Assembly (NCBI GenBank): GCA_014360465.1
Contig: JACIXQ010000018.1
Coordinates: 1 to 37,488 of the forward strand
Direction of reading: 5' to 3'
DNA length: 37,488 bases
Source of the DNA: a bacterium
Lineage (GTDB): Bacteria; Armatimonadota; JACIXR01
The first letter of the stretch is position 1. Each line of letters starts with the position of its first letter. Shown here in pieces: positions 1 through 37,488 of the stretch. Under the pieces are notes generated by a model. That model had not been told where the DNA came from, did no database searches, and saw nothing but the letters and a program-made list of their open reading frames with translations. Made by a program: the position numbers and the translations under genes.

Positions 1-13
1 TAATTTGGATGTG

Positions 14-206
14 GGGAGGAACAATGACTTTTAGCACACATCTATCCGGGCTCGATACGGCCCTTATAGGTGCTTCGCCGAGGTTAGCCAGAAAACAAGA
101 CTTCGGGCTCGGAAGTTGGCCCATGCGCATACTCGGCTTTACCTCCGCCACATCCGGAAAGGGAAAGTGGCGCCTATCTTTTAAAATGAAAGTCATTGCT
201 CCTCCC
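14..206. other. Nested stem-loop element, possible structured ncRNA or small mobile element
   Basis: Bases 14-33 pair with 187-206 over 20 positions with one mismatch (A21/C199) and one G-U pair (32/188), forming a long closing helix. Inside it are further helices: 48-51 with 60-63, 66-70 with 173-177, 77-82 with 132-137, 87-90 with 117-120, 100-104 with 112-116, and 146-151 with 167-172. The last helix stacks directly on 66-70/173-177. Bases 78-82 could alternatively pair with 108-112 instead of 132-136, so two mutually exclusive folds exist. No open reading frame here looks real. I do not recognise the family. It could be a structured RNA, a HEARO/OMEGA-like relic or a palindromic MITE-like element. 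The transcribed strand cannot be decided, because the mismatches and G-U pairs trade places between strands. It lies directly against a truncated DUF1559 gene, which suggests insertion or rearrangement. Confidence 0.6.
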
Positions 207-880
207 ATTTTATCAATTTTTCCTTACCTTTACCATACCAACAGGATTGGGATGAACGCTTCCCTGTCTGGTGGACCCCTTGTTGGACAGGACCTGCTTA
301 TGCCCCTGGTAGCTCAATGACTGGTGGCAATAACCGACCCGATAACCCACCCTGGTGGGTGAGAATCTATCCCTATGTGAAGAATGGTCAAGTATTTACT
401 TGTCCTTCCCATACTGGTTGGGCTGTGCATCAGGGTTGCGGTGGAGTGGTTAATAATACTACTTCCTGTGGTCAAAGACCGTGGCAAAAACTCGGCGAGC
501 CACTTTCAAGGATTAGCTTTGGTATGGACGAGCTTATCTTCAACGACTACGAGGGGAGGGCTAGTCTAGCAAGATATCAGCATCCCGCCGAGACATTTAT
601 TATTGGAGAAAGTATGGGTACAGGGGTTTTCGGGACGGGACTTTGTTGCCCTGGACACCCTTTACAGGGGCTGATACGCCGTGTGGCTACTGCTAACTGG
701 GACGCTAGACCTACCTGCTGCGATCGCGGTTTCTACATCCAAGATGTAGCGGAAAAATACACACGGCATAGTGGGGGCCAGGTCATCATTTTTATGGATG
801 GACATGCTAAATGGTATCAATGGAGCCAATGTAAAGATTATCATTTCGGAGGGACAATCCGTATGAGTTTGTGGGAATGA
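185..880 (+). pseudogene. 5'-truncated DUF1559 / H-X9-DG pseudopilin-like protein
   Basis: The open frame runs from just after a stop at 182-184 to the stop at 878-880. DUF1559 proteins carry a type IV prepilin N-terminus, a conserved region ending in a QDxDE(R)FP-like block, and a C-terminal H-X9-DG motif. The QDWDERFP block is visible around 242-265. The H-X9-DG motif is exact: His at 767-769, nine residues, then Asp-Gly at 797-802. The prepilin peptide and hydrophobic helix are missing, and the frame has no ATG, GTG or TTG before the ATG at 317. The residues just before QDWDERFP resemble family sequence only weakly. The structured element at 14-206 sits where the N-terminal coding sequence should be. 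I therefore call it a broken gene. A weaker alternative is expression of a 187-residue fragment from 317. Confidence 0.65.
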
Positions 881-918
881 TGGAGTTAAGGACGAATTTT
901 TTAAATTTTTTATAGGAT

Positions 919-964
919 AGTAGGTTGCTTCTTGCTAATATTGTGCTGCAAGAAGCAACCTACT
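919..964. repeat. Perfect 17-bp inverted repeat (hairpin)
   Basis: Bases 919-935 are exactly complementary to 948-964, with a 12-base loop (936-947). The hairpin lies between the DUF1559 remnant and the GxGYxYP gene, and its 3' arm ends only 6 bases before the Shine-Dalgarno at 971-977. No U-run follows it on either strand, so it is not a textbook terminator. It could be an RNA hairpin controlling the downstream gene, a REP-like palindrome, or a terminator with a poor U-tract. Confidence 0.8.
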
Positions 965-970
965 TCTTAA

Positions 971-977
971 AAAGGAG
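971..977 (+). promoter_or_regulatory. Shine-Dalgarno deciding the start at 988
   Basis: AAAGGAGG-type sequence about ten bases before ATG 988. It rules out the earlier in-frame TTG at 925, which lies inside the hairpin at 919-964. Confidence 0.85.
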
Positions 978-987
978 GCAGAAGATT

Positions 988-3813
988 ATGTGGTTTCTCA
1001 GAATTACCCTCTTTATATCTCTCCTCTTTATGAGTTTGTATTTGAGAGCTGAAACACCGACTAAAAAAGTCGCTATATTTTGTGAGAGAGGTTTCCCTTA
1101 CTACATCTCACCAGTGTCAGTGAGACCCGAAATCATTGCCGATGCACTTAAAACTTGTGGAATCCAGACAGAAGTTGTATCAGGAAGCGAGATTGCTAGT
1201 AAATCTCGCTTCAACTCCGATAGGTATCAAATCTTAGTATATGTATATGGGAATACATTTCCTTATTTGGCTTACGAAAATTTGCGCAATTTTCACGGTA
1301 ATGGTGGCAGTTTTGTATTCGTTGGAGGAGCTCCCTTTACACATCCCTGTATTAAAGAAGGAGACATATGGGTAGATGTAATGGATAAGTTTGGCTCAGA
1401 ATTCTATTCCCATAACAAGATAGGAAGCGTTGGAGTGGAGCAGGTTGCACATCCAGAGGGATTTTTTTATTTCAAACAAAATGACCCTATAGGATTGGGA
1501 AACTTTCAATGGGAGAGCTTACCAAATATAGGTATTGTCCAATATCCTGTAAGTTCGACGGATTTAAACGATGAATTTTTAGGAATTGTTGGAGTTATCA
1601 AGGACGGGATTCTCAAGGGATATCCTTTTGCAATTGTAAAACACAATTGCAACGACTTCAAAGGAGCAATTGATGTCTGGCTTGGTTGTAATTTGCTTGC
1701 ATTGCTTCCCGAGGATTTTATCTATCAAATCACTATAAAAAGTGTTGCTTTTATACTCAAGGAAAAGAAATTAGTCAGCGACCAGGAATTTAATTCAATT
1801 ATATCCAGAGCAGAGAAATATTTTCCTACATATGCGGAAATAAAGCAAAGAATAAAGCGCAATTACTGGTTACCCCGGTCATTGCCACCCGCTAAAGAAA
1901 TTTTTGTTCTGGATATAAGTGGTAGCCCACAGGATGAACAACTTTTGGCAGTATCCATGCAAGGGATAATAAACAGAAGAAAACCACGGATCTATTTGAT
2001 ATCATCCATTCAGGACCAGAAATGGTTGGAAGTAATTTCGCGAAAAGGTTATGTGGTCAGAAAAGAGAAAAATATATGGAAACTTTTGAAAAGATTTGAA
2101 AAAGAAATCAAAGGAGCAGTGATCTATGATCCTAATATGCCGGATACCATAAATATCGCTACGATGGTTTCTTCTGTAAAGTCTGCTGTAATAGTCTCGC
2201 CCTGGATTGAAGAAAGGTTGCGTTTTCCCATTATAGATGACCTGCGAAATCGTTTTAGCAACAGAATGGAAGCTTACGAGTGGGCATTTCGTTCCTTATG
2301 GCCACAATTAAACCACTCTGTCCTTGCAATAATGCATCCTTCCTGGGTTTTTCCACGTGATTATCTGATAGAATTCAAAGTATTCACCTTCTGGTTAGAT
2401 GGAATCGCCAATTGTTGGATTCCTCCGGAAGATATCCTTTTCCTTAAAAAACTGTTGGTTTTAACCCCTCCCCATATCCCTATATTAGGGTGGTGGCAAA
2501 ATGGTGAGGGGGAAGGGTCAGGCATAGGTGAATCAACAGGGGTTATGTTTTCTTCGAAGTATGGGAAAGTAACAGTGGCAACTGCTTTATGTGCCAATCT
2601 AAGTTTGCATTCTGGAGTAGAAGTCAATTCCCCTCTCCATCAGCAACCGGCGCAAGAGTTTGGGGAAGTAGAACCTAAGGTATATATTTCTTTTTTGCTT
2701 TCGGATGGGGATAATTTCGGAGCGAATCTCTATTGGGTGATAAAAAGCAAGTACGACCAGAAGGAAAGAGGGGAAGTTCCGATGGGTTGGGCTTTCTGCC
2801 CCACCCAACTTGAATTAACCCCTGGAGTAGTGGAGTATTTTTACTCTAACGCTACCCCAAACGATTACTTCTTATCTGCTGATGGAATAGGGTATATATG
2901 GCCAAATTATTACGGAAGAAACTTCCGATACCCTCTGAATCTGTATAGAGAGTTTTTAAATCTTTCCAAAAAATATATGCAAAAAGTGTCTCATAACCAG
3001 TTGTGGATTTTGCAGGGGGACGGTGTAAAGGAGGAAGTGGCAAAGGTTCTCAAACCAGCTGCTCTGTTTAATGAATGGTTTCCTTCACCAGTAGGCGAAA
3101 CTTCCCGTATGTTCCAATGGGATAGCAATAAATGTTTGTTTTTTTGGCCCATAACTCACCCCTGGATGGGATGGCGGGCAGATGCATTTAAGAAGCCCGA
3201 ATCCTATGTGAAAGAAATCAGGTCTTCTACCCCCCATACACGTCCAGCATTTTTAGTATCAGCGGTCAACGGTTTCTCTATTGGTCCTAGAGAAGTCAAA
3301 AAAATTATGGAAATGCTTGGTGAAGATTATATAGCTGTAAGACCTGATATGCTGGTCAAATTATACTCCAAATGGTTAGAGGAGGGTGTGATTATCAGAG
3401 AGGACAGGGGAAATCTAGATAGAGAATGGTATACCTCCCCTGGTGGGACCTGTTGGGTAAAAAAGCTGATTGATTTAAAGAAACTGGGTGATTTGAAAGA
3501 CTTTAAGAAAGCTGAAATATATGCCCTTGTAAAAGGTAGAAAGAATCAGTGTGTTAAGTTCTTAGTAAACGGGAAGGAGTACACCTATCTACTGCGAAGC
3601 GATGATTGGGAATTTGCAACATTTACGGTAGATATTGGGAACCTGGGGTTAGGAATAAATGAGATTTGCTATACAGGGAACCCATTTGCTACGCTATTTA
3701 CCGCTGGTGATTCATCTATTTGTTTTAAGCATTCATTTTATCAAGGAGATGATGGCGTCTGGCGTGATCTCGAGGGAGAGCTTATCTGTTTTATAAAATT
3801 ATTAAGACAATAA
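988..3813 (+). CDS. Secreted GxGYxYP-motif protein
   Basis: Protein of 941 residues. The ATG at 988 follows a strong Shine-Dalgarno and gives a clean signal peptide (MWFLRITLFISLLFMSLYLRA). Residues about 25-310 form an alpha/beta domain with a GGSFVFVGG strand, reminiscent of glutamine-amidotransferase-like or trimerisation folds. Residues from about 315 match the GxGYxYP N-terminal domain (MQGIINRRKPRIYL). The C-terminal domain carries SFLLSDGDN and the name-giving motif as GIGYIWP at residues 633-639. The family has no established biochemical role but is common near carbohydrate-active genes in Bacteroidota, Planctomycetota and Armatimonadota-like bacteria. It heads a run of same-strand genes including a membrane protein and glycoside hydrolases, so an extracellular glycan-related role is likely but unproven. 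Family assignment is firm; function is unknown. Confidence 0.85.
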   Translation: MWFLRITLFISLLFMSLYLRAETPTKKVAIFCERGFPYYISPVSVRPEIIADALKTCGIQTEVVSGSEIASKSRFNSDRYQILVYVYGNTFPYLAYENLRNFHGNGGSFVFVGGAPFTHPCIKEGDIWVDVMDKFGSEFYSHNKIGSVGVEQVAHPEGFFYFKQNDPIGLGNFQWESLPNIGIVQYPVSSTDLNDEFLGIVGVIKDGILKGYPFAIVKHNCNDFKGAIDVWLGCNLLALLPEDFIYQITIKSVAFILKEKKLVSDQEFNSIISRAEKYFPTYAEIKQRIKRNYWLPRSLPPAKEIFVLDISGSPQDEQLLAVSMQGIINRRKPRIYLISSIQDQKWLEVISRKGYVVRKEKNIWKLLKRFEKEIKGAVIYDPNMPDTINIATMVSSVKSAVIVSPWIEERLRFPIIDDLRNRFSNRMEAYEWAFRSLWPQLNHSVLAIMHPSWVFPRDYLIEFKVFTFWLDGIANCWIPPEDILFLKKLLVLTPPHIPILGWWQNGEGEGSGIGESTGVMFSSKYGKVTVATALCANLSLHSGVEVNSPLHQQPAQEFGEVEPKVYISFLLSDGDNFGANLYWVIKSKYDQKERGEVPMGWAFCPTQLELTPGVVEYFYSNATPNDYFLSADGIGYIWPNYYGRNFRYPLNLYREFLNLSKKYMQKVSHNQLWILQGDGVKEEVAKVLKPAALFNEWFPSPVGETSRMFQWDSNKCLFFWPITHPWMGWRADAFKKPESYVKEIRSSTPHTRPAFLVSAVNGFSIGPREVKKIMEMLGEDYIAVRPDMLVKLYSKWLEEGVIIREDRGNLDREWYTSPGGTCWVKKLIDLKKLGDLKDFKKAEIYALVKGRKNQCVKFLVNGKEYTYLLRSDDWEFATFTVDIGNLGLGINEICYTGNPFATLFTAGDSSICFKHSFYQGDDGVWRDLEGELICFIKLLRQ

Positions 3814-3823
3814 TCTCGCTGTT

Positions 3824-5677
3824 ATGAACAGATTTAGAGTTTTTATCTGGGCTTTCATCCTCATACCACTTAATTCCTATCTTGTTATTATGGGAGAGGT
3901 TTTTTATTATCCGCTTCATACCACAGCTGTTTCCCTTTTTTACAATGCATTAGTTACACTCATTTTGTTACTTGCCTTAAATGCATTTCTATTAAGAAGT
4001 TTTCCTCGGCTATCTCTCAGCAGGGAAGAAATTTTGTTGATTTACATTATGATTTGCCTATCTACTTCACTATGTGGGCATGATATGCTGCAGATACTTA
4101 TGACGCTTTTAGGGCACGCTCATTGGTTTGCTAATGAGCAAAATAGATGGGCAGAGAAGTTCTTCCAATATTTGCCGGGTTGGTTGATAGTTACACAAAA
4201 AGATGTTTTGGAAGGTTATTATTGTGGTGGTTTTTCTCTTTTGCAAAGTGTAAAAGCTTTCCTAAAACCAATGATTAGCTGGGGTGTTTTTACTTTAATC
4301 CTTTATTGGACACTTTATTATTTTACAGCCCTTCTCAGCGATGGCTGGATTCACCAGGAACGATTAACTTTTCCAATCGCTCAAGTCCCTTTAGAGTTAA
4401 CGCGTGAAAGAGATTCTATTTTCAAAAACAAATTATTCTTGGTGGGTTGCGGTATTGCTGGGATAAGTGATATATGGCATGGCGTACATTATCTTTTGCC
4501 TTACTTCCCTGACCTATCTTTGAAGTGGGACTTGAGCGTATATATCTCAACATTGTCTCCTCCTTGGAATGCGATAGGTTGGACACCCCTTTGTATTTAT
4601 CCATTTGCGATCGGATTGAGCTACTTCATTCCTACAGACCTTGCTTTTTCTTGCTTTTTTTTCTACTGGTTATGGAAACTTCAAATGGTGATTAGAAATG
4701 CAGTGGGCATTCCTCCAATGCCCGGACCTTATCAGAGTGCTCAATCTTCAGGAGCTTGGATAGGTTTCGGTCTAATAACCATTTGGTTTGGAAGAAAATA
4801 TATTTTGCAACAAGTAAGGAAAAGGGAAATCACTAATTTGGTAAATTTTTCTATAGGTTTTTGTTCGCTTATAGCATTTGGAATCACGATGGGGATGTCT
4901 CTTCAAGTAGCAAGTCTATATTTTGCCCTCTATCTTGTCATTTGTATTTCAATAGCCAGGATGAGAGCTGAACTTGGACCACCTACCCACGACCTTTATG
5001 CAGCCGGTCCTGATTGGATAATTTCTTCTTTCGCTGGTTCTAAGGTCCTTGGACCTCAAAATCTTGTTGTGTTCTCCTTACTGTATTGGATAACAAGGGA
5101 TTACCGGAGCCATCCTGTAGGACATATGATTGAGGGTCAGAAGATAACCAGCCAATTTAAAGAAAAGACAACTTTTCCCTTAATTATTCCAGTCCTTTTC
5201 GCTGGTATGCTTGGCTTTTTATCTGCTTTTTTAACATTACTGTATATGTTCGAAAAATGGGGTTTGGCGAGCAAGTTAGGCAATTATTATGGAGTTCATA
5301 TGGCGTGGGAAGCATTCAATAGGCTTGATAGGTGGTTAGAGCAACCCACCGGTCCTGATTTGGCTTCCATAAAACATTTCTTTTATGGATTGGCTTTTGT
5401 TTCTTTCCTTTCTATATTGAAGAAACCTTTTCCTTTTCAGCCTTTTCACCCAGTAGGTTATGCAGTAGCTGGTTCTTGGACCATGTCTTACTTATGGTTT
5501 TCTGTATTTTTAAGTTGGCTTGTGAAGATGTTTATCTTAAAATATGGAGGATTGAGAAGCTATAGGACGTGTATTCCGTTTTTTCTCGGATTTATAGTGG
5601 GTGAATATATTGTATGTGTTTTCTGGGTTCTTTTTGGAACTTTGACAAAAGCAGAAATATATAGATTTTTTATTTAA
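3824..5677 (+). CDS. DUF6785/DUF6784 polytopic membrane protein
   Basis: Protein of 617 residues with roughly twelve or more hydrophobic segments and no cleaved signal peptide; the first helix starts near residue 7 (WAFILIPLNSYLVIMGE). The N-terminal part resembles DUF6785. The last ~90 residues carry DUF6784-type signatures: FHPVGYA, KYGGLRSYR and PFFLGFIVGE. The fold is transporter-like (I recall a resemblance to oligopeptide-transporter-type proteins), but no substrate is known. It starts 10 bases after the GxGYxYP stop with no obvious Shine-Dalgarno, so translation may depend on the upstream gene. Its place beside secreted glycoside hydrolases and a GxGYxYP protein suggests handling of a glycan breakdown product. 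A paralogue is cut by the window end at 37195-37488 and shares these motifs. Confidence 0.8.
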   Translation: MNRFRVFIWAFILIPLNSYLVIMGEVFYYPLHTTAVSLFYNALVTLILLLALNAFLLRSFPRLSLSREEILLIYIMICLSTSLCGHDMLQILMTLLGHAHWFANEQNRWAEKFFQYLPGWLIVTQKDVLEGYYCGGFSLLQSVKAFLKPMISWGVFTLILYWTLYYFTALLSDGWIHQERLTFPIAQVPLELTRERDSIFKNKLFLVGCGIAGISDIWHGVHYLLPYFPDLSLKWDLSVYISTLSPPWNAIGWTPLCIYPFAIGLSYFIPTDLAFSCFFFYWLWKLQMVIRNAVGIPPMPGPYQSAQSSGAWIGFGLITIWFGRKYILQQVRKREITNLVNFSIGFCSLIAFGITMGMSLQVASLYFALYLVICISIARMRAELGPPTHDLYAAGPDWIISSFAGSKVLGPQNLVVFSLLYWITRDYRSHPVGHMIEGQKITSQFKEKTTFPLIIPVLFAGMLGFLSAFLTLLYMFEKWGLASKLGNYYGVHMAWEAFNRLDRWLEQPTGPDLASIKHFFYGLAFVSFLSILKKPFPFQPFHPVGYAVAGSWTMSYLWFSVFLSWLVKMFILKYGGLRSYRTCIPFFLGFIVGEYIVCVFWVLFGTLTKAEIYRFFI

Positions 5678-5696
5678 AAAGGAGAGTGATACGACT

Positions 5697-6767
5697 ATGG
5701 CTATGGAGGAAAGAAATTGGACGAAGGAGACGGACAATTTTCTCAGGGTTGTTGATTTTCGCTATCCTGAATGGATTCCTTGCTCGGTCGGCATCCTGCC
5801 TGCCACCTGGCGAAAGTATAGGGAATCCTTGGAGGAAATCGTTCTCCGCCATCCTCGTCTATTTCCAAATCTAAAAAAGGGAAGCATAGATTTTGATGCA
5901 GTTTACGACCCAGGCTATAGAAAGGGGAGGTTCACAGATTCCTGGGGCTGCGTCTGGGAAAACATTGAAGAGGGAATGGAAGGTATCGTTGTTGGGCACC
6001 CTCTTGAGGATTGGAGCGCTCTGGAAAATTACAAAGTGCCCGACCCACTTGTTCAATGGGATAGAGGACCTGCTCCCGATTGGGAGGAGATGAGGGAACA
6101 ATTCGCTCGGATAAAATCAGAAGGACGCCTCGCTTGGGGTGGTCTTCCTCACGGAGCTATGTATATGAGGATTTATTACTTAAGGGGCTTTGAGAACTTT
6201 ATGATAGATATAGCAACGGAAGAACCACGCCTCCAGAAGCTCATTGATATGGTTTTGGAACACAATATGCGGTTCATTGATAAGTGGCTGGAAATCGGTG
6301 CGGATATTATCAGCTTCGGGGACGACCTCGGTGCCCAGAAAAGCTTGCCCATCAGCCCACGCCATTTCAGGAAATACTTCACTCCTTGCTTCCAGAAGAT
6401 GTTTGGAAGGGTTAGAGAGGCGGGAGCATATGTTTATCTCCACAGCGATGGTCATATCTTGGAGATAATGGATGATTTGATTGAGGCGGGTATGAACATC
6501 ATAAATCCCCAAATCCGTGCCAATACCCTTGAGGGTTTGGTCAAAACCTGTAAGGGAAGGGTTTGCATTTACCTTGACTTGGACCGCCAACTTTTCCCCT
6601 TTGCAACTCCTGATGAAATAAGAAGGCACATTTATGAAGCTGTAGAGGCGCTCTATATGCCGGAGGGAGGGCTTATGCTGGAAGCGGAGATTGAACCAGA
6701 TGTTCCTTTGGAGAACATAGAAGCTATCTGCCAGACGCTTGAAGAAGTGATGGATTACAAAGGCTAA
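5697..6767 (+). CDS. Uroporphyrinogen decarboxylase-like (UroD/MtaA superfamily) protein
   Basis: Protein of 356 residues after a GGAGAG Shine-Dalgarno; ATG at 5697. The central and C-terminal parts show the UroD-superfamily TIM barrel: FGDDLG, SPRHFRKYF, the strand with LHSDGH (His249), INPQ, and a Cys-x4-Cys stretch (TCKGRVC). Those residues fit the Zn-binding, corrinoid-linked methyltransferase branch (MtaA/CmuA-like) better than HemE, whose N-terminal substrate-binding signature I do not see and which would be out of context among glycoside hydrolases. Zn-dependent methyl transfer is therefore an inference. It sits between the DUF6785 protein and a large secreted hydrolase. A B12-binding protein is encoded at 15299-17035 on the other strand, but the two are not in one operon. 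No signal peptide, so it acts in the cytoplasm. Confidence 0.75.
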   Translation: MAMEERNWTKETDNFLRVVDFRYPEWIPCSVGILPATWRKYRESLEEIVLRHPRLFPNLKKGSIDFDAVYDPGYRKGRFTDSWGCVWENIEEGMEGIVVGHPLEDWSALENYKVPDPLVQWDRGPAPDWEEMREQFARIKSEGRLAWGGLPHGAMYMRIYYLRGFENFMIDIATEEPRLQKLIDMVLEHNMRFIDKWLEIGADIISFGDDLGAQKSLPISPRHFRKYFTPCFQKMFGRVREAGAYVYLHSDGHILEIMDDLIEAGMNIINPQIRANTLEGLVKTCKGRVCIYLDLDRQLFPFATPDEIRRHIYEAVEALYMPEGGLMLEAEIEPDVPLENIEAICQTLEEVMDYKG

Positions 6768-6790
6768 AAATCAGAAGGAGAGATTGATAG

Positions 6791-9700
6791 GTGCTAAAAG
6801 AGTTTTTAAAATCGGTGGGGAGTTTTCTTCTTTGCCTCTTCTTTCTGGGCGTTGTTTATGGGGAAAATCTTGTCTCTAATTTCAGCTTTGAAAGGGGAAA
6901 CGATGGTTTTGCTGAGGGGTGGGAGCTTTGGGGTGCAGGTGGCGATAAAGCAGTGAGAACTTATGAACTGAGCAAAGGCGGGCAATTTTGCCTTAAGCTG
7001 GAAAGGCGAAGGAGCGAGGATTGGGTCGGTGGGTCTAGTAATCGCTGGAAAGTTCAGGGGATTAAGAAGTGGTTTGTTTCCGCTTTTATCAATAAGCCAA
7101 AAGGCGGGCTGGATGATTTTCTTTACCTAAGATTCTGGGATGAAAAGGGGAACTTCATACTCCAGACTGGACCGAGATTGCCCTCTCAAACGGAGGGTTG
7201 GAAGCTGGTAAGCGGGTTCGTGGAGACTCCTCCGGGAGCGGAATTTGTTGATTTCAGCGTGCAGGTTTGGTCGCCTGCTCCCTCTATAGTGCTCATAGAC
7301 GATGTTTTCGTAGTTTCAGCGGAAGGGAAAACAGAGGAAGAACTTCGGAGAGAAGCGAAGAAAGCTTCTGAAAATGTTCTTCCTTCATTTTTAATCCCTG
7401 GAACGGAGGGGGAAAGCAGATGGATAGAAAAAAACGAGGGTAGTAGGACCCAGATAGGGGTTAGGACCTTCAAAAATGGCGAAAGCTTAATATATCGGTT
7501 TCCAAGAGGAATTTTCCCATATAATTGTTTCAGGATAGAGAAGATTGGTCCTCTCTATGTTGAGGTTTGGCAGAATAACGAATGGCGAAGATTACGATAT
7601 TCTGCCAAACTGATATCGGGTAGGCAAGAGATTTACAGCTATAAGGTAGAACAGAGAGGCGAATATATCAGGCTAAGATTAGTAGCAGGAAAGAAGGAGG
7701 CGAAGTTTTTCAAGATGGATTTTTGTCCTGATGGACCAGATTTGGATATGGATGGTATCTCGGACATTTTAGAGAAATTTTTGGGAGAGGAGATAGAAAG
7801 GAATAAAGGACCTTTTGCTTGCCGTTTTGAGCCACCGCGAACATCTTTCCAAACCCATATTGGCTACCAGGATATCCACGACTACAAGACCGATATCGTT
7901 ATAATAGCGGACAATAACCCAGAGAAGATTGCTTCCTGGCGTGCTAAAGGTTATGAGGTCCACACTATGTATGGATTCAGAGATGGAGATGCTTGGGTAA
8001 AGGAGCATCCTGAGGAGGTGCAGACGACGGAAAGTGGTCTGAAGCTCACCTGTGGACCAGGTTCCTATTACCTTGTTCCTACAGAAAACAGGGTTCGTAA
8101 GGCTCTTGAGTACTTTCGTAGGGCTCTTGAGGGAGGAACAAGGGCTGTGTGCCCTGAGGAGCCGGAATTTTTCGCCTTCGCTGGTTATAGCGATGCTTTC
8201 AAGAAAGCTTTTGAAGAGCGATACGGGAAATCATGGTCTGCTTCACAGGACCCCCAAAATCGTTGGTTGTGGGAATTGCTAAAAGGGGATATGGAGATAA
8301 ACATTTTGAGCGAAATATACAAGCTGGCGAAAAGCTATGACCCAACCGTCAAGCGTTTTCTCCTCGCTCATTCCCCATTGAATTATACCGCCTTAAGTGT
8401 TGTCTTTCCTCACTATAAAATGTTGAAAACGGGACTCGTTGATGAGGTTATTGACCAGACTTGGTCCGATATGATAAGAGGACCGATGAAATATGCTGGA
8501 GTTAATAAGCAGAGATTGGTGGAGAATGCCTATCTTTGTTATGCTTCGGCTTTAGGTTATGCTCTTGGAATTGTCAAAAATATCTGGTTCATTCAAGACC
8601 CGCTTGCGGATAACCCGTCGTTATCCATTGACGAGTATCGGAGGGAATACGAGGCAAATGTCATCGGGGCGCTCCTTTTACCACAGGTTTCAAATTACGA
8701 AATTCTACCTTGGCCTGAACGAATATCTGGTAGGATCCCTCCTTGGTATGAGAGGGAGATTACAAGTGTTATAAATGCCCTGTCCGAGATGAAGGATTTT
8801 GATGGGAAAGTGGAGTGGGGTAACCCTCACGGTGAAGTGGGGGTTGCATTGGGTGATGGAGCGGTTTACCAGCGTGGTGGTCCTTATGCAAGCGATATGG
8901 ATTCTTTTTATGGTCTTATGCTTCCTGTTCTTTATATGGGATATTTCCTTGAAATTCCCCATCTTGATAGATTCGCTGAAAAGGGCTACCTGGATAAATA
9001 TAAGGTGCTCTTGGTGACATATGACCCGCAAAAACCACTCTCCCCAGCTGTGAACGAGGCGTTAGCTGATTGGGTCAAGAATGGTGGTATTTTGATTATG
9101 TTTGGAGGTGGTGACCCATTTGACTCCGTTGAAGAGTGGTGGAGGAAGCTTGGTTTTGCCTCTCCTCAGGATCACCTTCTTAACCTTCTGGGTATAAATG
9201 TGGAAAGCAGAAAGATTTTATCGCCTCAGGACGAGAGCCCTCATTATGAAGTCGCACTTGAAACACCCTATAAGGGTAGAACAGGAGAGAATAGAGGATG
9301 GTATGAAGTCGACCTAACACCTTATCTGGAGAAAACTGGTGAGGTATATGTGAAGTTTGAGGATACCATAAAGGATGATGGTTGGGGACCTGCTGTCTTT
9401 AGGGTTGAGATTGTGGGCGAGAAGGAAGGAAAAGAATTCAAGATTTCCTTCAAACCAGGCGAAGGATTGGAAAATCAGTATATGTTCATAGATAAAGGTT
9501 CACAGATGTTTGGCGATGACTTGCGGTTTGCCGATGGACAGGCGTACTGGATTTATCGTTTCAATTTGGGAAAGAATACCAGGGCGAGGTTGAGGGTGGA
9601 TATACAAAACCAATTTAGGATAAGCATCTCACCCTACGAAGCGAGAATCCCTTCTCAACTTATTGCGTTAGACGACTGTGAGCTTAAAAGCTCACTGCCA

Positions 9701-10390
9701 ATCGTTCCATTGAAGGGAGAAACCAGCATCACTTCCTATGAAGTTAACGATGCAAAGGAGCTTTATAGGCTTGAGAATGAGGCAATACAAGGAAAAGTAT
9801 GCTTTTCCAAAAATATAGGAAAGGGAAAGTTATATTTCTTCGGCTTTAATCCAGCGGTGTGTGCAAGGAGCATAGAAGGGGCGAAGCTCGTTCAGGCACT
9901 CGTTGAAAACGCTATGAAAGCAAAAGAGGAAAATATCTCAATGAATAAAGCAAGTCTTTCCCTTAAGCGTGGTCCTTATATAATAGCCTATAGTTTTGGG
10001 GACGAGCTCGTCTTTAAAGGTAAGTTCATAAATATCTTCTCACCTGATATTAAGTTGGAATTGGAGCATACTGTGAAGCCTGGTGAATGGTGCTTGCTTA
10101 AGGATGTGAACGACAAGATGTCAGCTGGATATCCTTCTCTCTTGTGGACTGCATCAAAGCTGAATTTCCTAAGAGAAAATGAAAAGGAGTTAAAGATGTT
10201 GCTATCCGGCCCGGAGGAAGCCTCAGGAGCGAGCAGAATATACCTTGCGGGAAAGAATAATTGGAAGGTGGAAGCTGTTGATTCGTTAGGGAAAAGGGTG
10301 AATGTGGAGGTTAATAAGGAAGGGGAAACTCTTCTCTTGATTTATAAAAACAAGGCGAGCGGAGTGGCTATTAAAATCGAATGGAGGTAA
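6791..10390 (+). CDS. Large secreted glycoside hydrolase-like protein, family not recognised
   Basis: Protein of 1199 residues, starting with GTG behind AGAAGGAGAG. Signal peptide at residues 1-24 (FLLCLFFLGVVYG). Residues about 25-165 look like a CBM4/9-type jelly roll (LVSNFSFERG). Near residues 315-330 lies a Ca-binding, thrombospondin-type-3-like loop (PDLDMDGISD). The middle (about 345-640) resembles a TIM-barrel hydrolase, with an acidic stretch CPEEPEFFAF and YSDAFKKAFEERYG as in GH42-like or GH-A proteins. Residues about 700-790 include a Rossmann-like VKNGGILIMFGGGDP segment comparable to the trimerisation domain of GH42 enzymes, followed by beta-rich modules. I cannot name the GH family or the catalytic acids with certainty. 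It is followed by a GH2 gene whose Shine-Dalgarno overlaps its 3' end, so the two are probably cotranslated. A carbohydrate role is likely; the exact activity is unknown. Confidence 0.75.
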   Translation: MLKEFLKSVGSFLLCLFFLGVVYGENLVSNFSFERGNDGFAEGWELWGAGGDKAVRTYELSKGGQFCLKLERRRSEDWVGGSSNRWKVQGIKKWFVSAFINKPKGGLDDFLYLRFWDEKGNFILQTGPRLPSQTEGWKLVSGFVETPPGAEFVDFSVQVWSPAPSIVLIDDVFVVSAEGKTEEELRREAKKASENVLPSFLIPGTEGESRWIEKNEGSRTQIGVRTFKNGESLIYRFPRGIFPYNCFRIEKIGPLYVEVWQNNEWRRLRYSAKLISGRQEIYSYKVEQRGEYIRLRLVAGKKEAKFFKMDFCPDGPDLDMDGISDILEKFLGEEIERNKGPFACRFEPPRTSFQTHIGYQDIHDYKTDIVIIADNNPEKIASWRAKGYEVHTMYGFRDGDAWVKEHPEEVQTTESGLKLTCGPGSYYLVPTENRVRKALEYFRRALEGGTRAVCPEEPEFFAFAGYSDAFKKAFEERYGKSWSASQDPQNRWLWELLKGDMEINILSEIYKLAKSYDPTVKRFLLAHSPLNYTALSVVFPHYKMLKTGLVDEVIDQTWSDMIRGPMKYAGVNKQRLVENAYLCYASALGYALGIVKNIWFIQDPLADNPSLSIDEYRREYEANVIGALLLPQVSNYEILPWPERISGRIPPWYEREITSVINALSEMKDFDGKVEWGNPHGEVGVALGDGAVYQRGGPYASDMDSFYGLMLPVLYMGYFLEIPHLDRFAEKGYLDKYKVLLVTYDPQKPLSPAVNEALADWVKNGGILIMFGGGDPFDSVEEWWRKLGFASPQDHLLNLLGINVESRKILSPQDESPHYEVALETPYKGRTGENRGWYEVDLTPYLEKTGEVYVKFEDTIKDDGWGPAVFRVEIVGEKEGKEFKISFKPGEGLENQYMFIDKGSQMFGDDLRFADGQAYWIYRFNLGKNTRARLRVDIQNQFRISISPYEARIPSQLIALDDCELKSSLPIVPLKGETSITSYEVNDAKELYRLENEAIQGKVCFSKNIGKGKLYFFGFNPAVCARSIEGAKLVQALVENAMKAKEENISMNKASLSLKRGPYIIAYSFGDELVFKGKFINIFSPDIKLELEHTVKPGEWCLLKDVNDKMSAGYPSLLWTASKLNFLRENEKELKMLLSGPEEASGASRIYLAGKNNWKVEAVDSLGKRVNVEVNKEGETLLLIYKNKASGVAIKIEWR

Positions 10391-10395
10391 AGGCT

Positions 10396-13300
10396 ATGAG
10401 GAAATTGTTCCCCCTGCTGATCTCATTAATCTTTTTAGCACAGTTATATGCACTAAATATAAGTCGGGATTGGATGATTTACAGCGAGGATGGAGCGGTG
10501 AAGTTGAAGGGTGATGTTCCCTGCACCGTAAAGATGGCTTTGAAGAAAGCGAAGCTGATATCCGACCCCTATTTCGGGGTGCAGAACGAGGATTCACAGT
10601 GGGTGGAAGACAAGGTTTGGATTTATGAAAGGAAATTTTTCTTACATAAGGAAAAAGGGAAAAGATATTTCCTCAAAATAGGAGGCATCGCTCCAAGAGG
10701 AGAGGTTTACTTGAATGACAATATCATCGCCAAAATTGAGGGGATGTTTGCCCAACCCTTGCTTGAGATTACCGACTTACTAAAAGACGAGAACGACTTA
10801 AAAATAAGAATTATACCAGAGAAGGATAGGGTAAAGGCGATAGCTTGTCAAATGTCCTATGGTTGGGATTTTGCCCCAAGGATTATCCCTATAGGTGTTT
10901 GGCGAGATATAGAGATAATCAAAAGCGGTAAAGCTCTCTTAAAGAATCCTTTTTTGAAACTGACTAAGTTGGAAGGAGATAAAGCACTACTTGACCTTAG
11001 TGTTGATTACAATTCATCTATCAGCGGTAAAGGGAAGCTTGTCCTCTATATAGAGGGATTGAATTTCAAGGGCAAATTCAAACTTGAGAAGGATGTGGAT
11101 GTGATGAAAGGGGAGGGGAAAATCGCTTTTACCTTTTCCCTTCCCCAGCTTCGTTTGTGGTATCCGAAAGGCTTTGGAGAACAGAATCTATATAAAGTTT
11201 CACTCCATCTTTTCATAGGGGATTCTCAATCCTCCGAGGTCTCCTTTACCTGGGGAGCGAGAACTTTGGAGTGGGAGAGAAATCCCTCTTCAAAGGAAAT
11301 TTATGGATGGATAGCGAAAGTCAACGGGGTAAGGGTTTATTGTAAGGGAGCTAACTGGGTGCCAGCTGACTCTCTTTTTGATTTATCCTACGAGAAATAC
11401 GAAAGGCTTGTGAAATTAGCCAGCCAGGCAGGGATAAATATGTTTAGGATATGGGGTGGTGGGATAATGGAGGATGATAAACTTTACGAGCTTTGCGATA
11501 AGTATGGGATAATGTTGTGGCAGGAGTTTCCTCTTGCCTGTGCAGATTACCCCGAGCTTTCCCTCAATGCTTTCGCTCAAAATGCGAGGGATTCAATCCT
11601 ACGACTTCGCAATCACCCTTCGTTGGTATTATGGTGCGGTGGAAACGAGTTTGACCCCGATAATAGAAGCAACAAACCTCTTATTGATTTGTTGGAGAAG
11701 CTCTGTTTGACACTTGATGGCACCCGTCCTTTCCACAGGGCATCGCCCTATGGTGGAGATGTCCATGACTGGAGCGTGTGGCATGGTTCGGCTCCCTATA
11801 CAAGCTATCGCCAGTTTTGTATCTTCCGAAGCGAGGCAGGATTACAAGCGCCTCCTATTGAGGAGGATTTGGGGAAGTTCCTATCAACAAAGGGATTATT
11901 TCCGCCCTCAAATGAATGGCAATATCATCTCGCTGACCCGAATAAGATAGCCAGATATGCCCAATCTTATGGTTCGTTGAACGATTTGACGGATTTTCTC
12001 AAGAAGGCACATTTATCGCAGGCTATAACCTATCAGTTCAACCTTGATTCTTGTCTGAAAAATATCTGGGCAAATTCAGGATGTCTCATCTGGCAATTCA
12101 ATGACCCCTGGCCAAACATTTCCTGGAGTATGGTGGATTGGTTCGGCAATCCTAAGCCCTCTTTTTACTGGTTCAAAAATGCCAGCCAGCCGATAAATCT
12201 CGTGGTTGATTACGATAAAATCCAGCTGAAGCAAGGAGAGGTCTTGAATATAAGGGTCTATGCAGTCAACCTTACCCCAAAATCTGCGGGATGTAAGGCT
12301 ATCTTTCTAATAGCCTCGCCTAAAAGGATTTTGAAGAGAGCGATTAAAACTCATACTTTCAAAGCTCAAACAGCGGAACAACTCTGGGAAATAAACTTCC
12401 AGGTGCCATTGGGATTTAATGAAAATGTTATTTTTCTCATAGCGAGGGTAGAAAAGGATGGGAAACTGATAACGGACAAAATATATCCTATACCAGTTAC
12501 TAAGGGAATGGGTGTCAGAAAGCCTCTCAAAGCGTTAGCTATTGTTTCTTCTCTGGGTAGGGAAGCGGATGAATGGAGGGAGATAGCAAATTCTCTTGAA
12601 CCATTAGGTATAAAGCTGGATGTTGTTTCAGCAGATTCTATTCCCCCTTTAGAGGGATACGATTGCTTCATAATCGGGGAGAGCGAGAAAATTGGCGAGA
12701 GACTCGGAAGGAGAAATATGGAGAGGATAGCGGATTTGGTAAGGGAGGGTAGGGGATTACTGCTTGATGGTGGATGGTTTGCTTACTTGGAAGGAGGGTT
12801 GAAGGGAACTCCGATTGAGGAGCTATCCCCGGTGATTATGAAGGCTAATTCGTTGAGAGAGAACCAGAGCTTAAAAATAATAATAAACGATAGGGAAAAT
12901 CCTCTTATTAGGGGATTAAATATTGAAGGTATCGTGATAGTTGGATACAACGAGGAGTATCCCAAAACTGATTCAAAAGTTTTGTTATCGCTCTCAAATG
13001 GAACACCTTTACTTGTAGAGCGACAAGTGGGGAAGGGAAAATGCCTTGCATATACCTCTGGTTTAAGAGGTGGTTGGGCGGGAGCATTGAGGATGTGGGG
13101 AAGTTATCGTGTATTCCTTGCCCGCTTGCTTGCGTATCTCGCAGGGCTTGGTGAGGAAGTAGAGGGGATACAGGAGGAAAACAAGGGATTGGATGCTTTG
13201 CCTGAAGCGAAGTTGAGAGTTGAGGGGAAGAGGGTAGGTGATGAATGTTTTATATCTGTGGAAAATATCTCAGCTTCTCTCTCCTTCTTTATAAATATTC

Positions 13301-13455
13301 GTGTCAAAAATTTATCGCTCCAACCACTTTTCTCCGATAATTATTTCCATCTTTTGCCAGGTGAGAAAAAGACCATTAGGTTCTCTTTGCCTTCTGGTAA
13401 GCAGGAAATCGTAATAAATGATTGGAGTAGTGAGATAGCGAGATTAATCCTTTAA
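10396..13455 (+). CDS. Secreted GH2 beta-mannosidase-like enzyme with C-terminal GATase-like domain
   Basis: Protein of 1019 residues. ATG 10396 is preferred over the in-frame ATG 10381 because GGAGG at 10383-10387 precedes it at normal spacing and it opens a signal peptide (LFPLLISLIFLAQLYA). The jelly-roll domain has the beta-mannosidase-type block WIYERKFFL. The barrel contains CKGANWVPAD, FRIWGGGIMEDD, the acid/base motif WCGGNEF (Glu418) and the nucleophile motif FRSEAGLQ (Glu480). These are the two catalytic glutamates expected of GH2, and the WCGGNE form favours beta-mannosidase. Unusually, residues about 705-880 form an alpha/beta module (YDCFIIGESEK, GRGLLLDGGWFAY) like a glutamine-amidotransferase/trimerisation fold. 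The mannosidase assignment is good; the exact substrate is inferred. Confidence 0.88.
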   Translation: MRKLFPLLISLIFLAQLYALNISRDWMIYSEDGAVKLKGDVPCTVKMALKKAKLISDPYFGVQNEDSQWVEDKVWIYERKFFLHKEKGKRYFLKIGGIAPRGEVYLNDNIIAKIEGMFAQPLLEITDLLKDENDLKIRIIPEKDRVKAIACQMSYGWDFAPRIIPIGVWRDIEIIKSGKALLKNPFLKLTKLEGDKALLDLSVDYNSSISGKGKLVLYIEGLNFKGKFKLEKDVDVMKGEGKIAFTFSLPQLRLWYPKGFGEQNLYKVSLHLFIGDSQSSEVSFTWGARTLEWERNPSSKEIYGWIAKVNGVRVYCKGANWVPADSLFDLSYEKYERLVKLASQAGINMFRIWGGGIMEDDKLYELCDKYGIMLWQEFPLACADYPELSLNAFAQNARDSILRLRNHPSLVLWCGGNEFDPDNRSNKPLIDLLEKLCLTLDGTRPFHRASPYGGDVHDWSVWHGSAPYTSYRQFCIFRSEAGLQAPPIEEDLGKFLSTKGLFPPSNEWQYHLADPNKIARYAQSYGSLNDLTDFLKKAHLSQAITYQFNLDSCLKNIWANSGCLIWQFNDPWPNISWSMVDWFGNPKPSFYWFKNASQPINLVVDYDKIQLKQGEVLNIRVYAVNLTPKSAGCKAIFLIASPKRILKRAIKTHTFKAQTAEQLWEINFQVPLGFNENVIFLIARVEKDGKLITDKIYPIPVTKGMGVRKPLKALAIVSSLGREADEWREIANSLEPLGIKLDVVSADSIPPLEGYDCFIIGESEKIGERLGRRNMERIADLVREGRGLLLDGGWFAYLEGGLKGTPIEELSPVIMKANSLRENQSLKIIINDRENPLIRGLNIEGIVIVGYNEEYPKTDSKVLLSLSNGTPLLVERQVGKGKCLAYTSGLRGGWAGALRMWGSYRVFLARLLAYLAGLGEEVEGIQEENKGLDALPEAKLRVEGKRVGDECFISVENISASLSFFINIRVKNLSLQPLFSDNYFHLLPGEKKTIRFSLPSGKQEIVINDWSSEIARLIL

Positions 13456-13550
13456 GGTAAAGATAGTAACTGCTTTTATGTTCATTCTCGTGCTTTTTGG
13501 ATTGAATTTTGCCCTTTTCCTTTGTAGAATAATTGATAGGAGGAGATTAA

Positions 13551-14180
13551 ATGCAAGAAGAATTTCAACAACTTTTGAAAGAAGCGAAGGATTATCTTGA
13601 TGAAAAGGACAGAGTGAGAGAACAAGCTTTGGCAATGTGCAGAGAGATAACTCGGAACTCCGCCTTCTCAATAAGAGCGCTACACAGGGAGGAGATAGGC
13701 GAGGGAGAAAGTCTACTTGAGGAAGCTGATAAAAAACACCGGGAACTAATCGCTTTATTGGAAAATCATCCAGATCTCAGACATAGTGGCTTCGTCTACG
13801 ATGCTGAGAAGGAGTTGGTGGAAGCGAAAGTTATAATGGCTATAAAGAGGATGGAACAGTTTCCCACTTTTGCTGAGCTTGGTGTTTTATATCCAGCCTA
13901 TCTTAACGGGATAGGAGAGGCGATGGGGGAAGTGAGGAGGATGTTACTGGACTGCATAAGGAAAGGGAAGTTGAAAGATTGTGAGCGTTTACTCTCCCTT
14001 ATGGAAGAAGTTTATTATTTTCTTTCTTCTCTTCTTTACCCGGATGCTATTACGGGAAACCTTAGAAGGACTGTTGATATGATAAGAGGTGTTCTGGAAC
14101 GTTCAAGAGGAGATTTGACTTTAGCGATGATGATGGTACCTCTAACGGAGGGAAAGAATGAAGATGAAGAGGTGTTATGA
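13551..14180 (+). CDS. Translin-family (COG2178) RNA-binding/nuclease-like protein
   Basis: Protein of 209 residues, all helical, after AGGAGGAG; ATG at 13551. Features match the archaeal translin family: REITRNSAFSIRALHR near residue 30, the acidic helix YDAEKELVEAK near residues 83-93, FAELGVLYPAYLNGIGEAMGEVRR, and a C-terminal RRTVDMIRGVLERSRGDLT. In the Archaeoglobus protein and in eukaryotic TRAX, acidic residues in the equivalents of these helices form the RNase centre; the acidic positions are present here. Database entries of this family are often mislabelled as haloacid dehalogenases, but none of the HAD motifs is seen. It lies 95 bases after a mannosidase gene and 3 bases before a dehydrogenase. 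The family is mainly archaeal and eukaryotic, so transfer is possible. RNA target unknown. Confidence 0.75.
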   Translation: MQEEFQQLLKEAKDYLDEKDRVREQALAMCREITRNSAFSIRALHREEIGEGESLLEEADKKHRELIALLENHPDLRHSGFVYDAEKELVEAKVIMAIKRMEQFPTFAELGVLYPAYLNGIGEAMGEVRRMLLDCIRKGKLKDCERLLSLMEEVYYFLSSLLYPDAITGNLRRTVDMIRGVLERSRGDLTLAMMMVPLTEGKNEDEEVL

Positions 14181-14183
14181 ATT

Positions 14184-15302
14184 ATGCCTGATGAATTAGG
14201 AAGACCCGTATTTGCCGTATTTGGAGCGGGAAATGGCGGACAAGCTATGGCAGGCTATCTCGCTCTGAAAGGGTTTAAAGTCCGCCTTTACAATAGAAGT
14301 GAACCTCGCCTTTTGCCGATAAAGCGGATGGGAGGCATAGAGATAGTCGGTTCAGAGATGCATCCAGATTTAAGGGGTTTCGCAAAACTTGAGGTGGTAA
14401 CAACTGACGCAGGTGAAGCAATGGAAGGAAGCGATATCCTGCTTGTCGTTGTGCCAGCGAATGGGCATCGCTTCATAGCTGAGCAAATGGTGCCTCATTT
14501 AAGGGATGGACAAATTATCCTTCTCAATCCAGGAAGGACATTCGGTGCCCTTGAGGTTTTCCAGATTTTCCGGGAAAAAGGAGTAAAAGCGGATGTCATA
14601 GTTGCTGAAGCGCAAACTTTCATTTTCGCCTCACGAAGCATCAATCCCGCTCAGGTGAGGATTTTCCGGATAAAAAACAGCATCCCAGTCGCTGCAATCC
14701 CTGCTTTTAGAACCCCAGAGGTGATAAAGGCTCTCCGGGTTGCCTTCCCCCAGTTCGTTCCAGAATCTAATATTTTTTTGACAAGCTTCAATAACATCGG
14801 TGCAGTTTTCCATCCTGCTATCACTGTCCTCAACGCATCCCGTATAGAATCAACCCACGGTGATTTTGAATTCTATATAGAAGGTGTCACACCAGCGGTT
14901 GCGAGTATATTGGAACGGATAGATGAGGAACGTTGCAAAGTTACGGAGGCGCTTGGGATAAGACCTATGACGGCGAGGGAATGGCTATATATAGCTTATG
15001 ATGCGGCAGGTTCTTCTCTATTTGAAGCTATACATAACAATCGTGGCTATTATGGGATTAAGGCACCACCAACCGTTGAATATAGGTATATCACGGAGGA
15101 TGTGCCTATGAGCCTTGTGCCCATCGCTTCAATGGGGAGGATGCTGGGAGTGAAAACCGATGCCATTGAAGCCATCATCCAGCTGGCGAACTTGATTTTG
15201 AAGCGTGACTTTTGGGAGGAAGGACGGACAGTGGAAAAACTCGGCCTGGTTGGGCTCACTGTCAGGGAGATACGAAGACTCGCCTTGGAAGGTTCCATTT
15301 AA
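14184..15302 (+). CDS. NAD/NADP octopine/nopaline dehydrogenase-family protein
   Basis: Protein of 372 residues. The N-terminus is a Rossmann fold with the dinucleotide motif FGAGNGGQAM (Gly14, Gly16, Gly19). The strand VRLYNRSEPRL follows and its Arg suggests NADP, although this is not decisive. The C-terminal helical domain has the family's FNNIGAVFHPAITVLNA and YIEGVTPAV blocks, with a His in FHP as in the opine dehydrogenase catalytic region. These enzymes reductively condense amino acids with alpha-keto acids, but many family members have no known substrate. It starts 3 bases after the translin-family stop, implying cotranscription. Its stop codon overlaps that of the convergent B12 gene within a TTAA (15299-15302). 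Confidence 0.85.
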   Translation: MPDELGRPVFAVFGAGNGGQAMAGYLALKGFKVRLYNRSEPRLLPIKRMGGIEIVGSEMHPDLRGFAKLEVVTTDAGEAMEGSDILLVVVPANGHRFIAEQMVPHLRDGQIILLNPGRTFGALEVFQIFREKGVKADVIVAEAQTFIFASRSINPAQVRIFRIKNSIPVAAIPAFRTPEVIKALRVAFPQFVPESNIFLTSFNNIGAVFHPAITVLNASRIESTHGDFEFYIEGVTPAVASILERIDEERCKVTEALGIRPMTAREWLYIAYDAAGSSLFEAIHNNRGYYGIKAPPTVEYRYITEDVPMSLVPIASMGRMLGVKTDAIEAIIQLANLILKRDFWEEGRTVEKLGLVGLTVREIRRLALEGSI

Positions 15303-17035
15303 GTTATAACATCTTTTTTTTCTTTAAAGCTGGGAGAAAGTTCCTCTATAGGAAATGCCTTAAGCAATTTCTCTGCACGCTTCGCAATGTCCGAGGGCAA
15401 TATGCTTTGTTCTATTAGCATAAGTAGTCTCTCCCTTTCCGAGAGAGGACGCTTCGTTTTTGGATCGATGGCATAAACGGCCCCTCCTATCACCCTGGTG
15501 TCCACAATTCCAAGAGCTTCGGGATTTCCTCTTAAGTGTGGGGCATCCAATATGCCTAATTTAACTGCTTTAGCGAGGACTTCGGGGTCGGTCAATGCTT
15601 CTTCTTTTCCTCCTCCAAGAAGTTTGATCATTTCTATGAGCAATTTAGCTTCCTGAATAAGTTTCCTTTTCCTCTCATCAACGACTGGGTCCTTAGCCAT
15701 ATTTGGAAGCCCGAAGAGATAATTATCTATCACCCCCCTCGCTATTTTACAGGATTCAATAATTTCCTCTGCTCCAGCAGCATGGTCGCCTTCGCAATAG
15801 CCAACTATATGGATTATATGTGGTCTTAAAGCGAGAGATAGGGTGATAGAAGAGGCGAGCTGACCTTTGGCAATATCAGGGTCGGGAGAGAGGGAAAGCA
15901 GTCCTGTTCTTACCTGGCGGAATGTAGTGAAATTCTCGTCTTGGAGGGATTCAACGAGTTCTATTTTTGCAAGTGTTTTAGCTAAGTCCATTGAACCGAA
16001 GATATGAGGTGGTGTATTCAACATATACTGTGCGACATAGTGGGAGACTCCAAGATGTTTAGCATTGTAGGCACAGAGGTAAGCATCGGCTACCTCCAGG
16101 GCATCGTGGGCGTCGCGCAATCCCCATTGATGGGGATCGTTTATCTCCACGGGAATGCCCCTTTCTGCATGCCATCTTATCGCCTCCTGATTTTCTCTTA
16201 TCGCTTCTATAAGCGGTCTTTTTGAGCGTCCATCCAACCTGCTATACCAGAAAAGGGGTATAGCAGCCCAAGCGTTCTTAATGGTTTCCTGCGCCATTTC
16301 CGCCCATTTAATAAGGTCTCGCGTGCCGGCATAAATCCTTAATAGGGGGAAATTACCACAGCGGGTCGCTGCGTAAATCGCCTTCAAATCCTCTGGCTTG
16401 CGAATGGGCACGCCACCTGCTCCAGAAAGGGAGGGGTCCATCTCTTCTGGGCGAAAGAAGTGCTCCTGGGCATTCTGGTCTGGTGCGATAGATATCACAT
16501 CCAGGACCTTCGCCAGAGCGACCCTCCGAGCAGATTCTATAGTTTCTTCAAGGGAAGGAAGCCCCAAATGATGACGTAATAGGGGATAAGGGTGCTTTTT
16601 TCTTAATCTTTCAAGAAGGGTGTTGCCATAATCCTCTCCTTTTTCCTCCCCGGGCTTTCCTGTAAGGAAGGCGATGAGCTCTTCCTGTGGTTCTAAGCCG
16701 TTGAATGTGCGGGCGAACAAGCCGAGCTTGATCGCAACTTGGCAAACTGGTGGCGTGCCGCCAAAAAGGAAAAGACGGTTTTCCTTGAGTCCTCTTTCCT
16801 CTACGAGATTCTTGAATTCCAGTAGGAGCTTCTCGGCTACTTCGGGAGTTAAGCGATAACTCACCCCTACTATATCGGGATTATGCTCCTCAATTGCACG
16901 GATGAATTCCTCTATGGGAACCGCCGGTCCAAGGAATATTGTTTCATAGCCAAGCTCCTCTGCGAGGCGTAGAAATTTAACGGTGCCTGCTATGTGTATG
17001 CAATTTCCTATAGCACCCGCCAATACCTTCTTCAT
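15299..17035 (-). CDS. Cobalamin-binding mutase-like protein (glutamate-mutase-E-like barrel)
   Basis: Protein of 578 residues. The first ~130 residues are a B12-binding Rossmann domain: the cobalt-ligand loop reads CIHIAG (His14, Gly17), followed by VGVSYRL and FGGTPP. The canonical motif is DxHxxG; here the Asp is Cys12, which could alter His-cobalt tuning. Residues about 170-480 look like a TIM barrel with LLRIYAGTRDLIKWAEM, PLFWYSRLDGRS, INDPHQWGLRD and a repeated small-residue pattern, most like the E chain of methylaspartate/glutamate mutase. A corrinoid methyltransferase remains an alternative. Its ATG overlaps the stop of the GH3 gene (ATGA), so the two are translationally coupled, an odd pairing of a cytoplasmic B12 enzyme with a secreted glucosidase. 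No terminator separates it from the convergent dehydrogenase. Confidence 0.7.
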   Translation of the reverse strand: MKKVLAGAIGNCIHIAGTVKFLRLAEELGYETIFLGPAVPIEEFIRAIEEHNPDIVGVSYRLTPEVAEKLLLEFKNLVEERGLKENRLFLFGGTPPVCQVAIKLGLFARTFNGLEPQEELIAFLTGKPGEEKGEDYGNTLLERLRKKHPYPLLRHHLGLPSLEETIESARRVALAKVLDVISIAPDQNAQEHFFRPEEMDPSLSGAGGVPIRKPEDLKAIYAATRCGNFPLLRIYAGTRDLIKWAEMAQETIKNAWAAIPLFWYSRLDGRSKRPLIEAIRENQEAIRWHAERGIPVEINDPHQWGLRDAHDALEVADAYLCAYNAKHLGVSHYVAQYMLNTPPHIFGSMDLAKTLAKIELVESLQDENFTTFRQVRTGLLSLSPDPDIAKGQLASSITLSLALRPHIIHIVGYCEGDHAAGAEEIIESCKIARGVIDNYLFGLPNMAKDPVVDERKRKLIQEAKLLIEMIKLLGGGKEEALTDPEVLAKAVKLGILDAPHLRGNPEALGIVDTRVIGGAVYAIDPKTKRPLSERERLLMLIEQSILPSDIAKRAEKLLKAFPIEELSPSFKEKKDVIT

Positions 17036-19980
17036 TTGGTGACTTCTACGATTACTTTCTTCATTTGTCCTGGAATGCCAACTTGAACCTCATATTTACC
17101 TGGTTTAGGGAAATCTACCCGGAATACAACGGTTCTTCTTTCTCTTGGGTCAAGGTCCAACTTATGGCTTTCCACGAGTTTGCCATTGAGATAAAGGGCA
17201 ACGGGACAAAGGTCGGAAATGGGACCTTTGTTGTTGACAAGGAGTAAAATCGGCAATTGTTCTCCCGCTTTTGCTTTCGTCTTTTCCGGTGTAAGAAGTG
17301 AGCATTCAAATGAAGTCCTTATGGTTCTTTTCACATTGAATTTTCCGGAAAGTCTGATGTCGGCTGATGAGCTACCGACCATAACTTCGAAATCGCCTGG
17401 TTCAACGACCTTCTGCATATTGATATCGTAGAAGGCAAGGTCATCGGGTGTGAGGCTAAATTTTATAGTCGTGCTCTCACCGGGAGCGAGGGTTACTCGC
17501 TTGAACCTCTTCAGTTCTTTTACCGGGCGGGCGACTGAAGCAATGACATCGTGGATGTAAAGCTGGGCTACCTCGTCACCTGTTCTATCGCCGGTGTTCT
17601 TGATTTCAAAGCTTATCTCAACATTTCCTGTGTTCTCGTTTGCGTTTATTTTCAGATTGCTATATTCAAATTTCGTATAGCTTAAACCGTGTCCAAAAGG
17701 AAAGAGAGGCGAGCCAGGCATATCAACATAATCGTAACCTCTGCCTGTAGGTTTGAAGTTGTAATATAGAGGCAACTGACCAACATAGCGGGGCCAGGTG
17801 ATAGGAAGTTTCCCGCCTGGGTTGTTATCTCCGAAGAGGGTCTCTGCTATGGCTGTTCCGCCCTCCTGACCAGGATACCAAGCCATAAGAATAGCCGGGA
17901 CCTCATCTATCCAATCGCCTGTTACAGCGCTACCAGCGATTATGACCACGACGGTAGGTGTTCCTGTCTTAACGACCTCTTTTATCAATTCCTCCTGGAA
18001 ACCCGGTAGGTTTATATTAGCCCTGTCCTGTCCTTCGCCCTCGACTATTCCAACAAATACCACGGCGACATCGGAATTTCGCGCCGCTTCAGCAGCTTCA
18101 TATATTCCTGATGGAAGCTCTTTTTTACCATAATCCCAACCCAATTGTGCTACAGCGAAACCACTATGCTCGTAATACTCCATCTTTATGTTATATTCTT
18201 TGCCTGCTTCCAACCTTATTCTTGCTCTATCGGTGCTTGCCGCTCTATCGTGCCAAGTATCTATCAGAAGTTGGTCATCAATCCAGAGACGCACTCCGTC
18301 GTCGGTCCGTGCATATATTTCATAAGTCCTTGTTTCGGGAGGAATCAGCTTTCCTGTCCAACGCACGGAGAAATTTTCTGAGGGGAAATTAGGGGCAGGT
18401 GCTCCCGTTCCCCAGTCAAAATCTATGTTCTGATCAATCCTGATGAGGGTTGGAGAGCCATCAAGATAGGGATTTGAGAAATACTCGGCTCTAAGCCCTT
18501 CCTCTCCATCGGGTGTCCGGAAGTATTTTGAAGGAATTGAGTTGAAATAGACCTTGTTTATTTCAATATTGCATCCTCTGACGAATACAACTTCTGTGCC
18601 GGGCTTGACTGCGTTTTTGATACCCTCAAGGGGACTGACCCCTCTTGGTGGCTCGCCGCTGTAACCACCCAATCTAACGGAATCGGCAGCCGGTCCTATT
18701 ACTGCTATCCTTTTAATTTTATTCCTATCCAAAGGGAGTAGATTGCCATCATTTTTTAAGAGAACGATTGCCTTTCTCGCTGCTTCTAACGCCAGTTGGG
18801 CGTTTTCCATAGAGCCACAGTAAGCTCCCGCTTCATCCGGATTAGCATAGGGTCTGTCAAAAAGACCTATGAGGAACTTGGCTCTTAAAACGCGGCGGAC
18901 TGCTTCATCAAGGGCTTTCTGGGGAACTAATCCTTCTTTAAGTGCATTTATGAGAGGGTTTCCATATATGTACACACCTGGTAATTCAACATCCAGTCCA
19001 CCCATAAGGCAGAGCTTTGCCGCTTCTTCAAGAGTGGACGCTACATGATGGGAATGGAAGACTCCCGCAGCTGCGCCATAATCGGATACGACGAAGCCAG
19101 GGAAGCCCCATTCCCATTTAAGGACCTCGTTGAGCAACCAGTTGTTGCTTGAACAAGGAATACCATCAATGGAGTTATAGGCGGACATAACGGAGAGAGC
19201 TCCTGCCTTAAAGCAGGAATGAAAACCCGGGAAGTAAATCTCTCGCAAAATTCGTTCAGAAAAGTGTATCTCGTTGCTGTCCCTTCCTCCATCGCCCACG
19301 AAGTTAGCCGCATAGTGTTTCGGGGTGGCAATAACCCCTTCTTCTCGGAGAGCTTTACAGAAAGCATAGCCCATCATCCCTGTTAGGTAAGGGTCTTCTC
19401 CGTATGTTTCCTCTGTTCTTCCTGCCCTAACATCCCTCGCTATATTGACAACGGGAGAAAGAACCTGATGAATTCCCCTTGTCCTGGTTTCCTTCCCGAT
19501 TATCTTTGCAACACGATACATCAGTTCTGGATCCCATGTGCCTGCTAACCCAATTGCTTGGGGGAAGCTCGTGCAACCTCGGGCGACAATACCGTGAAGG
19601 GCTTCATCGTGGATGATAACAGGGATTCCCAGGCGTGTTTCTTCTATAGCTCGCCTCTGATACTGATTGGCTTTTATGGCGCCCTCTCTGGGCAAGAACC
19701 CTCTCGTAACGCAGGTTAAATTGCCAACCGGGAGGTCTCCACCCGACTGAAGCTGGTAAATTTTCTCCTCAAAAGTCATCCGTTTTAACAGGTCTTCAAC
19801 CCTTTGTTCAATAGGGAGTTTGGGATTTTCGTAGGGGTCCATTATGCCATTCTTGTTGAAATCTATCCAGGTATCGTGATAGATTTCCTTCTTAACCACA
19901 TCGGGAGGTAGATAATAGGTATGATTGGCGTGCCCTGCTACCATACTGAAAAACAAGACAGCCAAAAGCAATATGAACAT
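17032..19980 (-). CDS. Secreted GH3 beta-glucosidase-like enzyme with PA14 insert
   Basis: Protein of 982 residues; ATG 19980 follows AAGGAGGT. Signal peptide at residues 1-18 or so. Next comes a Ca-loop-like DFNKNGIMDPYEN, then the GH3 N-terminal barrel with MTFEEKIYQL, ATPKHYAANF and the nucleophile motif VVSDYGA (Asp300). The C-terminal GH3 domain (IVLLKNDGNLLPL onward) is interrupted at about 490-617 by a PA14 domain (GLRAEYFSNPY, YARTDDGVRLWIDD), which in related enzymes shapes the active-site entrance and narrows specificity. The domain resumes with VVVIIAGSAVTGDW and FGHGLSYTKFEYS, then a fibronectin-III-like domain. An extra CARDB-like beta domain fills the last ~95 residues. GH3 enzymes hydrolyse beta-linked glucosides or xylosides from the non-reducing end; which one cannot be told here. 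Confidence 0.92.
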   Translation of the reverse strand: MFILLLAVLFFSMVAGHANHTYYLPPDVVKKEIYHDTWIDFNKNGIMDPYENPKLPIEQRVEDLLKRMTFEEKIYQLQSGGDLPVGNLTCVTRGFLPREGAIKANQYQRRAIEETRLGIPVIIHDEALHGIVARGCTSFPQAIGLAGTWDPELMYRVAKIIGKETRTRGIHQVLSPVVNIARDVRAGRTEETYGEDPYLTGMMGYAFCKALREEGVIATPKHYAANFVGDGGRDSNEIHFSERILREIYFPGFHSCFKAGALSVMSAYNSIDGIPCSSNNWLLNEVLKWEWGFPGFVVSDYGAAAGVFHSHHVASTLEEAAKLCLMGGLDVELPGVYIYGNPLINALKEGLVPQKALDEAVRRVLRAKFLIGLFDRPYANPDEAGAYCGSMENAQLALEAARKAIVLLKNDGNLLPLDRNKIKRIAVIGPAADSVRLGGYSGEPPRGVSPLEGIKNAVKPGTEVVFVRGCNIEINKVYFNSIPSKYFRTPDGEEGLRAEYFSNPYLDGSPTLIRIDQNIDFDWGTGAPAPNFPSENFSVRWTGKLIPPETRTYEIYARTDDGVRLWIDDQLLIDTWHDRAASTDRARIRLEAGKEYNIKMEYYEHSGFAVAQLGWDYGKKELPSGIYEAAEAARNSDVAVVFVGIVEGEGQDRANINLPGFQEELIKEVVKTGTPTVVVIIAGSAVTGDWIDEVPAILMAWYPGQEGGTAIAETLFGDNNPGGKLPITWPRYVGQLPLYYNFKPTGRGYDYVDMPGSPLFPFGHGLSYTKFEYSNLKINANENTGNVEISFEIKNTGDRTGDEVAQLYIHDVIASVARPVKELKRFKRVTLAPGESTTIKFSLTPDDLAFYDINMQKVVEPGDFEVMVGSSSADIRLSGKFNVKRTIRTSFECSLLTPEKTKAKAGEQLPILLLVNNKGPISDLCPVALYLNGKLVESHKLDLDPRERRTVVFRVDFPKPGKYEVQVGIPGQMKKVIVEVTK

Positions 19981-20036
19981 AAAACTACCTCCTTTCCATA
20001 AGATTATAGGTGTGGTTGAAAGCTTTATTTGATTTT

Positions 20037-20065
20037 AGGCTACCAGTCAAAGATTATGTTGTCAA
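20037..20065 (-). promoter_or_regulatory. Promoter of the GH3-B12 operon
   Basis: On the minus strand, TTGACA (20065-20060), a 17-base spacer and TAGCCT (20042-20037). The predicted start near 20030 leaves a leader of about 50 bases carrying the AAGGAGGT of the GH3 gene. The -35 is perfect; the -10 deviates from TATAAT in the same way as two other promoters in this window. Confidence 0.6.
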
Positions 20066-20191
20066 GAAAATGCTGAATTCAAACCTATTGGACTTTGTCT
20101 TGGCTCGTCGGCGTTTCATTATATGGAATTCTCTACCTCTTTTATAAAACCTTAAATTGCCATAATTTAGTGAATTTTGTTAAAATTACAT

Positions 20192-20197
20192 TATACT
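20192..20197 (+). promoter_or_regulatory. -10-like hexamer of a near-leaderless promoter for the CBS-DUF1385 gene
   Basis: TATACT lies 14 bases before ATG 20212, and no Shine-Dalgarno is present between them. A start about seven bases past the hexamer would leave a leader of about eight bases. A -35 is not clear. Confidence 0.45.
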
Positions 20198-20211
20198 TGT
20201 TTTCTTATAAA

Positions 20212-21312
20212 ATGATTCCTCCAGGTTTAATCAACAAAATTGGCGTAGTGGATGTTAATGCCGACCTACCCACGATTCTTGAAAAGCTGGGGAGGGCTGA
20301 GGCGTTGGGCGTTGTTGATAATGGAAAATTAGTAGGGATGTTATGGGCAGATAGAATAAACACGCTCAGACTTTCTGACCTTTCTCAAAGATTAACAGCA
20401 AGTGATTTGATGACGACCGACCTTCCTGTGATAAGCCCCAGTACATCGTTGGATTTACTGACTTATTTTTTGGATTCTTATCCCTATCCAGCAATCCCCG
20501 TTGTTGAAGAAGATGGGAAGCTGTTGGGAATCATCAGCCGAAGAGATATCTTGCGATATTTCCTTGGTTCTCTGAGACCTCGCACGGTAGGTGGCATGGC
20601 TACTCCCTTGGGTGTCTACCTCACCACAGGCTATCTTAGCGCTGGAGCTGGGGCACTTGGTTTATTTTTAACTGGCGCTATTTTTGCCATCTTCATATTA
20701 GCGGCGTTTTATATCACCGATGGAATCGCATATCTCGTTCAGCTCTTTACCCCTTTGCCCCTTTATGCCCTGAAAAATTCTCCCCCAATCGGTGGATATA
20801 ATCCTTTGGACATCTGGTATTATCTCTGTGGTGTGTTTGAAGTGTTTTTGTTCTTGCTATTTCTCCGCTTATCTCCCCTTACATCCTATCACGGAGCTGA
20901 ACACAAGGTGGTGAACACTATAGAGGCTGGGGAACCTCTACAATTAGAGATTGTCCGGAAAATGCCCAAAGAGCATCCTCGCTGTGGAACGAACCTTGCA
21001 GTTTTTATACTATTAACCTTTCTCATCTACGAAGTTACCCAAAGTTTGCTTCTTGCTTTCGTCATATCCCTTTTAAGCTGGCGCTACCTTGGTATGCTTG
21101 TCCAACGCTATATTACCACAAAGGAACCATCAGATGCTCATCTTCTCAACGGGATAAAGGCGGGAGAGGAATTGTTGAGGAAATTCAAAGAGTTTCCACA
21201 TCCTGCTCCCTCAATCGCTCAAAGAATTTGGAATATGGGGATACTTTATGTAATCGCTGGTTATGGTTTTATATTTTTATTTTATGAGTTGCTTCTCAAG
21301 TTTGTGAGGTGA
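20212..21312 (+). CDS. DUF1385 (YqhQ-like) membrane protein with N-terminal CBS pair
   Basis: Protein of 366 residues from ATG 20212. The frame is open further upstream, but those codons give an unlikely low-complexity extension and overlap a promoter-like region. Residues about 8-120 hold two CBS motifs: ALGVVDNGKLVGMLWADRI and IPVVEEDGKLLGIISRRDI. CBS pairs usually sense adenine nucleotides or AdoMet. The rest is a DUF1385 membrane domain with several helices and the family's signatures HGAEHK (His227-Lys232) and HPRCGT (from His255). DUF1385 function is not established; B. subtilis YqhQ is a known member. The usual N-terminal GGQAVMEGVMMR block is replaced by VGGMATPLGVYLTTGY. The CBS fusion is unusual to my knowledge. 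It is followed after 9 bases by argS. Confidence 0.8.
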   Translation: MIPPGLINKIGVVDVNADLPTILEKLGRAEALGVVDNGKLVGMLWADRINTLRLSDLSQRLTASDLMTTDLPVISPSTSLDLLTYFLDSYPYPAIPVVEEDGKLLGIISRRDILRYFLGSLRPRTVGGMATPLGVYLTTGYLSAGAGALGLFLTGAIFAIFILAAFYITDGIAYLVQLFTPLPLYALKNSPPIGGYNPLDIWYYLCGVFEVFLFLLFLRLSPLTSYHGAEHKVVNTIEAGEPLQLEIVRKMPKEHPRCGTNLAVFILLTFLIYEVTQSLLLAFVISLLSWRYLGMLVQRYITTKEPSDAHLLNGIKAGEELLRKFKEFPHPAPSIAQRIWNMGILYVIAGYGFIFLFYELLLKFVR

Positions 21313-21321
21313 TATGAAGAT

Positions 21322-22974
21322 ATGCTAATAGGCATCCTTAAAAAAGCAGTAAAAGAAGCGATCAAAAGGTGGGGCAAAATACCGCATTGGGAAGTTTTCT
21401 CATTTGATATAACCGTTCCCCCAAGTGAGAAGCTCGGCGACTACGCCACGAACGCGGCGCTACTTCTTGCTAAAGAGGTGGGGGAAACTCCCCAGAAAGT
21501 TGCAGAGGAACTACTTCCCTACTTGGAGCAGGAAGGTATAGCAGAAAGAATCGAGATAGCAAGGGGAGGATTTATAAACTTCTTCTTGAAGCAAGAAATA
21601 TTGGAGAAGGTAATAAGGGCGGTAAATTCCCAGGGAGATGAATATGGTTTTCCCAATATCGGAGGAGGAAAAAGAGTCCAGATTGAGTTTGTGAGCGCTA
21701 ACCCAACTGGTCCGTTAAGCGTTGCTCATGGTAGGGGAGCAGTGATAGGTGATGTCCTTGCCAATCTTTTTTCCCGTCTCGGATACGAAGTTTCAAGGGA
21801 ATACTATATTAACGACTACGGTTCACAAATAGATGCCTTCGCTAAATCCATTTATGCACGCTATGCTCAGCTGTGGGGGAAAGATGTACCCATTCCTGAA
21901 GATGGATACAAGGGCGATTATGTGAAGGATTTGGCTGTAAGGATAAGGGAGGAATTAGGCGATAAACTGCTTGATTTATCGGAGGAAAATCTGCGAGTAT
22001 TCAAGGAGCGCGGGGTTGAGCTTATGGTGGACAGCCACAAGAGAACTCTTGAGCGATTTGGGGTGAAGTTCGACAATTGGTTTAAGGAAAGCTCACTTCA
22101 CAAAGCTTCACAGGTTCAGAAAACACTGGAAGTTTTGAGGGATAAAGGCTTGATATTTGAGATGGACGGGGCGCTCTGGTTCCGCTCAACTTTATTTGGG
22201 GATGATAAGGACAGAGTTCTTGTTCGTTCAGACGGAACATTCACATATTTTGCAGCCGACCTTGCTTACCACAGGGATAAATTTGAAAGGGGGTTTGCAA
22301 GGGTCATTGATATCTGGGGACCAGACCATTATGGATATGTGGGGAGGATGATGGCAGGCATAAGGGCACTTGGCTATGGAGAGGAATGGTTACGGATACT
22401 TATCTTTCAAGTCGTGAGGCTTGTGAGGGAAGGGGAATTGATAATGATGTCTAAACGAGAAGGGGAGTTCGTTACCCTGGATGAGCTGGTAGATGAGGTC
22501 GGCAAGGATGCAGCAAGATTTTTCTATCTCTTGAGGACTTTGGATTCGCCCCTTGATTTTGATATGACCCTCGCTGTTAAACAGGCACCCGAAAATCCCG
22601 TTTATTATGTCCAGTATGCCCATACCAGGATACATAGCATACTGAGGGAAGCAGAGAAACGTGGTATAGAACTGGAGAATGTTTTTTCTGCCAATTTAGA
22701 GTTACTTAAAGAAGAGAAGGAAAAAGCATTGATAAAGAAGTTGGGAGAATTTCCTACCCTCGTTGGCATAACACATTCCTCACTTGAGCCATATAATATC
22801 GTCCGCTATTCTTTGGAGTTAGCTAAGATATTCCACAACTTCTACGAGATGCACAGGGTGATAACCGATGACGAAGAATTGACCAACGCTCGTTTGCAGT
22901 TGATGATGGCTACAATTCGGGTATTAAGAAATTGCCTTTCCTTACTGGGAGTGGAAGCCCCAGAAAAAATGTAA
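21322..22974 (+). CDS. argS: Arginyl-tRNA synthetase
   Basis: Protein of 550 residues, the usual length for ArgRS. It charges tRNA-Arg with arginine. The N-terminal Arg-S additive domain (residues ~1-85) is followed by the class I catalytic core: FVSANPTGPLSVAHGRG contains the HIGH-equivalent HGR (136-138), and INDYGSQIDAF follows. The KMSKS counterpart is MMSKR (375-379). The anticodon-binding DALR domain with YAHTRIHSI and the closing LLGVEAPEKM complete it. The ATG at 21322 follows GAGGTGAT at longish spacing. It lies directly upstream of the polyamine operon, which has its own promoter, so the link through arginine may be coincidental. Confidence 0.97.
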   Translation: MLIGILKKAVKEAIKRWGKIPHWEVFSFDITVPPSEKLGDYATNAALLLAKEVGETPQKVAEELLPYLEQEGIAERIEIARGGFINFFLKQEILEKVIRAVNSQGDEYGFPNIGGGKRVQIEFVSANPTGPLSVAHGRGAVIGDVLANLFSRLGYEVSREYYINDYGSQIDAFAKSIYARYAQLWGKDVPIPEDGYKGDYVKDLAVRIREELGDKLLDLSEENLRVFKERGVELMVDSHKRTLERFGVKFDNWFKESSLHKASQVQKTLEVLRDKGLIFEMDGALWFRSTLFGDDKDRVLVRSDGTFTYFAADLAYHRDKFERGFARVIDIWGPDHYGYVGRMMAGIRALGYGEEWLRILIFQVVRLVREGELIMMSKREGEFVTLDELVDEVGKDAARFFYLLRTLDSPLDFDMTLAVKQAPENPVYYVQYAHTRIHSILREAEKRGIELENVFSANLELLKEEKEKALIKKLGEFPTLVGITHSSLEPYNIVRYSLELAKIFHNFYEMHRVITDDEELTNARLQLMMATIRVLRNCLSLLGVEAPEKM

Positions 22975-23005
22975 GGGAAAATCAAAATATTTTAAGGGCT
23001 TCTTG

Positions 23006-23035
23006 TTGACATTTTAATTTTGTTTGTTATTATAT
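23006..23035 (+). promoter_or_regulatory. Promoter of the polyamine operon
   Basis: Perfect TTGACA at 23006-23011, then overlapping -10 candidates TATTAT (23028-23033, spacer 16) and TTATAT (23030-23035, spacer 18). The expected transcription start is near 23041, a few bases before the hairpin at 23048-23076. Confidence 0.65.
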
Positions 23036-23047
23036 TTTTCATTGGTT

Positions 23048-23076
23048 ATAGGGATACCCCTATGGGGTATCCCTAT
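23048..23076 (+). promoter_or_regulatory. Perfect 13-bp hairpin at the 5' end of the polyamine mRNA
   Basis: Bases 23048-23060 pair exactly with 23064-23076 across a three-base loop (TAT). The hairpin begins about seven bases after the predicted start and ends 12 bases before the Shine-Dalgarno at 23089-23100. No U-run follows, so it is not an intrinsic terminator. It is placed to protect the 5' end from decay, or to be bound by a protein or polyamine. Its role is inferred. Confidence 0.75.
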
Positions 23077-23106
23077 CTATTCTACCTCAAAGGAGGTGAT
23101 TCCCTT

Positions 23107-24165
23107 ATGAAGGAAATACTTGCTAATTTGCAAAAGAGAGTAGATATAAACGAACGCCAATTGGAGAGGTTGCTCGAAGCGTTTGTTTTAACTAATGATT
23201 TTTGGGAAGCCATAGCTATAAGTCGGTTGCCATTTAACACTGTCGTTGAGGCAAGTAGACAGCTTTATTCAGAAGGTATCATCTCCTTTGAGGATGCTGG
23301 GAGGGTTGTTCTTACTGAGAAGGGTAAGTCTTTAATTGATATTGAGAAGTATCCCCCAAGTAATTACATTTGCGAATCCTGCAAAGGGCGAGGTGTAAGC
23401 CTTGAACAGTGGCAGGAGCTATTGGAAGATTATCGGAGAACGGTTGAGGGAAGACCTGAACCGCTTTTGGAATACGACCAGGGTTACCTCACGATAGATT
23501 CCACTATAGCGCGGGTAGCGTTTGCTGATGGAAAGGGAGATATAAGGAAAAGAAGGATAATAATTCTTGGAGATGATGATTTGCTTAGCCTTGCTTTGGG
23601 GTTGAGCAGATTACCTGAAAAGATAACCGTTTTAGAAATAGATCAGAGATTAATAGAATTTATTGAAAGGGTCGCTAAGGAGCGAAAACTGAATATAGAG
23701 GTTCTGAAACATGACCTCAGGAACCCTCTACCTTCCGAGCTTCTTGGAAAATTTGATACATTCTTTACCGATCCTGTGGAGACCCTAAAGGGGTTGGAGG
23801 TGTTTATGGCGAGGGGAATAGCTTCCCTTAAAGGCGAGGGTTGTGCTGGCTATTTCGGTTTAACCACTGCTGAATCCTCTTTCAAAAAGTGGAGGGATAT
23901 AGAGAAGTTGCTCCTTAACGAGTTTGGAGTCCTAATAACCGATATATTATCCGATTTTTCCCTCTACGAGAATTGGGATTATTTGCTTGATAGCATCAAA
24001 AAAGATTTGCCACCCCTTCAACAAAAACCCGAAGCTCTGTGGTACAGGTCCTCTCTTTTCCGAATTGAATTATTGGAGGGTTACAAGGTTTCCAATGAGG
24101 AGGGGCAAGGCGAGATTTATCTTGATGAGGAATCCATAGCATGGAGTGGGAGGGAGAATAGATGA
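23107..24165 (+). CDS. bpsA: Branched-chain polyamine synthase (N4-bis(aminopropyl)spermidine synthase)
   Basis: Protein of 352 residues from ATG 23107, chosen because AAAGGAGGTGAT (23089-23100) precedes it; an earlier in-frame start would translate the hairpin. BpsA transfers aminopropyl groups from decarboxylated AdoMet to the internal nitrogen of spermidine, giving branched tetra- and pentaamines that stabilise nucleic acids at high temperature. The N-terminal part is a winged-helix-like domain ending in a Cys pair (CESC, Cys89 and Cys92). The catalytic Rossmann domain has the family-specific GDDDLLS (Gly155, Asp156-158), the acidic strand end VLEIDQ (Asp179) and FTDPVETL (Asp222). GDDD instead of GGGDG distinguishes it from ordinary spermidine synthases. 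It is the first gene of the operon; its stop overlaps the pdaD start (ATGA). Confidence 0.92.
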   Translation: MKEILANLQKRVDINERQLERLLEAFVLTNDFWEAIAISRLPFNTVVEASRQLYSEGIISFEDAGRVVLTEKGKSLIDIEKYPPSNYICESCKGRGVSLEQWQELLEDYRRTVEGRPEPLLEYDQGYLTIDSTIARVAFADGKGDIRKRRIIILGDDDLLSLALGLSRLPEKITVLEIDQRLIEFIERVAKERKLNIEVLKHDLRNPLPSELLGKFDTFFTDPVETLKGLEVFMARGIASLKGEGCAGYFGLTTAESSFKKWRDIEKLLLNEFGVLITDILSDFSLYENWDYLLDSIKKDLPPLQQKPEALWYRSSLFRIELLEGYKVSNEEGQGEIYLDEESIAWSGRENR

Positions 24166-24626
24166 ACGGCTTTCTTCCTAATCTCGTCATTTTATCCGCT
24201 GGCTCGGCGGAGGGCGGTTCCGAGCTCAATGCCTTTGACAACGCCCTCTTGAAGGCGGGCATCGCAAATTTAAACCTTATTCGTGTTTCAAGCATTCTAC
24301 CGCCCAGAGCGGAGATAACCTATGAAGTGCCATTTATAGAAAAAGGCTCTTTAGTACCGATTGTGCTTGCTAAAATAACGAGCTGTGAAGTTGGTGAGGT
24401 GATATCTGCGGTGGTAGCTGTGGGAGTAGGGGAGGATTTCGGGGTAATAATGGAACATTCTATGAAGGGTAGCAAGGAGGAGGCTGAAAGGGAAGCAAAG
24501 CGCAAAGTAGAGGAAGCTTTCAAGGCAAGAGAGATGGCACTTAAAGAGGTGCACATCGTCTCCGCCGAACATAAAGTTGAAAAATTAGGCTGCGCCATCG
24601 CAGCCGCCATTCTTTGGTGGAGGTGA
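24162..24626 (+). CDS. pdaD: Pyruvoyl-dependent arginine decarboxylase
   Basis: Protein of 154 residues, the normal size of this small family. It decarboxylates arginine to agmatine. The proenzyme cleaves itself between two serines; here they are Ser43-Ser44 in RVSSILPP, so Ser44 should become the pyruvoyl group of the larger subunit. Other family blocks are LNAFDNALLKAGIANLNL near the start, MEHSMKGSKEEAEREAK, and AEHKVEKLGCAIAAA at the end. Its ATG overlaps the bpsA stop by four bases, and its stop overlaps the speD ribosome-binding site. This pyruvoyl type, common in archaea, replaces the PLP-type SpeA of most bacteria. Confidence 0.95.
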   Translation: MNGFLPNLVILSAGSAEGGSELNAFDNALLKAGIANLNLIRVSSILPPRAEITYEVPFIEKGSLVPIVLAKITSCEVGEVISAVVAVGVGEDFGVIMEHSMKGSKEEAEREAKRKVEEAFKAREMALKEVHIVSAEHKVEKLGCAIAAAILWWR

Positions 24627-24631
24627 TGGTC

Positions 24632-24991
24632 ATGGAGATGAAAAGTGTCGGAAGACATCTTATCGTCGAGCTCTGGCAATGCCAAGGGCTCGATGATGTG
24701 GAGAAATGTGAGGAGACCCTCAAAGAAGCGGTGAAGAAAGCAGGGGCTACCTTGATAGATTTGAAGATTCATCGCTTCAATCCACACGGTCTAACGGGTA
24801 TAGCGATTATCGCGGAGTCCCACATTTCTATCCATACATGGCCGGAGCTCGATTACGCTGCCGTGGACATCTTTACTTGCGGGGAAAATGTCAATCCAGT
24901 AGCTGCCATACAACCATTTGTTGATTGGCTTAAGCCCAAGCATACCCAAATGATGGAGATACGCAGAGGTGTTCTTAGCAATGGACGATGA
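24632..24991 (+). CDS. speD: S-adenosylmethionine decarboxylase, pyruvoyl type
   Basis: Protein of 119 residues. Several in-frame starts exist (24614-24638). ATG 24632 lies 5 bases after GGAGGTGA and gives residue numbers identical to those I recall for the T. maritima enzyme: cleavage at Glu62-Ser63, with His68 and Cys83. Ser63, within AESHISIHTWPE, becomes the pyruvoyl group. The enzyme supplies decarboxylated AdoMet, the aminopropyl donor for SpeE and BpsA. It is the short bacterial/archaeal class 1B form. It overlaps the speE start by 11 bases, so the genes are probably coupled. Confidence 0.95.
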   Translation: MEMKSVGRHLIVELWQCQGLDDVEKCEETLKEAVKKAGATLIDLKIHRFNPHGLTGIAIIAESHISIHTWPELDYAAVDIFTCGENVNPVAAIQPFVDWLKPKHTQMMEIRRGVLSNGR

Positions 24992-25844
24992 CTGGCTAGA
25001 GGAGATATTAGATAACTACGGGCAGAAATACAAAATTAAAAGAAGGATTTATAAAGCAAGGTCTCGCTTCCAAGAAATAGAAGTCGTGGAGACCTTGGAC
25101 TGGGGCGTAATGCTTGTTCTGGACGGAGCAGTCCAGACAACAGAGAAGGACCAGTTCGTTTACCACGAGATGCTGGTCCACCCTGCCTTATTGCTCCATC
25201 CCTCCCCTCAAAGGGCATTAATAATTGGAGGAGGAGATGGTGGTATCCTCCGGCACTGTCTCCAGCATCCTTTGAAGGAAATTTATATGGTGGAAATAGA
25301 TGAAGAAGTTATCAGGGTATGTCGTGAATACTTACCATCGGTTGCGGGAAATGCCTTTGAGGACCCACGAGCGAAGGTATTGATCCAGGATGGCTTCACC
25401 TTTCTACAGAAGAATAAGGAGAAATTTGAAGTGATAATAGTTGATTCAACCGACCCTGTAGGGAAAGCAAAAAGGTTATTTTCCCGCCAGTTCTATCAAC
25501 TCGTTTACGATAACCTTACCGAGGATGGCATAATCGTTACTCAAAGTGGTTCCCTTTTCTATCAGGGAAAGCTCCTCAAAAGTGTTTATGATAGGCTTTC
25601 CCAACTTTTCCCAAATATTGCAATCCTAATGGCACCTGTCCCTACCTACCCAGGCGTGATATGGACTATGACCTTGGGAAGCAAGATATATGACCCCTAT
25701 CAACTGTCACCTAATGAATGGTTGAGAAGGGCTCAGGAGAGGGGGCTTTCTTTTAGATATTGGAATCCCTATTTTCAGTTCTTTTTAAAGGATTTTCCCC
25801 TTCTTAAAAGAATTCTTAAGGGGGGGAAACCCTTTGTTATTTAA
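24981..25844 (+). CDS. speE: Aminopropyltransferase (spermidine synthase family)
   Basis: Protein of 287 residues; ATG 24981 follows AGAGGTG. It transfers aminopropyl from decarboxylated AdoMet to a polyamine acceptor. Seen are YKIKRRIYKARSRFQEIEVV of the N-terminal beta domain, DQFVYHEMLVHPAL, the nucleotide-binding GGGDGG (83-88) and the catalytic DSTDPVG (Asp155, Asp158). The acceptor could be putrescine or agmatine. The operon has no ornithine decarboxylase and does have an agmatine-type SpeB, so agmatine is a reasonable candidate, as in Thermus, giving N1-aminopropylagmatine. Sequence alone does not settle this. The downstream speB starts 11 bases inside its 3' end. Confidence 0.94.
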   Translation: MDDDWLEEILDNYGQKYKIKRRIYKARSRFQEIEVVETLDWGVMLVLDGAVQTTEKDQFVYHEMLVHPALLLHPSPQRALIIGGGDGGILRHCLQHPLKEIYMVEIDEEVIRVCREYLPSVAGNAFEDPRAKVLIQDGFTFLQKNKEKFEVIIVDSTDPVGKAKRLFSRQFYQLVYDNLTEDGIIVTQSGSLFYQGKLLKSVYDRLSQLFPNIAILMAPVPTYPGVIWTMTLGSKIYDPYQLSPNEWLRRAQERGLSFRYWNPYFQFFLKDFPLLKRILKGGKPFVI

Positions 25845-26679
25845 GCCGGTTGAACTTTCTTTTATTTCTGCAAGAAGATGGTCTGGCGAGAAAAATTTCC
25901 AGCGAGATTATAAGTTTATCTGTGGTGTTCCCTATGAGAGGACGGAAAGTTTTCGGGGTGGGGCAAGCTTAGCACCTTCGGAAATAAGGGAATTTTCCCA
26001 CAGTCTTGAATCTTACAGCATAATTCTGGGCAAGGACCTTGAGGAGATAAAATTATTTGACATCGGTGATTTGGATGTTTCCGAGCTCGAGCCAGAGGAT
26101 ATGATATGGGAGGTTGAAGAAGCCATCAGCAGTTTGCTTCCGGCTTTCCCCCTTGTACTTGGAGGGGAACATACGATTTCCCTGGGCGTTATTAGGGCTT
26201 TAGCTAACCATTATCCTGAGCTATATGTTATTTCTCTTGATGCCCATCCCGATTTCCGTTCCTTTTATGAGGGGAGAAAACTTAGCCATGCAACTGTGCT
26301 GAAGCGCATTTCTGAGGTAGTTGGTAAGAAAAACATATTTCTCCTCGGGATAAGAACATCAACGCCTGAGGAATGGGAGGAGCTGAAGGGATTAAATAAA
26401 GTATCCCCTGAACCGATAGATTTGCCCCTTTCCCTGAGGGATAAGCCCATATATCTTTCACTGGATATAGATGTTCTTGACCCAAGCTGTGCTCCCGGAA
26501 CAGGCAACCCTGAACCTGGTGGCTGGAGCTTCAAAGAGCTTCAGGATTTCCTTCTCTCGCTAAGAGGTTTCAAAGTGGTAGGGATGGACATAGTTGAGGT
26601 TTCTCCGCCATTGGACCCAAGTGGAATTACGATTGTTGCCGCTGCCAAAATAGCGAGAGAAGCTTTACTATTGTTTTAA
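25834..26679 (+). CDS. speB: Agmatinase / N1-aminopropylagmatine ureohydrolase
   Basis: Protein of 281 residues. It starts with TTG at 25834 behind the G-rich run near 25819-25826; no in-frame ATG or GTG fits better. Ureohydrolases release urea using two Mn ions. The ligands are in place: His113 in LGGEHTIS, Asp136, His138 and Asp140 in LDAHPDF, and Asp211 and Asp213 in LDIDVLDP. VEVSPPLDPSG near the end is typical. In this operon it could act on agmatine (giving putrescine) or on aminopropylagmatine (giving spermidine). It is the last gene of the operon and converges with an M42 peptidase 13 bases on, with no terminator seen. Confidence 0.93.
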   Translation: MLFKPVELSFISARRWSGEKNFQRDYKFICGVPYERTESFRGGASLAPSEIREFSHSLESYSIILGKDLEEIKLFDIGDLDVSELEPEDMIWEVEEAISSLLPAFPLVLGGEHTISLGVIRALANHYPELYVISLDAHPDFRSFYEGRKLSHATVLKRISEVVGKKNIFLLGIRTSTPEEWEELKGLNKVSPEPIDLPLSLRDKPIYLSLDIDVLDPSCAPGTGNPEPGGWSFKELQDFLLSLRGFKVVGMDIVEVSPPLDPSGITIVAAAKIAREALLLF

Positions 26680-26692
26680 AATATAATTTTGG

Positions 26693-27766
26693 TTACAAGG
26701 GTTTAAGGGAAACAACGGTTTGGGAGTCCAGCTTTTTGAGGACAGCGATTAAAAGTTTCTTCGTATTTTCAAAATCCTCAGCGCTCATAATCCCTATAGG
26801 TGAGTGAATATGGCGGGTTGGAACGCCTATCACTATGCTTGGGACCCCTTCTGCATATAAATGTATTCTACCTGCGTCTGTTGCTCCGCCCTCCATAATT
26901 TCGAACTGGTAGCTAATTCCCAATTCCTTAGCCGTATCTATAAAGAGGTCTCTGAGGCGAATATTAGGAATAAGTGAAACATCGTAAAGACAAATTACTG
27001 GACCGCCACCCAGTTTCGCTTGAGCATCTTCGGGGTTTACTCCGGGGACATCACCTGCTATCGCTACCTCCAGGGCGATGGCGACATCTGGCTTAACAAG
27101 ATAGGCGGCAGTTTGCGCTCCTCTTAAACCCACTTCTTCCTGAACGGTAGCAGCGGCGTAAATCGTGTTGGGATGGTCACTGCCAACTTCTTCAAGAATC
27201 TTTATAAGAAGAGCGCAACCCACTCTGTCGTCAAGTCCTTTGCCCATATAAGCCTTTCCCTTCGCCATTTCCTCAAATGGACCATATGGCACGATAGGGT
27301 CCCCAATCTTTATACCCAAACCAGCTACTTCCTCCTCACTTTTTACCCCTACATCTATAAACATATCCTTCCTCTCTATCAATTTCGTCCTTTCTGCGGG
27401 AGGAACTATGTGGGGCGGTTTGCACCCTATAACTCCAAGAACATCTCCTTCCCTTGTCTTGATGACAACCCTCTGCCCAAGAATAAGTTGGTCCATCCAT
27501 CCGCCCAACGGTGTGAATTTGAGATATCCTTCCTTCGTTATGTAGCGAACAATAAAGCCGATTTCATCCATATGAGCGGCAAGCATAACCCGTGGTTGTT
27601 CTTGTGTTCCTTTCTTGATGCCTACAAGTGTTCCCAGCTTGTCTGTTTGGATTTCATCGACGAACTTTTCCATAAGTTCGCGCATCAATGAGCGCACTCC
27701 CTCTTCATATCCAGAGGGTCCGTCAGCATTGCAAAGAAGTCTTAGAAGCTCTTTGCTATCCATCAT
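26693..27766 (-). CDS. M42-family metalloaminopeptidase
   Basis: Protein of 357 residues, starting at ATG 27766 after AAGGAGG. M42 enzymes (TET aminopeptidases and glutamyl aminopeptidases, often annotated as cellulase M or FrvX) form dodecameric tetrahedra that clear short peptides in thermophiles. The dinuclear metal site is readable: AAHMDEIGF (His), KGLDDRVG (bridging Asp), VQEEVGLRG (catalytic and ligand Glu) and TRHIHSP (His). Starting block DGPSGYEEGVR is typical. Substrate preference cannot be told. It is a single-gene unit, divergent from the LysM gene. Confidence 0.93.
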   Translation of the reverse strand: MMDSKELLRLLCNADGPSGYEEGVRSLMRELMEKFVDEIQTDKLGTLVGIKKGTQEQPRVMLAAHMDEIGFIVRYITKEGYLKFTPLGGWMDQLILGQRVVIKTREGDVLGVIGCKPPHIVPPAERTKLIERKDMFIDVGVKSEEEVAGLGIKIGDPIVPYGPFEEMAKGKAYMGKGLDDRVGCALLIKILEEVGSDHPNTIYAAATVQEEVGLRGAQTAAYLVKPDVAIALEVAIAGDVPGVNPEDAQAKLGGGPVICLYDVSLIPNIRLRDLFIDTAKELGISYQFEIMEGGATDAGRIHLYAEGVPSIVIGVPTRHIHSPIGIMSAEDFENTKKLLIAVLKKLDSQTVVSLKPL

Positions 27767-27800
27767 TCAAAAAATGACCTCCTTCCCTTTTTTTTGAAAA

Positions 27801-27828
27801 ATTTTAGCATAAAATATTTTCTGTGCAA
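27801..27828 (-). promoter_or_regulatory. Candidate promoter of the M42 peptidase gene
   Basis: On the minus strand, TTGCAC (27828-27823), a 16-base spacer and TAAAAT (27806-27801), ahead of the AAGGAGG at 27784-27778. Confidence 0.45.
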
Positions 27829-28059
27829 TTGCTTTATTCATTTGCAGAGAAATTTTTGGGGGAAAATTTCATAAAAAGCACTATTTAGTATTTCCGGAAA
27901 AAGATAACATTGAGTGCTGAAGTTACAGTGTAGAAGTTTTCAGTTACGCTGTTGATTGAGTAAGGAAATTTATTTTCTTCAATATAGTAGGATGCAACAT
28001 CTACGAGCCTATAGATATAGACGAACTCTTTAAGCAGTTGACACATTTTTCGACGCAGT

Positions 28060-28098
28060 TCAATATGGTATAGAATCTCGATCTTCTTGCCATATTGA
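28060..28098. promoter_or_regulatory. 9-bp dyad, possible operator or hairpin
   Basis: TCAATATGG at 28060-28068 is mirrored by CCATATTGA at 28090-28098. It lies between a weak TTGACA (28038) and the main promoter of the LysM gene. Confidence 0.4.
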
Positions 28099-28142
28099 TG
28101 ATATCATCTTATAATTTTTAATAATATCTGTTCTAAAGATTG

Positions 28143-28171
28143 TTGACTAAATAGAGTAGTTTACCTATCCT
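28143..28171 (+). promoter_or_regulatory. Promoter of the LysM/NlpC gene
   Basis: TTGACT at 28143-28148, 17-base spacer, TATCCT at 28166-28171. Start near 28178, leaving a short leader with the AAGGAGG at 28184-28190. Confidence 0.65.
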
Positions 28172-28183
28172 AATTAAAAACAA

Positions 28184-28190
28184 AAGGAGG
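28184..28190 (+). promoter_or_regulatory. Shine-Dalgarno deciding the GTG start at 28197
   Basis: AAGGAGG ends directly against an in-frame TTG (28191), too close for initiation, and six bases before GTG 28197. Confidence 0.8.
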
Positions 28191-28196
28191 TTGATC

Positions 28197-29579
28197 GTGC
28201 GTAGCAGAGTACTTTTTCTGATAGCGGCTGGTATTGTAGTTTCGTCAATTATACTTTTTCCCTTAACTCATAAAACAAAATCCTCTATTCCTGGTTTGAC
28301 GGTCACAGTTTCTCAACCCGTGCCCGTGGCTGAAGCTTCCGATGTTTCTCCCAAAGAGATAACCTATGAGGTCAAGCCAGGTGATTCCCTATGGAGCATA
28401 GCCCATAAAATGGGCGTTTCAGTAGAAAAAATTGTCCAGATTAACAAAATAGACCCAAATAAGAAATTACAAATAGGGGAGAAACTTCGTATCCCCTTGG
28501 AAGAGAAATTATCACAGAAGAAAGAGCAGGAGCCTGCTCAAAATAAACCTCAAAAAGGGGTTGTCTATCAGGTCAAGGAAGGGGATACGCTCTGGACTAT
28601 CGCGAGGAAGTTCGGTGTAAGGGTGGAGGATATAGCACGGGTGAATGGTATAAGCATAAACAAGACTTTGCAAATTGGGGAGAAATTATCCATCCCCTCG
28701 GCTTCTCGGAAGCAAATTGCTTATCATAATTCCTCTATTTCAAAAACTCGTGTTGGGGTTTTGTATCAGGTTAGGAATGGTGATTCCCTTTGGACAATTG
28801 CTAAGAAATATGGAATATCGGTAGAAAGTCTGGCGAAGGCTAATAATATCAGTCTCAACAAGACGCTTCAAATTGGTGAAAAGTTAGTGATACCAGGTGC
28901 CAAGGTGGTTAGTTCTAATAAAGGGGCAACTTTAAAAGTTCACCGCGATGGTGTTTTCTTGAGAAAAGGTCCCGGAACGAATTATGCCGCAATTGCGAAA
29001 TTATCCAAGGGGATGGTTCTTGTTTCCCTTGGGCAACAGGGAGATTGGCAGAAGGTTTCATTATCCAATGGTAAAGTCGGTTGGATAAGGAGGGATATGC
29101 TCGGTTTATCTTTAGCTAAGAAATCAACAACATCCATTGCCAGACGACCAAAGCGTTCTTCTAATGAATCGGTCGTTGCTTATTCTGCAAGTGAGGGGAA
29201 TGAGCATATAGGGTCAAATAATGTTGTGAGCACGGCTATGCGTTACAGGGGCACAAGATATTCCTATGGTGGTTTGTCTTCTCGCGGTTTTGATTGTTCG
29301 GGCTTTGTCAAATATGTTTACCAAAAGCATGGTTTGAATCTTCCCCATAATGCTGCAGCTCAGTACAAGTATGGTAAACCAGTAAGCAAATCGGAATTAC
29401 AACCCGGTGACCTCGTTTTCTTCCGAACAGGAGGAAGCAAGGGGATAAATCATGTTGGTATATATATAGGTAATGGACAATTCATCCACGCTTCCTCAGC
29501 AAAGGGCAGGGTAAGAATTGATAACCTGAACTCTGGATATTATAGTCAGCGATTTGTAGGAGCGAGAAGGTTAAAGTAA
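28197..29579 (+). CDS. Triple-LysM, SH3b, NlpC/P60 peptidoglycan hydrolase
   Basis: Protein of 460 residues from GTG 28197. An N-terminal hydrophobic segment (VLFLIAAGIVVSSIILFPL) acts as signal or anchor. Three LysM repeats follow at about 55-100, 122-166 and 187-231, each with a GDSLW or GDTLW start and LQIGEKL near the end. A bacterial SH3 domain (VFLRKGPGTNYAAIAKL) spans about 240-305. The NlpC/P60 catalytic domain covers 345-460, with Cys367 in FDCSGF, His419 in NHVGIYIGNG and a third polar site His431 in FIHASS. Such enzymes cut gamma-D-Glu-diaminopimelate bonds in wall peptides. The domain order is typical of D,L-endopeptidases used in cell separation. It has its own promoter and a stem-loop after it, so it is a single-gene unit. 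Confidence 0.95.
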   Translation: MRSRVLFLIAAGIVVSSIILFPLTHKTKSSIPGLTVTVSQPVPVAEASDVSPKEITYEVKPGDSLWSIAHKMGVSVEKIVQINKIDPNKKLQIGEKLRIPLEEKLSQKKEQEPAQNKPQKGVVYQVKEGDTLWTIARKFGVRVEDIARVNGISINKTLQIGEKLSIPSASRKQIAYHNSSISKTRVGVLYQVRNGDSLWTIAKKYGISVESLAKANNISLNKTLQIGEKLVIPGAKVVSSNKGATLKVHRDGVFLRKGPGTNYAAIAKLSKGMVLVSLGQQGDWQKVSLSNGKVGWIRRDMLGLSLAKKSTTSIARRPKRSSNESVVAYSASEGNEHIGSNNVVSTAMRYRGTRYSYGGLSSRGFDCSGFVKYVYQKHGLNLPHNAAAQYKYGKPVSKSELQPGDLVFFRTGGSKGINHVGIYIGNGQFIHASSAKGRVRIDNLNSGYYSQRFVGARRLK

Positions 29580-29593
29580 AATCCAGCTTACCT

Positions 29594-29653
29594 GGTGGAC
29601 TTATTTCTTGTGCTATTGAAGAGGAAAGTAGCACAAGGCAGGGTCCACTTTAT
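29594..29653 (+). terminator. Two-tier stem-loop after the LysM gene
   Basis: An outer stem (GTGGAC 29595-29600 with GTCCAC 29643-29648) encloses an inner 9-bp stem (29607-29615 with 29629-29637). A weak T-rich stretch follows. It probably terminates the wall-hydrolase transcript before the nfeD promoter. Confidence 0.5.
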
Positions 29654-29668
29654 CTATAATCTTATGAG

Positions 29669-29697
29669 TTGACATATTATCATTTTTCCCTTATCCT
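29669..29697 (+). promoter_or_regulatory. Promoter of the nfeD-slipin pair, with overlapping dyad
   Basis: TTGACA at 29669-29674, 17-base spacer, TATCCT at 29692-29697. The -10 lies in an imperfect dyad: TTATCCTCA (29691-29699) against TGAGGGATAA (29706-29715), one base bulged. With a start near 29704 the left arm is not transcribed, so the dyad would act as DNA. Confidence 0.65.
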
Positions 29698-29717
29698 CAT
29701 ATTGCTGAGGGATAAAA

Positions 29718-31004
29718 ATGAAGAGAAAAATACTTTACATTTTCCTTATGCTGTTTGGGTGTTTGGCTTTCTCGCAACAGCCCATTTATCTTCTTAAAAT
29801 AGAAGGGGCGATAACACCTTCTGTTAGCCGATATACCATCAGGGTGATAAATGAGGCTGTGGCAAATAGAGCGCAGGCTGTGATAATAGAAATGGATACC
29901 CCCGGAGGCTTGGATAAGAGTATGAGGGAAATCATTCAGAAGGAGTTGTCAGCGCCCATTCCGGTCATCGTCTTCGTCTATCCGCCTGGTGCAAGGGCCG
30001 CTTCAGCTGGAGCTTATATAACTATTGCTGCCGATATAGCCGCTATGGCTCCGGGAACTAATATCGGGGCTGCTACTCCGGTTCAGCTTGGTGGCATGCC
30101 GGAGGGTGAGGGTAGTGGAACAATGGAGAGGAAAATTGTGAACGACGCCGCTGCTTTTATGAAATCACTTGCCCAGAAAAAACACAGGAATGTGCAGTGG
30201 GCGGAAGAAGCAGTGCGAAAAGCTCGTTCCTCTTCTGCTGAGGAAGCATTGAAACTTGGAGTAATAGACCTTATAGCTAATGATTTACAGGACCTGCTGA
30301 ATAAATTGGATGGAAAAGAGATCAATAAAGACGGTGTAACCTATGTCTTGCACACGAAGGGAGCACCCGTATCTCAACAGGAGATGAATTGGAGGGAGAA
30401 ATTTCTTCAGCTTCTGTCCGACCCCAATTTCTCCTATCTGCTTCTGCTCTTAGCAACATATGGGATAATCTTTGAGCTATCAAATCCTGGGGCGATTTTG
30501 CCAGGTGTAATTGGGGCTATGGCTCTCATCCTTGCGCTTTATTCTTTCGCCGTTCTTCCAGTTAACTGGGCAGGACTCGCCCTTATGGGTTTAGGTATAG
30601 GATTTCTCATTGCCGAGGTCAAGGCACCCACTCATGGGCTTCTGGGTATAGCAGGTGGGATTTCCTTCCTCATAGGTTCTATTATGCTATTTGAAGATGT
30701 AAAATATCAGAAGATATCACTCAGCCTGATAGTTTCTATGACGGTTTTTACCATTCTTTTCTTTTTGTTCGTCATAACAGCGGGTATAAAGGCGCAATTT
30801 AGGGCTAAAGCAGTCGGTAAAGAAGCACTCGTGGGCAAGGTGGCAGAAGTACGAAGCGACCTCAATCCCACAGGAATTGTCTTTGTGGAAGGGGAACTTT
30901 GGAAGGCGGAAAGCATATCGGGTCCCATAGAAAAAGGAAGCAAAGTAAGGATCGTTGCTATGAAGGGGTTGACCCTTCAAGTAGAAAAAGAAAAGGAGGT
31001 ATGA
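29718..31004 (+). CDS. NfeD-family membrane serine protease (long form)
   Basis: Protein of 428 residues after GAGGGATA. Signal peptide (FLMLFGCLAFS). Residues about 22-210 are a ClpP-like protease domain with MDTPGGLD, the nucleophile in ARAASAGAYI (Ser96) and a Lys (probably Lys139 in MERKIVND), matching the Ser-Lys dyad of Pyrococcus PH1510. Four or five membrane helices follow (from about 233 to 355), then a small C-terminal OB-fold NfeD domain (LVGKVAEVRSDLNPTG onward). Long NfeD proteins pair with stomatin-like partners and in Pyrococcus cleave the stomatin C-terminus. The next gene is exactly such a partner, 3 bases on. Confidence 0.94.
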   Translation: MKRKILYIFLMLFGCLAFSQQPIYLLKIEGAITPSVSRYTIRVINEAVANRAQAVIIEMDTPGGLDKSMREIIQKELSAPIPVIVFVYPPGARAASAGAYITIAADIAAMAPGTNIGAATPVQLGGMPEGEGSGTMERKIVNDAAAFMKSLAQKKHRNVQWAEEAVRKARSSSAEEALKLGVIDLIANDLQDLLNKLDGKEINKDGVTYVLHTKGAPVSQQEMNWREKFLQLLSDPNFSYLLLLLATYGIIFELSNPGAILPGVIGAMALILALYSFAVLPVNWAGLALMGLGIGFLIAEVKAPTHGLLGIAGGISFLIGSIMLFEDVKYQKISLSLIVSMTVFTILFFLFVITAGIKAQFRAKAVGKEALVGKVAEVRSDLNPTGIVFVEGELWKAESISGPIEKGSKVRIVAMKGLTLQVEKEKEV

Positions 31005-31007
31005 AAT

Positions 31008-31763
31008 ATGTGGCAAGGAATTTTAACGATTGTCATCATTTTCCTCATCATCATTTTGCCTCAGGCTATCAGGGTAGTAAGGGAATACGAGCGTGGGGTC
31101 ATCTTCAGGTTGGGTAGATTGATTGGGGCGAAAGGTCCAGGACTATTTTTCCTCATTCCAATAGTTGATAAGATGGTGAAGATAGACCTGCGTGTGGTAA
31201 CCCTTGATGTTCCACGACAGGAGATGATGACAAGGGACAATGTTCCAGTTACGGTTGATGCAGTGGTGTATTTCAGGGTTGTTAATCCGGAGGACGCTGT
31301 GTGTAAGGTTGAGAACTATATGAGGGCAACCTCGTTGATATCCCAAACGACATTGCGGAGTGTCGTAGGGCAATCGGAATTGGATGACCTTCTTGCTCAC
31401 AGGGATAAGATTAACCAGCAGTTGCAGGCGATAATAGATGAACAAACGGAACCCTGGGGAATCAAAGTAACTACAGTTGAGGTTAGGGATGTGATCCTTC
31501 CAGAAGGAATGAGAAGGGCGATGGCAAGGCAAGCGGAGACGGAAAGAGAGAGAAGGGCAAAGGTTATCAACGCTGAGGGCGAATATCAGGCAGCCCAGAG
31601 GTTGGCGGAAGCCGCTGCAATATTGAGCGAACATCCAGCTTCTATCCAACTGCGCTTCCTCCAGACCTTAAGCGACATCGCTTCAGAACACACCGCCACC
31701 GTAGTTATGCCCATACCAATTGACCTACTTGCTCCTCTCCTGAAGAAGGAAAGCACTAAATAA
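31008..31763 (+). CDS. Slipin / stomatin-like SPFH membrane protein
   Basis: Protein of 251 residues after AAAGGAGGT. An N-terminal membrane helix (residues ~3-18, [17 protein letters not shown]) leads into the SPFH domain: [44 protein letters not shown] and [21 protein letters not shown] charged helical stretch (residues ~175-215) and the hydrophobic tail typical of NfeD-cleaved stomatins close the protein. It likely forms oligomeric membrane scaffolds with the upstream NfeD protease; the two are cotranscribed. A terminator follows. Confidence 0.95.
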
Positions 31764-31799
31764 AGAATTAAGGTAACGCCTGTTAAAAAGGAAATGTTT

Positions 31800-31824
31800 C
31801 CCCAGTAAAGGGGGGTTCTTTTTT
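31800..31824 (+). terminator. Intrinsic terminator of the nfeD-slipin operon
   Basis: CCCC (31800-31803) pairs with the G run at 31810-31815 over a six-base loop, extendable by two G-U pairs. It is followed by TTCTTTTTT. Confidence 0.65.
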
Positions 31825-31896
31825 CTCGCAAAAGAGTGCTAAAGAAGAAAAATGTAAGCGTTGTTTCGTTATTGGGAAGATGGTGGAAATAGTTAT

Positions 31897-33725
<1,829 letters not shown>

Positions 33726-33737
33726 GGTGATTGAAAA

Positions 33738-34934
33738 GTGAAACTGACAAGAAGGGAATTTTTGAAAACTATTGCTACTACTGCCCTTTCCATTTGGGCG
33801 ATGGATGAAGGTTTGCTGGCAGAGGAAAAGAAGGAAATCCCAAAGCGAAAATTGGGGAAAATGGGAGTAGAAACATCAATAATAGGGATTGGCTGTTTCC
33901 ACTTGATAGAGAAGACGGAGGAGGAAGCTGTAAACCTTCTCAACTATATTATAGACGAGGGAGTGAATTATGTGGATGTTGCTCCCTCCTACGGTGATGC
34001 GGAGTTGAAAGTTGGCAAAGTTATGAGAAAGCGAAGAAACGAGGTCTTCCTTGCCACTAAAACCCACGAAAGGACGAAAAGGGGCACTCAGCAACTTTTG
34101 GAGCAGAGCCTGAAGAGGTTGCAAACTGACCATATAGATTTGGTCCAGCTTCATGGAGTAAGCAGCTGGGAAGACCTTGGTATGGTTTTTGAACCTTTTG
34201 GAGCTATCGCGGCTCTTGAAGAAGCGAGAAGGAAAGGGTTGATTAGATTCATTGGTATCTCATCTCATCGCCCTGACATTCTTTTCAAGGCAATAAAGCT
34301 CTATAATTTCGATTCAATCCTCGTTTGGGTTAATTATCTTGACCGCTTCAACTATCCGATAATCCACGAGGAGATACTCCCCTATGCAAGAAAGAACGGC
34401 ATAGCTATTATCGCTATGAAAGCAGTAGGGGATGGATTGCTCAGAGATTCGGCAAGGATGGCTATAAGATATGCGCTAACACACTCCGATGTCGCTGTTT
34501 TAGGTATGAACACCATAGCGCAGGCGAAGCTTGATATCGATGTGGCAAAAAGGTTCAAACCTTTAACAAAGGAAGAAGAGGAACGATGGTTCAAGATAGC
34601 TCCAGAGTTGGGGAATTTCGTCTGTCGGCAATGTGGTAAATGTCTACCTTGCCCTGTGGGAATAGATATTCCTAAGGTTTTCCTTGTGGAAGGCGCATTT
34701 GACCGCCAGGTAATTGATGGAGTCGATAGGGGGAAGGAGGAAAATCAATGGCGCTATACACTGGCACATTGGTATGGTAACGAGAGATGGGCAAAGATGC
34801 TATATGAGGATCTGGCGGTTAAACCTACGGCTTGCGTGAAATGTGGTCAATGTGAAGAGAGATGTCCGTATAAAATCCCTGTTATGCAAAGGATAGAGAG
34901 TATAGCCAAGAAAATAGAAGAATACAAACCTTGA
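33738..34934 (+). CDS. Tat-exported aldo/keto reductase with C-terminal 4Fe-4S motifs
   Basis: Protein of 398 residues from GTG 33738 behind GAGGTGAT. It begins with a twin-arginine signal (KLTRREFLKTIATTALSI). The AKR barrel has the catalytic tetrad Asp80, Tyr85, Lys108 and His139 (DVAPSYGD, ATKTH, QLHG) and the NADPH-side motif IRFIGISSH. The last ~100 residues contain two cysteine clusters: CRQCGKCLPCP (four Cys at x2 spacing) and CVKCGQCEERCP, both ferredoxin-like. This AKR-ferredoxin architecture occurs widely in anaerobes and has no firm substrate. Tat export implies a folded, cofactor-loaded protein outside the membrane, where NADPH is scarce; electron donation through the Fe-S clusters is an inference. 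The stop overlaps the start of the next gene (TTGA). Confidence 0.9.
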   Translation: MKLTRREFLKTIATTALSIWAMDEGLLAEEKKEIPKRKLGKMGVETSIIGIGCFHLIEKTEEEAVNLLNYIIDEGVNYVDVAPSYGDAELKVGKVMRKRRNEVFLATKTHERTKRGTQQLLEQSLKRLQTDHIDLVQLHGVSSWEDLGMVFEPFGAIAALEEARRKGLIRFIGISSHRPDILFKAIKLYNFDSILVWVNYLDRFNYPIIHEEILPYARKNGIAIIAMKAVGDGLLRDSARMAIRYALTHSDVAVLGMNTIAQAKLDIDVAKRFKPLTKEEEERWFKIAPELGNFVCRQCGKCLPCPVGIDIPKVFLVEGAFDRQVIDGVDRGKEENQWRYTLAHWYGNERWAKMLYEDLAVKPTACVKCGQCEERCPYKIPVMQRIESIAKKIEEYKP

Positions 34935-37105
34935 AAATAGATAACCTCAAAATAATTTTTCTTATTTCGTTATTCTCTCTGAACCTGTTCCCAGCGATAC
35001 TGACCCGCAATGGGGGCACTGATTTACTTCCTGTTTTGGGAAGGAAATGCGCCCTTTTGGTGCGCGAGGATGGATATTTTGAAATTTGGTTTTACCCTTT
35101 CAAAGCTTTATACGATGGCAAGATTCTTTTCAAGAAAAATAAGGATGTTGTTCCTGTTTCTTCAATCTCTCGTCAAATCCTCCAAACCCCTTACATCTCC
35201 TCAATAGTTCTACAGGGGGATGTTAGGGGTAGGATAGATTTTCTTTGTTCTCCTTCTAATCCCATTTGCCTCATACAATTTCATATCCAGCCTGATACAG
35301 CTGAGAAAATAATCTTACGCTTTAGACCTGCTCTCCAATTGATGTGGCCTGCCCCTACTGATGGCGAGGTGAAAATTACAAAAAAGCTTGATGGGAGATT
35401 GGTTTTCGCGCGCCGGACAGGTGAAAGGACACTTCATTTTCTCATCGCTTCCGAGAAGGATTTCATTTTCAGCCAAGATGAGCTTGAGTTAGATACAAAA
35501 GACGGGGAGGTTTCCCTTGCTTTCAGTGGGTTAGTTGACGATTTTACCGAGTCTGAGGAACTCATTTCCCAATATCTTGGGAATTACACGAAGCTCCTTG
35601 AGGAGAATGAGGAGTATTATAGAAGAATTTGCGAGGAAACGGCTGAATTGAGAAGCGATAACAGCGTTATGGATGAAGCGTTTACCTGGGCGAAAGTGGG
35701 GTTGGAGAAATGTTTTGTTGAGACCGCTTTCGGGAAGGGATTGGTCGCTGGGTATGCTCTGGCAATGAATGGGAATCGCCCTGGCTTCGCTTGGTTCTTT
35801 GGAAGGGATTCCGCCTGGATGGGATTCGCTTTGCTTTGTATAGGGGATTTTGCAAAAGTTAGGGATAACTTGCTTTTAGAGAAAAAATTCCAAATAAAAG
35901 AAGGAGAAAATAAGGGCAAAATTTATCACGAAGTTTCCTTAGCCCACGACTTCGTCCCTGATCCTTCCTATGCTTATCCAGCAGGGGATTCTACACCTCT
36001 TTATGTTATACTTGCCTCAGAATATGTAAAATGGTCTGGCGATATTGGTTTCTTAAAGGAAAATTGGCAGAGCCTTAAGGATGCGATGGATTGGTGTGAA
36101 AGGATGGATGTTGATGGCGATTTGCTTATGGATAATCCGCCAGCTGGTCATCAGTGGTTCGATTATGGCGAAAAGAATATGATAGACCTTGTTGCTATCT
36201 GGGCAAAGGCTCTTAAGGAAGGTAGTTGGCTCGCGAGTATAATGGGTGAAGAAGAGCTGAAGAAGAAATGGTTGGATAGGGCGCAAAAGGTAAGAGATAT
36301 ATTGAATAATGATTTTTGGAACGAGAAAAGGGGCTATTTTTATGATAGAAAACTCCCCGATGGTTCCTTCTTAAACCTTATGACTTGTAATCCCCTTATC
36401 CCACTCCTATGGCAACAGATTGAGGAAGAGAAGACCCAAAGGAGCCTTTCTCTTGTCAGCTCCCAGCTCTTCTCTACAGATTGGGGTGTTAGGACAACCG
36501 CGAAAAGCGAGCAAATCTACAATCCTTGGGGTTATCATGAAGGCACCGTCTGGCCACTCGTAACGGGATGGGCATCTTGGGCGCATTTTCTAAACTGTCG
36601 ACCTTCAGAGGGCTATGCTGAGCTTCTTAAAAATATAAAACTTACTTACGATTTCTCCCTAGGTTATATCCCGGAAATTCTCAATGGTGATAAATATGAA
36701 GCAGGAGGGTGTCCCCTTCAGGGTTGGTCGGAGGCGATGGTCATACTCCCGATAGTTAAGGGTATGTTGGGGCTACAACCGAACGCTATAGAGAGAAAGT
36801 TAGAAGCTCAAATTCATATCCCAGAAGAAATTGGTTATCTGCGCTTCAGCAATATCAAGATAGGGGATTCTACTTGGGAGATGGAATGGAGAAGATTTGC
36901 GAAGAAGAAAATTCTTAAAATAAAAAAGAACGATGGAGGCGTGTATTCTCTTAATTTGAAAATCTCTATGGCAGGTCCAAGCGAAGCGAGGGCTATTGTG
37001 AATGGAATGAAACTTAAACCCGTATTTGAGAGAAAACCCTGTGGGTATCACGCTATTTTCAATTTCAACATAAGCTCAGAAGCCATAATAGAAATTTACT
37101 TTTGA
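34931..37105 (+). CDS. Secreted glycogen-debranching-like (alpha/alpha)6-barrel glycosidase
   Basis: Protein of 724 residues. The start is TTG 34931, overlapping the upstream stop; no Shine-Dalgarno is clear, so coupling is likely. Signal peptide (IIFLISLFSLNLFPAIL). Residues about 25-230 are a beta-sandwich. Residues about 240-610 form an (alpha/alpha)6 barrel with FAWFFGRDS (Asp293), GDLLMDNPPAGHQWFDYG, YNPWGYHEGTVWPLVTGW and QGWSEAM, in the style of amylo-alpha-1,6-glucosidase and GH63-like enzymes. WFFGRDS and the conserved HEGTVWP block are the best marks. The remaining ~100 residues are beta-rich. An alpha-glucan or related oligosaccharide is the probable substrate; linkage cannot be read from the sequence. 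Confidence 0.83.
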   Translation: MKIDNLKIIFLISLFSLNLFPAILTRNGGTDLLPVLGRKCALLVREDGYFEIWFYPFKALYDGKILFKKNKDVVPVSSISRQILQTPYISSIVLQGDVRGRIDFLCSPSNPICLIQFHIQPDTAEKIILRFRPALQLMWPAPTDGEVKITKKLDGRLVFARRTGERTLHFLIASEKDFIFSQDELELDTKDGEVSLAFSGLVDDFTESEELISQYLGNYTKLLEENEEYYRRICEETAELRSDNSVMDEAFTWAKVGLEKCFVETAFGKGLVAGYALAMNGNRPGFAWFFGRDSAWMGFALLCIGDFAKVRDNLLLEKKFQIKEGENKGKIYHEVSLAHDFVPDPSYAYPAGDSTPLYVILASEYVKWSGDIGFLKENWQSLKDAMDWCERMDVDGDLLMDNPPAGHQWFDYGEKNMIDLVAIWAKALKEGSWLASIMGEEELKKKWLDRAQKVRDILNNDFWNEKRGYFYDRKLPDGSFLNLMTCNPLIPLLWQQIEEEKTQRSLSLVSSQLFSTDWGVRTTAKSEQIYNPWGYHEGTVWPLVTGWASWAHFLNCRPSEGYAELLKNIKLTYDFSLGYIPEILNGDKYEAGGCPLQGWSEAMVILPIVKGMLGLQPNAIERKLEAQIHIPEEIGYLRFSNIKIGDSTWEMEWRRFAKKKILKIKKNDGGVYSLNLKISMAGPSEARAIVNGMKLKPVFERKPCGYHAIFNFNISSEAIIEIYF

Positions 37106-37194
37106 TTTTTCCTATCAAGTTCTTCTATGCGATAAAGCATAATATATCAAATATTGCTGGTAAACCTTGAAAGGAAGGGATAGAGCATTCTAAT

Positions 37195-37488
37195 TTAGGG
37201 TGTTCCCGGGTTGTAAGCGAAGCCGTGGAATCCGAAGATTGCTTGCACTATCGCCCAAAAACCGTTACCTATCACTTCACCCATAATCAAACCAAGGAAG
37301 AAGGGCAGGGCTTTCCTATATGCTCTTAGACCGCCAACTTTTACTGCTGTTACCTTACATAGCCAGCCCAAAAAGAAGGAGAACCAAAGAAAATTCATCG
37401 TTACCGTGTTTGCTGCAGCATAACCAAGCGGGTGAAAAGGCCACCAGGTAAAACGATATCTCATCAAGCCAAGGAAAAGGGTAAATAT
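37195..37488 (-). CDS. DUF6784-type membrane protein, C-terminus only
   Basis: Ninety-seven residues of an open frame that enters from beyond the window end; the 5' part is missing. It has PFHPLGYA, KVGGLRAYR and PFFLGLIMGEVIG, with at least two membrane helices, matching the C-terminus of the DUF6785 protein at 3824-5677. Translating past the apparent start (MMRYR) shows the frame continues as a hydrophobic stretch (IFTLFLGLM), so the gene is cut by the edge rather than beginning here. It converges with the debranching-like gene. Confidence 0.85.
   Translation of the reverse strand: MFTLFLGLMRYRFTWWPFHPLGYAAANTVTMNFLWFSFFLGWLCKVTAVKVGGLRAYRKALPFFLGLIMGEVIGNGFWAIVQAIFGFHGFAYNPGTP

What the first reader, a model, noticed from the sequence alone, without database searches (positions are those of the whole stretch)
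14..206. Unidentified ~195-base nested stem-loop element
A 20-position closing helix with one mismatch encloses at least six further helices, far more than chance would give. One segment (78-82) can pair with either of two downstream partners, as in a switch. It does not match any RNA class I know well: tRNA, RNase P, tmRNA and common riboswitches were considered. It abuts a broken DUF1559 gene and lies at the window end, where a repeated element could break an assembly. It may be a structured RNA or a non-autonomous mobile element.
Basis: partly seen in the sequence, partly recalled or inferred. Interest (0 to 1): 0.75.

Follow-up and report, generated by a model that had tools for sequence, protein, structure and literature searches.

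The report
Bridge RNA of an IS110-family transposon
The odd 195-base hairpin is the end of a small jumping gene that carries its own guide RNA, which steers it into one short sequence shared by many copies of a host gene; it is a known kind of element, but it combines features that the two main studies assign to two separate groups.

Summary
The structure is real (fold z about -4.5 to -5) but it is not an orphan RNA. Window 1-241 is the upstream non-coding end of an IS110-family insertion sequence; the window starts inside it because near-identical copies broke the assembly. At least 13 copies exist in this genome, all inserted at the same codon (QDWDE) of DUF1559 prepilin-type genes. A same-genus genome holds the uninterrupted orthologue of the window's gene, with homology starting exactly at window 242. 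The RNA strand is the minus strand: a covariance model built only from bridge RNAs of other IS110 elements hits window 138-35 end to end, its only match in the window. Target guides sit in the predicted target-binding loop, and across 13-19 elements of the clade the loop guides match their own flanks far better than permuted ones. Guide order and IS ends are of IS1111 type, yet the RNA lies upstream of the transposase and the transposase groups with ISMch4, as in the IS110 group. Transcription and transposition are inferred, not shown. New variant of a known kind.

The parts
1..241 (-). Left (transposase-upstream) non-coding end of an IS110-family IS; the transposase lies beyond the contig start, reading away from the DUF1559 gene
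   Evidence: 13 left-end copies in the genome; complete copy in C99; homology to the empty site begins at 242
242..243 (.). Core dinucleotide CA (TG on the transposase strand), present at both ends of the IS
   Evidence: Comparison of 13 left-end and 9 right-end junctions and the empty site
13..209 (-). [quoted passage not shown] the RNA's true ends were not determined
   Evidence: Fold; covariance-model hit 138-35 minus strand
146..172 (-). 5' stem-loop (GCGCCAC...GTGGCG)
   Evidence: Minus-strand fold
86..138 (-). Target-binding loop: closing stem AGCC/GGCT, apical stem GGGC/GCCC
   Evidence: Full-length model alignment
124..132 (-). 5'-side target guide GUAUGCGCA, pairs with the RE-side half of the target plus core (TG-CGCGTAC on the transposase strand)
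96..102 (-). 3'-side target guide AGUCUUG (AAUCUUG in C99), corresponds to the LE-side half AATCCTG with G-U pairs
34..73 (-). Donor-binding loop: closing stem GCAC/GTGC, apical stem GGGC/GCCC
   Evidence: Model alignment; the model's 4-pair closing stem is not formed at the same place here, so this closing stem is assigned from the fold and by eye
39..47 (-). 3'-side donor guide GGAUAGAUG, matches the IS right end ATAGA plus core TG
   Evidence: same relation covaries in relatives; donor pair alone not significant by shuffling
226..237 (.). Subterminal inverted repeat ACCTTTACCATA (11 of 12 with ACCTTTCCCATA at the right end); extensions of 7 and 3 bases if the repeat is counted as 11
   Evidence: IS4321 control
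232..237 (-). -10-like TATGGT that in the circle would stand 17 bases after TTGACC of the right end
   Evidence: Junction scan, best of the scanned positions
242..880 (+). 3' part of the interrupted DUF1559 / H-X9-DG prepilin-type gene; the 5' part is most likely at the end of contig C23

Best explanation
Window 1-241 is the left non-coding end of an IS110-family insertion sequence and encodes, on the window's minus strand, its bridge RNA. Likely cycle: the IS excises as a circle; joining its right and left ends creates a promoter that transcribes the bridge RNA and the DEDD transposase; the RNA's target-binding loop pairs with both strands of ATGTAYNNN-CA-GGATTGGGAYGA, the codons around QDWDE of DUF1559 prepilin-type genes; the donor-binding loop pairs with the IS's own ends; the transposase recombines the two at CA/TG. 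Shown by sequence: IS identity, boundaries, target, copy number, RNA homology, covariation of guides with targets in the clade. Inferred: transcription, circle, recombination.
For: 13 left-end copies, all in the same codon of H-X9-DG genes. Complete copy with IS110 transposase in C99. Empty site in a same-genus genome, homology from window 242. Target guides beat all 200 shuffles, all guides together all 400, best on the minus strand. Bridge-RNA model built without this element: single window hit, 138-35 minus, 17.9 bits, E 0.027; C99 19.0 bits, E 0.0025. Structure covaries in relatives. Guides track flanks: 0 of 20000 and 2 of 20000 permutations. Junction promoter TTGACC-17-TATGGT.
Against: No transcript data. 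Donor guides alone are not significant here (50 of 200 shuffles as good) and the 5'-side donor guide is unresolved. The model hit is weak in absolute terms, and the whole-genome scan gave one hit at E 0.7. Several copies carry one mismatch between guide and target, including the window's guide against its likely own left half on C23.
Confidence: 0.95

Rival explanations
1. A plus-strand structured RNA or riboswitch-like leader of the truncated DUF1559 gene, with 78-82 switching between two partners.
For: The plus strand folds well and the two partners for 78-82 exist.
Against: Intact orthologues have no such leader; the element interrupts the gene after its N-terminal domain. Guide pairing with G-U pairs and the family model fit only the minus strand. 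A near-palindrome folds on both strands anyway.
Confidence: 0.01
2. A non-autonomous element (MITE-like) that consists only of the ~195-base hairpin.
For: Terminal-repeat-like hairpin, many copies, most of them seen only as contig ends.
Against: The copies run to the contig ends and the one assembled through continues into a transposase; nine right-end junctions carry the end of the same transposase gene. No copy of the hairpin alone was found.
Confidence: 0.03
3. A cassette system that recombines DUF1559 gene bodies onto one shared sequence (surface-protein variation).
For: The same sequence is followed by 13 divergent gene bodies at the same codon.
Against: The syntenic intact orthologue and the IS110 transposase explain the pattern as independent insertions, and many uninterrupted paralogues exist in the genome.
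Confidence: 0.02

Closest known systems
ISMch4-like IS110 elements (L152, L153, L156, L159, L160 and 40 others extracted here)
   Same: Homologous target and donor loops upstream of the transposase; same guide order; nearest transposase clade
   Different: Transposase only 34-40% identical; other targets (e.g. IS481-type transposase genes); no subterminal repeats found at their ends
IS621 bridge RNA (PMC11208160, PMC11208158)
   Same: RNA in the left end; 5' stem-loop, target loop, donor loop in that order; two guides per loop that include the core
   Different: [quoted passage not shown] here it pairs with the top strand. Core TG/CA instead of CT; distant transposase
IS1111-group elements such as IS4321 and ISEc11 (PMC11187229)
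   Same: Top-strand guide before bottom-strand guide; subterminal inverted repeats; 7- and 3-base extensions, right extension AGA as in IS4321
   Different: Their RNA lies downstream of the transposase; transposase branch separate
ISEc21 (IS110 type, PMC11187229)
   Same: Upstream RNA; target is a conserved protein-coding motif (IS3 transposase catalytic codons), so coding-motif targeting has a precedent
   Different: Opposite guide order; its target is in other mobile elements, here in a host paralogue family

Membership tests
IS110 family (broad) | DEDD transposase with IS116/IS110/IS902 C-terminal domain | tested here: met
   PF01548 45.2 and PF02371 99.9 bits, NF033542 243.5 bits, all above cut-off; D8, E55, D89/D92 and S256 among invariant columns
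IS110 family (broad) | Insertion at a specific sequence without target duplication | tested here: met
   13 left and 9 right junctions share only CA; empty site known
IS110 family (broad) | Promoter formed at the joined ends of the circle | tested here: inconclusive
   TTGACC-17-TATGGT across the computed junction; circle and activity not tested
IS110-family bridge RNA | Target and donor loops homologous to those of other IS110 elements | tested here: met
   Model without this element, only window hit, full length; weak at genome scale
IS110-family bridge RNA | Guides complementary to both strands of the target | tested here: met
   0 of 200 shuffles; clade permutation tests
IS110-family bridge RNA | Guides complementary to the IS's own ends | tested here: inconclusive
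   3' side matches ATAGATG and covaries in relatives; 5' side unresolved, pair not significant alone
IS110-family bridge RNA | RNA expressed and bound by the transposase | not testable with these tools
   Needs RNA-seq and purification
IS110 group (narrow: IS621/ISEc21 type) | RNA upstream of the transposase | tested here: met
   C99 copy
IS110 group (narrow: IS621/ISEc21 type) | Bottom-strand guide precedes top-strand guide | tested here: not met
   Reversed order in this element and clade
IS1111 group | Subterminal inverted repeats with 7/3-base extensions and top-strand guide first | tested here: met
   11/12-base repeat next to independently known ends; order; IS4321 and ISKpn2 as controls
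IS1111 group | RNA downstream of the transposase | tested here: not met
   It is upstream; PMC11187229 notes a few exceptions such as ISMtsp17
IS1111 group | Transposase in the IS1111 clade | tested here: not met
   Groups with ISMch4-like proteins (support 83/84), apart from the IS4321/ISKpn2 branch (95/90); small tree, IS621 only as a fragment

The most novel reading that the evidence does not exclude
This element and the ISMch4-like clade are a third arrangement of RNA-guided IS: bridge RNA upstream of the transposase as in the IS110 group, but with the guide order of the IS1111 group, and in this element also IS1111-type ends. It would be a living intermediate of the proposed split between the two groups and would show that guide order is not set by the position of the RNA gene.
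Probability: 0.6. Interest if true: 0.55.

Novelty: new variant of a known kind. Interest (0 to 1): 0.45.

Why it matters
The two founding studies tie guide order and RNA position to two separate groups (IS110 and IS1111). Here the two traits are uncoupled, with support from natural guide-target covariation, so how the groups diverged becomes testable and a further clade of RNA-guided recombinases gets a written target rule. It also shows an IS aimed at a conserved motif of a multi-copy host gene family (at least 13 of roughly 40 DUF1559-type genes hit), a way to find many landing sites at little cost to the host.

Tried and rejected
Rfam: no match. Plus-strand RNA or riboswitch: rejected (strand of guide pairing, model hit, empty site). 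Open frames across the element (9-320 in the window; a 248-aa frame running into DUF1559 in C99): frame differs between copies, taken as incidental. Close relatives of the transposase: none above 40% over most of its length among 291 genomes of the phylum or by profile search; none by the single-protein scans of genome and viral contigs. Blind search for subterminal repeats around relatives' transposases: nothing clearly above chance except the 12-base IS4321/IS5075 control, at the edge of the null. Compensatory changes within the 13 copies: too similar, so covariation was sought in relatives. First regex for relatives' loops failed. Literature: no paper found on DUF1559 as an IS target.

Full report
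Observation. The 14-206 region folds far better than shuffled sequence on both strands (z -4.5 plus, -5.0 minus), as any near-perfect nested inverted repeat would. The two possible partners of 78-82 are a repeated CTCGG. Rfam has no match.

It is an IS end. Window 1-230 matches 13 places in the 2.69-Mb assembly, the window included; six contigs start or end at exactly the same base (C72, C32, C31, C12, C6, C151), others a little further in. Contig C99 holds an assembled copy: DUF1559 5' half, right end, 390-aa transposase on the minus strand, this element, DUF1559 3' half. The transposase matches IS110-family models and IS621 weakly. Eight more contigs end in the right end of the IS, after a DUF1559 5' half.

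Boundaries and target. All 13 left-end copies are followed by CAGGATTGGGAYGAR and a gene body with an H-X9-DG motif; nine right-end copies are preceded by ATGTAYNNN and then CA. A same-genus genome has the intact orthologue of the window's gene (288 aa, N_methyl and DUF1559 domains) next to the same neighbour gene, with DNA homology starting at window 242. The 5' half of the window's gene is most likely on C23 (best match to the orthologue's 5' half and to its upstream neighbour). No close copy of this transposase was found in the two same-genus genomes. By my own count, C directly before the core occurs in 0 of 9 interrupted sites but in about half of 20 intact ones; the guide has G or U at that place.

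Bridge RNA. Scanning both strands and both orders against target and donor, the best fit was on the transposase strand; the target-guide pair beat all 200 shuffles and the whole set all 400, while the donor pair alone did not. To test homology independently I took 80 relatives at 32-42% identity, extracted target and donor loops upstream of the transposase (47 found), aligned 26 and checked the helices: 98% of cells paired, 6 pairs changed on both sides, 0 of 500 shuffles as good for these measures. The structure was drawn by me from these sequences, so the percentage paired leans towards it; the both-side changes do not depend on that. The model, built without this element, matched the window only at 138-35 on the minus strand, end to end (17.9 bits, E 0.027), and C99 likewise (19.0 bits, E 0.0025). 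A genome-wide scan was weaker (one hit, E 0.7).

Guide order. In relatives the donor-loop 3' side changes together with the IS right end (CATCCGT, CATCAGT, CATAGGT). The target-loop 5' side matches its own right flank (100.0 against 46.7 +/- 6.5 with permuted flanks, 0 of 20000) and the 3' side its own left flank (2 of 20000), whereas the IS621 order is not supported (861 and 11694 of 20000). Some of these elements are close relatives, so the permutation counts are not exact probabilities. The same frame applied to IS4321 and ISKpn2 puts the top-strand guide first, as published for IS1111 elements, so the frame is right. PMC11187229 reports top-strand match first in IS1111 elements and the reverse in ISEc21; [quoted passage not shown] This element therefore has IS1111 order with IS110 RNA position. 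Its ends are IS1111-like too: subterminal repeats, extensions of 7 and 3 bases. The transposase tree places it with ISMch4-like proteins. PMC11187229 lists exceptions in RNA position such as ISMtsp17, so mixed cases are not unheard of.

Mechanism. From the anatomy and the published systems: excision as a circle, a junction promoter (TTGACC-17-TATGGT), transcription of bridge RNA and transposase, pairing with target and donor, recombination at CA/TG. Transcription and recombination are inferred, not shown.

Verdict. The finding is explained: an IS110-family bridge RNA inside an IS end, in a real but uncommon arrangement. Whether the arrangement is already drawn in a figure that could not be read here is open, which limits the novelty claim.

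Noticed in passing
G000 genome, contigs C99, C103, C81, C142, C106, C23, C40, C19, C139 and 13 left-end contigs: Roughly a third of the genome's DUF1559/H-X9-DG prepilin-type genes are interrupted at one codon by this IS; the family has about 40 members.
   Followed up: partly
L007 1505-2251: In the C99 copy an open frame of 248 aa runs antisense through the IS left end in frame into the DUF1559 3' part; in the window copy the frame is shifted.
   Followed up: no
L039 (contig C19): The right end of the IS carries a short duplication (CATCTATGGGAAAGGTCAAATATCTATGGGAAAGG), unlike the other eight.
   Followed up: no
L152, L153, L159 flanks: ISMch4-like elements of rhizobia and relatives sit at a conserved motif in or near IS481-type transposase genes, i.e. 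one IS targeting another.
   Followed up: partly
L164 (Bacillota MAG DUMQ01000070.1): Closest relative found (40% over residues 6-370); its target-loop 5' side GUGCAAAACU pairs with AGTTTTGCA just right of its IS end.
   Followed up: partly
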